This document shows, one piece after another, positions 1 through 64,000 of a stretch of 64,000 bases of DNA; the stretch's first letter is position 1, and each line of letters begins with the position of its first letter. The stretch lies in NCBI GenBank assembly GCA_029945665.1, contig JAQSCZ010000109.1, forward strand, positions 17,886 through 81,885. Reading direction: 5' to 3'. Source of the stretch: a bacterium. Its GTDB lineage: Bacteria; Bacteroidota; Bacteroidia; NS11-12g; UBA955. A model generated the notes under the pieces. It was not told where the DNA came from. It did not search any database and worked only from the letters and a program-made list of their open reading frames with translations. The translations under genes were made by a program, and so were the position numbers.

Positions 1-2
1 GC

Positions 3-1736
3 ATGAATAATACTGGCGCTGAAGGCTTATTTCTTGAAGCTGCGAAAAATAGAGCACGTGCCATAATAAGCAATGCAAAAAACAGTGATGAGTTCCAGAT
101 TATAACCTCCGATATGAATGCCGCTTTGATGCATAACAGCAGCAAACAAACGGCGATGGAAAACATCGATCAAATAAAAACAGGTGCAGGCAGTCACCCA
201 CTTGCTCAGCTTATATTGTTACAAGAGCGTTTGCTAAATAAATCCAATGATTTAAAAAATGCGTTTATTATTTCTGATTTTCAAAAGAACGATCCTCCCG
301 TTACAGGCACTCCGATTGATACCGCGATTCAAAAAACATGGATTCGTTTGGCCAACAATGAAGCTGCTAATATTTGCATAGACACCTGCTATTTAAACGC
401 GCCTATCCTACAAATTGGAGAAACCATTAGCTTAAATGTACAAGTAGCCAACTACTCGCCCAACGAAATACAAGGCTTAACCATTGACTTACTCATTGAC
501 AACAAACCAAAAGGCGTGGCCTCATTCGACATTCAACCGTTTGCTAAAACAAGTCAAACGTTTAATTTTATACTTGAAGAAGGCGGCAGCCATGCCTGTG
601 TTTTAAAACACGCTGGTGATAACATGGCATTCGACGATCAATTATTCTTCTCTCTTAATTTAAAAACGGATTACAAGGTTATCAATATATACGACAAAAA
701 AGAGCAATACATCAATGCCGTATTTAATGAGACCAAAGGTTTCAGCTACCAAGGTTTTTCATCGGGCACTGTACAATTTAACACCTTTAATAACGCTTCA
801 TTAATTTGTGTAGAAGGCAGCAATAATCTGAGCAATGGCATGGCCGATGAACTTAAAAAATATGTGACCAAAGGCGGCAATTTATTTTTATTTCCACAAG
901 CCAACATCCCTTTTGGTAGTTTGCAAAACATAGCAAGCGCTGTTGGTTTTACGATCGATGAAAATCCTGTGACTTTAAATGGCAAGGTTGCTAGTTTCGA
1001 TTTAGAACACCCTATTTTTAAAAACTTATTTGAAAAAATACCAAAACAACTTGACTTACCCTTGGTGAGTCGATATTTTGCGATCAACAAACCCAGCAGT
1101 ATTGCTTTAATGAAACTAAACAATGGGAGCAGTTTTCTTTCTAATTTCAAAATGGACAAGGGACAAGTATACCTTTGCAGCAGTCCCCTTAATTCAGAAT
1201 ATACCAATTTCCAAAACCATGCTTTTTTTGTGCCTGTGTTATTAAAATCGGCCATGCTTTTACAATACGAATCGCCCTTGTATTTTGAATGTGGACAAAC
1301 AGAAAATATTGCAACTGGTCAGCCATTTACTTCAGAACGCGGCATTACCTTGCAAATGGATAACAACCGCTATGTGACCGAAGTTATAAACATGAACGGA
1401 TCCTTATTTTTGAACACAAACGGGGAGATAGGACAAGCAGGCAATTACAAAGCCTTGCTGAGCAATACGGATTCATCGTTGCTCGAACTTTCGTTTAATA
1501 CCAACCGCAATGAGAGTGATACCCGCACTTTCAGTGAATCTGAGCTTGAATCGTTGGCAACAGAAAATGGCAGCCAATTGTTTTCAGGGAGTGCCGAAAA
1601 ATTATCGGCAGAATATGCCGCTGCGCTCAAAGGCACACCACTTTGGAAATGGTGTATTATTTTTGTTTTGTTTTTCTTAATGATTGAAATACTTTTGATA
1701 AGATTTTTAAAGCCCCATGCAAAATTATCTACTTAA
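3..1736 (+). CDS. BatA-like / VWA-associated membrane protein, C-terminal part (5' end probably outside window)
   Basis: Long ORF open from the window edge; C-terminal TM segment WCIIFVLFFLMIEILLIRFL; CARDB-like and glutamine-amidotransferase-like text typical of Bacteroidetes BatA family proteins; overlaps the next gene. Confidence 0.6.
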   Translation: MNNTGAEGLFLEAAKNRARAIISNAKNSDEFQIITSDMNAALMHNSSKQTAMENIDQIKTGAGSHPLAQLILLQERLLNKSNDLKNAFIISDFQKNDPPVTGTPIDTAIQKTWIRLANNEAANICIDTCYLNAPILQIGETISLNVQVANYSPNEIQGLTIDLLIDNKPKGVASFDIQPFAKTSQTFNFILEEGGSHACVLKHAGDNMAFDDQLFFSLNLKTDYKVINIYDKKEQYINAVFNETKGFSYQGFSSGTVQFNTFNNASLICVEGSNNLSNGMADELKKYVTKGGNLFLFPQANIPFGSLQNIASAVGFTIDENPVTLNGKVASFDLEHPIFKNLFEKIPKQLDLPLVSRYFAINKPSSIALMKLNNGSSFLSNFKMDKGQVYLCSSPLNSEYTNFQNHAFFVPVLLKSAMLLQYESPLYFECGQTENIATGQPFTSERGITLQMDNNRYVTEVINMNGSLFLNTNGEIGQAGNYKALLSNTDSSLLELSFNTNRNESDTRTFSESELESLATENGSQLFSGSAEKLSAEYAAALKGTPLWKWCIIFVLFFLMIEILLIRFLKPHAKLST

Positions 1737-3000
1737 ACAGATTGTAATAACCGATAACCAGTCTTCACACAACGGCAAAACCGTTGACATAGCTGTTGAA
1801 AATGGCTTTATTACTGCCATTGAGCCCTTGATAGCCAACGAAGATAATTTTAAAGTTTTGTCTTATAACGAATGTTTGGCAACACCTTGTTTTATAGATA
1901 CCCGCTGCAACAGTAGCGACCCAGGCCTTGAACACCGTGAAACTTTCAAATCTTTAGCCATGGCAGCCATAGCGGGTGGTTATCATAAAATTGCTTTATT
2001 ACCCAATTCTGTACCAGTGCGCCAAACCAAGGCAGACATTGAATTTGTAATGCGTCAGAATTCAGACAACCCTATTGAATTTTTGCCATTAGGGGCTATA
2101 ACCCACGATTTGAAAGCTGATGATATGGCCGAAATGTACGACATGAAAATGAGCGGTGCCATTGGCTATGCCAACGGCAATTACGCCATTCAAAATGCGG
2201 GCACCCAAAGCAGGGCGATGCAATATGTTAAAAGCTTTAATGGATTAATATACAGTTTTTGTAACGATGAATCATTAGCGGGAAAAGGTCAAATGGCTGA
2301 GGGACCAATAGCGGTAAGTCTTGGATTAAAAGGCATACCACCAATGGCCGAATATTTAATGGTTCAAAGAGAGATAGAATTGGCCGATTACCACCAAACG
2401 CGCATTCACATAAGCAAGGTAAGTACTGAAAAATCAGTTGAATTAATTCGCCAAGCCAAAGCGGCAGGGACAGCTATTACAGCCGATGTAGCAGTTATGA
2501 ATTTGGTATTGACCGATGAGACTTTGATGGACTTTGATACCAACTTAAAAGTAATGCCTCCTTTGCGCCAAGCGAATGATGTTAAAGCTTTATGGGAAGG
2601 TTTAGCCGATGGTACCCTCGATGCAATATGCTCCGACCACCACCCGCAAGAAATAGAAAACAAAGCTGTTGAGTTTGATTATGCGAGCTATGGAGCTATC
2701 AGTATTCAAATAGCACTGAGTCTGGCAATAGAAGGTCGCAACAGATTTCACCCAGGCATGGATGATGCAACTTTATTTGAAAAATTCAATCACAATCCTG
2801 CCCTAATTTTAGGTCAGGCTGCCAGCGCCATCCGTGTTGGCAACCAAGCGCATATCACGGTTATCAATCCGCACAAGCAAACCATCTTATCGCGTTACAA
2901 CAACCGTTCGTTGTCTAGCAATACTTATTACCTAGACAAACCGTTGCCTTATGCTGTTGAGGCTACTTTTAACGGGCCATTTCAACATTTCAACCAATAA
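1717..3000 (+). CDS. Dihydroorotase-like amidohydrolase, probably non-catalytic
   Basis: Dihydroorotase framework (DPGLEHRE, MPPLRQ, GTLDAICSDHHPQ) but HxH replaced by R-C-N. Confidence 0.85.
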   Translation: MQNYLLKQIVITDNQSSHNGKTVDIAVENGFITAIEPLIANEDNFKVLSYNECLATPCFIDTRCNSSDPGLEHRETFKSLAMAAIAGGYHKIALLPNSVPVRQTKADIEFVMRQNSDNPIEFLPLGAITHDLKADDMAEMYDMKMSGAIGYANGNYAIQNAGTQSRAMQYVKSFNGLIYSFCNDESLAGKGQMAEGPIAVSLGLKGIPPMAEYLMVQREIELADYHQTRIHISKVSTEKSVELIRQAKAAGTAITADVAVMNLVLTDETLMDFDTNLKVMPPLRQANDVKALWEGLADGTLDAICSDHHPQEIENKAVEFDYASYGAISIQIALSLAIEGRNRFHPGMDDATLFEKFNHNPALILGQAASAIRVGNQAHITVINPHKQTILSRYNNRSLSSNTYYLDKPLPYAVEATFNGPFQHFNQ

Positions 3001-3070
3001 TTTGACGGTTCAATTTAATTTTTTATTTTTTTGAAATACCGCTTAAACACCCATACAAAATAGAACAACC

Positions 3071-4030
3071 ATGTTAAATTTATCCTTAGTAATACCGCTC
3101 TACAATGAAGACGAATCGCTGCCTGAATTGGAACAGTGGATTGCAAAAGTTATGCAGGCCCATCAATATACTTACGAAGTGCTTTTTATTGACGATGGCA
3201 GTACAGATAAAAGCTGGTCGGTGATACAAACTTTAGTAAAAAACAATGCCAATATTCGCGGCATTAAGTTCAGAAGAAATTATGGAAAATCGGCCGCATT
3301 GAATATTGGATTTGCTGAAGCAAAAGGCGATGTTATTATCACCATGGATGCCGACTTGCAAGATAGTCCTGAAGAAATCCCTGAACTATATCGCAGAATA
3401 AAAGAAGAAGGATATCACATTATTTCTGGTTGGAAAAAGAAACGTTACGACCCTATTAGTAAAACATTACCCACCAAATTATTTAATTGGGCCACGCGTA
3501 AAATGAGTGGTATATATTTGCATGATTTTAACTGCGGATTGAAAGCATATAGTTCGGAGGTTGTTAAAAATATTGAAGTATATGGCGAAATGCACCGTTA
3601 TATTCCGGTGATTGCAAAATCTGCTGGATTTACAAAAATAGGTGAGCAAGTGGTAGAGCACCGCGCACGCAAATACGGCACTACCAAATTCGGACTCAAC
3701 CGTTTTGTGAATGGCTTACTCGATTTAATGACCATCTTTTTCATGGGCAAATTTGGCAAAAAACCAATGCATTTCTTTGGCGTTTATGGCCTCTTGAGTT
3801 TCCTATTGGGTTTTACAATTGCGATGTATTTAATCATCGATAAAATGATCCATCTAGCCAACCATATAAAAGCGCCTTTGGTTGCAGATTCTCCTCTTTT
3901 TTATCTAGGATTAGTGAGCATGATTATTGGTACTCAATTATTTCTTGCTGGCTTTATTGGAGAAATGGTAAGTCGCAACAGTGGCGAGAGAAACACCTAT
4001 GCGGTTTCGGAAAAATTAAACATGGACTAA
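3071..4030 (+). CDS. Glycosyltransferase family 2 (GtrB/DPM1-like) with C-terminal TM helices
   Basis: LVIPLYNEDESLPEL, DDGSTDKSW, MDADLQDSPEEIPEL motifs; two C-terminal hydrophobic segments. Confidence 0.92.
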   Translation: MLNLSLVIPLYNEDESLPELEQWIAKVMQAHQYTYEVLFIDDGSTDKSWSVIQTLVKNNANIRGIKFRRNYGKSAALNIGFAEAKGDVIITMDADLQDSPEEIPELYRRIKEEGYHIISGWKKKRYDPISKTLPTKLFNWATRKMSGIYLHDFNCGLKAYSSEVVKNIEVYGEMHRYIPVIAKSAGFTKIGEQVVEHRARKYGTTKFGLNRFVNGLLDLMTIFFMGKFGKKPMHFFGVYGLLSFLLGFTIAMYLIIDKMIHLANHIKAPLVADSPLFYLGLVSMIIGTQLFLAGFIGEMVSRNSGERNTYAVSEKLNMD

Positions 4031-4034
4031 TAAA

Positions 4035-5171
4035 ATGCCCGCTCCGCTAAAAATAGTAATCGCAGGTCCTGCATGGCCACTTCGCGGTGGACTGAGCACC
4101 TACAACGAGCGTTTGTGTTTACAGTTTCAAAACGAAGGCGCAGAAGCCTCTATACTCAGTTTTAAATTACAATATCCCTCAATATTATTTCCAGGAAAAA
4201 CACAGCTGAGTGCCGACCCTGCTCCTGAGTCCATACAAATTGATACTGCGATGAATTCTATCAATCCATTTAATTGGATACGCGTAGGATTGAAGTACAG
4301 AAAAATGGCCCCAGACCTAATAGTGTTTCGCTATTGGATGCCTTTTATGGCACCTTGTTTGGGTACCATCGCCCGCATTATCCGGAGCAATAAAAAAACA
4401 AAAGTGGTGGCCATTGCTGACAATATCTATCCACACGAAAAACATTTTTACGATAACATCTGCACCAATTACTTTGTAAATTCCATGCATGGTTTTATTA
4501 CCATGAGTCAGGCGGTATTGGCCGATTTGAAAAAATTGGTTCCTGAAAAACCATCGGCCTACATCCCGCATCCGATGTACGATAATTTTGGCGCAAGCCT
4601 TGAAAAACAAGCCGCAAAAAAATTGATTGGTTTAGACCCTTCCTTTAATTATTTATTGTTTTTTGGATTCATACGCCATTACAAAGGTTTGGATTTATTG
4701 TTAAAATCATTTGCCGATCCCCGTTTACGTGCATTGAATGTAAAGCTATTAATAGCGGGTGAGTATTACGAAGACAGCGCTCCATATAAACAAATCATTA
4801 AAGATTTAAACTTGGAAGCATGGGTGATAGAACACAATGATTTTATTCCCAACCCCATGGTATCGGCTTATTTCTCGGCCTGCGACATGGTGGTACAAAC
4901 CTATCATAGTGCCACTCAAAGTGGAGTCACACAGATTGCTTATCACTTTAATAAACCTATGCTGGTAACCAATGTCGGTGGCTTGGCCGAAACAGTTCCG
5001 AATGGTGAGGTGGGTTATGTAACCGAAAAGGATGAGCAAGCGATAGCCGATGCTTTGGTCGATTTTTACACCAACCAGAGAGAGGCCAAATTCTCGCAGA
5101 ATGCGGCTGAATTCAAAAAGCATTTCAGTTGGGAAAAAATAAGCGAAGGCATTCGAAGTATTTTAAAATAG
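4035..5171 (+). CDS. Glycosyltransferase family 1/4
   Basis: GGLSTYNERL N-terminus, LLFFGFIRHYKGLDLLLKSF, C-terminal QSGVTQIAYHFNKPMLVTNVGGLAE. Confidence 0.9.
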   Translation: MPAPLKIVIAGPAWPLRGGLSTYNERLCLQFQNEGAEASILSFKLQYPSILFPGKTQLSADPAPESIQIDTAMNSINPFNWIRVGLKYRKMAPDLIVFRYWMPFMAPCLGTIARIIRSNKKTKVVAIADNIYPHEKHFYDNICTNYFVNSMHGFITMSQAVLADLKKLVPEKPSAYIPHPMYDNFGASLEKQAAKKLIGLDPSFNYLLFFGFIRHYKGLDLLLKSFADPRLRALNVKLLIAGEYYEDSAPYKQIIKDLNLEAWVIEHNDFIPNPMVSAYFSACDMVVQTYHSATQSGVTQIAYHFNKPMLVTNVGGLAETVPNGEVGYVTEKDEQAIADALVDFYTNQREAKFSQNAAEFKKHFSWEKISEGIRSILK

Positions 5172-5445
5172 TCAACTTAGTTGACTAAATAAGGAATCAA
5201 GAAATTATCAAAACGAAGCAGCTAGTTTACTATTGATTTATTTTTAATCTAAGGATTGCATAGGTATGTAAATTAAGAATACTTAATTCATGTCTTAAAA
5301 ATAAATAAAGATTTGATAAACCAAACCGCTTGGTTCAGATTTATCTGCAAATATCCTGTGGCCTATTGAAGTGGATTTAAGATATAAATTTACAGGATAC
5401 GCTCTTTTGGAAAACAGCTTAATTTGATATAAATTTGTTTTACAT

Positions 5446-5463
5446 GGTCCCTTGGAAGGGACC
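5446..5463. other. Perfect hairpin ggtccctt-gg-aagggacc in intergenic DNA
   Basis: Self-complementary 8 bp arms read directly. Confidence 0.6.
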
Positions 5464-5651
5464 GTACCTTCGGAAAAGCCAATTATCCAATTCTAGCGCT
5501 ACCTAAATGAAATTAATTCATGCTAAAACCATTGAAAATACAGAGATGGAGCAATTCGAATCTCTCACTCTCGGCCACTAAAAAAAAGATATTTGGAAGA
5601 ATGAAATGGAAAAAATTGAACCAATAAATTTAACACCCATTAAAAGATAAA

Positions 5652-6062
5652 ATGAAGCAAAAATTAATAATTTTATTTTGTATTATAAGTTGTAACAATA
5701 GTACAAAAACAAATAGTTTTGAAACGTTCAATGCTTTCAATATTGCGTTCTTTTCAGATTCATTATTTCAGCAAACAAGGATACTTTTGCCAATTGCATT
5801 TAAAAACCCAATTAATTATATCCCAGAAGGTGAGAGGAATTTGAATGAAAACAATTCAGACACTTTTTGGGAGAATTCAAATCTTAAATTTTCAAATATT
5901 TATACGTTGGATACTGGTAATTATTTTATAAAATCAGAAATATATGATACTTTAGCAATACAAACTGTAGGGTTAAAGAACTCAGGACTTTTTAGCAAAT
6001 TTTATTTTGTAAATAGATTTAATAAATGGTATTTAAAAAGATATGAAGAATCTGTAAATTAA
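5652..6062 (+). CDS. Hypothetical protein, possible lipoprotein
   Basis: N-terminal MKQKLIILFCIISCNNS resembles a lipoprotein signal; no family recognised. Confidence 0.5.
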   Translation: MKQKLIILFCIISCNNSTKTNSFETFNAFNIAFFSDSLFQQTRILLPIAFKNPINYIPEGERNLNENNSDTFWENSNLKFSNIYTLDTGNYFIKSEIYDTLAIQTVGLKNSGLFSKFYFVNRFNKWYLKRYEESVN

Positions 6063-6094
6063 ATTAAACGAAATAAAATTAATTTACATTTAAA

Positions 6095-6311
6095 TTAAAC
6101 ATCCATAGTAGGAGGTAATTCAATGAGAAATCTTATCAGGCAAAGCAGCTCCAATTCTTTTTCACAATCAGCAATAAAATTGTAAACAATAGGATATTCA
6201 GCAAACCCATGTAAAGCTGCTGACACTTGTGCAATAAGATTATTATTGTCTTCAATGGTGTAAAGTCGATTTTTAAAGTAATGTCTTCGTAAATTAACAT
6301 TTTGTTCTTCC
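6095..6311 (-). pseudogene. 5'-truncated gene remnant (about 71 codons, no start codon)
   Basis: Open frame on minus strand reading EEQNVNLRRHYFKNRLYTIEDNNNLIAQVSAALHGFAEYPIVYNFIADCEKELELLCLIRFLIELPPTMDV-stop; upstream end runs into the tandem repeat; no plausible ATG. Confidence 0.5.
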
Positions 6312-6312
6312 A

Positions 6313-6700
6313 GGCTGCATTATTTTCAGCCTGTCTGCTTTTGAAAATGGGATTTTAGATCTTTGTGATATTTTTATATTGGCTTGCAATAAAATTTCAT
6401 CATGCACCTCATGGGAATGGCTGCGCCTTTCCCGGAGGGGTGGGGCTTTACAAACCAATTTTTTTTTTGCAGCCAAGGGCTGCATTATTTTCAGCCTGTC
6501 TGCTTTTGAAAATGGGATTTTAGATCTATGTTATATTTTTATATTGGCTTGCAATAAAATTTCATCATGCACCTTATGGGAATGGCTCCGCCCTTCCCGG
6601 AGGGTGGGGCTTTACAAACCAATTTTTTTTGCAGCCAAGGGCTGCATTATTTTCAGCCTGTCTGCTTTTGAAAATGGGATTTTCAACGCAGCCTGGCTGA
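6313..6700. repeat. Tandem repeat, period about 162-165 bp, about 2.3 copies
   Basis: ggctgcattattttcagcctgtctgcttttgaaaatgggatttt recurs at 6313, 6478 and 6640 with near-identical intervening sequence. Confidence 0.9.
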
Positions 6701-6708
6701 AAATAAAA

Positions 6709-6732
6709 ATGCCACCTGACGGTGGCATTTAA
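6709..6732. terminator. Rho-independent-like hairpin downstream of tRNA-Glu
   Basis: aaatgccacc-tgac-ggtggcattt. Confidence 0.7.
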
Positions 6733-6743
6733 AAATTGGTTTG

Positions 6744-6815
6744 TAGTCCGTAGGGGAATCGAACCCCTCTGTCTGAGATGAAAACCCAGTATCCTAACCG
6801 ATAGATGAACGGACC
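6744..6815 (-). tRNA. tRNA-Glu (anticodon TTC)
   Basis: Reverse complement GGTCCGTTCATCTATCGGTTAGGATACTGGGTTTTCATCTCAGACAGAGGGGTTCGATTCCCCTACGGACTA folds as a cloverleaf; anticodon loop TTTTCAT. Confidence 0.93.
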
Positions 6816-6977
6816 AAAATTTTCGGACTGCAAAAATACTAAAAAAAATCAATTTTCAAAATGTCAATGAAAAAAAATTGAAAAAAGTTCAGTTTTTGTT
6901 TTTTTCGCGCCCTTTTACCGGCCAATTATCTCGCCCAAAATACATCAACCTAACCCTAACCCGCTCACCTTGAATAA

Positions 6978-8081
<1,104 letters not shown>

Positions 8082-8125
8082 ATCATATTTAGTAATTTTA
8101 ATTACTAATATCCAATACTTAATAA

Positions 8126-8157
8126 CCGCCTTTGCTTTTGCAGAGGCGGTTTTTTTT
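8126..8157 (+). terminator. Rho-independent terminator of gap
   Basis: ccgcct...aggcgg followed by a T-run. Confidence 0.85.
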
Positions 8158-8174
8158 GCATTCTGCGATATATT

Positions 8175-11100
8175 TTGTATGTTTGTTTTCTGCTCTCTCG
8201 ACTAAAATATGAAAAAATAAAACTTACCAGTCTCCTTTTATTCTTGATTATGGTAATAAGTTCTGAACTTTCAGGACAGGGAAATAAATTGAGTATACAA
8301 ATTACACCTCCTAAAAATATTAGTATCTGTGGTCTTAATGATACGGCCACAATTCAAGTTTACAACATTTCAGTTGGTACCATTTCCGGCATCGCTGTAA
8401 CCCTTAATCTGCCACCAGGAACCTTCTACATAAAAGGCACTGTCAACGGCACTGGCATAGCCGAAAGCAATATCAGCAACCTCAATCAACCGGTATTCAG
8501 TGCGCCGAATTTAAGCATAGCCTCGAATTTTTATTTTAGAGTATCGCTTACTACGGCCTGTGGCTTATATAACTACATTAGCGGCAACAATTCTCCAACC
8601 ATCAATTCGCGTATCGACTATTCTGGTAATTACGATGTTGGCAGTTCACTACCATTCTCTGCAAAGGTCCCTTCAATTCTTATTTCTAGCATTACCAATC
8701 AAAGTTATACAGGCAATGTTGGCGATGTATTTGCTAGAAATATAACGATTGGCAACTACGGCAAAGGGCCGCTTCGTTCGCTCACCCTGAGGAGAATCAA
8801 TGGTAAAGATCTCAAAACATTTGCTGTTAACAAAGGCACCAATAAATTTAGTGGCGATACCATTACCACTGTTTTTGGCACTGCCGATTTTAAAAAAATT
8901 GGCAACCTCGATACCTTTCTCGATCAAAACGAAACCATTGTATTAACCGATACGAGCCGTGTAATTGCTTGCAAATATTTAACCACCAACTATGAATTAT
9001 ATTGGGGCTGCCAAGGTAGCAGTTGTCAAATTGTAAAAAACTCGGGCATTGTTTTAATGAGTGCCCTAAGTCCGAACATTGTAACCCTGCCCACTCCTGC
9101 TTACCCTGTTTGTTACTATAACCAAATTAACAATCAGTTGTTGAGGATAACCAACAATGGGCAAAAGCCCGCATTTAATACCCGTGTGGCAATCGACCAA
9201 GGCTATTTCTACAACTTATCGAGTTTAGATACCAACGGACTACAAATAAAAAAAGGTTGGAAAGGCACTTGGACCAAACCCATCATCGATAGTTTCGGAT
9301 TGAACTATGCCTCAGGCGTGCATGTTTGCCTAGGCTCCAATCCGATAGGCTCCTTCAGAATAAAGCTGGGAACCATTAATCCCAAAGACACCTTTTACAT
9401 CAGTTTTAAAAACTTTACCTGTCAACCAACATCATGTAATAACTTTTATTATACAAACAGTTGGATGTATTCAACTGAATATTACGACCAGTGCAATAAC
9501 AAACAATATATTCCAATGGTTTGGGCCAAGTATTACGACTATACCGGCGCTGTTGCTTCTGCTTTTACACCAACTGATTTGGTAGATAAACAAAAAGGAG
9601 AATTTAGACATTTGTTTACCTATTTCTATACCTTAAATTTAGATGCAACTGCTGCTTACGAATTCAGTTTGATATTACCCAAAGGACTTTCACATAGTTT
9701 GAATAAGAATGAATTTTATTTCAACAATGCCAACTTAACGTCTACTTGGAAACCAGATTCAATGCGCATGAGTGGAGATACTGTGACGGGTTATTTTTCA
9801 AAAAAACCATTTGATTTAGCGAATGCCGAACTGATCTATTACCTTACCGCAGACTGTTCAGTGGCAGGGTCTAATGGCAATAAAAACATTCAATTGAATA
9901 TTCGGTACCTTACTAGCAAAAGCTGTACATCAAAAGAATGGATTAATCTGTATTGCTATACCATGTCCATTAAAATTCACTGCATTAATTCTTGTGCCCA
10001 AGGCATGAAGTTTAATTATTTTAGTGTTCAGCGAACATCTTATGGAGCACCAGATAACAATAACGATGGCGCGGCAGACGGCACAGGAAAAATAGACTTA
10101 CTAAAAATTCGCGAAGAGCGCGCCATGGTTGGCGATACCATCGAGGCCTATTACATTGGCAAAGTATTGCGACCAAAAGGAACTGCTGTCAGTTGGAAGT
10201 ATTTATATGTAGAAAGTAATATTGTTTATGGCTCCTTGCTAGATGTGGTGAGCGCCGATGTGGTTGTTTATCGAAGTGGTACAAAAAAAATAATGAGTTG
10301 CAATACTGTTAAATACAAAAAAACAGTCACCGGCGTAAATGCTTTATTTAAATTCGATTTAAGTGTCGACTCTGTAGCCCATTGTGTAGCTTCTGGATTC
10401 GATTATAAAAACACAGACAGTGTTAGGCTCCTAGTTAAATACAAATTGACAAATAATATTGGGCTCTATTCTTACACCACACAATTTGCCAATTCATTTT
10501 ACACCAGTGATATTAGTAAACCGACTCAAGCAAAAAATAAATTTCAATGCGATACCTTCTCAGGTCAATTAATTTTAACGGGCTATCAATTCCTCAATTG
10601 TTGTCCAGACAACTACGTTATTAATAGCTGTTCTCCTATTAATATTTCACAAAGTTTTTATTTGGGTATTGGCTCAAATTCAGCTTACGCTGGCAACAAT
10701 TATTTTCCTTTTGAATACCGCAATTTTGCACGACTTAAAGAAATAGTGATGGATTTGCCAGCAGGGTTCAAACTAAACTCACTGCAGTTGGGACAATATC
10801 GAACCACTGGTTCAAATGCGTATGTTTTAGAAACCAAAGACTCGGTCAAATGGGTTTATAAAAACGGCAAGTACAGCTTCGAAACTTCTAAATATTATAA
10901 AGACTCCGCCAAGGGTAAGTTTGGCTTAAGCGATGATGCTTTTCAGGGATATTTATATGCCAATATTACACCTAGTTGTGAATTACCGCCTGGGGTTTAT
11001 CAACCCATTAAATATGATTTTATTTTCGAAAAAAGAGGCACGCTAGGCAGTGGCTACGACACCGTTAACTCTGCTACATCGCCCAATTATTACGGCAACG

Positions 11101-14100
11101 ATCAAATTATTTATAACAAACCAAACTATTCAATAAAACCATCCATCCCTGTAAACTATGCTTCAAAAGATACAGCGGAATGGGAGATTAATTACACCAA
11201 CTCTTCTGCTACCTTTTCTTCTGTTAACAGTTGGTTCTCTCCTGATAATTCTGGCTCCATAAAAATTATAGACATACGCGATGTGGGTCCTGATACATCA
11301 TTAAAAAAAGTAAATGATATTTACAAAGCTGGCATTGTGCCGTTTGGTGTTTCAAGGAAATTTAAAGTTAAAGCCATTTACAATTCATGTAAAAAAGACA
11401 GTGTAATTTTATACTCTGGATGGAATTGCACAGACTACCCAAAAGACCTAAACACCTATACTTGTTCACCTGAAAAAACGGTATTGTACCTGGAACCTCA
11501 AAATACCCAATTTCAAGTAAGTATTAGCGATTCAATTACAACAGCCGACTTATGCGCACAATCACCTTATTATTATTTATTAGAAAACATTGGCGCAACC
11601 AATGCATACAATACCAAAGCACAACTAACATTGCCAGTTGGCATGCAAGTTGTTTCAGGCAAAAGCTATGTAAAACATCCTTCAAATGGCACATGGGCCG
11701 CATTACCAGCTCCTAAATTGGCAAGCGGCACAACCTATGAATGGGACTTGTCCACCTTAGTGAGTAGCTTGGCACAAGGATTCAAAGGCATCACTGATAT
11801 AACGCGCAATAAAATAGAAATTAAATTTTATGTAAAAACGGATTGTTATTATTCATCGGGCAACTACATAAGGGCTGGTGCAGCTGCCAACATTAAATGT
11901 GGCGACAAAGTTTTGGTTTTCCCTGCCATTAGCAACCCTCTCAATATAACAGGTGTAACCAAACCTTATTACTCCTTATTAAAAGTTAGTGCAGACACAA
12001 TTTTCCCTTGCGAAAAAGCAAGCAAGGTTCGCGTAAAAATAATTAATTTAGGTCCTAGTAAAACAGGTATCGAAGATAAATACCAGGCCATTTTATTAAG
12101 CGGTATGAATTACGATTCAACCTTGTATACTGCCATACGCAATGCACCCAATAATTCGCTTACAAAAACACGCAATATCAATGGTGCAACAGAGGTAGAG
12201 TTTAGCTTAAACAGTGGCATATCGCCCGGAGATAGTATAGAATTTGAAATGGGTTATACCAGCGACAATAGACTTTTAAGTTGTGGCACCGCCGACTTCT
12301 ACAGCCAAGCAGCTGTTAAACAAGAAGTAATTTGTGTAGCCGATAATTCTAAATGTAAAATCAATGTGGTAACAGGCAATTTATTATTGCGAATTCCTGT
12401 TGTGAAAGGCGAGCTTAGTGTTTCGAATATTAAAACAAGTTTACAAAGCATGAGTGCCGATTCAGAAACACTCAATGTCTCATACGTGTTAAAAAACATA
12501 GGCCAAAACATCGTAGCATCGAAAACAACCAAATTGGCTTTTTATTACGATAAAAATAATTCAGGAACAGTTGATCCTGGAGATTTTTTGGTAAAAAATT
12601 ACAGCATTAACAATGCCATAAAAAAAGGCGCAACTTTAAGTATAAATAGCAATATAACTATTAAAGCAGGATACTCATGTGCATTGTTCATGGTTATAGA
12701 CAGTTCTTCTTGTTCTTGTAGTTTCAATCAATATAGATTACCGATACCTGGTTTACAAAACGCCGGTAATGATCTTTCATTTTGCAGCAAGGCACCCAAT
12801 AGTTTGGGCATAACCAAAGTCAATGGTTTTACTTATACATGGCAGCCAGCCATCGATTTAAACAACGATACCTTGGCCCAACCCAGTATTGTTTTTGAAA
12901 ACATTGGAAATGCCAAAGTTACCAAACGATTTATTTTGACCACCAAACGCTTAACATGTTCGAGCCGCGACACGGTCTTTGCTACCATTTATCAGTTACC
13001 TAAAATAAAATTAATACAAAAAGACACCATGGTTTGTCGTGGCCAGAAAGTTACACTTAAAGCGGTGGCGAGCAATGGCACAGGACTTATTAAGACAATT
13101 TGGTATCCGAAATTGCAAGTAGTAGATAGTACCAAAGCCACAACAGTTAGTACCACCATTAATACCACACGTTATAAGATTACTATTTCCGATTCATTTA
13201 TTTGCAAGGCCAACGATTCACTTTTAATTACCACCAAGCCTTATCCAAAATCTAATTTTACATACCAATCGGTATGTTTTGGCGATACTGTATGGCTTAA
13301 AGATTCAAGTACAATAGCCCAAGACTCAATTTTATCAAACCGATGGACCAAAGGCAGCACGGATACGTTAAACACGAAATCATGGTTTGTATTGGTGCCA
13401 GCTTCGCTTACTACCAGTGTTAAATTAGTGTCCGAAAGTCCATTTAAATGCAAAGATACCATCGTCAAAACTGTTACTGTAAAACCAATACCTAAAGCCA
13501 ATTTTACACTTAAAAATATTTGCCTTTATGACAGTGCTAGTTTTATTAATACATCTTCCATTGCATCGGGTACTATTACAAATTACGACTGGCAATTTGG
13601 AGATTTAAAAACAGGAAGTGGCAAAGACCTAAAGCACAAGTATTCACAAGCCGATACTTGGAATGTAAAATTACAAATTAGAAGTTCATTCAATTGTACC
13701 GATACCATTACAAAAAGCATCACTGTTAACAATATACCAATCGCCAACTTTGGTGTGACGGATGTTTGCTATGGTGATAGCTCAAAGTTTGTCAATTTAA
13801 GTAGCATCACAAATGACTCGATAGTAAATTACGATTGGACCTTCGGTAACGGCGTGATTTCAGATAGCCTTCATCCTATAATTAAGTATACCAATGCGCT
13901 CACTTATACCGTGTCATTAAAAGTGAATTCAGCATTTGGCTGTAAAGACAGTGTAACTAAAACAACCACAGTGAACCCTTTGCCCCTGCCTAAAATTTTA
14001 ACAGACACCGTATGTGAAGGCCAAGTGAATACATTCACAGAAAAAACAAGCATAGCCAAAGGCAGTATAGCCAGTCGATTGTGGCGAATAAGCGATGGTG

Positions 14101-15479
14101 CTACTTCTACCAATGCAAATTTCTCTCATCAATTTTCTATGGGTGACACTTTTTATGTACAATATAAAGCAGTTTCCAACAAAGGTTGTATCGATTCAAC
14201 AACTGGCTTTGCGATGGCTCACCCTCGATTAAAACCCAACATTCAACAAACAAACAATTGCTTAGGGGATACCTCTTATTTCAGAGATTTAAGTACTGGA
14301 ATAAATACAACAATTGCTACTTGGAAATGGAATCTTGGTCTTGTAGATTCATCAAGTATACAACATCCGCAATTGGTATTTACTGCACCTGGAACTTACA
14401 ACATCCGTTTAAAAATAAGCAGTTCAGATGGCTGTGTCTATGACACCTTTGGTTCACAAACCATTTATCCATTGCCTGTGATGGGCATTGCGAATACGAA
14501 TATTTGCAGGGATAATCAGTTCGATTTTCAAGCAAATAATAATATTATGAGTGGTACTATCGATTCACTATTGTGGAATTTTGATGACGGTACTTTTAGT
14601 AATCAAGCCATCATAAAACATGTGTTCCCTAAAGCTGGTGCATACAATGTAAAAATTATTGGCATTAGTAATTTTGGATGCAAGGATTCAGTTACGCAGC
14701 TTATTAATAGCTATCCGCCAGTAATAGTTGCATTCAAAAGTGATAGTTTATGCGCTGGAATCCCAACCCAATTTACAGATTTATGCAATGCTCCCAATGC
14801 CACAATTACCCAATACAATTGGGACATGGGCGACAATAGAACAGAATCAATAGCGAATCCTCTGCACTTATACAGTCAAGCTGGTTTATACAAAGTAAAT
14901 TTAGAAATTACCACCAGTTATAATTGCAGTTACGACACTTTTGGTTATACCCGCATATATCCAGTGCCCACTTCTATTTTCCGAACCAATCCGAATGAAG
15001 TCTTAATAACCAATCCTGTGATTCAATTTAGAGATTCGAGTATAGGGGCCGATTCAATTCGCTATTACATGGGTGATGGTAATTATAGATCTTCACCATT
15101 ATTTAAATATAACTATCCAGACAGTGGTGTATTTAGAGTAAAGCATTGGGCCACCAATCGCTTTGGTTGCATTGATTCGAGTGAGAAAGACATTGTGGTG
15201 CAGTTTACTTTAACGTTTTACTTACCAACGGCATTCACCCCTAATGACAACGACATTAATGAAACCTTAAAACCCGATGGTATAGGCATAGCCAAATACG
15301 AAATGAATGTATTCAACCGCTGGGGTGAGCTTATATACAAGACCCAAGACAGCAAGCCATGGGATGGCAAATATCAAAATGAATTCGTGCAAGATGGTAT
15401 TTACACAGTTGTTTACAAGGTCTATGATTATAAAGGCTTTATTTACCACTACAAAAACTTGGTAACTTTAATTCGATAA
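8175..15479 (+). CDS. Giant secreted PKD-domain protein with T9SS type B (gliding-motility-associated) C-terminal sorting domain
   Basis: Signal-peptide-like N-terminus, repeated PKD-like units (NYDWQFGD, NYDWTFGNG, YNWDMGDN), C-terminus LPTAFTPNDNDINETLKPDGIGIAKYEMNVFNRWGELIY...WDGKY. Confidence 0.92.
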   Translation: MYVCFLLSRLKYEKIKLTSLLLFLIMVISSELSGQGNKLSIQITPPKNISICGLNDTATIQVYNISVGTISGIAVTLNLPPGTFYIKGTVNGTGIAESNISNLNQPVFSAPNLSIASNFYFRVSLTTACGLYNYISGNNSPTINSRIDYSGNYDVGSSLPFSAKVPSILISSITNQSYTGNVGDVFARNITIGNYGKGPLRSLTLRRINGKDLKTFAVNKGTNKFSGDTITTVFGTADFKKIGNLDTFLDQNETIVLTDTSRVIACKYLTTNYELYWGCQGSSCQIVKNSGIVLMSALSPNIVTLPTPAYPVCYYNQINNQLLRITNNGQKPAFNTRVAIDQGYFYNLSSLDTNGLQIKKGWKGTWTKPIIDSFGLNYASGVHVCLGSNPIGSFRIKLGTINPKDTFYISFKNFTCQPTSCNNFYYTNSWMYSTEYYDQCNNKQYIPMVWAKYYDYTGAVASAFTPTDLVDKQKGEFRHLFTYFYTLNLDATAAYEFSLILPKGLSHSLNKNEFYFNNANLTSTWKPDSMRMSGDTVTGYFSKKPFDLANAELIYYLTADCSVAGSNGNKNIQLNIRYLTSKSCTSKEWINLYCYTMSIKIHCINSCAQGMKFNYFSVQRTSYGAPDNNNDGAADGTGKIDLLKIREERAMVGDTIEAYYIGKVLRPKGTAVSWKYLYVESNIVYGSLLDVVSADVVVYRSGTKKIMSCNTVKYKKTVTGVNALFKFDLSVDSVAHCVASGFDYKNTDSVRLLVKYKLTNNIGLYSYTTQFANSFYTSDISKPTQAKNKFQCDTFSGQLILTGYQFLNCCPDNYVINSCSPINISQSFYLGIGSNSAYAGNNYFPFEYRNFARLKEIVMDLPAGFKLNSLQLGQYRTTGSNAYVLETKDSVKWVYKNGKYSFETSKYYKDSAKGKFGLSDDAFQGYLYANITPSCELPPGVYQPIKYDFIFEKRGTLGSGYDTVNSATSPNYYGNDQIIYNKPNYSIKPSIPVNYASKDTAEWEINYTNSSATFSSVNSWFSPDNSGSIKIIDIRDVGPDTSLKKVNDIYKAGIVPFGVSRKFKVKAIYNSCKKDSVILYSGWNCTDYPKDLNTYTCSPEKTVLYLEPQNTQFQVSISDSITTADLCAQSPYYYLLENIGATNAYNTKAQLTLPVGMQVVSGKSYVKHPSNGTWAALPAPKLASGTTYEWDLSTLVSSLAQGFKGITDITRNKIEIKFYVKTDCYYSSGNYIRAGAAANIKCGDKVLVFPAISNPLNITGVTKPYYSLLKVSADTIFPCEKASKVRVKIINLGPSKTGIEDKYQAILLSGMNYDSTLYTAIRNAPNNSLTKTRNINGATEVEFSLNSGISPGDSIEFEMGYTSDNRLLSCGTADFYSQAAVKQEVICVADNSKCKINVVTGNLLLRIPVVKGELSVSNIKTSLQSMSADSETLNVSYVLKNIGQNIVASKTTKLAFYYDKNNSGTVDPGDFLVKNYSINNAIKKGATLSINSNITIKAGYSCALFMVIDSSSCSCSFNQYRLPIPGLQNAGNDLSFCSKAPNSLGITKVNGFTYTWQPAIDLNNDTLAQPSIVFENIGNAKVTKRFILTTKRLTCSSRDTVFATIYQLPKIKLIQKDTMVCRGQKVTLKAVASNGTGLIKTIWYPKLQVVDSTKATTVSTTINTTRYKITISDSFICKANDSLLITTKPYPKSNFTYQSVCFGDTVWLKDSSTIAQDSILSNRWTKGSTDTLNTKSWFVLVPASLTTSVKLVSESPFKCKDTIVKTVTVKPIPKANFTLKNICLYDSASFINTSSIASGTITNYDWQFGDLKTGSGKDLKHKYSQADTWNVKLQIRSSFNCTDTITKSITVNNIPIANFGVTDVCYGDSSKFVNLSSITNDSIVNYDWTFGNGVISDSLHPIIKYTNALTYTVSLKVNSAFGCKDSVTKTTTVNPLPLPKILTDTVCEGQVNTFTEKTSIAKGSIASRLWRISDGATSTNANFSHQFSMGDTFYVQYKAVSNKGCIDSTTGFAMAHPRLKPNIQQTNNCLGDTSYFRDLSTGINTTIATWKWNLGLVDSSSIQHPQLVFTAPGTYNIRLKISSSDGCVYDTFGSQTIYPLPVMGIANTNICRDNQFDFQANNNIMSGTIDSLLWNFDDGTFSNQAIIKHVFPKAGAYNVKIIGISNFGCKDSVTQLINSYPPVIVAFKSDSLCAGIPTQFTDLCNAPNATITQYNWDMGDNRTESIANPLHLYSQAGLYKVNLEITTSYNCSYDTFGYTRIYPVPTSIFRTNPNEVLITNPVIQFRDSSIGADSIRYYMGDGNYRSSPLFKYNYPDSGVFRVKHWATNRFGCIDSSEKDIVVQFTLTFYLPTAFTPNDNDINETLKPDGIGIAKYEMNVFNRWGELIYKTQDSKPWDGKYQNEFVQDGIYTVVYKVYDYKGFIYHYKNLVTLIR

Positions 15480-15511
15480 CCGCATTTAAATTTAAAAATA
15501 TTTTTTAAACC

Positions 15512-16246
15512 ATGTCTTATAAAATTCAACTATTGGCTTTTTTTTTATTGGTATCTTCAATTTCATTTGCCAAGGTTTATGAAACAAAAAGTAGCGGCGC
15601 TTACACCGATTCATTTACATGGATGAACAACGAAGCACCTCCTTTACAATGTCATGATACCCTTATTATTAAAAATTTTGTTGAACTAAGAAATAACTTA
15701 ATTCTAAACAGTGGTGCTTATTTAAAAATAGATAGCATAGGCCGATTGTGCGGCCATCACACCACTTTGGTAGCGAGCAAAGCATATCTCCTATGTCTAG
15801 GCGTATTGCAATTAGATTCTTTGCAAGTATTTGGAGGCGTTGTAGATATAAAAGGCAAGGGCCAGGGCGTATTTACAGAATCTGTTATTTTAAAAGTGGG
15901 TGGTGCAAAAATGACTGTAAGTCAAGGTGGAAGAATGGCCGTAGGATCATGGTTTGAATGTAGAAATCCACAGCAAGATTCCAAAATTGATAGGTTAACT
16001 AAGTCGGCCCTATTCTCATTTTACCCAAATCCTGTAAGTGAGAATGCCCATTTTACATTTAAGAATTCAGACTTAAACCAAGTGCTTTGCATTCGCGATA
16101 TCAATGGCAGGCTCGTATATCAAACAGCAATTGAGGCGCCTGTGGTATGGCTAAATTTTGCGGAATTTAAAAATGGTATATACTTCGCGCAACTTGTTTC
16201 AAATTTTCAAATATTAGAAAGCAAGGTCTTCCTTATTTCGCACTAA
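15512..16246 (+). CDS. Secreted protein with T9SS type A C-terminal sorting domain
   Basis: Signal peptide; C-terminus FYPNPVSENAHFTF...IRDINGRLVYQ...FKNGIYFAQLV. Confidence 0.8.
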   Translation: MSYKIQLLAFFLLVSSISFAKVYETKSSGAYTDSFTWMNNEAPPLQCHDTLIIKNFVELRNNLILNSGAYLKIDSIGRLCGHHTTLVASKAYLLCLGVLQLDSLQVFGGVVDIKGKGQGVFTESVILKVGGAKMTVSQGGRMAVGSWFECRNPQQDSKIDRLTKSALFSFYPNPVSENAHFTFKNSDLNQVLCIRDINGRLVYQTAIEAPVVWLNFAEFKNGIYFAQLVSNFQILESKVFLISH

Positions 16247-17142
16247 TAGTAAAATGGGCGAAATCGAAAATGATTAATTCGGTTGTATTCCAATGCAGGG
16301 AAAGGAATTTTCAAAACATTTAACTGTGTTAAAATTGACTTTAAAACCTTGTGCTTGGTTTTAATTTTACTCAAATCTATATCCAGTGAAAACAGCCATT
16401 GCCGATATCGATCGAGCTGTGGCACAAATTTATAGTTGTAGTAATTGTAATTTTTAAATTCACTTAACATTCCATTCGCGCTATAGCCAACGGCTATATT
16501 TAACCAATCCGGCAATTTTTTAATTCCCGTTATTTTGCGGGCATTGGCCGACAACCAATACGTATGCCCATTGTAATCCATAAAAAAACTCTCGAGCGGC
16601 GAAGCGCCAAGTCCTTGCGGATTAAATTTCGGGTAGGATGAAGCTGCATACGAAAATTTCATTTTAATTATTTGATCATCCCACACCGCTTGTTGTAAGG
16701 TAAATAAAGTACTTCCAAAAGTATTGGCAATCATATCTCCAGGCGAGAATCCATAACCGTCATACAGTCCGTCAAAAATCTCAATTGGAGTTTGTAAAAC
16801 AAGTCCGAGCGGACCACCATAAATCAAAGCTTTTTTTCTATTAACGCCGGCCCATCGCAAGGCTTGATATCCGATACGGCTGTAATGGTAAGCACCAAAT
16901 GCATGGCCACATTTATCGATTTGCAAATAGCCTTTGTTATCGTTGTAAAAATGAAAGGGAGCCCGCTGATGATCCTTGTACCAAACATATTGCAGGTAGG
17001 CGTTGCCTGTCAAATAAAATCCAGATTCCAAAGCAACAACGGTTCTAAGTCTGCGTTTATTAAGGGTATCTAATTGTTGGGCATGCAATAATTGAAGACT
17101 GCCCAGTATAAAAAAAAGACACAATAGTTTTACTTTACACAT
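16243..17142 (-). CDS. DUF2279 family protein
   Basis: DKCGHAFGAYHYSRIGYQALRWAGV...GPLGLVLQTPIEIFDGLYDGYGFSPGDMIANTFG; start chosen at MCKVKLLCLFF, which gives a signal peptide. Confidence 0.75.
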   Translation of the reverse strand: MCKVKLLCLFFILGSLQLLHAQQLDTLNKRRLRTVVALESGFYLTGNAYLQYVWYKDHQRAPFHFYNDNKGYLQIDKCGHAFGAYHYSRIGYQALRWAGVNRKKALIYGGPLGLVLQTPIEIFDGLYDGYGFSPGDMIANTFGSTLFTLQQAVWDDQIIKMKFSYAASSYPKFNPQGLGASPLESFFMDYNGHTYWLSANARKITGIKKLPDWLNIAVGYSANGMLSEFKNYNYYNYKFVPQLDRYRQWLFSLDIDLSKIKTKHKVLKSILTQLNVLKIPFPALEYNRINHFRFRPFYY

Positions 17143-17189
17143 AAAAAAGAGGTAAAGCAAATATAAGAAATGCTTAAGAGAAAAACACC

Positions 17190-18290
17190 CTACACATTGA
17201 AACGGAAGTGCATACAATCGCCATCTTTAACGACGTATTCTTTGCCTTCGACACCCAATTTACCGGCTTCTTTTATGGCAACTTCGGTTTTGTATTGCAC
17301 ATAATCGTTGTATTTAATAACCTCGGCACGGATAAATCCTTTTTCAAAATCGGAGTGAATAACAGCGGCTGCTTGAGGAGCTTTCATACCATCTGTAATG
17401 GTCCAAGCACGCACTTCCTTTTCGCCAACGGTAAAGTAGGTAATGTAATTTAATATGCGGTAAGCCGCTTTGATTAATTTAGCAACACCACTTTCTTGCA
17501 AACCGAGATCCTCTAAGAAAACAGCGCGTTCTTCAGCATCTTCTAATTCGGCAATATCAGCTTCGGCGGCAGCACTAATAATAAGCACTTCGGCACCTTC
17601 GCCTGCAGCCATGTTTCTGATATCTTTTACCCACTGATTATCTGATTTCAAGCCGGCTTCGTCTACATTGCAAACGTATAGTACAGGCTTAGCTGTTAGT
17701 AAATTAAGATCTGCTGTTAATTCTAATTGTTCTTCTGTCAAACCTTCCATGGTTCTTGCGTTCAAACCTTTTTCAAGATGTGACTTATATTTTTCGCAAG
17801 CATCCATTATTTTGGAGGCTTCTTTATCGCCAGCTTTGGCTTGTTTTTGCACTTTATTTAACCTGGCTTCTATCGCTTCCAAATCTTTTAATTGCAACTC
17901 AGTATCTATTATTTCTTTGTCGCGTATTGGGTTAACAGAACCATCAACGTGAATTATATTGTCATTTTCGAAACAACGCAATACGTGAATAATGGCGTTG
18001 GTACTTTTAATATTACCTAAAAATTGGTTGCCTAATCCTTCGCCTTTACTAGCGCCTTTAACCAAACCAGCAATATCTACTATTTCTACAGTAGCTGGTA
18101 CAATATTTTGTGGCTTTGCTATTTCAGTTAATTTCTGAAGACGTTCGTCGGGCACTGTAATAACACCAATATTAGGTTCAATGGTACAAAAAGGAAAATT
18201 CGCCGCTTGTGCTTTGGCATTGCTAAGACAATTAAATAAGGTAGATTTTCCAACATTCGGCAAACCAACGATTCCACACTGTAAAGACAT
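17190..18290 (-). CDS. ychF: Redox-regulated ATPase YchF
   Basis: MSLQCGIVGLPNVGKSTLFNCLSNAKAQAANFPFCTIEPN; C-terminal TGS-like EYVVKDGDCMHFRFNV. Confidence 0.97.
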   Translation of the reverse strand: MSLQCGIVGLPNVGKSTLFNCLSNAKAQAANFPFCTIEPNIGVITVPDERLQKLTEIAKPQNIVPATVEIVDIAGLVKGASKGEGLGNQFLGNIKSTNAIIHVLRCFENDNIIHVDGSVNPIRDKEIIDTELQLKDLEAIEARLNKVQKQAKAGDKEASKIMDACEKYKSHLEKGLNARTMEGLTEEQLELTADLNLLTAKPVLYVCNVDEAGLKSDNQWVKDIRNMAAGEGAEVLIISAAAEADIAELEDAEERAVFLEDLGLQESGVAKLIKAAYRILNYITYFTVGEKEVRAWTITDGMKAPQAAAVIHSDFEKGFIRAEVIKYNDYVQYKTEVAIKEAGKLGVEGKEYVVKDGDCMHFRFNV

Positions 18291-18395
18291 AAATTATTTT
18301 TTGATTTTTAATTTTTGATTTTTGATTGATAGCTGCAATAAATTTTTATAAATATTACTTTTAATATTTCTGCAGCATATTTTAATAAGGTAAAA

Positions 18396-19784
18396 CTAGC
18401 TCTTTGCTATTTCACCAATATCCTTAATAATTTTCATTGTTAAGTTTCTAGCGGTTGTATCCGATTTACTTTCTGCGTAAATACGAATGATAGGTTCGGT
18501 ATTGGATTTTCTTAAATGCACCCAATCTTCATCAAAATCTATACGCACACCGTCCACTGTATTAATATCAAATTTCTTATACTTCTCTTTTATTTTTTCA
18601 AGCACATCATCCGCATCAATATCTGGGGTTAGCTCTACTTTATTTTTGGAAATAATATAATTAGGAAAACTAGCCCTCATTGCGCTGCAACCTTTACCAG
18701 ACTTAGCCAAAGAAGATAAAAACAAGGCAATACCAACCATGGCATCTCTTCCATAATGTAATTCTGGATAAATAATACCACCATTGCCTTCACCACCGAT
18801 AATGGCTTTGGTTTCTTTCATTTTTTCAACTACATTTACCTCTCCTACTGCACTGGCACTGTATTTACCACCATGCTTTTCGGTGATATCTTTCAAGGCT
18901 TTGGTAGAGGATAAATTTGAAACTGTATTTCCTTTTTTGTTATTTTTTAAAATATAATCCGCAACAGCTACCAGGGTATATTCTTCTCCAAACATTTCAC
19001 CATCTTCGCAAACCAATGCCAAGCGATCCACATCTGGGTCAACGCAAATGCCTAGATTAGCCCTTTCACTCTTTACATTTGAAGACAATTGCGATAAATG
19101 TTCAGGCAAAGGCTCAGGATTGTGGGCAAAATTACCTGTCGGCTCGCAATTTAGTTCAACAATATTTTCAACCCCTAAGGCTCTTAATAGCATCGGCACT
19201 GCAATACCACCAGTTGAGTTTACGGCATCTACAACAATTTTATATTTCTTTTCAGTTATTGCTTCAACATCTACCAATGGCAATTTTAAAATCTCATCAA
19301 TGTGTTTTTTGATGTAATCATTATCGTTCGTAAGACTACCCAAAGTATTGACTTCAGCATAAGAAAAATCATTGGCATCTGCTAACTCTAACACCTTCTC
19401 TGCCTCTTTTGCAGAAATAAATTCCCCTTTGTGATTCAGTAACTTTAAGGCATTCCATTGTTTAGGATTGTGGCTCGCTGTAAAAATGATGCCACCAGCA
19501 GCCTTTTCCATCATTACAGCCATTTCAACTGTAGGTGTGGTGGATAAGCCAAGATCTAAAACATCAAGTCCCATGGCCATTAGCGTAGAGGACACAATAT
19601 CGGATACAATTTTGCCTGAAATTCTGGCATCACGGCCGATTACTATCAGTTTACCCTTTTTAGTAGCTATCACCCACTCGCCATAGGCCGATGAGAATTT
19701 TACGATATCTACAGGGGTTAGGTTATCACTTGGTTTACCACCAATTGTTCCTCTAAAGCCTGATATTGATTTGATTAGTGTCAT
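18396..19784 (-). CDS. glmM: Phosphoglucosamine mutase / phosphohexomutase
   Basis: SGFRGTIGGKPSDNLTP, active site TASHNPKQWNALK, DPDVDRLAL, GEGNGG; internal Met start. Confidence 0.92.
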   Translation of the reverse strand: MTLIKSISGFRGTIGGKPSDNLTPVDIVKFSSAYGEWVIATKKGKLIVIGRDARISGKIVSDIVSSTLMAMGLDVLDLGLSTTPTVEMAVMMEKAAGGIIFTASHNPKQWNALKLLNHKGEFISAKEAEKVLELADANDFSYAEVNTLGSLTNDNDYIKKHIDEILKLPLVDVEAITEKKYKIVVDAVNSTGGIAVPMLLRALGVENIVELNCEPTGNFAHNPEPLPEHLSQLSSNVKSERANLGICVDPDVDRLALVCEDGEMFGEEYTLVAVADYILKNNKKGNTVSNLSSTKALKDITEKHGGKYSASAVGEVNVVEKMKETKAIIGGEGNGGIIYPELHYGRDAMVGIALFLSSLAKSGKGCSAMRASFPNYIISKNKVELTPDIDADDVLEKIKEKYKKFDINTVDGVRIDFDEDWVHLRKSNTEPIIRIYAESKSDTTARNLTMKIIKDIGEIAKS

Positions 19785-20014
19785 AGTTTGAGAAAAAAGA
19801 GTGCAAAAATACTCATTTTTTATCAATAATCACCATAGTTTCTTAACATTAATTAACGAAAAAAAATAACCCTATTAAATCGACCCAAATGCTAGTGTTT
19901 ACGGCATTCTTTTAACTATCTACCGGTTGGTGAAAATTACAAAAACTTAGAGGTATCTAGGCCATTTTCATTAAAAAAATCGCAAACGGATGCATGTTAA
20001 ACTGAAAAGCTTGA

Positions 20015-22648
20015 TTAATTATCGAACCAATACCTTCTCTTGTTTACTTTTAAGTCTTGCAACATACTGCTATTAGCATGCAAAGAGAACGTAAAACTTT
20101 TCCGAATACCATCTGGAATCCAATTAAAACTGAGGGCCCAGCAATGCAAACTCCTACTTACACTGAATTGGGTATAGGCAATTTTCTTATTCAAGAAATC
20201 ATAACCACTGTTACAACCTACTTTCCATTTAGGCGTTACATTAAAATCACCTCCAAAACTAAAATTATGCAAGTATTGAGTACTATAATTCAAACGCGAA
20301 TAATTCAATGCATAATTTACATTAAAACTCCACGGGATATCAAAACTCACATACCCATAAGGGTCGCGTTTCATATCCTTTAATTCAAGGGCATCTTGCT
20401 CAGATTTAACAATTCCAGCAGTATCTCTCTTTTTACGTTTAAACATGGCTGCATCAAATTTCGTAGACACTTGTACACTGGCATTGGTCCATGTTCCAAT
20501 GCGCCGACTGTTTTGCCACTCCAAGCGGTTCACAGGTCGGTTCCAATCTTTGGTATAAGGATTTAAAGTTGCATTTCCATTCAATCTTACCTGCTTAAAT
20601 AAGGTTGTAAATGCTGAAGCAGTTATATTTGATAGTTGAAATGATTCCTTTAAAAAATTATAATTTCCCGACAAATTGAAATTTTCTAACCAAGTTACAT
20701 TTTCATATTTAGAACTGGAATCGGTGCGCTTCAAAACCTTGGCTTGTAAATTATTACCCAGTGAGAAATTCATTAAACCACTCGGACCGCCGCCTGGGCC
20801 ACCTTTTATACCTTGTTCATAAATAGAATACTTTACTTTCCTATTTTCATCATTCGATGCAGCCGATGCCGAATCGAGGTAGGATGAATTCCACACGCCA
20901 TATTTTTCATCACTAAAATCAGGTCTATAGCTAAACCCAAAATTCGGAGTGATGGTATGTCTTATGGCGCTTACTTTACCACCTTTGAACTGAAAAGTTC
21001 CAAAAACCTGGGTACCCAAATTGACAGCTGCGCTGTAATCATTCGCCCGACTAAAGCCATCGTGATAAAAGGTATCAAGTTTATTTTCTGCTGGATTCCA
21101 TGATTTGGTAATCGTTTTAAAATACCAATATTCTGAATAGGAAACCGTTGGTGTTAAGGAAAAATGATTTTTGATTAATTTATAAGACCCCAAAGTAATA
21201 GGCAAATTATGAACAATGCCTTGTTTAAACTGATCGACCGCATTTAAGTTTACTTGCGGTAATTTTGTAAACATGGAAATAAAACCCGGCGCTAATTCGG
21301 CAACAGGACTACCAGAAAAGAAAATACTGTCCTTGGTATCAATTCTATTTTCGGCTACTACTTGGTAGCTAACACCCAAATCTTTGTACCATTTATATTT
21401 ACCAAACTTATCGGGTTTTGAAAATGGTGTCACCCTTTGAACACTAAAATTAATGGTGGGCAAAGACATTGAAAATTGTCTTGTTTGGGTATTTTGAGAA
21501 TGGGTAATGTTGGATGAAAAATTAGCCTTATTATTCATCAATGATTTGGAAAAGGCAATAGAGGAGTTGAATTGATTGCTAACAATTTGGGTTGGATCGA
21601 GCGAGTTCAATTGAGAAGCATTATTCTTTTGAATGTTGACATTGGCTGCAAAAGTTGTACCTGGTCGTGCTTTGGGATCTTGTGTATGCGACCATTTAAT
21701 ACTAAATGATTTGGTATTATTGGTTTTAAAATTGGGATCCTCGCGTTCACCATTCAAAAATTTAGAATACTCAAGACCTATGGCGCCACCATAATGGTAA
21801 CGGCTGGCATATCTGGTGTTAGAGGCTAAACGCCAACTGCCTCTAAAATAAATATCGCCATTAATGGTTTGGTCGAAATGATCGCTTATACCGAAATACC
21901 AACCGACATTTCTCAAATACGCCCCATATCTGCCACTTAAACCATACTCAAAAGGGATTAATCCTGATTTCTGTCCCTTTTTGGTAGGGAACATCCCAAA
22001 TGGCAAAAATAATGGCGTAGGAACATCTTCAATTTTAAGGTTAGAAGGACCGAAAATAATTTTCTTATCTGGTATAATTTTAAGATTATGGGCTTCTAAA
22101 TAAAAATGGGGATGGGGCAAATTACATGTTGTATATCGACCTAAATCACTGTAAATACTTTTATCAGCATCTCTCAAAACTTTATTGCAAAGTATATATC
22201 CTTCGCCCTCTTTCATGGCAATTCCATAAGTTCTGCCGCGCTTTGTATCGAAATTATAAATCATGGTATCCGCATCAGTTTCGCGTTCGCCATCATTAAA
22301 ATTCGGTCGCCCTTTGTATTGGCCATTGCTATCCAATATCCCTCTTGCATACAATTCACGTTTATTAAAATCTACAATAATCAGTTCTGCTTTGAGATTC
22401 AATCCATCATAAACAACATTGGCATTGCCATATAAATAAGCTCTTCTGGTTTTATTATCAATGATTATTGAATCTTCTGCTCTGTAATCAATAATCGCAT
22501 CGATGGCATCTTTAGCTATTTTAAAAGTATCTTTCTTATTAGATTTTATGATACTATCATTGACAGATAATAGTTTGGCTAGCTCTTTGTAGGTATTACC
22601 ATGAGCAGAAAGCGAATTACTGTACAAAAACCCACACGCAAACAGCAT
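20015..22648 (-). CDS. LptD-like outer-membrane LPS assembly protein (OstA domain)
   Basis: RAYLYGNANVVYDGLNLKAELIIVDFNKRELYARG and PLFLPFGMFPTKKGQKSGL; start trimmed to a signal-peptide-like Met because the longer ORF overlaps the divergent amidase. Confidence 0.85.
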   Translation of the reverse strand: MLFACGFLYSNSLSAHGNTYKELAKLLSVNDSIIKSNKKDTFKIAKDAIDAIIDYRAEDSIIIDNKTRRAYLYGNANVVYDGLNLKAELIIVDFNKRELYARGILDSNGQYKGRPNFNDGERETDADTMIYNFDTKRGRTYGIAMKEGEGYILCNKVLRDADKSIYSDLGRYTTCNLPHPHFYLEAHNLKIIPDKKIIFGPSNLKIEDVPTPLFLPFGMFPTKKGQKSGLIPFEYGLSGRYGAYLRNVGWYFGISDHFDQTINGDIYFRGSWRLASNTRYASRYHYGGAIGLEYSKFLNGEREDPNFKTNNTKSFSIKWSHTQDPKARPGTTFAANVNIQKNNASQLNSLDPTQIVSNQFNSSIAFSKSLMNNKANFSSNITHSQNTQTRQFSMSLPTINFSVQRVTPFSKPDKFGKYKWYKDLGVSYQVVAENRIDTKDSIFFSGSPVAELAPGFISMFTKLPQVNLNAVDQFKQGIVHNLPITLGSYKLIKNHFSLTPTVSYSEYWYFKTITKSWNPAENKLDTFYHDGFSRANDYSAAVNLGTQVFGTFQFKGGKVSAIRHTITPNFGFSYRPDFSDEKYGVWNSSYLDSASAASNDENRKVKYSIYEQGIKGGPGGGPSGLMNFSLGNNLQAKVLKRTDSSSKYENVTWLENFNLSGNYNFLKESFQLSNITASAFTTLFKQVRLNGNATLNPYTKDWNRPVNRLEWQNSRRIGTWTNASVQVSTKFDAAMFKRKKRDTAGIVKSEQDALELKDMKRDPYGYVSFDIPWSFNVNYALNYSRLNYSTQYLHNFSFGGDFNVTPKWKVGCNSGYDFLNKKIAYTQFSVSRSLHCWALSFNWIPDGIRKSFTFSLHANSSMLQDLKVNKRRYWFDN

Positions 22649-22754
22649 TATCCACACCAAACGAGGTATATTTTTAGATGTATTTAATGGGGGGTGATGA
22701 AACAAATGCCGAATTTTGCACAAAACTAAAGCAAAAACATCAATCAACTGAATT

Positions 22755-23534
22755 ATGAACAAGAAATTATTATTTTTTACCCTAACTGTTGTCTTGCTTG
22801 GTGGATCTTCATTCAACCACGCTGACAATTTATTTAACATTGTAGTCATAGATGCTGGGCATGGCGGCAACGACCCAGGCTGCAATGGCGGCGGTAGCAA
22901 TGAAAAAAATATCACCCTTTCAATTGCTTTAAAATTAGGCAAAATGATAGAAGACAGCCTTGAGGATGTTAAAGTAATATATACGCGAAAATCAGATAAA
23001 TTCATTGAACTAAGTGAACGTGGTAACATTGCAAACAAAAACAATGCCGACCTTTTTATTAGTATACACTGCAACGCAAACGACAACAGAGAAGCGGCTG
23101 GAACTGAAACCTATTTAATGGGTTTACACAAATCTGAAAACAATTTAGCAGTTTCAAAAAGAGAGAACAATGTTATCCTTTTAGAGAAAGATTATAAAAC
23201 GAATGAAGCTTATTCAGGCTTCGATCCAAATTCTCCCGCAGGACATATCATCCTTACGCTTATGCAAAATGCTTACATTTCTCAAAGCGCAAAATTTGCT
23301 AGTCAAGTTGAAGGCGAATTTAAAACCAATACCAAACTTAAAAGCAGGGGTGTAAAACAAGCTGGCTTTTTGGTGCTCTGGAAAACTGCAATGCCAGGTG
23401 TACTAATTGAAACTGGTTTCTTAACCAATGCCGAAGATAGAAAAACTTTGGGTAAAGACAGTGGGCAAGTGGTGATTGCAACTGCAATTTTCAATGCTGT
23501 TAAAAAATATCAAAAGGCAAATTCCAGAGGTTAA
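22755..23534 (+). CDS. N-acetylmuramoyl-L-alanine amidase (Amidase_3)
   Basis: VVIDAGHGGNDPGCNGGGSNEKNITLSIALKLGKMI, SIHCNAN, VLIETGFLTNAED. Confidence 0.95.
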   Translation: MNKKLLFFTLTVVLLGGSSFNHADNLFNIVVIDAGHGGNDPGCNGGGSNEKNITLSIALKLGKMIEDSLEDVKVIYTRKSDKFIELSERGNIANKNNADLFISIHCNANDNREAAGTETYLMGLHKSENNLAVSKRENNVILLEKDYKTNEAYSGFDPNSPAGHIILTLMQNAYISQSAKFASQVEGEFKTNTKLKSRGVKQAGFLVLWKTAMPGVLIETGFLTNAEDRKTLGKDSGQVVIATAIFNAVKKYQKANSRG

Positions 23535-23540
23535 TCGACC

Positions 23541-24662
23541 TTATTCAACTGCACAAAAAAAATCCGCCGCAATGGCATCTGCATAGACTTTTCCTAGGTT
23601 GGTCAGAAGAATAACATCCCCTTGTTGAATCACCATTTTATTAGCCAAATATTTCTCCAATTGTGAATCAAAAAACCCATTGCGCGCACCCATATTTTCT
23701 ATTATATTTAGGTCGATACCCCACTGCGTGCGCAAACCAGTCATAATATACTCATTGATTTTATTCTCCTTTGTAAGCACTTCTTTTTCAAAGGGCAAAG
23801 CTCCCTTCTCTATAGAATTAATATAAGCTAAATTATCCGCCACATTCCATTTGCGTTCATGTCCATTAAAGGAGTGGGCCGAAGGACCAACACCTATGTA
23901 GTGTTTTTGTTGCCAGTAGGATGTATTGTGTTTGGCCATATAACCAGGTTGACAGTAATTGCTAATTTCATAGTGTTGCCAACCGTATCGACTTAAGAAT
24001 TCCATGGTCCATTCAAAATGGGCAGCAGTCATTTGTTCATTCGCAGGCGCATATTTACCCTTGTCAATTAATTTTTTCCAAGCCGTATTTTCTTCTAGGG
24101 TTAAACCATAACAAGAGAGATGATGCACCCCCAGTGCATTCGCTTTAATTAAATTAAATCGCCATTGTTCATCCTTACTCTCTGGCAATCCGAAAATTAA
24201 ATCAATGCTAACTTCAAAACCATTTTCAATGGCTAATTGTATAGACGTTTCGGCTTCCTGGCCATTGTGTGCGCGATTCATCCATTTCAGATCATTGTCA
24301 TAAAAACTTTGAACACCTATGCTTAAACGGGTTACCCCAGCGGCCTTCCAGTCTAGCAATTGTTGGATATTAATATCATCGGGATTGGCCTCTAATGTCA
24401 GTTCCGTTATTTTTACAATGGGATAAAACTGCTGGATTGTTTTTATAATCCTATCGATGCCAGCTGCTGGAATAAATGAAGGTGTCCCCCCTCCGAAGTA
24501 TATTGTTTCAACTGGCTCAATACATTCCTCTTTTCTCATTTCAAGTTCCTTACAAATAGATTTAACAATAGCATCCATTTGTTCAGTACCTGTTTTGAAA
24601 TAAAAATTACAATAAATACATGCTTGCCTGCAAAAGGGAACATGAATATAAATTCCAGACAT
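23541..24662 (-). CDS. hemW: Radical SAM family heme chaperone HemW
   Basis: GIYIHVPFCRQACIYCNFYF, YFGGGTPSF, LSIGVQSF, DLIFGLPES. Confidence 0.95.
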   Translation of the reverse strand: MSGIYIHVPFCRQACIYCNFYFKTGTEQMDAIVKSICKELEMRKEECIEPVETIYFGGGTPSFIPAAGIDRIIKTIQQFYPIVKITELTLEANPDDINIQQLLDWKAAGVTRLSIGVQSFYDNDLKWMNRAHNGQEAETSIQLAIENGFEVSIDLIFGLPESKDEQWRFNLIKANALGVHHLSCYGLTLEENTAWKKLIDKGKYAPANEQMTAAHFEWTMEFLSRYGWQHYEISNYCQPGYMAKHNTSYWQQKHYIGVGPSAHSFNGHERKWNVADNLAYINSIEKGALPFEKEVLTKENKINEYIMTGLRTQWGIDLNIIENMGARNGFFDSQLEKYLANKMVIQQGDVILLTNLGKVYADAIAADFFCAVE

Positions 24663-24688
24663 AAAGTTTCAAACTTAGAGAATTTCTT

Positions 24689-24925
24689 TTAAACGCTGTC
24701 AAGCAATTTTGACAACTCCCAATCTTTGGCAGTTACAGTCGAGTTCGCATCATGGGTGGTTAATTTAACCGAGATTCTATTGTAAACATTTGTCCATTCA
24801 GGATGGTGACCGAGTGCATCAATTTTGGGAGCTACCTTGGCCATCCATGCAATTGCACTTATAAAATCGACAAAATTGTAGGTCTTAGTAAGGCAATTGT
24901 TTTCTTCTATCCAATTATTATTCAT
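24689..24925 (-). CDS. 4a-hydroxytetrahydrobiopterin dehydratase (pterin-4-alpha-carbinolamine dehydratase)
   Basis: DFISAIAWMAKVAPKIDALGHHPEWTNVYNRISVKLTTHDA; internal Met start. Confidence 0.9.
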   Translation of the reverse strand: MNNNWIEENNCLTKTYNFVDFISAIAWMAKVAPKIDALGHHPEWTNVYNRISVKLTTHDANSTVTAKDWELSKLLDSV

Positions 24926-25009
24926 TAATTTATAACAAATTAGAATAAATTTTGGTTTTATCAATTTTTTTTTACTTAATTTGTTTCTTATCAAATAATT
25001 ATTGTCATT

Positions 25010-25816
25010 ATGCATACACTCAACAACATTTTGGTCCCTTTTGTAATTTCTCCTTCTGCAAAAGGAGCATTAAAAACCGCCATTGCTTTTTGCAAGGTAT
25101 ACAATGCCAAACTTCATGTCGCGCACGTTGAGAATGAAAAATCCACCCCAGATGTGCTTCAATCCATTAAAGCTATATGTGACGAGGAAAATATGACTTT
25201 TGTTTACTACGATAGAAAAGGTGTGGTTCACAAAGAAATAATCAAACTAGAAAAAGAGCTTAGCATTGATTTAATTATAATTGGGGCTTATGGCGTTACA
25301 GGGTTCCAACAATTTTGGGTAGGTAGCAATGCTTTCAAGGTAGTTAGCACCTCACACTGCCCTGTTATTACTTTACAAAATGAAAATTCAAGCTTCACTG
25401 GGTTTAATAAAATAATGTTACCAATAGATGACAGTGAAGAAACCAGACAGAAAGTGAATTGGGTTGCTAAAATAGCGAAAGGATTCGATGCAGAGGTATT
25501 GATTTTTTGCGTGAGTAAATTAAAAACAGATGAGTCGCGATTAAAATTAGCAAAATACGCTGCACAAGTTGAGAATCTGCTGAAGGAAGAGGGTATTAGA
25601 ACAAGCTTTGACGAAAGTTATGGCAACAATATTGCCGAAGATTGTTTGAAATTTGCAGAATTACACCATTGCGACTTAATATCCATTATGACCGAAATGG
25701 AAAGCACCAATAGCTTCTTTATGGGCACCTATGCGCAACAGTTGGTAAGCACCTCGCCTATCCCTGTGTTCTCAATGCACTCGCGTTCAACCAAACTATC
25801 TGCTCACGTAGCTTAA
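25010..25816 (+). CDS. Tandem-domain universal stress protein
   Basis: NNILVPFVISPSAKGALKTAIAF, IIIGAYGVTGFQQFWVGSNAFKVVSTSHCPVIT, second USP-like half. Confidence 0.88.
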   Translation: MHTLNNILVPFVISPSAKGALKTAIAFCKVYNAKLHVAHVENEKSTPDVLQSIKAICDEENMTFVYYDRKGVVHKEIIKLEKELSIDLIIIGAYGVTGFQQFWVGSNAFKVVSTSHCPVITLQNENSSFTGFNKIMLPIDDSEETRQKVNWVAKIAKGFDAEVLIFCVSKLKTDESRLKLAKYAAQVENLLKEEGIRTSFDESYGNNIAEDCLKFAELHHCDLISIMTEMESTNSFFMGTYAQQLVSTSPIPVFSMHSRSTKLSAHVA

Positions 25817-25846
25817 GCCATTTAATTGCAGCAAAATACTTATTTG

Positions 25847-26152
25847 CTATACTTCCTCCAACAGCGTGCGAAACGCTAACACCTTGTCCCCATATTTTTC
25901 ATAGGTCTTAGCTTTTAATGCCAAAGCATACTTGTCTACGTATTCGTTAAAATCTTCGATGGCGTTGCAATAGTATTGCACAGCATAATTAACACCCTCG
26001 TTATCATCAACCACGGTTAGTAATTTAAGCATTTTAAATCCTGTAAATTTTTCAGTTGAAATAACTTCCGGAATATGTGTGTGTTTCATCCAATGCACCC
26101 ATTCGGTTTCTATTTCTTCGGGGATATTGCAGGTTACGTTGTATATAATCAT
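25847..26152 (-). CDS. DUF4286 family protein
   Basis: MIIYNVTCNIPEEIETEWVHWMKHTHIPEVISTEKFTGFKMLKLL. Confidence 0.85.
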   Translation of the reverse strand: MIIYNVTCNIPEEIETEWVHWMKHTHIPEVISTEKFTGFKMLKLLTVVDDNEGVNYAVQYYCNAIEDFNEYVDKYALALKAKTYEKYGDKVLAFRTLLEEV

Positions 26153-26228
26153 GACTCATTAAATTAATGTAACAAACTTATTCATTTTTTTAATTCTAAA
26201 GAAATCTTTCGAAAGATTTGTATTTCAT

Positions 26229-27098
26229 TTGCAACAACCGATGGCCACTTTCAAAAATAGCCGTGTAGATACCTTGACCTATCGGGCATTTACAAAGCTT
26301 AAACACATAGACATTCTGCGCGACGACCTCATTCACCCCATTGTATGTGGCAACAAATGGCGCAAACTAAAACACGCACTGGCTTATGTTTTGGAAAACA
26401 ACTATGAAACATTGGTGACATTTGGAGGAGCTTATAGCAACCATGTGGTAGCAACTGCTTTTGCCGGAAAATTATTAGGCATAAAAACACATGCTTTTAT
26501 TAGAGGCGATGAAAAGCGAACACTGAACCACTATGAAAAATTAGCCTTAGAATGCGGCATGACTTTGCAACATGTTGATCGAACAGCTTATAGAGATAAA
26601 ATCGCTTTGTTTGAGCATTACTTTAAAAACAACGAACGCGCCTTTTTTCTAGACGAGGGAGGCAACCATCCGCTAGCACTGAAGGGTTGCGCAGAAATTC
26701 TTGACGAACTAAGCACCGAATATGATTACATCGTTTTACCATTAGGCACCGGCACAACCATGGAGGGTCTTGTACAAGGCATCATAGCAAGGCAATTAAA
26801 AACGAAGGTATTGGGCATCAGTTCGCTTAAAAATAATTTTGAATTAAATCGCAGATTAGAAAAATACGACCCTAAATATTGGCAGGTTTTTCATGACTAC
26901 CATCGGGGTAAATATGCAAAATCAGACCTTGAATTATTACAATTCAATCAACACTTTCAGAATGAGACAGGCATTGTATTAGAAACAGTGTATACAGGAA
27001 AAATGATGATGGGCTTTTTAGATTTGCTAAACACTGGTTTTTTTAAATCAGATGACAAGGTATTATTGGTTCATACAGGTGGACTGTTGAACCAATAG
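26229..27098 (+). CDS. PLP-dependent 1-aminocyclopropane-1-carboxylate deaminase / D-cysteine desulfhydrase family
   Basis: DDLIHPIVCGNKWRKLKHAL, TFGGAYSNHVVATAFAGKLLG, LPLGTGTTMEGL. Confidence 0.9.
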   Translation: MQQPMATFKNSRVDTLTYRAFTKLKHIDILRDDLIHPIVCGNKWRKLKHALAYVLENNYETLVTFGGAYSNHVVATAFAGKLLGIKTHAFIRGDEKRTLNHYEKLALECGMTLQHVDRTAYRDKIALFEHYFKNNERAFFLDEGGNHPLALKGCAEILDELSTEYDYIVLPLGTGTTMEGLVQGIIARQLKTKVLGISSLKNNFELNRRLEKYDPKYWQVFHDYHRGKYAKSDLELLQFNQHFQNETGIVLETVYTGKMMMGFLDLLNTGFFKSDDKVLLVHTGGLLNQ

Positions 27099-27515
27099 GC
27101 ATCGCCTATTAGAAGATTTGATAATTAAATCGCATAAAAGATAATGCCTATAAAAAACCATTCTTCTTCGGGTTACTGCATAAAAGTCTTTGCATTTAAA
27201 TCGATTTTGGCCTTTCATTTTTAAAACTCTTTTAAATCCACCTTCATACTTTGTATTAGAGTTTGTGGTTAAGCCAGAATCTAACCTTTCAAAAAAAAGA
27301 ATTCTTTTTTTCTTGTTATCAATATAATATCCCTTACCCTGAATACGGGACCCTACTTTTGGACTGTAGCAATGTTTGAAATTACCATTCGAATAAAAAA
27401 CATAATAGTCAACATATCCAATTTCCCTTTCTTGCTCAAAATGAATACTATTTTGGGCAGAACCTGAATTCACTAATAGAAAGAAAAAACAAACCATAAA
27501 AAACCTTATTTCCAT
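27063..27515 (-). CDS. Hypothetical secreted protein
   Basis: Signal-peptide-like MEIRFFMVCFFFLLVNSGSAQ; convergent overlap with the PLP enzyme gene. Confidence 0.5.
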   Translation of the reverse strand: MEIRFFMVCFFFLLVNSGSAQNSIHFEQEREIGYVDYYVFYSNGNFKHCYSPKVGSRIQGKGYYIDNKKKRILFFERLDSGLTTNSNTKYEGGFKRVLKMKGQNRFKCKDFYAVTRRRMVFYRHYLLCDLIIKSSNRRCLLVQQSTCMNQ

Positions 27516-27612
27516 ATTGAATTCGCCGACTTAAAGTTCGGCAAAACAAAATTAAAGCATTGTTAGGATAGTTCTAGCTTTCACTAGAAATTTGGAGTAA
27601 AAAAAAATAGTT

Positions 27613-28266
27613 TTATGAGAGTGCAAGCAAGCGATGCAATTCTTGGCGTGTTGATTCTTCTTCGAACTTTCCGCAATATTCTGCAGTGGTGGTATGGCTG
27701 CTGTCATCTTTGATACCACGGCTAGCAACACAGAGATGCTTTGCATTAATAATAACCGCAACATTTTCTGTTTTCAAAATGGTTTTTAATTCGTTAACAA
27801 TTTGCATGGTCATGCGCTCTTGAACCTGTGGACGTTTGGCAAAATATTCAACGATGCGATTTAGTTTAGACAAGCCAATTACCTTACCATTGGGGATATA
27901 AGCGACATGGGCTTTACCAAAAAATGGCACAAAATGATGCTCACAATTGGTATAAAAGTTAATATCCTTTTCAATTAACATTTCAGAATATTTAAACTTG
28001 TTCTTGAAGTGAGAAGCTTGCGGTTTGTTTTCTGGATTCAATCCCCAAAACATTTCTTTCACATACATTTTAGCCACTCTGCGAGGCGTGCCGCTCAAAC
28101 TATCGTCGGTCATATCCAAGCCTAGGGTCTGCATTATCTGATTAAAATGATTTTCAATAATACCTATTTTCTCATCATCACTTAGTTTAAAAGCATCGCT
28201 GCGCATTGGCGTATCAATGTTAAACATTTCGTGGTCGTGGTCGTCTGTATGGTGTATATTATCCAT
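27613..28266 (-). CDS. folE: GTP cyclohydrolase I
   Basis: NFYTNCEHHFVPFFGKAHVAYIPNGKVIGLSKLNRIVEYFAKRPQVQERMT. Confidence 0.96.
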   Translation of the reverse strand: MDNIHHTDDHDHEMFNIDTPMRSDAFKLSDDEKIGIIENHFNQIMQTLGLDMTDDSLSGTPRRVAKMYVKEMFWGLNPENKPQASHFKNKFKYSEMLIEKDINFYTNCEHHFVPFFGKAHVAYIPNGKVIGLSKLNRIVEYFAKRPQVQERMTMQIVNELKTILKTENVAVIINAKHLCVASRGIKDDSSHTTTAEYCGKFEEESTRQELHRLLALS

Positions 28267-28666
28267 TGTATTCTACGTAATTCCTTTCGGTTTCAAAAAG
28301 GCGAACACCCAATTCAAATTTGGAATCAATTTGGGCTCTTAATAAATTCCATATAACAATGGCAATATGCTCGGCAGTTGGGTTCAAATCTTTAAATTCA
28401 ATGGTATCCAAATTTAAATTTTTATGATCGAATCTGTCTTCGATTTCCCTTCTGATTATGGTTGATAGAACTTTCGTGTCAATCACATAACCTGTTTCAG
28501 GATCAATTTCACCTCTAACGATCACTTCGAGATTATAATTATGGCCATGGTAATTGGGATTATTGCAAACACCAAATACCTCTTGGTTCTTTTCATCACT
28601 CCAAGATAGATTGTGTAAACGGTGTGCAGCATTAAAATGTGCCTTTCTGATAACTGAAACTTTCAT
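28259..28666 (-). CDS. 6-pyruvoyl-tetrahydropterin synthase family
   Basis: KAHFNAAHRLHN, CNNPNYHGHNYNLEVIVRGEIDPETGYVID, DHKNLNLD, VRLFETERNYVEY; overlaps folE. Confidence 0.93.
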   Translation of the reverse strand: MKVSVIRKAHFNAAHRLHNLSWSDEKNQEVFGVCNNPNYHGHNYNLEVIVRGEIDPETGYVIDTKVLSTIIRREIEDRFDHKNLNLDTIEFKDLNPTAEHIAIVIWNLLRAQIDSKFELGVRLFETERNYVEYNG

Positions 28667-28919
28667 TGTATATAATAAGTAACTATCGGGAGAATCGAAT
28701 TGTTTATGCAAAAGAACTAATTATTTACAAAAGTATACTAATGAGGTGATTAATGTTTTTACCATTTGTTTAACTTCTTTTAAACATACAATATTTCAAT
28801 TTACATTGATAATCAACATAATAATATAATTTTAGTCTTATATCAGTAAGTTGCAAAAAATATTTTGTTTAAGCTATTGTTATGTTTTTGTAAATTACAT
28901 TTAATGAAAAAGAGACACT

Positions 28920-28950
28920 TAACTCTATATAGAACCAATCTATAGAGTTA
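28920..28950. other. Inverted repeat in divergent intergenic region
   Basis: taactctata-tagaaccaatc-tatagagtta. Confidence 0.6.
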
Positions 28951-29131
28951 TTTTGGACATAAATAAACTCATAAAACGCTAATTGTTAATAAGTAATAGC
29001 TTTGTTTAACTTAAAAAAATAATCTCTTAAACAAAATATGCGGATAAATTAAAATTAATTACTCAACTTTGTAGCGTTAAAAAATATAAAAAGTAAAAAT
29101 TATTTCACTGTTTTAAAAATCCACAACAAAA

Positions 29132-29683
29132 ATGAACACAGCACACTTAATACCAATTTCTTTCGATTTTATGTTGCAAAAAGAAATATCCGCAATGAAA
29201 GGTTTGGCAATGCAATTAACCAAAAATTCGGATGATGCGGATGATTTGGTTCAGGAGACGATTCTTAAGGCTTTGCGTTACCAAGGTAAGTTTACCGAAG
29301 GCACAAATTTCAGAGGTTGGTTATTAACCATTCTAAAAAATAGCTTTATAAACAACTATCGCAGAATGGTGAAGCGCAATACATTCTTAGATGCAACTGA
29401 CAATACCTTCTTCTTAGATATCCCTTCTCACAGAACAGAAAATCAAGCAGAACTAAAGTTTATAAGAAAAGATTTAGAAGCTGCTATTACCTCATTGCCA
29501 ACTGAACTCAAAGTAACTTTCATGTTAAATGTTGAAGGATTTAAATACCATGAAATTGCTGAAGAACTAAATATTCCAATTGGAACTGTTAAAACCCGTA
29601 TATTCGTTGCACGCAGAATACTCCGCAAAAAACTTTATGTTTATGGCGAAGAATACGGTTTCAACAAATCAATAAATGAATAG
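29132..29683 (+). CDS. ECF-type RNA polymerase sigma factor
   Basis: DDADDLVQETILKALRYQGKFTEGTNFRGWLLTILKNSFINNYRR, region 4 FKYHEIAEELNIPIGTVKTRIFVARRILRKKL. Confidence 0.95.
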   Translation: MNTAHLIPISFDFMLQKEISAMKGLAMQLTKNSDDADDLVQETILKALRYQGKFTEGTNFRGWLLTILKNSFINNYRRMVKRNTFLDATDNTFFLDIPSHRTENQAELKFIRKDLEAAITSLPTELKVTFMLNVEGFKYHEIAEELNIPIGTVKTRIFVARRILRKKLYVYGEEYGFNKSINE

Positions 29684-30386
29684 TTTATATCTTTGGATTA
29701 ATATACTCACGCTGCTTTTTCCCTTGCTACTTTCTTTTGATAAAAAAGTAGCTTTTTACAAACGTTGGAAATATCTCTTTCCCGCCATTGCTCTAACCGC
29801 CACTTTCTTTTTAATTTGGGATGAATGGTTTACTCAAATGCATATTTGGGGCTTTAATGCCAAATATTTGTTGGGATATTATATTGGCAATTTGCCGATA
29901 GAAGAAATCATTTTCTTTTTTACAGTGCCCTATGCTTGTATCTTTATTTTCGAGGTAATTAAAGCTTATGTAAAACACAGTGAATTATTCGAAGATTTAC
30001 ACCGTTGGTTTACCATGTTGTTTTTTGGTATAGCAATAACCTTACTTTATTGGTACACCGATAAACTGTATACTGCCATCACTTGTATTATTCTTTCTTT
30101 GATTCTAGGCACACATTTAATTGTGATAAGAAGACGCTACATGAGTTGGTTTTATTTTGCCTTCCTAGTCTCCATTATTCCCATGTTAATTGTCAATGGC
30201 TTGCTTACTGCCAAACCTGTGGTTTATTACGACACAACGCAACAAATTGACCTAAGGTTAGGCACCATACCTGTTGAAGATTTTATTTACAACCTCACCA
30301 TGCTTACCATGTGTATCGGCTTATATCAATGGTTTATGCGTCTTGGTCTCCGACGCCAGTTACGCCACCAGAAACAATCATCTTAA
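29676..30386 (+). CDS. Lycopene cyclase domain-containing protein (CrtYcd type)
   Basis: Multiple TM helices with IWDEWFTQMHIWGFNAKYLLGYYIGNLPIEEIIFFFTVPYACIFIFE and second-half LRLGTIPVEDFIYNLTMLTMCIGLYQ. Confidence 0.9.
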   Translation: MNSLYLWINILTLLFPLLLSFDKKVAFYKRWKYLFPAIALTATFFLIWDEWFTQMHIWGFNAKYLLGYYIGNLPIEEIIFFFTVPYACIFIFEVIKAYVKHSELFEDLHRWFTMLFFGIAITLLYWYTDKLYTAITCIILSLILGTHLIVIRRRYMSWFYFAFLVSIIPMLIVNGLLTAKPVVYYDTTQQIDLRLGTIPVEDFIYNLTMLTMCIGLYQWFMRLGLRRQLRHQKQSS

Positions 30387-30930
30387 ATATTTCTGTTGAA
30401 TTGGCTTGAATAGGCTTAATTTTATCATTGCGCACTATGTATAAATCGCCCATAAAACCATAGGATTTAGGAAAGTATACACCACTGTGTTCCGGCATCC
30501 CAATTTTACCCATGTCCTTGCGCGTAATAAATCCAATTTTATAGACTCCTTCTGCTCCCATTTCAACAATTACTGGTTCAGAAAACTTCTTTTTTTCACC
30601 AACAAAAGCTTCCATAATATCCTTCACCGAAGAATACAAAAACTTGACTCCCGGTGTTTTTTCCATCCACTCATCAAACCAATCAATGAATGGGGTAGCT
30701 AGGTAACTTGACCCTATCCAACCAACGAATAAAATAACAGACACGATGATTAGAATCCCCAATCCTGGAATATGTTCCTTTCCAATAAGGTTATCGATAG
30801 ATTGAAAAAACCAAGCAATCATGAAATAGGTAGCTATCAAAGGAATACTAATTAACAGGCCCTTCAAAAAATAATTGACAATCCGATTGGCCATCCTTTT
30901 TCTGCGAAATGTAGTATTAAATTTGTTCAT
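30334..30930 (-). CDS. DUF502 family membrane protein
   Basis: GLLISIPLIATYFMIAWFFQSID, YLATPFIDWFDEWMEKTPGVKFLYSSVKDIMEAFVGEKK. Confidence 0.88.
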   Translation of the reverse strand: MNKFNTTFRRKRMANRIVNYFLKGLLISIPLIATYFMIAWFFQSIDNLIGKEHIPGLGILIIVSVILFVGWIGSSYLATPFIDWFDEWMEKTPGVKFLYSSVKDIMEAFVGEKKKFSEPVIVEMGAEGVYKIGFITRKDMGKIGMPEHSGVYFPKSYGFMGDLYIVRNDKIKPIQANSTEIFKMIVSGGVTGVGDQDA

Positions 30931-32206
30931 TGTATTGCATTAAATCTTGTGCGATATCCTTGCGATAATATTTATTTTGATATTGAATTTTTTCTGCATT
31001 CTGCATCGATTTTTGAATCGCCTCTTTCATATTTTTCCCTGTAGAAGTTATCGCTAATACTCGACCACCATTGGTGCGCAAAATACCGTTTTCTATTTTT
31101 GTTCCCCCGTGATAAATAGTGCTATCTTCAATTGTATCGGCACCACTTATTTCGAATCCTTTTTCAAAATGCTCGGGATAACCGCCCGAAACCAATACAA
31201 CTGTTGTTGCAGTCTCTGAACTAATTTGCATCTTGATATTCTTCAAATCACCTGTGCAGGTTGCTTTCAGCATTTCTAGTAAATCATTTTCTACTCGGTG
31301 CAATACCACTTCAGTTTCTGGATCGCCCATCCTGCAATTGTATTCAATTACAAAAGGCTCATTACCCACTTTCATTAAGCCTATAAAAATAAAACCACAA
31401 TAGTCAATTCCCTCTGCCTTCAGGCCATTCACTGTTGGTATAATAACTTTCGATTCTACTTTATTTAAGAACTCGGCATTTGCAAAAGGAACAGGCGAAA
31501 CTGCACCCATGCCACCAGTATTCAAACCAGTATCGCCTTCGCCAATTCTTTTATAATCTTTTGCTTCTGGCAATATCACATAACTTGTCCCATCACACAA
31601 AACGAAACAACTCATTTCTATACCAGCCAAAAACTCTTCTATAACAACTTTATCACTGGCCTTGCCAAATTTTCCGTTTAACATGTCAGCTAAACTTGCT
31701 TGCGCTTCTTTTAGATCATCAATAATCAAAACACCTTTACCGGCAGCCAATCCATCTGCTTTTAAAACAAAAGGTGGTTTTAAAGTTGTTAAAAAAGCTT
31801 GCCCTTCTGCAATACTTGCATTGGTAAAGGTTTGATAGGCGGCAGTTGGTACCCCATATTTCTGCATAAATATTTTAGAGAAATCTTTACTCCCTTCTAT
31901 CATGGCACCTGCTTTTGAAGGACCAGCCACCAAAATATGATTCAACCGCACATCCGATTTTATAAAATCGGTAATACCTGCTACCAATGAATCTTCGCCA
32001 CCTGGCAAAATCAAATCGATTTTTTTATCTACACAAATTGATTTAATACTTTCAAAATCGGTAACCGCTGCATTAATATTTTCGCCACATTGCGCAGTCC
32101 CTGCATTTCCCGGTGCAATAAACAAATTATCACACAATGGACTTGCACTTATTTTTTTTGCAAACACATGCTCACGACCACCACTTCCTAGAATCAAAAT
32201 ATTCAT
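30917..32206 (-). CDS. purD: Phosphoribosylamine--glycine ligase
   Basis: MNILILGSGGREHVFAKKI, FVLKADGLAAGKGVLI, FIEYNCRMGDPETE-like motif. Confidence 0.96.
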   Translation of the reverse strand: MNILILGSGGREHVFAKKISASPLCDNLFIAPGNAGTAQCGENINAAVTDFESIKSICVDKKIDLILPGGEDSLVAGITDFIKSDVRLNHILVAGPSKAGAMIEGSKDFSKIFMQKYGVPTAAYQTFTNASIAEGQAFLTTLKPPFVLKADGLAAGKGVLIIDDLKEAQASLADMLNGKFGKASDKVVIEEFLAGIEMSCFVLCDGTSYVILPEAKDYKRIGEGDTGLNTGGMGAVSPVPFANAEFLNKVESKVIIPTVNGLKAEGIDYCGFIFIGLMKVGNEPFVIEYNCRMGDPETEVVLHRVENDLLEMLKATCTGDLKNIKMQISSETATTVVLVSGGYPEHFEKGFEISGADTIEDSTIYHGGTKIENGILRTNGGRVLAITSTGKNMKEAIQKSMQNAEKIQYQNKYYRKDIAQDLMQYNEQI

Positions 32207-32275
32207 GTTGCAAATTTAACCCTTTAAAGAGACAAAAAATTTAAAGTATTGAACAGAAATTCAACGGAGGGGAGG

Positions 32276-32320
32276 TAGTTGGCAATAAAATAGTTGGCAG
32301 TTGGCAGTTGGCAGTTTGTC
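32276..32320. repeat. Short heptanucleotide tandem repeat (agttggc, 3 adjacent copies plus an isolated one)
   Basis: tagttggcagttggcagttggcagtttgtc. Confidence 0.8.
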
Positions 32321-32400
32321 AATTGTCAATGTCTAAATATGGTTGACCGTTTTTTATATTCTTTTAAATTCCCTTGAAAAAACAATTGTCAACAGTTTCT

Positions 32401-34809
32401 TTAATGATTCACTAGAATCTTTTGAACCACCATATCTCCATTTGCAGAAAAGATATACAGATAATATATACCACTATCCAACGTACTTACATCAACTTGT
32501 GTAGAGGCTTCAAGCTCATTTTGCACCCACGCTTTTTGCAACACCACTTTGCCACTTAAGTCGGCTATTGAAATGGTTAGAGGCACTATGCTTGTAAACT
32601 TAACAGCTATGTTCAACTGGGTATTAGCAGGATTCGGATAGATGGAAGCACTGCTAATATGTTCCTTGTGTTGTTTGCAAACATCGGTGTATTTACAAGG
32701 CAAAGAAATGACTGAATCGGAAGGAATAACAGCTGCTTTTAATTCTTTTTGTATGGCTTCACTTTCTTGCTTAGGTAACAATTTTAAAAATGCTGGAGTG
32801 GCAGCATACCATAACAAGTAATCGGGACGGGCAGATTTTTCAACCATATCAATTACATTATAACTTCTACCTGTTTTTACTAAAACTGGAATTAAATGAT
32901 TAAAATCTAAAGACTTTTCACTCGTATCATTTGAGAATTTAATATAAGTATTCTTTCCTAAATCATCTGTAATATATTCGGGCAAAATACTTCTTGAAAA
33001 TACCAAATCAACATTTCCTGATTCAATGCTAGTGCCATTTTTGGTAAGTGTCAAAATAGTTGCATGCAATTTTTCAGTCGTTTGGATTTGTGAAGGTACT
33101 TTTGTATCTATTTTTACAAAAAATCTCAGATTATTGTCTACAACTCGGTACCCTAACTGTTCCGATTGAATTAATGAACCTGGCAAAGGATTTATTTTAT
33201 CAAACTGGGCTTTAGGTGCGTAGTAAATATCCTTTAAATCGGGCATGGGCAAAGCCGCAGTAGATATTTGGGCCGACTGAAAGAGCAGTTTGTTTTTAGC
33301 ACTGTCTTGCATTATGGTATTGGCAATAGCAAGTTGTTTATGATCTAAACAATTTAAAAAGCGAGGGGTGTTTTCGTACCAATAATATTGGACTTGTGAA
33401 AGTGGTCCGAAATTCACCCTAACAGGGGTTAACATATGTTTTTGATTGAGGAAGGCTTGTAAATTATTCTCATCATCATTGCTACTTGCCCGCAGATACT
33501 CCAAATCATGTTCATTGCTTAGGGAGTCGCTTACAAATAAAGGAATAGGTAGTTTGTATTTGTTTTTTACTTCATCGTAATAAGCAGCCGATGGGCAATC
33601 CGAAATGATATTGGTGGTAGAATCTTTTACATAAACCTTGTAATGAAATTGACCTGACTTCAATTTTATACTTAAATTATTATTTTTTTCTGTTTTAAAA
33701 CCCAGTTTGCTTAATAAATTTTTATCTGCACTGATACTTCTCACGTCTTTCAATAAATCTACTTTTGATGCATTCCATTCAGCTAACATTTTTTTCAATA
33801 AAGCTGGATCAGCATTTTTACTTATTTCAACTTGCTTGTATTGTCTACCCGATTTCATATCCCAAGAAAAAGTATCAGGATTCGCTTTCAGCTCTGATTG
33901 TACCCTTGCTGGCAAAAGTGATATGTAATAGTTGCTCTTAGGCAACCAAAAAATCATTTCGTTTGAATAATAAGGATGGGGTTTATCGAGTTTATTAGAG
34001 ACTAAAATTGGCAAATATTTTTTATGGTTATTATAAATTTCTAAAGTGTCTTTTAGATTTTTTCTATTTAACATACCATAGGCTTTGGTCATCCAAATAT
34101 TGGTAATCAATGTTGGATATTTATCAGGATGTGCCAATACCGAAAGCGTTCCACCACTAAAAGTGGTTGAGTAACTTGACCCTTTCACTATGTATGAAAA
34201 ACTAAAAGGGTTGCGTTTGCTAAGAGTTTCTTCATAAAAAATGCCTCCATCTTTGCCTACTATGCCTAGCCTGTATAATTCTTCGTTACTTAACCTTAAA
34301 AAGGAATTGTTTTTCACCATTAATTTTTCTTCAACTTTAACGCTTGGTAATTTTAAAGTATCGATTGGTTGTGGCAAAGTGATATTGGCATTTTCAAACA
34401 ATTGTTCAAGATTTGAATTTGGCAACTCTTCTACTTTAATCTCATTTTCTAAAATCGGTTTTTGAAAGAAAGGAGGTTCATTTATTCTTTCATTTACTTC
34501 AATATTTTTAAAAGTATTTTCTTTTACTTCATCAAATACTAATTCTGTATTTTTAGGTTCTTCTTTTGGTGTTGTTATTATTTGCGGTGCTGCAAGCACA
34601 GGTGTTTTAGTTGTTGGTGTTGCAAGTAAATAGGCAACGACAGCTATTATTGAAAGACTTCCCATTATGATACTAATTTTTTTGATTGAATATTTTTTAC
34701 CAACTTTAATATTTTGCAATTGATGCTCTACCTCCTGAACGGTTTTCAATTCAGGCAGACCTTTTTCAAATTGTTCAAACAGCGATTGTAAGGTTTTATC
34801 TTGATCCAT
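32401..34809 (-). CDS. Single-TM protein in anti-sigma position with C-terminal T9SS type A sorting domain
   Basis: About 46 aa N-terminal segment, TM ISIIMGSLSIIAVVAYLLA, proline-rich linker, C-terminus SIYPNPANTQLNIAVKFTSIVPLTISIADLSGKVVLQ...LDSGIYYLYIFSANGDMVVQKILVNH; overlaps ECF sigma gene. Confidence 0.85.
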   Translation of the reverse strand: MDQDKTLQSLFEQFEKGLPELKTVQEVEHQLQNIKVGKKYSIKKISIIMGSLSIIAVVAYLLATPTTKTPVLAAPQIITTPKEEPKNTELVFDEVKENTFKNIEVNERINEPPFFQKPILENEIKVEELPNSNLEQLFENANITLPQPIDTLKLPSVKVEEKLMVKNNSFLRLSNEELYRLGIVGKDGGIFYEETLSKRNPFSFSYIVKGSSYSTTFSGGTLSVLAHPDKYPTLITNIWMTKAYGMLNRKNLKDTLEIYNNHKKYLPILVSNKLDKPHPYYSNEMIFWLPKSNYYISLLPARVQSELKANPDTFSWDMKSGRQYKQVEISKNADPALLKKMLAEWNASKVDLLKDVRSISADKNLLSKLGFKTEKNNNLSIKLKSGQFHYKVYVKDSTTNIISDCPSAAYYDEVKNKYKLPIPLFVSDSLSNEHDLEYLRASSNDDENNLQAFLNQKHMLTPVRVNFGPLSQVQYYWYENTPRFLNCLDHKQLAIANTIMQDSAKNKLLFQSAQISTAALPMPDLKDIYYAPKAQFDKINPLPGSLIQSEQLGYRVVDNNLRFFVKIDTKVPSQIQTTEKLHATILTLTKNGTSIESGNVDLVFSRSILPEYITDDLGKNTYIKFSNDTSEKSLDFNHLIPVLVKTGRSYNVIDMVEKSARPDYLLWYAATPAFLKLLPKQESEAIQKELKAAVIPSDSVISLPCKYTDVCKQHKEHISSASIYPNPANTQLNIAVKFTSIVPLTISIADLSGKVVLQKAWVQNELEASTQVDVSTLDSGIYYLYIFSANGDMVVQKILVNH

Positions 34810-35338
34810 ATTTGAGGCTTGTGTTTTCTTTAGTAGTTTCAGGGTTCAACAGTGCTTTTAATTTTTCACGTCCGCGCAGTAAGCGGGTTTTAATCGTATT
34901 ATCATTCGTGTTTTGTATCTCGGCAATTTCTTTAATACTGAAGCCTTGCAATTCGAACAACACAATGGCATCTCTCATTTCAGTATTTAGTTTTTGCAAC
35001 GCTTTGTGCAGGTAATAATAATCTGCCGTTATTTCTGCAGTATGCTGTTGATCCTTTATATACAAAAGCGCCTCCGCTGCCACAAATATTTTAGTACTCA
35101 TTTTTCTTCTTTCATTATTGGTAATGCGTGAGGCAATGCCGAATAAAAAATATTTGAATTTATCTTCTACTTTTAATCTTTCAAATTTGGTAAATGCAAT
35201 TTCAATTGTAGCCGACATCAAGTCGCTAGCATCGTCTCTGTTATTTGTCAAAGCAATGCAATAGGCATTTAATTGCTTGTGACATTGTTCATACAACAAC
35301 ATAAAGCGCTCCTTTTTATTTTGTTCTGCTTGCTTCAA
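34796..35338 (-). CDS. ECF-type RNA polymerase sigma factor
   Basis: RDDASDLMSATIEIAFTKFERLK, FKYFLFGIASRITNNERRK, GFSIKEIAEIQNTNDNTIKTRLLRGREKLKALL. Confidence 0.92.
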   Translation of the reverse strand: MKQAEQNKKERFMLLYEQCHKQLNAYCIALTNNRDDASDLMSATIEIAFTKFERLKVEDKFKYFLFGIASRITNNERRKMSTKIFVAAEALLYIKDQQHTAEITADYYYLHKALQKLNTEMRDAIVLFELQGFSIKEIAEIQNTNDNTIKTRLLRGREKLKALLNPETTKENTSLKYGSR

Positions 35339-35650
35339 TACTGAATTGGGTACCCTTAATTAGTGTAACGAAAGTATCAAAAGTTTCATGGAATCTAAAA
35401 ATATTTGAAAAGCACTTCATTTTTCTCAAAAAATATTTTCATTCTAAGTCTACTAAAAAATAACCTAATCTATTCGCAATTCCTTTTTTACGCAGTAAAA
35501 ATAACTTTTAAGCACTTCTTCAAATCAATCTTTCATTTAGTGAAATTGAATTCAGTAAACCCTTTTATTTTTACTTAAACCTATAAAAAAACTTATATCA
35601 CTTATGCGGTTAAAATTTTTCTTTTTATGTTTGTAAGGAAAATCTATTGA

Positions 35651-35998
35651 ATGAACATTGAACAATACAGAGAATACTGCTTAAGCAAACCCGGCACTTC
35701 CGAAGATTTGCCTTTTGGACCAGATACCCTCGTAATGAAAGTGGGTGGCAAATTATTTGCACTTTGCAATATCGACCATTTCGTAAGCATCAATCTAAAG
35801 TGCGACCCAGAAAAGGCAGTTATTTTACGCGAACAACATGAACAAATTATTCCAGGCTGGCATATGAATAAGAAACATTGGAACACTGTTGTTATAGACG
35901 GCTTATCAGAAAAATTAATTCTAGAATTGATCGACCACAGTTACGAATTGGTAAGAAATAGTTTGCCAAGAAAAATAAAAGCCGAATTGGATTTATAA
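35651..35998 (+). CDS. MmcQ/YjbR family DNA-binding protein
   Basis: MNIEQYREYCLSKPGTSEDLPFGPDTLVMKVGGKLFAL, KHWNTVVIDGLSEKLILELIDHSYELVRNSLPRK. Confidence 0.93.
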   Translation: MNIEQYREYCLSKPGTSEDLPFGPDTLVMKVGGKLFALCNIDHFVSINLKCDPEKAVILREQHEQIIPGWHMNKKHWNTVVIDGLSEKLILELIDHSYELVRNSLPRKIKAELDL

Positions 35999-36007
35999 AC
36001 AAGGCCC

Positions 36008-36427
36008 CTAAAATCCGAGCAAACTAATCACCTCTCTTGGGGTTAAAACGGGTAAAGTACTTAGCTTAAAATCTTTACTATCACGGGTTATAATCATTTC
36101 CACTTTTTTATTAGAAAGTGCGCACTGATATTGAATTGCATCTTCGAAATCTTTGAATCCAAAACGCATAGCATCACTAATTATTTTGCCGGAAACATCA
36201 ATTACTTCCGTCCATTCAAATAACTCTTCTAACATTCGCATTACTTCATTCTGAGAACCATATTGACGCATAATATAAAAAATATTATTGTATGAGACTG
36301 CAGAAACGTGAATGACAATTTCTCGCTTTAAAGCCCTATCAAACAAACTTGCTGCATCATTCGCAAAGGGCTTTCTATCTGCCAAAAAATCAATGATTAC
36401 GTTAGTATCCAGAAAAACATGCGTCAT
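36008..36427 (-). CDS. PIN-domain toxin (VapC-like)
   Basis: VFLDTNVIIDFLADRKPF, FEDAIQYQCALSNKKVEMIITRDSKDF. Confidence 0.9.
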   Translation of the reverse strand: MTHVFLDTNVIIDFLADRKPFANDAASLFDRALKREIVIHVSAVSYNNIFYIMRQYGSQNEVMRMLEELFEWTEVIDVSGKIISDAMRFGFKDFEDAIQYQCALSNKKVEMIITRDSKDFKLSTLPVLTPREVISLLGF

Positions 36428-36672
36428 AAACGGTGCTTTTTCGAAAGTGCTTTACCCAACTCAACTTTATAATCAAAATTATCAGGCAATTGTATCGAAC
36501 CCTTTAGTTTCAATACCCGAGGTGAAATTTTTTCTTCTTTAAACTCTTTTGCTGTCAAAGACTTTAAATAATTTTCTATTAATGCCGACAAGCTTTCGCC
36601 TTTCTTTTTAGCATATTTTTTAGCAACTGAAATAACAGAATCATCTATGGTTAGTGTCAACTTTGTATTCAT
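36424..36672 (-). CDS. Cognate antitoxin (DUF6364-like)
   Basis: MNTKLTLTIDDSVISVAKKYAKKKGESLSALIENYLKSL; 4 bp overlap with the PIN toxin. Confidence 0.88.
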   Translation of the reverse strand: MNTKLTLTIDDSVISVAKKYAKKKGESLSALIENYLKSLTAKEFKEEKISPRVLKLKGSIQLPDNFDYKVELGKALSKKHRL

Positions 36673-36787
36673 TACACGTGTAAATTTAATTACAAATATA
36701 CGTGTAATTTAGATTTTAATTGCCAATTTTAATTTATTTTACCTTATTTTTATCTTTAAAGAAATATTTCTATTCCCTATTGAAACA

Positions 36788-36887
36788 AAAAGCATTGGAA
36801 CAAGGTTCATTTAGACGGCTTACCAGAAAAATTAATTCTAGAATTGATCGACCACAGTTACGAATTGGTACGAAATAGTTTGCCAAG
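36788..36887 (+). pseudogene. 3' fragment of an MmcQ/YjbR family gene (partial duplication)
   Basis: Encodes HWN-KVHLDGLPEKLILELIDHSYELVRNSLP; about 78 bp nearly identical to 35894-35971. Confidence 0.85.
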
Positions 36888-36919
36888 TTGTTGTGTCATC
36901 ATATATGATGACACAACAA
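36888..36919. repeat. Perfect 32 bp palindrome
   Basis: ttgttgtgtcatcatatatgatgacacaacaa equals its own reverse complement. Confidence 0.95.
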
Positions 36920-36933
36920 ATAATCCAAATTCT

Positions 36934-37488
36934 CTATATCCTTTTTCTTTTACCCCAATTACTTGGATTCTCTTTTATATAATTCTTAACCCGGGCAAAT
37001 TCGTCATAGTCTCTTATCAAACGGTCGTAAAACCTTGGCTGCCATTGAAATTCTTCGAACCCATTTTTACCACACCAACGGTTAACCTCTGCCTTGAATT
37101 GTTGAATAATAACGGAAACTGAACCTGCAACGGGCCTCGAAAATTGATTGTTTTTGAACTCCTTTTGTACCAATATTGAATTTGAAGCTGATGGTTTCTT
37201 TAAAGTTAAATTTAGATGCACATGATCGGGCATGACAATAAACTCATCTACCTCTGCATCGCAAAAATGCTGAGATAACTCTTGCAAGCAGGCCTGAACC
37301 CTGCTTCCAATGTCATTGAGGAGCATTTCCTTTTCGTGATTAAGTCCAATAGAAAAACTATTATTATCAGGAGATATAATTTCACCAAAAAAATGCACTC
37401 TGTTTTTTGTATTCATGGTAATGAAATAATCCCCAGGCGAAGAATAATCATAATTCCGAAGTCGCACATGTTTCCGTATATGAAGCAT
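36934..37488 (-). mobile_element. Y1 (HUH) transposase-like / RAYT-family protein
   Basis: YDYSSPGDYFITMNTKNRVHFFGEI and VDEFIVMPDHVHLNLTLKK (HUH); WQPRFYDRLIRDYDEFARVKNYIKENPSNW. Confidence 0.9.
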
Positions 37489-37601
37489 AGTTATTAGTTT
37501 AATCAAAAATAAAAATAAGTTTTTTATTTGCAAATTTTAGTTCCTATTTAATTTATTACAATCTTTTGAAACAAAAACCAATCACCACTTGTCATAGTAA
37601 C

Positions 37602-38078
37602 ATGGCCATTTATCAATTAAAAACTACGCAAAACTTACCTATCTCGATGCAGGAAGCTTGGGACTTCATGTCATCTCCTTATAATTTAGGAAAAATAACA
37701 CCTAGTGAAATGGGTTTCGAAATAACCAACGGTATTCTGCCTACAGATAAAATGTATGCCGGGCAAATTATTTCCTATAATGTGCGCCCTATTGCAGGCA
37801 TTGCAATGGAATGGGTAACCGAAATTACCCATGTAGAAAACTTGAAATACTTTGTCGATGAGCAACGCTTTGGACCCTATGCACTTTGGCACCATCAACA
37901 CCATTTAAAGGAAATTGAAGGCGGCGTTCAGATGGATGATTTACTGCATTATAAAATGCCTTTTGGACCACTTGGCCAAATCATGAATACTTTGGTAGTA
38001 AAACAAAAGCTAAAGCAAATTTTCGATTACCGATTCGAAAAATTAGTAGCGCTTTTTGGTCCCTTCGAAAAAAGATAA
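37602..38078 (+). CDS. SRPBCC family protein (cyclase/dehydrase-like)
   Basis: LPISMQEAWDFMSSPYNLGKITPSEMGFEI, FVDEQRFGPYALWHHQHHLKEI. Confidence 0.9.
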   Translation: MAIYQLKTTQNLPISMQEAWDFMSSPYNLGKITPSEMGFEITNGILPTDKMYAGQIISYNVRPIAGIAMEWVTEITHVENLKYFVDEQRFGPYALWHHQHHLKEIEGGVQMDDLLHYKMPFGPLGQIMNTLVVKQKLKQIFDYRFEKLVALFGPFEKR

Positions 38079-38104
38079 TTTATACTTGTATACAAGAATT
38101 TTGC

Positions 38105-39718
<1,614 letters not shown>

Positions 39719-39831
39719 CTATTTTTAATGATTATTTAGCTGCCGACTCTAATTCCTAAAGTTTTAAAAAAACCGTAAAATTCAGCTCACAGATGAACCA
39801 CCTAATCGGATGGCAAAGGTACGACTTTTAA

Positions 39832-40587
39832 TTAAATCAACTCAGGATTGCTTTTCAAGAAATTTTCAACAGCGCGTAAATCGGCTGGTGTATCAATGGC
39901 TGGACTCACAAATTCAGTTTTTAAAACTTTTATTTTAAAGCCGTTCTCCAACCAGCGCAACTGCTCTAAACTTTCAGCTAACTCTAACCCACTTGCTTGT
40001 AAATCCTTCAGTTTTGAGATGGCTTCGCGTTTAAATGCATACATACCAACATGCCTGTAATAGCCAAATTTATTAACCCATTCAGCACTTTCAACGCCGC
40101 GCAAGTAAGGTATAGCATGACGCGAAAAATAAATGGCCTGATCGTTTCCATCACAAATAACTTTTACCATGTTGGGATTAAACAAATCGGCTTCTGTTCT
40201 AATAAACTTCTTCAAGGTCGCAATATCTATGGCAGGATTATCGAATGCAGCAGCCAAAGCTTCAATTTGTTCCGGCAAAATAAAAGGCTCATCGCCTTGT
40301 AAATTAATCAATACATCGAAATCATAATTCAAAACATCTGCTACCTCGAAACAACGGTCGGTGCCGCTAATGTGATTAGCTGAAGTCATGATACATTCAC
40401 CAAAACCACTTACATGTTCGTATATTTTTTCATCATCGGTTGCCACTACAACCTTCGCATGTAACTTTGCTTTTGTCGCCTGGAGATATGTTCGCTGTAC
40501 CAAGGATTTACCTTGAATATCTATCAATGGCTTGCCCTCAAATCGGGTAGAGCCATAGCGTGAAGGGATAACAATTAATACTTTCAT
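39832..40587 (-). CDS. kdsB: 3-deoxy-manno-octulosonate cytidylyltransferase
   Basis: VIPSRYGSTRFEGKPLIDIQGKSLVQRTYLQA, INLQGDEPFI, FYRHVGMYAFKRE-like motif. Confidence 0.95.
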   Translation of the reverse strand: MKVLIVIPSRYGSTRFEGKPLIDIQGKSLVQRTYLQATKAKLHAKVVVATDDEKIYEHVSGFGECIMTSANHISGTDRCFEVADVLNYDFDVLINLQGDEPFILPEQIEALAAAFDNPAIDIATLKKFIRTEADLFNPNMVKVICDGNDQAIYFSRHAIPYLRGVESAEWVNKFGYYRHVGMYAFKREAISKLKDLQASGLELAESLEQLRWLENGFKIKVLKTEFVSPAIDTPADLRAVENFLKSNPELI

Positions 40588-40593
40588 TTTTAA

Positions 40594-43107
40594 TTAGAAT
40601 GAAACACTGAAACCAAATTTAATTCCGAATCTACGCGCACCTGGATTATCTAAATGCGTTAAGCGATGCACTGCTGCTACTTGTAAAATTTTAAAAATAT
40701 TTTCTAAACCATAGGCTACTTCAACATAAGGTTCTCTGTTAATTTGATTATCTAGAGTACTAACAGGATGACCATCATTACCATATTTGGGATAGAAACC
40801 TGTATTTCTTGAACTGATACTACCCATAACGGCTCGCCCTTCTACAAACTCTCTCCATTTCAACTTTTTCATCAATGGTATTCTGTTTAACAAGGCCCCA
40901 TTGAAATGGTGCTCCATTTTAAAGAACAAACTTCGGTCGGTAACGAACTCAAAAAAATTCATCAAATTATAAGATGTGGTGCTATAAAAAAACGACTGAT
41001 TACCGCGGTGTACTTCTAACAATGGATAAGGCAATCGCTCAAATATTTTGGTGCCTGATAAAGTAAAATCGGTACGGCCCCAATAGCCAAAACTTAAACC
41101 TTTTTCAACAGTGGCGGTTACCCTGTTATAATCGAAACGCGAACCGAATACCCCTTTTATTCCACGTGTATAATTCACTGAAAGGGCCAAGGCACCGGGC
41201 TTGGTTTGACGGACACGTTCATTGTCATTTTGTAAATAATATTCCTTTGGAGCCCAACGCAACCCCATGGTAATGGCCGCATTGGTAAAATTACTCGATT
41301 TAACAGAGGTATCCGACAAATTCTCGCCATACACAAAATTAAATTTCTTGACTTGTTCGAATTGATATTCTTTGTGCAGAAAAACAATCTTAGCATTCCA
41401 GCCTCTAATAAATTCACTGGTGGCCCAAAGCTTTGTTTCCTTTGCTCGATTTAATTGACTGGCGCCAAAAACTGAAACCGCCGTATATAAATTACTCGCC
41501 CCATAATAATCATCTGAAACTCCAATTTGCTCTATATCTTTTTTGTATGACGCGCCTATTGTTGACCAATGTTTTCGACTCAAAATAGATTCAAACTGTC
41601 CTTTGTATTTCCACTGCTGACCAATTACGTCTTGCATACCATAGGCCACGTAGCCACTCAAAGTCAACCGCTTGCTAAAAGAAAAATTAGTTCTAGCGCC
41701 CAATCTTATCTTATTTCCTTCGAGGGCATTAAAACCATAGAGCAACGCATAGGGTCCAAAATCGAATTTTCCAATTTTCTTATATCCATTAAATAGAATA
41801 TTAATCACCTCGACATAGTTCTTTACTATTTTAATATTGGTAACTGTGTCAATTTTAGCCAGTGCTCTTTTCTCGTCAATTGTTAATTCCTCGTGACGGG
41901 ATGAATCCCAGAATTCATCAGATTTAATTGTCGCATCTTCATTCAGGGTAATTGGATAGTCAAAAAACTTTGCACTGCGCTCTTTATTGGTTACTATATT
42001 TTCGGAAGAGCTAGAAAAAACAGCCACCATACCTGGTGTATTCTTAGATAATTCTGCAATATCAATCAATACCCTATTCTTTACTGGTATGTATGCGCCA
42101 GCGTCTGTTGGCTCATACTCTTGTGTAATTTTCAATTTCTCAACAAAATTCAAATTGGCTTTATTGGTAATACTTAGAGTTAATCTGCGCAAAGCGAATG
42201 TACTATCTTCAATCCATATATAACCTGTAAATACGAGATCCAAGGGATTCTTGGGAGTTACCTCTATTTGATATAATTTCCGATTGCTGCCATAAGGATA
42301 TTCTGACCCAATTAACTTAAAGTTATAATACAAAAGTGATGACTTGCTGATAGGCGAAATAAAATTCTTTTGAAGGATGGGTAAAATATTATCGTTGAAA
42401 TTATATTGTTGAAAAGTTGAACCTAACAATTGCGACAAAAACGACCCATCTTCGACCCCAACCCCTTTGACACGCGATGCCAAAATCACTTCTTTACTTC
42501 GGTTCGGATTTTTATTGAAATAGAATTCACTTAAATTTTCTGAAAGAAAAATTGGCAATACTTTTTTCGTTGAATCATCGCTCAATGAACGAATGGTATC
42601 GAAAGCACCTTCGACCTTTCGCACCACATTGAATTTTTTATTTTGCTCGGATAAATTATTAATGGCGATTTGAATTTTTGTGAAATTTTCGCACTCGTAA
42701 GAGTTTAGATTTTCAATGTTATTTTTTTCTTTAGCATCTTGTGCTTTCTGAATAATACGTATGCTGCGATTGACTTTACTCGAAATGGTTATCCCTTTAA
42801 ATGCTTTGGTTGCCGGTGCCATTTTAACATCTAGTGTATTCATTTCACCGGCATTAATTTTGAATTTTAGCACGGCATAGCCAACATAACTGAAAGAGAT
42901 TGTATCACCAGCCTTATTGGTTTTCATAGTGTATCGCCCATCGAAATTGGTAGAAGCTCCATCACCTGTTGAATCAATGGTTACATTTACACCAGTAAGC
43001 GGCTCGCCGGTAATAGCATCGGTTACCTTCCCTTTTACAATGGTGGTTTGACTAAATAATTGTGTGGAAACAGAAATTATTACTAATAAAAATAGTTTGT
43101 GCATCAA
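40594..43107 (-). CDS. DUF5686 / carboxypeptidase-like regulatory domain outer-membrane protein
   Basis: Signal peptide, TIVKGKVTDAITGEPLTGVNVTIDSTGDGASTNFDGRYTMKT, C-terminal beta-barrel ending in RFGIKFGFSVSF. Confidence 0.85.
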   Translation of the reverse strand: MMHKLFLLVIISVSTQLFSQTTIVKGKVTDAITGEPLTGVNVTIDSTGDGASTNFDGRYTMKTNKAGDTISFSYVGYAVLKFKINAGEMNTLDVKMAPATKAFKGITISSKVNRSIRIIQKAQDAKEKNNIENLNSYECENFTKIQIAINNLSEQNKKFNVVRKVEGAFDTIRSLSDDSTKKVLPIFLSENLSEFYFNKNPNRSKEVILASRVKGVGVEDGSFLSQLLGSTFQQYNFNDNILPILQKNFISPISKSSLLYYNFKLIGSEYPYGSNRKLYQIEVTPKNPLDLVFTGYIWIEDSTFALRRLTLSITNKANLNFVEKLKITQEYEPTDAGAYIPVKNRVLIDIAELSKNTPGMVAVFSSSSENIVTNKERSAKFFDYPITLNEDATIKSDEFWDSSRHEELTIDEKRALAKIDTVTNIKIVKNYVEVINILFNGYKKIGKFDFGPYALLYGFNALEGNKIRLGARTNFSFSKRLTLSGYVAYGMQDVIGQQWKYKGQFESILSRKHWSTIGASYKKDIEQIGVSDDYYGASNLYTAVSVFGASQLNRAKETKLWATSEFIRGWNAKIVFLHKEYQFEQVKKFNFVYGENLSDTSVKSSNFTNAAITMGLRWAPKEYYLQNDNERVRQTKPGALALSVNYTRGIKGVFGSRFDYNRVTATVEKGLSFGYWGRTDFTLSGTKIFERLPYPLLEVHRGNQSFFYSTTSYNLMNFFEFVTDRSLFFKMEHHFNGALLNRIPLMKKLKWREFVEGRAVMGSISSRNTGFYPKYGNDGHPVSTLDNQINREPYVEVAYGLENIFKILQVAAVHRLTHLDNPGARRFGIKFGFSVSF

Positions 43108-43386
43108 TATACAAACCTACATTATTTTTCAATACCCTTATAACAAGTTCTACAAATATGCGCAAAATTGAAGACAGTGGAGGTATTTGTTTAATTTTTG
43201 AGGTTAACTATTAATTAAAACAGATGACACCCCTATAAATCAATAATTAAACAGTGCACTATTTTAAAATTAAGATTATTTACCATCCGAGTTGTAAATA
43301 GGTAACATTTAAAGTAATTTTGATTCTAAACAGAATAAGATTCTACAATAAAACACATGTAATTTAAAAATCTAATATATTGATTT

Positions 43387-43422
43387 ACTTATACTTATAC
43401 TTATACTTATACTTACACTTAT
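43387..43422. repeat. Hexanucleotide microsatellite (acttat)x4-acttac-acttat
   Basis: Direct reading. Confidence 0.95.
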
Positions 43423-43472
43423 GTGCTTTATTTTAAATAAATCATACTATGTTTGATTAAATTTTTATAAAA

Positions 43473-43952
43473 ATGAAGAATATAATTTTAACTGCCTTTG
43501 CTTTTCTAATAATGCAAGTAGGCAAATCACAAACAATGGCAATCCATGGAACTAGTGCTACAAAATTCATAATATATTATGATGGAGCACCTTACTCTAT
43601 TTTCGGTTCGGAATTGTGGTACGACTCACCAAATCCTGGCGATGTAACGGTTAGTGACTTAACCCTCAACCCCCCTACCTCGTATACGGCGCCTGTTAAA
43701 ATAGGTGAAACCTTACCTGCTGAGCTCCCAGAACCAAATCCAGACGGCAATATTTACATTTCATGCAATGCAGCAAGGGACATTTTTGGCATTATGCATG
43801 TTAAGTGTGGTCCATATTATGTAAATGGCATTACGAATAACGGAGTTATGAGTTGCAGTAATAATAACAATGTTTCTTGCCGAATTGCAGCAGTTGGTAT
43901 AATCTTTTGGTTACCTGATGGAGAATTCCAACCCTTTTATCCTAAATATTAA
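43473..43952 (+). CDS. Hypothetical secreted protein
   Basis: Signal peptide MKNIILTAFAFLIMQVGKSQ; several Cys in the mature part; no family recognised. Confidence 0.6.
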   Translation: MKNIILTAFAFLIMQVGKSQTMAIHGTSATKFIIYYDGAPYSIFGSELWYDSPNPGDVTVSDLTLNPPTSYTAPVKIGETLPAELPEPNPDGNIYISCNAARDIFGIMHVKCGPYYVNGITNNGVMSCSNNNNVSCRIAAVGIIFWLPDGEFQPFYPKY

Positions 43953-43979
43953 TAATCTTGTTATCAAATTAAATTCGCT

Positions 43980-45473
43980 TTGAATAAACTATACTTTATA
44001 TTAGTCCTAGCATTTTACTATATACCTTTTTTGGCATTAGGTCAAGACAGGTATATAGTAACATGTTATTCTGCAGGTGATTGCAATAACATGATGGTCG
44101 CTGACAATCTGATTGATTCCATATTTGAATCAAAAAACATTCGACATAGGTACAAATTAACTGGAATTAAAAAGGAGGAAATAGAAAAATATTCCAAAGT
44201 AATTTTTGGAAAATATATAGACCCAAAAAAGGTTTTAAGTGAAAGTGATATTAATGAATATAAGCTACAAGATCTTAAACCTGGATTTGTAGCCTATATT
44301 TGCAATAAGGAAATCCTTTTAAATTGTAAATTTCGGGAACTTCCTGAGAAAACATCATATATCTTTGCCATGAATTGTGATAGCAAAAAATTATTTAGGC
44401 AAACAGGAATTAAACAAGTTTTAGATTCTTTTAGTTTAAACTTTTCTAATAAAACGCTGATAACTAACTTTAGAAATGGCAACACATCTACTTATGTCAT
44501 AAATGGCAATTTCCTGTACGGAACTGATCCCTTATTTGAACGTACTTTAGTAAAGATAGATATCACAACTGGCAAAACGATAATTAAGAAAAATATCAAC
44601 CAAGATATTAAACCAAATGATATTTATAAAGCCGCATATCCAAATTTCATATTTATTGACACTTTGATGAAATATGATAATTTATTAAATCAAGATGAAC
44701 GATTAATTATCGAAAAACTATTCACTCATAACAATAGGTATTTCCTTATTGCGCATTATGAAATGTTTACTTATAATAACGAATCAAAAGATTTTATCCC
44801 ATTATCTCATAATCTCATTATCGAATATGACTCATTATTGAATTTTGTATCCTTTTTCATTGACCCACTAATATCCTACAGCAAAATGTATCCTCAATTA
44901 GGTGCAAACACATTCTTAATAAATGATTCACTACTTTTAGGTCAATTTATTCATGATGACAATATTATTTTGAAAAAAAAATATCTGATGTATTTTAATT
45001 TAAAAAACAATCTCATTAAAAAAAACGCCATTGACTCTGTTGAATTACCAAAATCTTTAAATGGCATATTTGAAAGTAATATAATTGGAACCTTCACTAA
45101 TATTAATAATATTGAAAACCCTATTTTTTCTTTATTTCCTTCACCCTATCTCTATTTCCGGAAAACAAAATCTTACTTGAATTTAATAACAGATTCAACA
45201 TACACAATTGATTCAATTTATACCAAATTCTTAAAATTTAGAATCATTGCAACTACTAAATTAAATAATGATGAAACAATAATATTATATGAGTATGACA
45301 AAAACTTATTTTATAGTCAACTTAACCTTAGAAATCAAAAAAACAGATTACTCAAATCATTTGGGAATCTAAGCAAATTCGGTTTACAATTAATCTTGAG
45401 CACCGAAGGCAAATTATATTGTTTTCCTATCAATAATACTGATAAAGACAACTACCTATATGAGCTTAACTAA
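43980..45473 (+). CDS. Hypothetical exported protein
   Basis: Signal-peptide-like MNKLYFILVLAFYYIPFLALGQ; no recognised family; start codon assumed from ORF. Confidence 0.6.
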   Translation: MNKLYFILVLAFYYIPFLALGQDRYIVTCYSAGDCNNMMVADNLIDSIFESKNIRHRYKLTGIKKEEIEKYSKVIFGKYIDPKKVLSESDINEYKLQDLKPGFVAYICNKEILLNCKFRELPEKTSYIFAMNCDSKKLFRQTGIKQVLDSFSLNFSNKTLITNFRNGNTSTYVINGNFLYGTDPLFERTLVKIDITTGKTIIKKNINQDIKPNDIYKAAYPNFIFIDTLMKYDNLLNQDERLIIEKLFTHNNRYFLIAHYEMFTYNNESKDFIPLSHNLIIEYDSLLNFVSFFIDPLISYSKMYPQLGANTFLINDSLLLGQFIHDDNIILKKKYLMYFNLKNNLIKKNAIDSVELPKSLNGIFESNIIGTFTNINNIENPIFSLFPSPYLYFRKTKSYLNLITDSTYTIDSIYTKFLKFRIIATTKLNNDETIILYEYDKNLFYSQLNLRNQKNRLLKSFGNLSKFGLQLILSTEGKLYCFPINNTDKDNYLYELN

Positions 45474-46566
45474 ATTAACACTTTTGGGTTTTATTATATC
45501 ATTTTCGATAAATGCTTTTTGTATCGAAGCTATTGTTCATAATAGTTCAAATATTTTTTTCTTAGATAGTGGCACCCTATTTAAATACAATTTGGAAGGA
45601 AATATTCAGATCCAAAAACGGTTGATTTATAGTGACACATCTTTTCAGGGTAGTTTCTTACGAAATTACAAAAAAGGAGGAATCTTAAATAAACAAATTG
45701 CACTCCGACGATTAAAAATTGCGCAATATGAAAATATTATTCTCAACAATGACAATATTTTAGTTGCTGTTCGATTTTTAAGCCTTGATTCATCAAGGGG
45801 CAATTTTGAAATCATGTTAGTTGAATTTGATCAAACCTTTCGTTTTAAAAGAATTTATTTCTTACACGAATGTAGTTCTCCAAAGTTTGGAACAGTTGAT
45901 CTTTATTGTAGATTTAAAATTCATTTAAAAAACAAAAATGAAATATTATTAAGTTTAATAGTACCGCCTCAAGGAAAATTAAATATCGACAGCGAATTTA
46001 ACTTTGCAACTTTTAAACTAGACCATAAAAGAAACGAATTAATATTTTCAAAATTAATTGCAACAAAAAAAGACATTTTGAAAATGCAAATACACGTTTT
46101 CAATTACTACCCTTTTGACAATTTTTACTTTCCGATTCAAATTCCAATCAATTACTCAGAGAAACCAATTTACTTTTCATTTCCATATTTAATAGTACAT
46201 AATTACCAAAATGGTGAACGTTTAGATCCGTTCGACCATACTAGTTACAATAAAACACATCCTCAATTTAAGTTCAATTCCTTTGATAAAAAATGGCCTC
46301 ATGGTATTTTATTCAATGCAATTTCAACACCTCAACTTGTTCATGAATATAAACTTGAAAAGGATACACTTAATTTTATAATAACTAATTATTCTGACAG
46401 TAAGCCCAGCCCCTATTTAATTAAGTTGTTTAATGGCAAGCAAACAATTACCCCTTTACGATCTAACTATGACGAATTAAATAGTTGGTATCATTTTATC
46501 AACTCAAAAATAATTGAGATCAGTTTTAGTGAAAATAAATACAAAATTGAATATATACTTCAATAG
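45460..46566 (+). CDS. Hypothetical exported protein
   Basis: Signal-peptide-like MSLTKLTLLGFIISFSINAFC; overlaps the preceding gene by 14 bp. Confidence 0.6.
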   Translation: MSLTKLTLLGFIISFSINAFCIEAIVHNSSNIFFLDSGTLFKYNLEGNIQIQKRLIYSDTSFQGSFLRNYKKGGILNKQIALRRLKIAQYENIILNNDNILVAVRFLSLDSSRGNFEIMLVEFDQTFRFKRIYFLHECSSPKFGTVDLYCRFKIHLKNKNEILLSLIVPPQGKLNIDSEFNFATFKLDHKRNELIFSKLIATKKDILKMQIHVFNYYPFDNFYFPIQIPINYSEKPIYFSFPYLIVHNYQNGERLDPFDHTSYNKTHPQFKFNSFDKKWPHGILFNAISTPQLVHEYKLEKDTLNFIITNYSDSKPSPYLIKLFNGKQTITPLRSNYDELNSWYHFINSKIIEISFSENKYKIEYILQ

Positions 46567-46599
46567 AATGAATATAAATCTACGTAAAAGTTACTCATA

Positions 46600-46635
46600 A
46601 AAAAAACCTGCAAGCTAAGCTTGGAGGTTTTTTTA
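46600..46635. terminator. Bidirectional terminator-like hairpin between convergent genes
   Basis: aacctgcaagct-a-agcttggaggtt with flanking A and T runs, one mismatch. Confidence 0.75.
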
Positions 46636-46650
46636 TATTAAATAGGGTGT

Positions 46651-48501
46651 TTATTCACAAGCTTTTCTACAAAAACTTTCCCATTCTTCGTCTGGCACAT
46701 ACACCAATTTAGGTGTTTTCCAATTGCCGCTCAAGAAACCTGTTTTTAATTCACTACCCTTGCCTATCCATGCATAGCGTTTGCCATCTTTAATGACATA
46801 AGCCAAGAAAACATGTGCTTTGTAATTCTTCTTTTCCTTTTTTGAAATATTCGATTCTACAAAACTGTTCTTGCCTTTATTTTTAAGGAATTTTGCCGAG
46901 GTAGTGGTGTTATCATCTTTCAATCCATAAATGACATTGACACCATTAAATTTCTTAATCTTTATTTTTATATTTTTTCCTTTAAGTGCTTTATCATTTT
47001 CACCATCTTCACCTGCATTATCATTTCCAGCACTAGCACTTCCTTTACCTTTTCCAGCCACTGGGGTTAATTCTAAAATCGTATAAAACCCTGTAAACGG
47101 CACTTCAAAAATCACATAATCACAATTTGCTAAACCCCTGCAAGAATCAGCAAATACAATCTTCTTCGTCCAGTTAAAGAAATTGTCTTTCTTTGTATCA
47201 GCTGGCAGCAAAGCATATCTCTTACCGGCATGAGCAGGCAATTTACTTTTTGGCACCATTACCAATACCATGTCTTTTTTAGACATAATGATATCTGCAG
47301 AATCATTTTTTTGAGAAACATTTAAATCTAAGAAATCAACGACCTCTCTTTCAAACTTAGGAATCATTGGAATATCGCTAATGCCTGGATATAAGAAACT
47401 GTTACAAAAATTTAAATAGTCGTCTTTTGTTAATTCATCAACCACTTGCACATAAGCTTTATCAGCTGCTACTTTTTTGAAACTACTTTCGTTAACTAAA
47501 ACAATCGTGCCTGCTTGTCCAAATTTAGCCATTGGTTCAGATTTATTTGGGGTTTGCAAACCACCAAAAGCATCGGCAGCGCAATAGCAGGCTGGGCGTA
47601 CTTTTGCTGAATTATAAAAACGGTTCACATCTTTAATATTAAAAGATTGCAAGTCGCAATCATCGCCATTAGTTGCCTTTTTGTAACCGATATTAATAAC
47701 ACGTTCGTCGGTTAATTTCCAAGTCAAATTTTTGGCTTTATCCTCTATTCCTTGATAAGCAAAATAACCTGTTTCATTGTTGATTTTTGGAATATTAATG
47801 GTAATAGATTTTATGGCTTTGACTGGTTTGTTTTTATACATGGCGGTTACCTTAACCACACCATTACTCAACAACGGGTTGCCATCAACATCTTTAAAAG
47901 CCATGTTGTATTTTTTAATATCCGCGGCATTGCTTAAGTACTCCAATTTAAAAATCAATTCATCGTTGTTAAATCCTTCGAATGTATTTGCGGGAATCAT
48001 GGCAGAAATACAACCAGTGCGAATAATGGTATCGCGGTCGGCACGGGCCATCAAAATAACGATATCCACTCTTCTCATTTGTTCAAGATCGGTTTCTTTA
48101 CCCGTTACTTTTTCACCCAAACTAGCAGTAGCTACTCTGTTTTTGTACATTAATAAATTCTTGCTTAAAATATAACCAGCGACAGTATCCGTGCGATTGT
48201 TTGATAACTCCAAATTGGCTTCTGCTCCACCCGTAGTATCGGCATAACCATTGATTTGTATGCGCTTAATGTTGGTTTTTATTTTTAGAATCTGAACTAC
48301 CGAATCTAAAACAAGATAATCTTTGGTTTTAATTTTAGATTGATTGACATCGAAATATACACTGAATTTTAAGGAGGTTTGCGCTTTTACAGTAAATATT
48401 AAAAAGGCGAAAAATAAAGTGGAAAATAATTTCAAGACTGTTGATTGTTTTATACCTGCCCTTTTTAAAATTGAATAGCAAGTGTTTTTTACTTTTAGCA
48501 T
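46651..48501 (-). CDS. OmpA family protein
   Basis: SVYFDVNQSKIKTKDYLVLDSVVQIL...IQINGYADTTGGAEANLELSNNRTDTVAGYI. Confidence 0.85.
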   Translation of the reverse strand: MLKVKNTCYSILKRAGIKQSTVLKLFSTLFFAFLIFTVKAQTSLKFSVYFDVNQSKIKTKDYLVLDSVVQILKIKTNIKRIQINGYADTTGGAEANLELSNNRTDTVAGYILSKNLLMYKNRVATASLGEKVTGKETDLEQMRRVDIVILMARADRDTIIRTGCISAMIPANTFEGFNNDELIFKLEYLSNAADIKKYNMAFKDVDGNPLLSNGVVKVTAMYKNKPVKAIKSITINIPKINNETGYFAYQGIEDKAKNLTWKLTDERVINIGYKKATNGDDCDLQSFNIKDVNRFYNSAKVRPACYCAADAFGGLQTPNKSEPMAKFGQAGTIVLVNESSFKKVAADKAYVQVVDELTKDDYLNFCNSFLYPGISDIPMIPKFEREVVDFLDLNVSQKNDSADIIMSKKDMVLVMVPKSKLPAHAGKRYALLPADTKKDNFFNWTKKIVFADSCRGLANCDYVIFEVPFTGFYTILELTPVAGKGKGSASAGNDNAGEDGENDKALKGKNIKIKIKKFNGVNVIYGLKDDNTTTSAKFLKNKGKNSFVESNISKKEKKNYKAHVFLAYVIKDGKRYAWIGKGSELKTGFLSGNWKTPKLVYVPDEEWESFCRKACE

Positions 48502-48668
48502 AATGTTAGATAACTTTTTATAAATCGGTTTTATTGTGTGAGGCGCAAAAGTAATATTTTATCATTCTAAAAAATTAAATTTACATAAAAATAACGCAGA
48601 ATTATCAACAAAATCGCCATTCTTAGGTATTAACACCTAAGCATTTCGAAGAAAAATAAAAAAGAAAT

Positions 48669-50258
48669 CTAATATTTTTTAATTCTAAAAAACCATTTCA
48701 CATAAATCGTCATCAGTAAAAATAAAATCGCTACCAAGCTTGCCAATGGTCCCACTAAATTGCCATGCAATACATAAAAGGTATGAATCTCATTCGGTGT
48801 AATGGTGCATTTAAATGCTGTGCGTTCTCTGTATTTGGTGGCATTGCTGATTTGGCCCATGGCGTCAATCTTAGCAGAAATACCTGTATTGGCGCTTCTG
48901 AGCATGTCTTTGCGTGTTTCAATACACCGAATGCTACCAAACAATAAGTGTTGTTGATACCCTGGCGAATTTCCCCACCAACCATCGTTAGTAATAACTG
49001 CCAAAGCATTGGCACTATCGCGCACAAACTCGGCTGCATAATCACCAAAAATAGATTCATAACATATCAAGGGTGCAATCTTTAAATCTTTGTTCACAAT
49101 AAAATTAATGGGCTTATCGCTTACACCTAAACTACCCGATGTGCCACCCAAGTTAATGCTCAACTTTTCTAAAAATTGAAAAGGCATTTTCTCAACACCA
49201 GGCACCAATTTCGACTTGTGATAAATACTGTCGACTTTGTTATTCTGTATTAACAAGGCTGTATTATAACTGTCCCACCATTGAGCCGAAAAACTATCGT
49301 ATCGCGCTGAAATTGTCGGTTTAGTTTTTTCTTTGTAGACACTCATTGTTTCTGCCCCTGTTAATATTGTCAACCCAGTACTATCTGTTAGCGCCCTTGG
49401 TGCTATTAAGATATTTAATTCATTTAAACGATCCTCATGGTTCCATCCTGTAACGGCAGTTTCAGGCAATACCAGCAATTGTGTTTGAGGTGTAAACAGT
49501 GGCTTAGCAATTTGCAACCCTAAATCCAATTGATCATCGGGTGAAATAAAATTTGCACCATCATCAAATTTTTCACTGTACGGATCAATATTGGGTTGCG
49601 AAATAACACATTCTATCTTTTGTTTATAGGCACTTAGTTTTAATTGGGCAAAATGAGCAACAACAAAAGAGAAGGCTGTCAAAACAACCAAAGCGCCAAT
49701 TGGCTTTAAAAATGCAATTTTTTTCCGGCGGTCAACTACCAATTTTGCAATCCAAACATTCATTACAAGGATTAGCAATGTACCACCCATTTCGCCTGTG
49801 TATTCATACCATTGAATGAAAGAAGGATAAACGGCTAGGCCTTTCCCTAAAGTCATCCAAGGCCAACTTGCAGGCCAATTAAAATGAATATATTCCATGG
49901 CGATATAATAAAACACCAACGAACTATAGCCTGTTTTGGGTAAATTAAGATGCGTTATAGAGAACAATAGGAAGGGCAAGGCCATGATTAAACTATTTAA
50001 AACAAGCATCATGATACAACCACTTGGACTGGCATTCCAAACCCACCAGGTACAAGTGGTATTAAATATTAACATGGCAAAATAAGCCCACCCTAATAAT
50101 TTAAAATGTGCATTTTTTTCAAACTTTATTTGATGGTGAATAATCAGTATGGGCACAAGACCAATCAACAATAAAAATGCCATGGGCGCGGGTGGCCATC
50201 CCAAATACAGGAGAGTACCACTGCTTACTGCCAATATAAACTTATACTGATTTAGCAT
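48669..50258 (-). CDS. lnt: Apolipoprotein N-acyltransferase
   Basis: YLGWPPAPMAFLLLIGLVPIL, LLVLPETAVTGW, ICYESIFGDYAAEFVRDSANALAVITNDGWWG. Confidence 0.95.
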   Translation of the reverse strand: MLNQYKFILAVSSGTLLYLGWPPAPMAFLLLIGLVPILIIHHQIKFEKNAHFKLLGWAYFAMLIFNTTCTWWVWNASPSGCIMMLVLNSLIMALPFLLFSITHLNLPKTGYSSLVFYYIAMEYIHFNWPASWPWMTLGKGLAVYPSFIQWYEYTGEMGGTLLILVMNVWIAKLVVDRRKKIAFLKPIGALVVLTAFSFVVAHFAQLKLSAYKQKIECVISQPNIDPYSEKFDDGANFISPDDQLDLGLQIAKPLFTPQTQLLVLPETAVTGWNHEDRLNELNILIAPRALTDSTGLTILTGAETMSVYKEKTKPTISARYDSFSAQWWDSYNTALLIQNNKVDSIYHKSKLVPGVEKMPFQFLEKLSINLGGTSGSLGVSDKPINFIVNKDLKIAPLICYESIFGDYAAEFVRDSANALAVITNDGWWGNSPGYQQHLLFGSIRCIETRKDMLRSANTGISAKIDAMGQISNATKYRERTAFKCTITPNEIHTFYVLHGNLVGPLASLVAILFLLMTIYVKWFFRIKKY

Positions 50259-50937
50259 CTTTTTTTCCTTCCATTACAACTACAAATTCGCCTTTGGGCG
50301 CTTTCTTTTCAAAATGTTGAATGACTTCTTCAATACTGCCATTGATTGTTTCCTCAAACAGTTTACTCAACTCGCGTGACACCGAAATTTGTCTATCCTT
50401 TCCAAAATAAGTTAGGCTATCTTTGAGTAAGGCCGCCAATTTATAAGGACTTTCATAAAACACCATGGTGCGTGTTTCGGATTGCAAAAATTCGAAACGT
50501 GTTTTACGTCCCTTTTTTACGGGTAAAAAACCCTCGAATACAAAGCGATCGCAAGGTAATCCACTTTTTACGAGCGCAGGAACAAAGGCAGTTGCACCAG
50601 GCAAACATTCAACTTTAACATTGTTTTTATAACACTCGCGTACCACCAAATAGCCTGGATCGCTTATACCAGGCGTGCCGGCATCGGTAACAAGTGCCAT
50701 GATTTTTCCGGCATGTATTTGATTTAAAACATCCTTGTATTTTTCATGTTCATTGTGCGCATGGTAACTCTGCATTGGCTTACTAATTTCGTAATGCTTT
50801 AACAACATTCCTGTATTGCGTGTATCCTCGGCCAATACAATATCGCAATCTTTTAAAATCTCCAATGCTCGCAAAGTGATGTCCTTTAGATTTCCAACAG
50901 GGGTAGGCACCAAATACAATATTCCTTTCTCAGCCAT
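50242..50937 (-). CDS. rsmI: 16S rRNA (cytidine(1402)-2'-O)-methyltransferase
   Basis: LYLVPTPVGNLKDITLRALEILKDCDIVLAEDTRNTGMLLKHY, ALVTDAGTPGISDPGYLVVREC. Confidence 0.97.
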   Translation of the reverse strand: MAEKGILYLVPTPVGNLKDITLRALEILKDCDIVLAEDTRNTGMLLKHYEISKPMQSYHAHNEHEKYKDVLNQIHAGKIMALVTDAGTPGISDPGYLVVRECYKNNVKVECLPGATAFVPALVKSGLPCDRFVFEGFLPVKKGRKTRFEFLQSETRTMVFYESPYKLAALLKDSLTYFGKDRQISVSRELSKLFEETINGSIEEVIQHFEKKAPKGEFVVVMEGKKDAKSV

Positions 50938-51381
50938 TTATATTTTTTTACTTATATCAAAGTGAAATAATCCTTTTAAACCAAATAGCAATACGCTCCA
51001 AAAAACGACCGCTAATAAATGATATCTCATTATTTTTAACTTATCATGCTCGAACGAAGCGCTGATAATACAACCCACAGGAATACTAATTAAAATTGGA
51101 CTTAATAAAGCCAATCCAATCAAACCATAGGTATTCTTTATGTGTAATAATTTTTTTAGCTTGCCAAATTTAAATTTAAAGAAATGGTATTTCGATAAGT
51201 AGGTTGAAATAATGGCCCCTAAATAAGTAAACACCAAAACACCAATGGTACCACCGCTGGCAACAATTAGCATGTCTAAATACCACACCCGCGATGAATG
51301 GGCCAACAAGGCAAGAACAGCAAACAAATACTTTACTGCTGCTAACAAAACCATTAAAAATACCTCAATAAATTCTCCCAT
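50938..51381 (-). CDS. Hypothetical small membrane protein
   Basis: Several hydrophobic segments; no family named with confidence. Confidence 0.6.
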   Translation of the reverse strand: MGEFIEVFLMVLLAAVKYLFAVLALLAHSSRVWYLDMLIVASGGTIGVLVFTYLGAIISTYLSKYHFFKFKFGKLKKLLHIKNTYGLIGLALLSPILISIPVGCIISASFEHDKLKIMRYHLLAVVFWSVLLFGLKGLFHFDISKKI

Positions 51382-51508
51382 TTTGATTGTTGTGCGAAGA
51401 TAGAAAGAAAGTTCAAGAATCCTTAGAACTTTGGATAGAAAAGTAAATATTTGGACAGAATAAATCTAAAGTATGTAAAGCAACAAAAAACATAACACAG
51501 GCTTTACA

Positions 51509-51982
51509 TTGCGGACCTCCGTATTTCGTAATATTGTGTTTATGTTTCATGGGTCAAAAAGATTATTTGTTCTTATTAAGACCTGTTTTTTGGCAGGCCT
51601 ATTCCTAGGATTAGGTTGCAAAAAAAAGACAGAAACAGCATATATTCACATTCAAAGGTGTTGGATAACTAAAATTGAAACTGCAGATTCTATGGCTTTG
51701 GGCGAAACAAAGGATATTGTCGTTAGCTTTGTTGGCATCAATCGAACCAATACGACTCCGCATAGTATAGAAATGACTCAAAAAAATGAAGACACCTTTG
51801 TATTGAAAGCCAATTTACAATACATCGAAGGGAGAGCATGTCTGCCTTACCCTAACTATTATTCCTTAGATACATTAAATCCCGTATTTAAATTATCAAT
51901 TCCCTTTAGTGCAAATAAGAAGGGATCATTCGTATTTATTAGTAACGAAATGAATACCGCCTGTCGCTGTATCATTTACTAA
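51509..51982 (+). CDS. Hypothetical lipoprotein
   Basis: LFLGLGCKKKTETAYIH lipobox-like; true start may be internal. Confidence 0.5.
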   Translation: MRTSVFRNIVFMFHGSKRLFVLIKTCFLAGLFLGLGCKKKTETAYIHIQRCWITKIETADSMALGETKDIVVSFVGINRTNTTPHSIEMTQKNEDTFVLKANLQYIEGRACLPYPNYYSLDTLNPVFKLSIPFSANKKGSFVFISNEMNTACRCIIY

Positions 51983-51991
51983 ACTTTTTAC

Positions 51992-52027
51992 TAAAAAAAA
52001 AGACCTCAACAAGTGAGGTCTTTTTTT
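51992..52027. terminator. Bidirectional terminator
   Basis: aaaaaagacctca-acaag-tgaggtcttttttt. Confidence 0.85.
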
Positions 52028-52045
52028 AATAATTTATAGACTTAC

Positions 52046-52516
52046 TTAATAAGTAGCACTTTCGGTTAATTTACCGTTTTCGTCAAATGACTTCCAAGTG
52101 CCTGTTCTTTTACCATTGTGGTAATGCATTTCGGAACGCAATACGCCTTTGGCATCCCATACTTTCCAAGTGCCGTGCTTAATATCATTTTTGTAAAATG
52201 CTATTGAAGTTATTTTACCATCGGCACCATACTCAACCCACTCACCGGTTTTAACACCATTGTTGAATGAACCTGTTTCTTTTGTAACACCTGATGCGTA
52301 AAAAACGGTTATCTTACCGTCTTTAACACCGTCATTACATTCATAAAGACTCTCAATTTGTCCACCTAAATAAAAGGTTTCTAAATTACCATTAAAGTAC
52401 TCACCGGAAGCAGTTACGAATTTACCTGCTGCATCCATTGTGATATCGTTGCTTTGAGCACCAACATAACTAGCTGATAGAAAAGCGATTGCGGAAATAA
52501 TTAATGTTTTTTTCAT
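52046..52516 (-). CDS. MORN-repeat (YwqK-like) secreted protein
   Basis: GKITVFYASGVTKETGSFNNGVKTGEWVEYGADGKITSIAFYKNDIKHGTWKVWDAKG; signal peptide. Confidence 0.88.
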   Translation of the reverse strand: MKKTLIISAIAFLSASYVGAQSNDITMDAAGKFVTASGEYFNGNLETFYLGGQIESLYECNDGVKDGKITVFYASGVTKETGSFNNGVKTGEWVEYGADGKITSIAFYKNDIKHGTWKVWDAKGVLRSEMHYHNGKRTGTWKSFDENGKLTESATY

Positions 52517-52573
52517 AGTGGCTTAACAATTACTTAACAAAGCTAAGAAAAAAAAAGCGAACCGCCAAGAAAA

Positions 52574-52876
52574 TTATCTACTTTTTAAAACAATCCTACT
52601 CTGAATATTCTCAGATGTCATTTGAACAGTTTTGTATGAAATACAATTGATGGTTACTTTTTCAGCATTGTTTAAAAGTGACTTTGGGATATAGCAATAA
52701 CCATTAATATTTGTGTAAAACACTTTATTAGAACCAGAAACCTCAATGGTTGCGCCAGCCAATTTTTCATTCTGACTGTCAGTAACAGTAATTAGGCAAA
52801 GACCATCGGTGTTAACCGCATTTGTAGAAACCGAAGCGGTTAATAATAAAACGAATATAATGATTGCCTTTTTGAT
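52574..52876 (-). CDS. Small secreted carboxypeptidase-regulatory-like protein, apparent ATC start or start-loss pseudogene
   Basis: Frame reads (ATC)KKAIIIFVLLLTASVSTNAVNTDGLCLITVTDSQNEKLAGATIEVSGSNKVFYTNINGYCYIPKSLLNNAEKVTINCISYKTVQMTSENIQSRIVLKSR; in-frame stop upstream, no ATG/GTG/TTG before the signal peptide. Confidence 0.55.
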   Translation of the reverse strand: MKKAIIIFVLLLTASVSTNAVNTDGLCLITVTDSQNEKLAGATIEVSGSNKVFYTNINGYCYIPKSLLNNAEKVTINCISYKTVQMTSENIQSRIVLKSR

Positions 52877-53077
52877 GTTACAAAATTGGGCTTGTTAAAT
52901 TAGCGTATCATCATTCTAATATTATCTAATTGTTAAGTTTTGTAATAAGGTGTCCTTAACCTTAACAAAAAAATTAAAGCTGCAAAAATCATAAGATTAG
53001 CTTAGGTTTCAATTAATCTTAAATTAACCTAAAATGAAACAAAATAACTTAATTATCATTTAAAATTAAGATAAAAT

Positions 53078-53101
53078 TAACACAACCATTTGACCTTTGC
53101 A
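53078..53101 (+). promoter_or_regulatory. Bipartite promoter-like motif TAACACAAC-N5-GACCTTTGCA
   Basis: Identical motif and spacing at 56104-56127. Confidence 0.55.
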
Positions 53102-53103
53102 AC

Positions 53104-55932
53104 ATGATTCACAATCTCAAAACAATTGTACTTCTTTGTTTCTTAACTTTACTAAATTCTCAAATTTCTGCACAAACGGGCACTATTATAGGCACCGTTT
53201 TTGATTCAACTAAAAACATTTTATTTTCAAGTGTCAACGTCTCTATAAAAGGCACAAACCAAGGCAGTGTAACCGACAAAAATGGCCAATTTTCAATTAG
53301 CAATTTGCCGGTAGGTACCTATATTTTAGAACTAAGCCATATTGGCTATTCATCCATAACCATCGAGAATCTAACTGTTACTGAAAACAATACCACCAAT
53401 ATTGGAACAGTAAAAATGATGACGGCTGCCAAAAAGATAGGAACTGGTAGAATTGTTGTCAAAAGAAAAACATTTACTGAGAAAGCAGTAATTCAAGAAG
53501 TAAAAAAAGCAGATGTTGTTATCTCCGCAATTTCTTCGGAGGAATTAAATAAAACACAAGCAAATGATGCAGCAAAAGCCGCTGCTAGAATTCCAGGTGT
53601 TACTCTAATGGAGAACCGTTTCATTATGTTACGTGGATTGAGCCAAAGATACAACAGTGTCCAAATAAATAATATAAACGCGCCTAGTACCGAGGTTGAC
53701 AAACGTGCTTTCTCTTTCGACCTAGTGCCTTCGAGCATGCTAGATAAAATATTAATTTTCAAATCGGGGGCCCCTGAATTAGCTGGCGATTTTGCGGGGG
53801 GTGTTATTAAACTATTCACCAAGAGCAATGTTGAAAAAGATTTTTTGACCGTGAATTTCGGTTTCGGAATAAGACTTAACACCACTTTTACCAGTCACCA
53901 AAACAACAATATTGGTGGAACCACCGACTTATTAGGATTTGATAATGGTGCAAGGGCCTTGCCTTCGAGCTTTCCAAAAACCTTAGCGGGACAATCAAAT
54001 GCAGTAGCATTGCAAGTTGGCCAATCCTTATCGAACAATTACAAATTAAGTTCGACTGTTGCGCCTGTTGATTTTGGTGCAGCTATCAGTTTTGGCAAAA
54101 ATATTAAACTAAATAAAAAGCTGAGTTTGTACACCGTTAACAACTTTAGTTATTCTACCAATTACCAATATTCGACTATGCACCGTTACCGATATCAAAA
54201 TGATCAGATAAATTATGTACGTCAAATGTTTAATTACAGAGATGAAAATTTTGCAATCGAATCGAAAATAAGCTTATTAAGCAACTGGATGTTGAATATT
54301 AACAGTAACAATTCCATTAGTTTTAAAAACATGTACAATCAGATTGGAGAAAATGAAACAACCGTTCGTACAGGTGTTAATCCAACAGAAAGACCGAATA
54401 CAGAATTTAAAAACTATGGTTTTCATTATACAAGCAGAAGCATTTACTCAGGTCAGGTTGAGGGCAATCACAAACTCAACACGATGAACGATAAAATAAC
54501 TTGGGCACTTGGATACAGTCATATTAAAAGAAACGAACCTGATTATAGAAGATTTAGGACCTATAGAACAGAAGGTTCTGATGACCCATACACGATGATA
54601 GACCCTCCAAGTTCAAGTTTATTTGATGCTGCTAGGTTTTATTCTAATTTAACAGAATATACGGTTGCTGCCACTGTTAACTATGAGAAATATTTAAACA
54701 ATCCTTTTGATTCAACGAGAAACATTGTGATAAGAACAGGTGCTTATGTTGAAGAGAAATCAAGAGAATTTTCAGCCCGTTGGTTTGGCTATGTATACAG
54801 CGGCAAAGGTTATTTGAAAGAGGCATTTTTAAAAACGCCAATTGATCAAATATTTGCGCCAGAAAACATCAACACAACCGCAGGTTGGCGCCCTTCAGAA
54901 GGAACCAATCCAAATGACAAATATTTAGCAAAAAATAATTTAGCAGCCTTTTATATAGGAACAACTATTCCAATGAATAAATTTATACTTTCATTTGGAG
55001 CAAGAGCCGAACAATTTAACCAATCACTTAACAGTGCAACTCAATCGGATACTGTGGTTGTTAAGCTGAATAATTTAAACATATTACCTTCGGTTAATAT
55101 GTCCTATAACATATCTGAAAAAACCTTGGTGCGATTGGCATATAGCAAAACCATTAACAGACCAGAATTTAGAGAATTGGCTCCCTTTGTTTATTACGAT
55201 TTCGTATATGATGTAAATATAGTTGGTAATCCTGACCTTAAGTCTGCCTTGATTGACAATGTTGATTTGCGTTATGAAATCTATCCATCTTCTTCGGAGA
55301 CAGTGAGCATCGGGGCATTTTATAAAAACTTTTTAAATCCCATTGAGAATTATGTTCAACCCATTGGTTTAAGTCAGCAATACACGTTAAAAAACGCAAA
55401 GCAAGCCACTAACTATGGCGCAGAATTAGAAGTAAGAAAATCTTTCGACAATGTGACCCAAAATAAATTTTTGAAAAGATTATCAGTTGTTCTAAATGCA
55501 GCCTACATCTATAGCCAAGTAAATCTTGGCAATGACTCAACTTTGAGTCAAGCGAAAACGAGAGCCTTACAAGGACAATCGCCATACATTATTAATGCGG
55601 CTTTATTCTATAACAACGAGGAGAAAAATTTAAATCTAAATCTCTCATATAATATCTTCGGAAAACGTATCGCATACGTTGGTAATACAATATTCCCAAC
55701 TGTGTATGAAATGCAAAGACATTCGCTCGACTTTACCATGAGTAAAGAGCTTAGTAAAAAGGTGAATTTCAAATTTGGTATCAGTGATATTTTAAATTAC
55801 AAACACCGTTTATGGCAAGATACCAACGGCGATGGCAAAATAGATTACAATAAAGTAAATACAGACCATGAACTATTAAGCTTTAGAAGAGGTCAAATGT
55901 TTAGCTTTAGTTTTGCTTACAAAATTAAATAA
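53104..55932 (+). CDS. TonB-dependent receptor with N-terminal carboxypeptidase-like domain
   Basis: Signal peptide, GTVFDSTKNILFSSVNVSIKGTNQGSVTDKNGQFSISNLPVGTYILELSHIGY, plug ITLMENRFIMLRGLSQRYNSVQINNINAPSTE-like text, C-terminal beta-barrel. Confidence 0.93.
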   Translation: MIHNLKTIVLLCFLTLLNSQISAQTGTIIGTVFDSTKNILFSSVNVSIKGTNQGSVTDKNGQFSISNLPVGTYILELSHIGYSSITIENLTVTENNTTNIGTVKMMTAAKKIGTGRIVVKRKTFTEKAVIQEVKKADVVISAISSEELNKTQANDAAKAAARIPGVTLMENRFIMLRGLSQRYNSVQINNINAPSTEVDKRAFSFDLVPSSMLDKILIFKSGAPELAGDFAGGVIKLFTKSNVEKDFLTVNFGFGIRLNTTFTSHQNNNIGGTTDLLGFDNGARALPSSFPKTLAGQSNAVALQVGQSLSNNYKLSSTVAPVDFGAAISFGKNIKLNKKLSLYTVNNFSYSTNYQYSTMHRYRYQNDQINYVRQMFNYRDENFAIESKISLLSNWMLNINSNNSISFKNMYNQIGENETTVRTGVNPTERPNTEFKNYGFHYTSRSIYSGQVEGNHKLNTMNDKITWALGYSHIKRNEPDYRRFRTYRTEGSDDPYTMIDPPSSSLFDAARFYSNLTEYTVAATVNYEKYLNNPFDSTRNIVIRTGAYVEEKSREFSARWFGYVYSGKGYLKEAFLKTPIDQIFAPENINTTAGWRPSEGTNPNDKYLAKNNLAAFYIGTTIPMNKFILSFGARAEQFNQSLNSATQSDTVVVKLNNLNILPSVNMSYNISEKTLVRLAYSKTINRPEFRELAPFVYYDFVYDVNIVGNPDLKSALIDNVDLRYEIYPSSSETVSIGAFYKNFLNPIENYVQPIGLSQQYTLKNAKQATNYGAELEVRKSFDNVTQNKFLKRLSVVLNAAYIYSQVNLGNDSTLSQAKTRALQGQSPYIINAALFYNNEEKNLNLNLSYNIFGKRIAYVGNTIFPTVYEMQRHSLDFTMSKELSKKVNFKFGISDILNYKHRLWQDTNGDGKIDYNKVNTDHELLSFRRGQMFSFSFAYKIK

Positions 55933-55951
55933 GCTTATACAAATATTTCAA

Positions 55952-55985
55952 AAAGCCCCTTACCCATTTGTAAGGGGTTTTTCTT
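55952..55985 (+). terminator. Rho-independent terminator
   Basis: aagcccctta-cccattt-gtaaggggtttttcttttt. Confidence 0.8.
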
Positions 55986-56103
55986 TTTAGGCACTAGCTA
56001 GTAGTAGCCTACATATTATAATAAAAGCGCCATCCAGTTTAATGCTGTCATAACATATAAGCCCAAACAATAAACATTATTTAAAGGCTAATTAATATAA
56101 CCG

Positions 56104-56127
56104 TAACACAACTCAGTGACCTTTGCA
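56104..56127 (+). promoter_or_regulatory. Bipartite promoter-like motif TAACACAAC-N5-GACCTTTGCA
   Basis: Identical motif and spacing at 53078-53101. Confidence 0.55.
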
Positions 56128-56153
56128 TCAGAAAATCAAACAAAAAAAATAGT

Positions 56154-57632
56154 ATGAAATTTAAATTTTTATCAATGGGAATTATTGCAGCTTTATCTGC
56201 TTTCACATTCTCTTCATGTACTAAGACAGTTACTGAAACAAAGTACATCACAATCCGTGATACGACTGTTGTTCAACCGCCTGCAATTTATACAGAATTG
56301 ACCGGTTCTTTACCTACCCAAGCTTTAGATGCTTCAAAAAAATATCTAATCGTTGGAACTGTATTTATTGATGCTGGTGCTACAGTAACAATACCTGCTG
56401 GAACTAAATTATTTGGTCAAAAAAGCACCAAAGGAACTTTAGTTGTAAAACCAGGAGGAAAAATTATTGCCGATGGTACTGCTTCAAGTCCAATTATCTT
56501 TACTAGTAACCAAGATAAAGGCGCTAGAGAACAAGGTGATTGGGGTGGTGTTTTGTTACTTGGCAAAGCTAACGTTAATCAAAACAGCCCTTCAATTGAA
56601 GGTATAACACCGGCAGTTACTTATGGTACTTTCCAAAGTTCTGCTAACGACAATGACAACAGTGGTATACTAAGATATGTTCGTATTGAATATGCTGGTA
56701 TCGCTTTAACCCCAAATAACGAAACCAATGGTTTAACAATGGGTGCTGTAGGAAATGGTACTACCATCGATTATGTTCAAGTATCTTACGGTGGAGATGA
56801 TTCTTACGAATGGTTTGGTGGTACAGTTGCTTGTTCTCACTTAATCGCTTTCGGTGGTTGGGATGATGATTTCGATACTGATTTCGGTTTCAGTGGAAAA
56901 GTGCAGTACGCTGTTGGTATCCGTGACCCTTTTAATGCTGACCAATCTGGTTCAAATGGCTTCGAATCTGATAACGATGCTTCAGGTTCAACTTCAACCC
57001 CTAAAACTGCTGCTGTATTTTCTAATGTAACTTTACTAGGACCAGTTTACGATTCAGCTAAAGCTTCTTTCAGTGGTAACTATTTACATGCTTTACACCT
57101 TAGAAGAAACACAGAATTATCTTTGTTCAATTCAGTAATCGTAGGTTATCCAATTGGTTTAAACCTAGATGGTACTTTAGCGAATTACACTGGTGGAAAT
57201 GCAGTTTTAGACAACAACATATTGGTTTGTCCAGGTGTTAAAGGCAAAGGTGCTCGTCCATTCTTTAATGGTGCTGCTGCAGATGCAAACGTTGCAACTT
57301 ACTGGAAAACAACTAAATCTAACCAAGTATTTACTTTAAACAATCCACAAGCTACTTCTGGTTCTTTAGTTTACTCTAAAACCTTTGCTGATGCTGGTAT
57401 CGAGCCAACATTATTAATGGGCTTCAATACAGTTGCTGGTGTTAGTGGTGGAACTTACCCTCAAAACCCTAACTTAGCTTTATTCAGTGGTGCTACCCAA
57501 AGTGGTGCTGCGTTTACAGATGCTAAATTATCTTCTTGGTTCAATACCACTACAACCTTTAAAGGTGCATTTGGTTCTAACGATTGGACAGATGTTTGGG
57601 CTAACTTCAATACCCAAAACTTAACTTACTAA
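56154..57632 (+). CDS. Putative surface lipoprotein with parallel-beta/right-handed repeat character
   Basis: Lipobox LSAFTFSSC; repetitive GTLVVKPGGKIIADGTASSPIIFTSNQDKGAREQGDWGGVLLLGKA text. Confidence 0.75.
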   Translation: MKFKFLSMGIIAALSAFTFSSCTKTVTETKYITIRDTTVVQPPAIYTELTGSLPTQALDASKKYLIVGTVFIDAGATVTIPAGTKLFGQKSTKGTLVVKPGGKIIADGTASSPIIFTSNQDKGAREQGDWGGVLLLGKANVNQNSPSIEGITPAVTYGTFQSSANDNDNSGILRYVRIEYAGIALTPNNETNGLTMGAVGNGTTIDYVQVSYGGDDSYEWFGGTVACSHLIAFGGWDDDFDTDFGFSGKVQYAVGIRDPFNADQSGSNGFESDNDASGSTSTPKTAAVFSNVTLLGPVYDSAKASFSGNYLHALHLRRNTELSLFNSVIVGYPIGLNLDGTLANYTGGNAVLDNNILVCPGVKGKGARPFFNGAAADANVATYWKTTKSNQVFTLNNPQATSGSLVYSKTFADAGIEPTLLMGFNTVAGVSGGTYPQNPNLALFSGATQSGAAFTDAKLSSWFNTTTTFKGAFGSNDWTDVWANFNTQNLTY

Positions 57633-57649
57633 AAAAAGTATTTTTTCAT

Positions 57650-57685
57650 AATAGAAAGCGCTCGATTCAGTTCGGGCGCTTTTTT
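57650..57685 (+). terminator. Rho-independent terminator
   Basis: aagcgctcga-ttcag-ttcgggcgctttttttg. Confidence 0.75.
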
Positions 57686-57823
57686 TGTGTTTAAAAAATT
57701 GAGTTATAAAGCCATAGTTTCACAGAGAGAAACTACTCTTAAATCACAGATATATTTAATATAAAACACTAACCTAGTTAAATATATATTGGGCTCTTAT
57801 ACTTAGCGTTAATAGGTTTTTGA

Positions 57824-58102
57824 ATGAAAAGATATTTTACGATAGGTTATACTAAACCGTTAGGTCTTCGAATTTTCGAAACCCTATCCGGTTTGGGTAT
57901 AAATAACTATAATCCTTATTATAAACTTAATTTTGAGTTGATATTAAGTGTGCATCTTGCTTACTTGAAAAAAGGATTAAAATATCTTTATAAAGGATTC
58001 ATTTATAGCATTGAAATTTTCATTCTATTCCCTCCTATTTTAATTGTTGCTTGTATTGGTGTTTTGATAAGTACTTTTTTTAAAAAGAAAAAAACACAAT
58101 GA
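57824..58102 (+). CDS. Hypothetical small membrane protein
   Basis: ORF with hydrophobic C-terminal helix followed by KKKK; no family recognised. Confidence 0.4.
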   Translation: MKRYFTIGYTKPLGLRIFETLSGLGINNYNPYYKLNFELILSVHLAYLKKGLKYLYKGFIYSIEIFILFPPILIVACIGVLISTFFKKKKTQ

Positions 58103-58181
58103 CCTTAGCTTTGTCGTTATTACTAAAAAATCGGAGTTGTGATGCTCTGCTTTAGTAATTTGTATATACTAAAACTTTCCC

Positions 58182-59115
58182 AAAATTAAACATTTTTGCT
58201 GGAAGCCTTAAAGTATAATCCCTAAGCAACAAGGTACATATTCGCTAAATTTTAAGAATTAAAATTCAATCTATGGTATTAATTAATATTCACATTTAAT
58301 CTGTGAATCTGTGGCTTTTATTGAAGACTTTCTCGCATTTAAACTTTTGGGTAGTACGAAGCCTTAATGTATAATCCCTTTGGGATATCGAAGCATGTGG
58401 TATGTTATAGTTTACAGATATTTAGTCCCTATGCGACAAGGTGCATATTCGCTAAATTTTAAGAATTAAAATTCAATCTGTGGTATTAATTGTATTCATA
58501 TTTAATCTGTGAATCTGTGGCTTTTATTGAAGACTTTCTCGCATTTAAACTTTTGGGTAGTACGAAGCCTTAACCTATAATCCCTTTGGGATATCGAAGC
58601 ATGTGGGAAGTTATACTTTACATTTATTTAGTCCATAAGAGACAAGGTACATATTCGCTAAATTTTAAGAATTAAAATTCAATCTGTGTTATTAATTGTA
58701 TTCATATTTTATCTGTGAATCTGTGGCTTTTATTGAAGACTTTTTCCCAATAAAACTTTTTTGGAAGCACTAAGCCTTAATGTATAATCCCAAAGGGAAA
58801 TCGAAGCATGGGATATGTTCTACTTTACAGATATTTAGTCCCTAAGCTATAAGGTACATATTCGCTAATTTTAAGAATTAAAATTCAATCTGTGGCATTA
58901 ATTGTATTCATATTTAATCTGTGAATCTGTGGCTTTTATTGAAGACTTTCAAGCCTTAATGTATGCTCCCTTTGGGATATCGAAGCATCGTGAATGTTAT
59001 AGTTTACAGATATTTTGTCCCTAAGAGACAAGGTACATATTCGCTAAATTTTAAGAATTAAAATTCAATCTGTGGTATTAATTGTTTTCATATTTAATCT
59101 GTGTATCTGTGGCTT
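58182..59115. repeat. Non-coding tandem array, five copies, period about 206 bp
   Basis: aaggtacatattcgctaa(a)tttaagaattaaaattcaatctgtg recurs at about 58231, 58438, 58644, 58851 and 59030; no ORF spans it. Confidence 0.93.
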
Positions 59116-59129
59116 GAAAAAAACGACTT

Positions 59130-59513
59130 TTACAACACCATCTCCTCGAACAAACGCTGAGCTGTTTTTTCCAAATCATCGCACAATCCTGGATGCGGGC
59201 GTGATACTTGTATGCATGAACTTCGCACCGCGGTTAACCATCTAAACCGCGAAGGGATATCAAGTATAGCAATAGGTCCACCATCTTTTGCACCATTCGC
59301 TATTTTCTCTAATGACTCTAAATTATCTTGCAATTGTTCGAGCTCTAATTGTGGTGCAAAAACTTTTAATTTACTTTCATTTAAAGCAAAATGGACCTTT
59401 ATAAATTTCGCTTTTTTACAAAACATAATCAGTCCAATGTTCAGAAATTCTTCCCGCTCAACAGCAGGCAACACGCGTATCACCGCATATTCATAAATAT
59501 GTTTCTCTTGCAT
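59130..59513 (-). CDS. DUF3037 family protein
   Basis: YEYAVIRVLPAVEREEFLNIGLIMFCKKAKFIKVHF; overlaps the HipA-like kinase gene. Confidence 0.88.
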   Translation of the reverse strand: MQEKHIYEYAVIRVLPAVEREEFLNIGLIMFCKKAKFIKVHFALNESKLKVFAPQLELEQLQDNLESLEKIANGAKDGGPIAILDIPSRFRWLTAVRSSCIQVSRPHPGLCDDLEKTAQRLFEEMVL

Positions 59514-60288
59514 GCTGGGCTTCTTTAGTAAATAAATCGGAATGTTTTAATCGCATGATTAAGAAATCCGCGTAAGTTTTTCGTATGGCCGTTGGTGTTT
59601 CATCGCTTCCCTCCCATTGCAACCATTCATCGGGAATTAAGGCTACTACCGATTTCAAAACAGCATCCGTTAAAAGTGCTTTAAATTTCGAATTCACCAA
59701 GTCCATTTCTTTTGCTTGTGGCAATAAAACATGGTCTTTTACCAATTTAAAACTGCTCATGGCATAGGTCTCCCAATCGGTCCATGAGTGGTGGAAATAC
59801 AAACTTGCACCATGATCGATTAACCACAATTCCTTTTGCCATATTAACATATTGGTATTTTTAAAGGTGCGATCGACATTCAAAATAAAGGCATCTAACC
59901 ATACAATAGCCGATGCTTGTTCTGCATCAATTTGTTTAACTACAGGATCGTAGGTGATAGCCCCGCTTAAAAAATGCAAGGCCAAATTCAACCCTTGACT
60001 GGCCTTTAATAAGTCTTGTATTTCTTCGTCGCCTTCGGCCTGACCGAAAGCTTCGTCTAAATTGGCAAACACCAATTCAGGAATACGTAAACCCAAAATA
60101 CGCGCCAACTCTCCTCCTATTAATTCTGCAATTAATGCTTTTGCGCCATGGCCCGAACCACGAAATTTTAATACGTACTTAAAATCATCATCTGCTTCGG
60201 CCAATGCAGGCAAAGAACCGCCTTCGCGCAAGGGCGCTATGTAGCGTGTAACATTAACAGTTCGCAAATTGAGATTGTAATCCTTCAT
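59491..60288 (-). CDS. HipA-family kinase-like protein
   Basis: YVLKFRGSGHGAKALIAELIGGELARILGLRIPE, VWLDAFILNVDRTFKNTNMLIWQKELWLIDHGASLYF. Confidence 0.88.
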   Translation of the reverse strand: MKDYNLNLRTVNVTRYIAPLREGGSLPALAEADDDFKYVLKFRGSGHGAKALIAELIGGELARILGLRIPELVFANLDEAFGQAEGDEEIQDLLKASQGLNLALHFLSGAITYDPVVKQIDAEQASAIVWLDAFILNVDRTFKNTNMLIWQKELWLIDHGASLYFHHSWTDWETYAMSSFKLVKDHVLLPQAKEMDLVNSKFKALLTDAVLKSVVALIPDEWLQWEGSDETPTAIRKTYADFLIMRLKHSDLFTKEAQHARETYL

Positions 60289-60487
60289 TGAATAATAGAT
60301 GACCGTGGTTTTTTACTACCAACAGTGAGCAAAAGTACAAAATAATGCATTAAAACTGACCTTAGATAAAGTCGTTTCACTATTTAAACAAATTTATACT
60401 AGTTAAATTCAAAGGTTCATATTGTTTCCAATTATAAAACAATTATATAATTTGCTACAATTGATTATTATCGCTAAAATTGTATCG

Positions 60488-61189
60488 ATGTTCAAAAAAA
60501 TTACAAGTGCAATTATTTTACTACTTGCTTTTCAGCTGGGATATGCACAAAATAGTGGCACCAACGATCAACCTGTTAAAGGCAACATGTCTAAGTTTCT
60601 TAATGATGGAAAGATTGGCAATGTAAAAAACTTGGTGCGATTTAGAATGAACCGCGTTATTGCAGGGTATTATGGCTTGAGTTACGAACGTAGAATTTCA
60701 AAAAAATTTGGCATGGAAATAGGCGCCTATGCACAATTATTTTCGAGTGGCAGTTTTAATACCACTGCCCGTCAATTATTTATCAATACCGATGGTATAA
60801 TCCATCCGGGCAATTCAACCAATGGCATGTGCTACCTCGCTTATCCTAAACTATATCTTACAGGCAAAACAATTAACAATGGATTTTTTGTTGGTTTGCG
60901 CAATTATTATGGCACCTGTAAAACAGTTATGTCTACCACCTATTTATCGGATAAAAACACCCTCGATACCAAATCGTTTTCTTCGTTCTTTATGTTCGGC
61001 AGTCATCAAAATTTCAAATCGAATTTTGCATTTGGTGTAGAAGCTGGTTTTGGCTATTACAGCGATGCCTACAAGGATGCCACTTTTTCGAATTACACAG
61101 GTGTTGCACCAACAAAATTTTATAAAAAAGACACTTCATTTTCGGGCGTTAATATGAGCATCGACATGGTATTTGGCCTTTTATTTTAA
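60488..61189 (+). CDS. Hypothetical secreted/outer-membrane protein
   Basis: Signal peptide MFKKITSAIILLLAFQLGYAQ; barrel-like GYYGLSYERRISKKFGMEIGAYAQ; start trimmed. Confidence 0.65.
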   Translation: MFKKITSAIILLLAFQLGYAQNSGTNDQPVKGNMSKFLNDGKIGNVKNLVRFRMNRVIAGYYGLSYERRISKKFGMEIGAYAQLFSSGSFNTTARQLFINTDGIIHPGNSTNGMCYLAYPKLYLTGKTINNGFFVGLRNYYGTCKTVMSTTYLSDKNTLDTKSFSSFFMFGSHQNFKSNFAFGVEAGFGYYSDAYKDATFSNYTGVAPTKFYKKDTSFSGVNMSIDMVFGLLF

Positions 61190-61195
61190 TTCAAT

Positions 61196-62842
61196 ATGAA
61201 AAAAATATTTATTTGTATACTCCTCCTAAACTCTATTCAATCTTTAGTTGCCGAAAAAGGATTAATTAAAGAAAAAATAGGCGACCTATATACCGTTAAA
61301 AAAGCCGACAGAGATGCCGTTGACTTTGAAAATGCATTAAAAGTGGACATGGACTATTATGTCATTTCTAAAAGAAGTGAATTGCAATATGTTTCGGTGA
61401 TGTTCTCGTGGTTAACCTACACTAAACCTTCAGATTTTGTACTCTATAAAATTGACAAATCCATGAATGTGGTGGCAGTGGTAAACCTACCTTCGGAGAT
61501 ACAAGGAAAATCGGTTCAGTCATTTTCATTGAAAAAATTTGGAGATAAAATTTGTGCCCTTTTCTACTTTAACAATCAAAAGTCGCGCAGACAATATTTA
61601 TTCGCCCAACAATTCAATAAAACAACCTTAAAAAAAGAAGGGGATATTTATAAAATTGGAGAAGCTACTATCAACAATAGAGAAAAAAGAATTGCGTGTT
61701 TATTTAGAGTCGATGTGAATACCGATGAAAGTAAAATGCTAATTACGGCCGATAGAGCCTATTTACCTTTAACAAAAAAACAGAAGAAGACTGCCAAAAC
61801 AGAGAAAGTGCACACCTTTGCCTATTGGTTATTGGATACAGGTTTTAATTTAATCAAAGGCAATCGTTACACCAAATTGGGCAAAGGACATACCATTGTG
61901 GTAGGTCAAACTTTCGACAAAGAAGGCAACATTTGTTTCCTTGGATTAGAAAGCGACAAGGCTGTTAAACCACGAAAAAACAGTCGGTACAATACCAGTA
62001 CTGAAGGCACCGACCGAAGCCGTTCGCGCCTTATTATGAAAATAATTCGACCAGATGATACAGATGTAGAAATATCATTCGCAAAAGGTCAGTATTTTTA
62101 CTCGGCCATGATGAAATTAAATCCTACAACTGGCAATATTGCAGTGGTAGGGTTGATGGTGAGCGGTAAATATGGTGCCAATGGCATTTTTTCTCAACAA
62201 GTAAATTTAAAAACTGGCGAAGTACTAGTAGAATCGATTTCAAAATTCGGCACCGACTTTGCCAAACAAATTAACAATCAAAAAGCAGGCGTAAAAAGCG
62301 ACTCGAAAAAGAAAAAGCCAAAGAAAGAAAAAAAGGGACCAGCCAATGCCGATTATGTCTGGCGTTTGGTGCGACTAGGTGCCTGTTTCTACAACGAAGA
62401 CAATGAGCTGGTGGTAGTGGCTCAAAAGCTGCATACTTATACCATTACTAACCGAACCGGAAGGGGCAGTTCTGCTACGTATACCACTACTACCTATTAT
62501 GTATATGGCGATGTTATAGCTTTTAAATTAGATGAGAAAGGCAAAGTAGATGAATTCGGATTTATGCCGCATTACCACGAGTCGACCACCGATTCTTGGC
62601 GCGATTATGCAGCGCTTTATACGGGCAAAAAACTTTGTATTGTAAATGGTGTAAATGGCTGTGAAATAAAATTTGAAAACAAATCTTACACCCCCGATAT
62701 TTTATACCAACCAGAAGGATTTGGCAAAGACAATATTTATATTTCAACGATTAATATTTCTGACAACGCGGTGATACAAATTCTCAGACAAAATCTTAAA
62801 TTAAATTTTGTATCGCTTTATGTTAAGGAAGAAGAAAAATAA
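61196..62842 (+). CDS. Hypothetical secreted protein
   Basis: Signal peptide MKKIFICILLLNSIQSLVA; no family assigned. Confidence 0.65.
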   Translation: MKKIFICILLLNSIQSLVAEKGLIKEKIGDLYTVKKADRDAVDFENALKVDMDYYVISKRSELQYVSVMFSWLTYTKPSDFVLYKIDKSMNVVAVVNLPSEIQGKSVQSFSLKKFGDKICALFYFNNQKSRRQYLFAQQFNKTTLKKEGDIYKIGEATINNREKRIACLFRVDVNTDESKMLITADRAYLPLTKKQKKTAKTEKVHTFAYWLLDTGFNLIKGNRYTKLGKGHTIVVGQTFDKEGNICFLGLESDKAVKPRKNSRYNTSTEGTDRSRSRLIMKIIRPDDTDVEISFAKGQYFYSAMMKLNPTTGNIAVVGLMVSGKYGANGIFSQQVNLKTGEVLVESISKFGTDFAKQINNQKAGVKSDSKKKKPKKEKKGPANADYVWRLVRLGACFYNEDNELVVVAQKLHTYTITNRTGRGSSATYTTTTYYVYGDVIAFKLDEKGKVDEFGFMPHYHESTTDSWRDYAALYTGKKLCIVNGVNGCEIKFENKSYTPDILYQPEGFGKDNIYISTINISDNAVIQILRQNLKLNFVSLYVKEEEK

Positions 62843-62945
62843 TTTTAGTAGTTAAAAAATAATATGACTAATTAATGACAGGCGAAAAAGCGTTTTAGTC
62901 GACTTTTTAAACGAGGTTTGATTCTCTCTTATAAATTTGAGTGTT

Positions 62946-63722
62946 ATGAAATATTTCATCTTCAGCTTAGTGGCCTTATCTGCTTTTACAGCCTGTAAAC
63001 GCAAAACCAAAACACCACCACCTGCTTCGGCAACCCCAGCAAACATGTCGCTTGTAATAGGCAACCCAGTTGACTATGGTTTTCCCAACCTCATTATATT
63101 TCCAGTAGGAGCCAATTACAATCCCGATATTAAAGAAGCACCCGTTGAAGAACGACATGATAAAACATCGCTTATTACTGTGAACAATGGGGCCTTGGCT
63201 TTTGTACAAAACAGTTACGACAATAAAATCGACCGCTCGGCCAGCAACGAATACATCAATACCAGTGAAAACGATTTCGACATCCGCAATATTTTATTTT
63301 ACGATAAAAATTCTGGTCAATCGCGCCCATTGATTAATGACACCTTGCATATCTTGTCATTCGCCATACACAAAGAATTTTCTCATCCCATGATATTTTT
63401 TAGGATTGTAAAGCACGATGTAAACAAAGATAAAAAATACAATTCGGCCGATGCCATTATGTTGTATGTATCCGATTTGGATGGCAAAAACTTTACACAA
63501 ATAACACCCGAGAACGAACAATTCTTTGATTACTTTTACTACCCCGAAACGCAAACCATTCTTGTAAAAACGGCCTTGGACATTGACAAGAGTAATTCGT
63601 TTACCAACCTAGACGAAACCAATTTTAGAGAAATGAAAATAAAAACCCCTGCCATGGGACGCGAAATCTTCAGTAAATCTTTAAAAGATTCACTCAAAGC
63701 ACAGATGAATGTGTTGAAATAA
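62946..63722 (+). CDS. Hypothetical lipoprotein
   Basis: Lipobox LSAFTACKRK; start at MKYFIFSL. Confidence 0.65.
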   Translation: MKYFIFSLVALSAFTACKRKTKTPPPASATPANMSLVIGNPVDYGFPNLIIFPVGANYNPDIKEAPVEERHDKTSLITVNNGALAFVQNSYDNKIDRSASNEYINTSENDFDIRNILFYDKNSGQSRPLINDTLHILSFAIHKEFSHPMIFFRIVKHDVNKDKKYNSADAIMLYVSDLDGKNFTQITPENEQFFDYFYYPETQTILVKTALDIDKSNSFTNLDETNFREMKIKTPAMGREIFSKSLKDSLKAQMNVLK

Positions 63723-63737
63723 GGGATAATATTTATA

Positions 63738-63940
63738 AAGCCACAGATTCACAGATTTTTTTATTTGATGAATTGCACAAATGATGGAATCAAATAATAT
63801 ATTTAAATACTTCTGTTTTTTTCAACCTTTGAATCTGTAGCGACATATCCTTTTCCTCGCAGCATGCTGCGAGTTTTTTTGGCCACAGATTCACAGATTT
63901 TTTTAATTAATGAATTTCACAAATGATGGAATCCATTGAG
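63738..63940. repeat. Two copies of a ccacagattcacagattttttt...cacaaatgatggaatc intergenic repeat
   Basis: Copies begin at about 63738 and 63881; core is the reverse complement of the aatctgtgaatctgtggctt segment of the 58182-59115 array. Confidence 0.88.
63856..63880 (+). terminator. Terminator-like perfect palindrome followed by T-run
   Basis: ctcgcagcatgctgcgag-ttttttt. Confidence 0.75.
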
Positions 63941-64000
63941 ATTAATTATTATGACTGTTACGAAGGTTGCACATATGGCTGGTACCACGGCTTACTAGCG

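Follow-up and report, generated by a model that had tools for sequence, protein, structure and literature searches.

A putative anti-sigma factor of the Bacteroidota with a type IX secretion sorting domain at its C-terminus

The Dma anti-sigma factors are the closest described counterparts of the protein considered here; as portrayed in the part of PMC13088901 that cites Pardue 2024, they are linked to ECF sigma factors, end in a beta-barrel and are addressed to the outer membrane. FecI/FecR also combines an ECF sigma factor with a regulator that has a single transmembrane (TM) helix, and it reads an event at the outer membrane. Cargo of the type IX secretion system (T9SS) with a type A C-terminal sorting domain (CTD; PF18962/TIGR04183) normally has a cleavable Sec signal peptide, and one CTD protein, PorA of Porphyromonas gingivalis, is tied to ECF sigma activity in the PorXY-SigP pathway. 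A surface protein of 246 aa that bears a signal sequence, PorA acts in the pathway ahead of a two-component system and is found in Porphyromonas only (PMC7712824). Little is settled about the way in which bacteria with a T9SS sense their secretion load or what happens beyond the outer membrane; in P. gingivalis the trigger of PorXY-SigP is unknown (PMC7712824).

The locus described here lies in a window of 64,000 nucleotides (the whole stretch of DNA that was analysed) on contig C109 of a Bacteroidota assembly (G000; 3.79 Mb, 98.8% complete, 150 matches to the T9SS type A domain), and consists of an ECF sigma gene and a longer partner gene (Table 1). Like the Dma proteins, the partner is ECF-linked and combines an N-terminal segment (sigma-binding in Dma, a candidate for that role here), one TM helix, a linker and an outer-membrane-addressed C-terminal module; unlike the Dma proteins as that source describes them, it carries repeats and ends in a T9SS CTD with no beta-barrel, and its ECF falls in a clade separate from the barrel-linked ECFs in a tree without a reference for ECF21, the sigma group that partners Dma proteins. 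It shares with T9SS type A cargo a CTD above the curated cut-offs and a genome that encodes SprA, but it is fused to a cytoplasmic domain beside an ECF, has no cleavable N-terminal signal peptide and is predicted to remain anchored in the inner membrane. The preliminary description of the locus had drawn an analogy to PorXY-SigP, which holds loosely: a CTD protein is linked to an ECF in both, but PorA is a separate, signal-sequence-bearing protein that works via the two-component system and is not an anti-sigma factor (PMC7712824), whereas the partner is a putative anti-sigma factor anchored in the inner membrane. Unlike FecI/FecR, the partner has no FecR domain (Pfam, up to E=1), and no TonB-dependent receptor is encoded at the sigma/partner locus. 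No CTD-bearing anti-sigma factor was found in the literature searched, although an earlier mention may exist in Pardue 2024 (PNAS) or Casas-Pastor 2021 (NAR).

Table 1. Features of the sigma/partner locus, with coordinates in the window
Feature	Coordinates	Strand	Basis
Putative ECF autoregulatory promoter, TGAAACTTTT-N14-ACTAAT	35359..35388	-	motif searches
ECF sigma factor, 180 aa, TTG start	34796..35338	-	region 2 aa 15-79, region 4 aa 109-160
Overlap of sigma 3' end and partner 5' end, 14 bp	34796..34809	-	both ORFs
Putative anti-sigma factor with T9SS CTD, 802 aa	32401..34809	-	ORF, Pfam
Cytoplasmic N-terminus aa 1-44, candidate sigma-binding domain	34678..34809	-	phylum-wide motif, dN/dS
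Single TM helix aa 45-63	34621..34677	-	hydropathy, flanking charge
Variable linker aa 64-165	34315..34620	-	dN/dS 0.57-0.73
Repeat 1, about aa 170-312 (W288)	33874..34302	-	hhalign vs repeat 3 E=3e-11
Repeat 2, about aa 358-505 (W477)	33295..33738	-	hhalign vs repeat 3 E=1.5e-11
Repeat 3, about aa 545-693 (W667)	32731..33177	-	hhalign vs repeats 1, 2
CxYxxxC motif aa 705-711, immediately before CTD	32677..32697	-	relatives
T9SS type A C-terminal sorting domain aa 723-800	32410..32643	-	PF18962, TIGR04183

Both ORFs lie where the preliminary description had placed them and overlap by the 14 bp that it gave (34796-34809). The sigma protein has regions 2 and 4 only, with Sigma70_r2 and r4_2 both over the Pfam cut-offs; if its TTG start were replaced by the nearest ATG (Met13), residues that can be aligned in relatives would be cut off. 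Other features of the window deserve mention. A second sigma-70-family gene (29132-29683), which belongs to a different ECF clade and is conserved in relatives, overlaps by 8 bp the gene of a polytopic membrane protein that resembles lycopene cyclase (29676-30386). A 104-bp direct repeat (90%; 35867-35970 and 36784-36887) flanks an apparent PIN-toxin/antitoxin pair (36008-36672), with a gene like those of REP-associated transposases (36934-37533) and a perfect 16+16 palindrome (36888-36919) nearby, and this region looks like an insertion that duplicated part of the upstream gene.

The layout proposed earlier for the partner, a short N-terminus followed by one TM helix, a long extracytoplasmic part and a type A CTD, is borne out by hydropathy and by matches to PF18962 (50.3 bits, E=3e-13, cut-off 27) and TIGR04183 (45.9 bits, E=4e-12, cut-off 23), the CTD being the sole known domain that Pfam recognises in the protein. 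The extracytoplasmic part is formed by three diverged repeats of ~190 aa, the homology of which was confirmed by profile comparison. Pfam and PDB sequence searches with the repeat gave nothing significant, and an AlphaFold2 model of it (from nine rows; pLDDT 56 in one of five models) had no Foldseek match in the PDB. The AlphaFold2 model of the full partner is weak (pLDDT 33, from three close sequences), and in this low-confidence model the N-terminus forms two helices, the linker has no structure and the CTD appears as seven strands. The CxYxxxC motif lies ~98 aa from the C-terminus in 12/12 class-level relatives. A motif in the N-terminus, L..LF..a+...P.l...e...l, is common to relatives across the phylum, and an N-terminal profile had no significant match (probability 5%) to the N-termini of the barrel-type partners encoded in the same genome.

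Relatives were sought with profiles that contained neither the CTD nor the sigma factor, and the presence of the CTD and the linkage to an ECF are therefore independent of the search. Thirty-four intact ECF-linked relatives were found in 26 genomes across the phylum; every one has an ECF gene directly upstream (within 10 bp in 28 and overlapping in 21), one TM helix and a C-terminal CTD. The co-occurrence of ECF, TM helix and CTD in homologues thus exceeds chance, and the objection that homologues might lack the CTD has failed. The number of repeats varies from one to three, and the distance from TM helix to CTD from about 200 to 700 aa. Members from the genus or order are those of G012 and G006 (76-77% identity), G017 (36%), G077 (26%) and G103 (22%), with a frameshifted copy in G075, and those from the class are in G146, G479, G445 and G181, while the copies in G415 and G435 are partial or unlinked. 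A further 27 loci come from the remainder of the phylum sample, of which 24 are intact and ECF-linked, one is ECF-linked and decayed (L168), and two (L145, 3079-3975; L161, 2750-3625) encode the repeat and CTD as short secreted proteins with ordinary signal peptides and no ECF. The gene after these two, as after L151, L158 and L159, looks by motif like that of a large VIT-type protein. Two damaged copies, the frameshifted L091 (G075) and the decayed L168 (G548), still have recognisable ECF sequence and a CTD. The CTD was confirmed with Pfam and NCBIfam in every member sampled, and nearly all the proteins scanned are over the curated cut-offs; the weakest are L155 (22.6 bits, under the Pfam cut-off) and L153 (27.9 bits, just over it).

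In a 77-row tree all 34 CTD-linked ECFs fall in one clade (100/99), together with three ECFs that have no CTD link: two (G019, G423) with TM partners that lack a CTD, and one (G005) whose partner lies off the contig. Since the G019 and G423 partners have no CTD, the core switch can work with other extracytoplasmic parts and the CTD is dispensable for it. We note that the partners at L110 (G423; coiled-coil-like) and L082 (G019; an unknown protein of 555 aa) are natural swaps of the extracytoplasmic part. The source genome, G006, G012, G017 and G077 each have a single copy of a bipartite element, TGAAACTTT-N14..16-ACTDAT, which lies directly upstream of the clade ECF. Its first half, TGNRACYTTTT, stands upstream of 16/31 clade ECFs (shuffle mean 0.3, maximum 3), a pattern picked after the sequences had been inspected; it is also present at G019 and G005 and at 0/15 other ECFs of the source genome, these controls having come later. 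This clade-specific element is probably an autoregulatory promoter. In the five genomes the strict pattern found only the ECF locus itself, and because a relaxed pattern gave no more matches than its reversed control, we claim no regulon beyond the locus.

A survey of ECF loci in the source genome revealed another arrangement of this kind. At L064 (G000:C97:5500-12100) an ECF gene overlaps that of a 297-aa partner with a TM helix at residues 55-73, a linker of ~135 aa and a type B CTD (CHU_C; PF13585 33.7 bits, cut-off 27; TIGR04131 under its cut-off), so that only linker and CTD lie outside the membrane. Orthologues are present in seven more genomes, two of them of other genera (L220, L221, L222, L223, L225, L230 and L231); in the source genome the next gene encodes a very large secreted protein. 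The type B ECFs group with ECFs whose partners have barrel-like ends, one of which (L239) is over the Pfam barrel cut-off, and sit well apart from the type A clade (100/100). T9SS CTDs have thus been gained at least twice on anti-sigma-type proteins. That type B CTD partners have barrel-ended sisters suggests that an outer-membrane address is what is selected, and the coupling of secretion status to sigma release, a hypothesis of the preliminary description, becomes more credible because the CTD is the only extracytoplasmic domain of the type B partners. Three further ECF/TM-partner pairs in this genome (L066, L068 and L072, on contigs C5, C15 and C55) are followed by a T9SS cargo gene (DUF7619 and type A CTD), which suggests an operon of ECF, barrel-type partner and cargo.

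Gene order, the N-terminus, the TM helix and the apparent autoregulation together make it highly probable that the partner is the anti-sigma factor of the ECF sigma factor encoded beside it. In the mechanism that we favour, the partner would bind the sigma factor through its N-terminus and so keep it at the inner membrane, cross that membrane with a single uncleaved TM helix and the periplasm with the linker and one to three repeats, and pass its far end, by means of the sorting domain, to the type IX machinery in the outer membrane. By handing over its far end in this way, the molecule would bridge both membranes as the barrel-ended Dma proteins do. A change in the T9SS or at the outer surface (docking, translocation, or processing or loss of the CTD) would then trigger regulated proteolysis near the TM helix and free the sigma factor to transcribe its own operon. 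We put at about even the chance that the partner does bridge both membranes and read events at the T9SS or the surface. Two things make this the best-supported reading: the Dma analogy, and the way in which a barrel or either type of CTD seems able to occupy the same position. The observed distances between TM helix and CTD allow bridging, although in the shortest relatives, with only ~200 aa, the repeat may be periplasmic and not surface-exposed. Counting against bridging, the literature searched contained no report of a protein being exported by the T9SS while still anchored in the inner membrane.

Weighed alone, the window protein could pass for ordinary T9SS cargo, with a true start near the TM segment, a cleaved signal peptide with a long n-region followed by 'PVLAAPQ', and an ECF gene as an incidental neighbour. 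Its one hydrophobic segment, with five K/R within the 15 residues before it, is followed by no Bacteroidota-type '..AQ' signal-peptidase site, and in the 34 relatives the segment begins at residues 42-79 (median 50.5), behind a lysine-rich N-terminus, commonly has an aromatic end and has no AQ-type site, several relatives even lacking small residues after the helix. Ordinary cargo encoded in this genome differs, the segment beginning mostly at residues 1-16 and ending in '..AQ' (33 CTD proteins sampled); by these sequence criteria the cleavable Sec signal peptide is missing from the partner. Moreover, the N-terminal 44 residues are conserved at the protein level (identity 0.92-0.97 and dN/dS 0.24-0.25 among close relatives), and because they are, and because their motif is common phylum-wide, the TM helix is not a misplaced signal peptide and the later start entertained in the preliminary description fails. 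With an ECF adjoining the gene in every intact relative, we consider the cargo reading highly improbable. Among close relatives dN/dS is 0.13-0.21 in the repeats, 0.20-0.32 in the CTD and 0.57-0.73 in the linker, the fastest-evolving part, and by these ratios the cytoplasmic segment and the CTD are under purifying selection. The CTD might still have ceased to be a sorting signal and persist as a periplasmic beta-sandwich that binds something else, as immunoglobulin-like folds could be reused and one or two distant members (L155, L153) score near or below the Pfam cut-off. Most members, however, are far over the cut-offs, the domain is always C-terminal and another CTD type has been recruited in a different ECF clade. 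SprA (SprA_N), moreover, always co-occurs: it is present in 33/33 genomes tested and in 18/18 repeat-positive genomes of the phylum sample, against 304/396 in that sample as a whole; the 18/18 result would be expected by chance in ~1% of cases if the genomes were independent, which they are not. We therefore regard such repurposing as quite unlikely and a working T9SS address as likely. The earlier claim of an inner-membrane-anchored putative anti-sigma factor with a genuine T9SS CTD is accordingly upheld by the conserved N-terminus, the TM helix and a CTD over the cut-offs.

The main competitor of bridging has the CTD probe T9SS capacity from within the periplasm, where reaching the surface would be unneeded: with PorV or the translocon saturated or broken, the CTD would be left unoccupied or misprocessed and the sigma factor freed. 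In the type B family, whose extracytoplasmic part is linker and CTD only, the CTD itself must be the input; the complete co-occurrence with SprA agrees with such a sensor, as does the feedback via a CTD protein that has been proposed for PorA (PMC7712824). In the type A family, however, the one to three repeats are well conserved too, suggesting an additional ligand, and since the strict promoter motif is found at no locus of the source genome other than the ECF itself, that test, stringent as it was, shows no link to T9SS genes; we rate a sensor of this kind as possible but doubtful. Alternatively, a periplasmic cut could split the product into a conventional N-terminal anti-sigma factor and an ordinary, co-made surface protein of repeats and CTD. 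Two genomes (L145, L161) do encode the repeat and CTD as free-standing proteins with normal signal peptides, and the fast-evolving linker would suit a cut, but of the 27 repeat loci at phylum level 25 are linked to an ECF, with an intact covalent fusion in 24, and the linker showed no conserved cleavage motif. Splitting is accordingly improbable, though less so than either the cargo or the repurposed-CTD reading.

Bridging by the partner thus remains our preferred reading. More tentatively, and with the odds somewhat against it, we propose that a T9SS CTD has at least twice become the part of an anti-sigma factor that senses, so that engagement of a still-anchored protein by the outer-membrane T9SS would connect the secretion machine or the cell surface physically and directly with transcription. 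Should the T9SS engage the partner, no earlier T9SS substrate anchored in the inner membrane is known to us, and the case would bear on how the translocon accepts cargo. The second ECF clade, which repeats the architecture with a different CTD type and has barrel-ended sisters, suggests a general principle in the Bacteroidota of anti-sigma factors tethered at both membranes through an interchangeable outer-membrane address. The odd pairing of a membrane anchor with an export tag may let these cells read their outer surface or their secretion machine, and an anti-sigma factor that carries a sorting signal and is conserved across the phylum would offer a one-protein, directly testable link.
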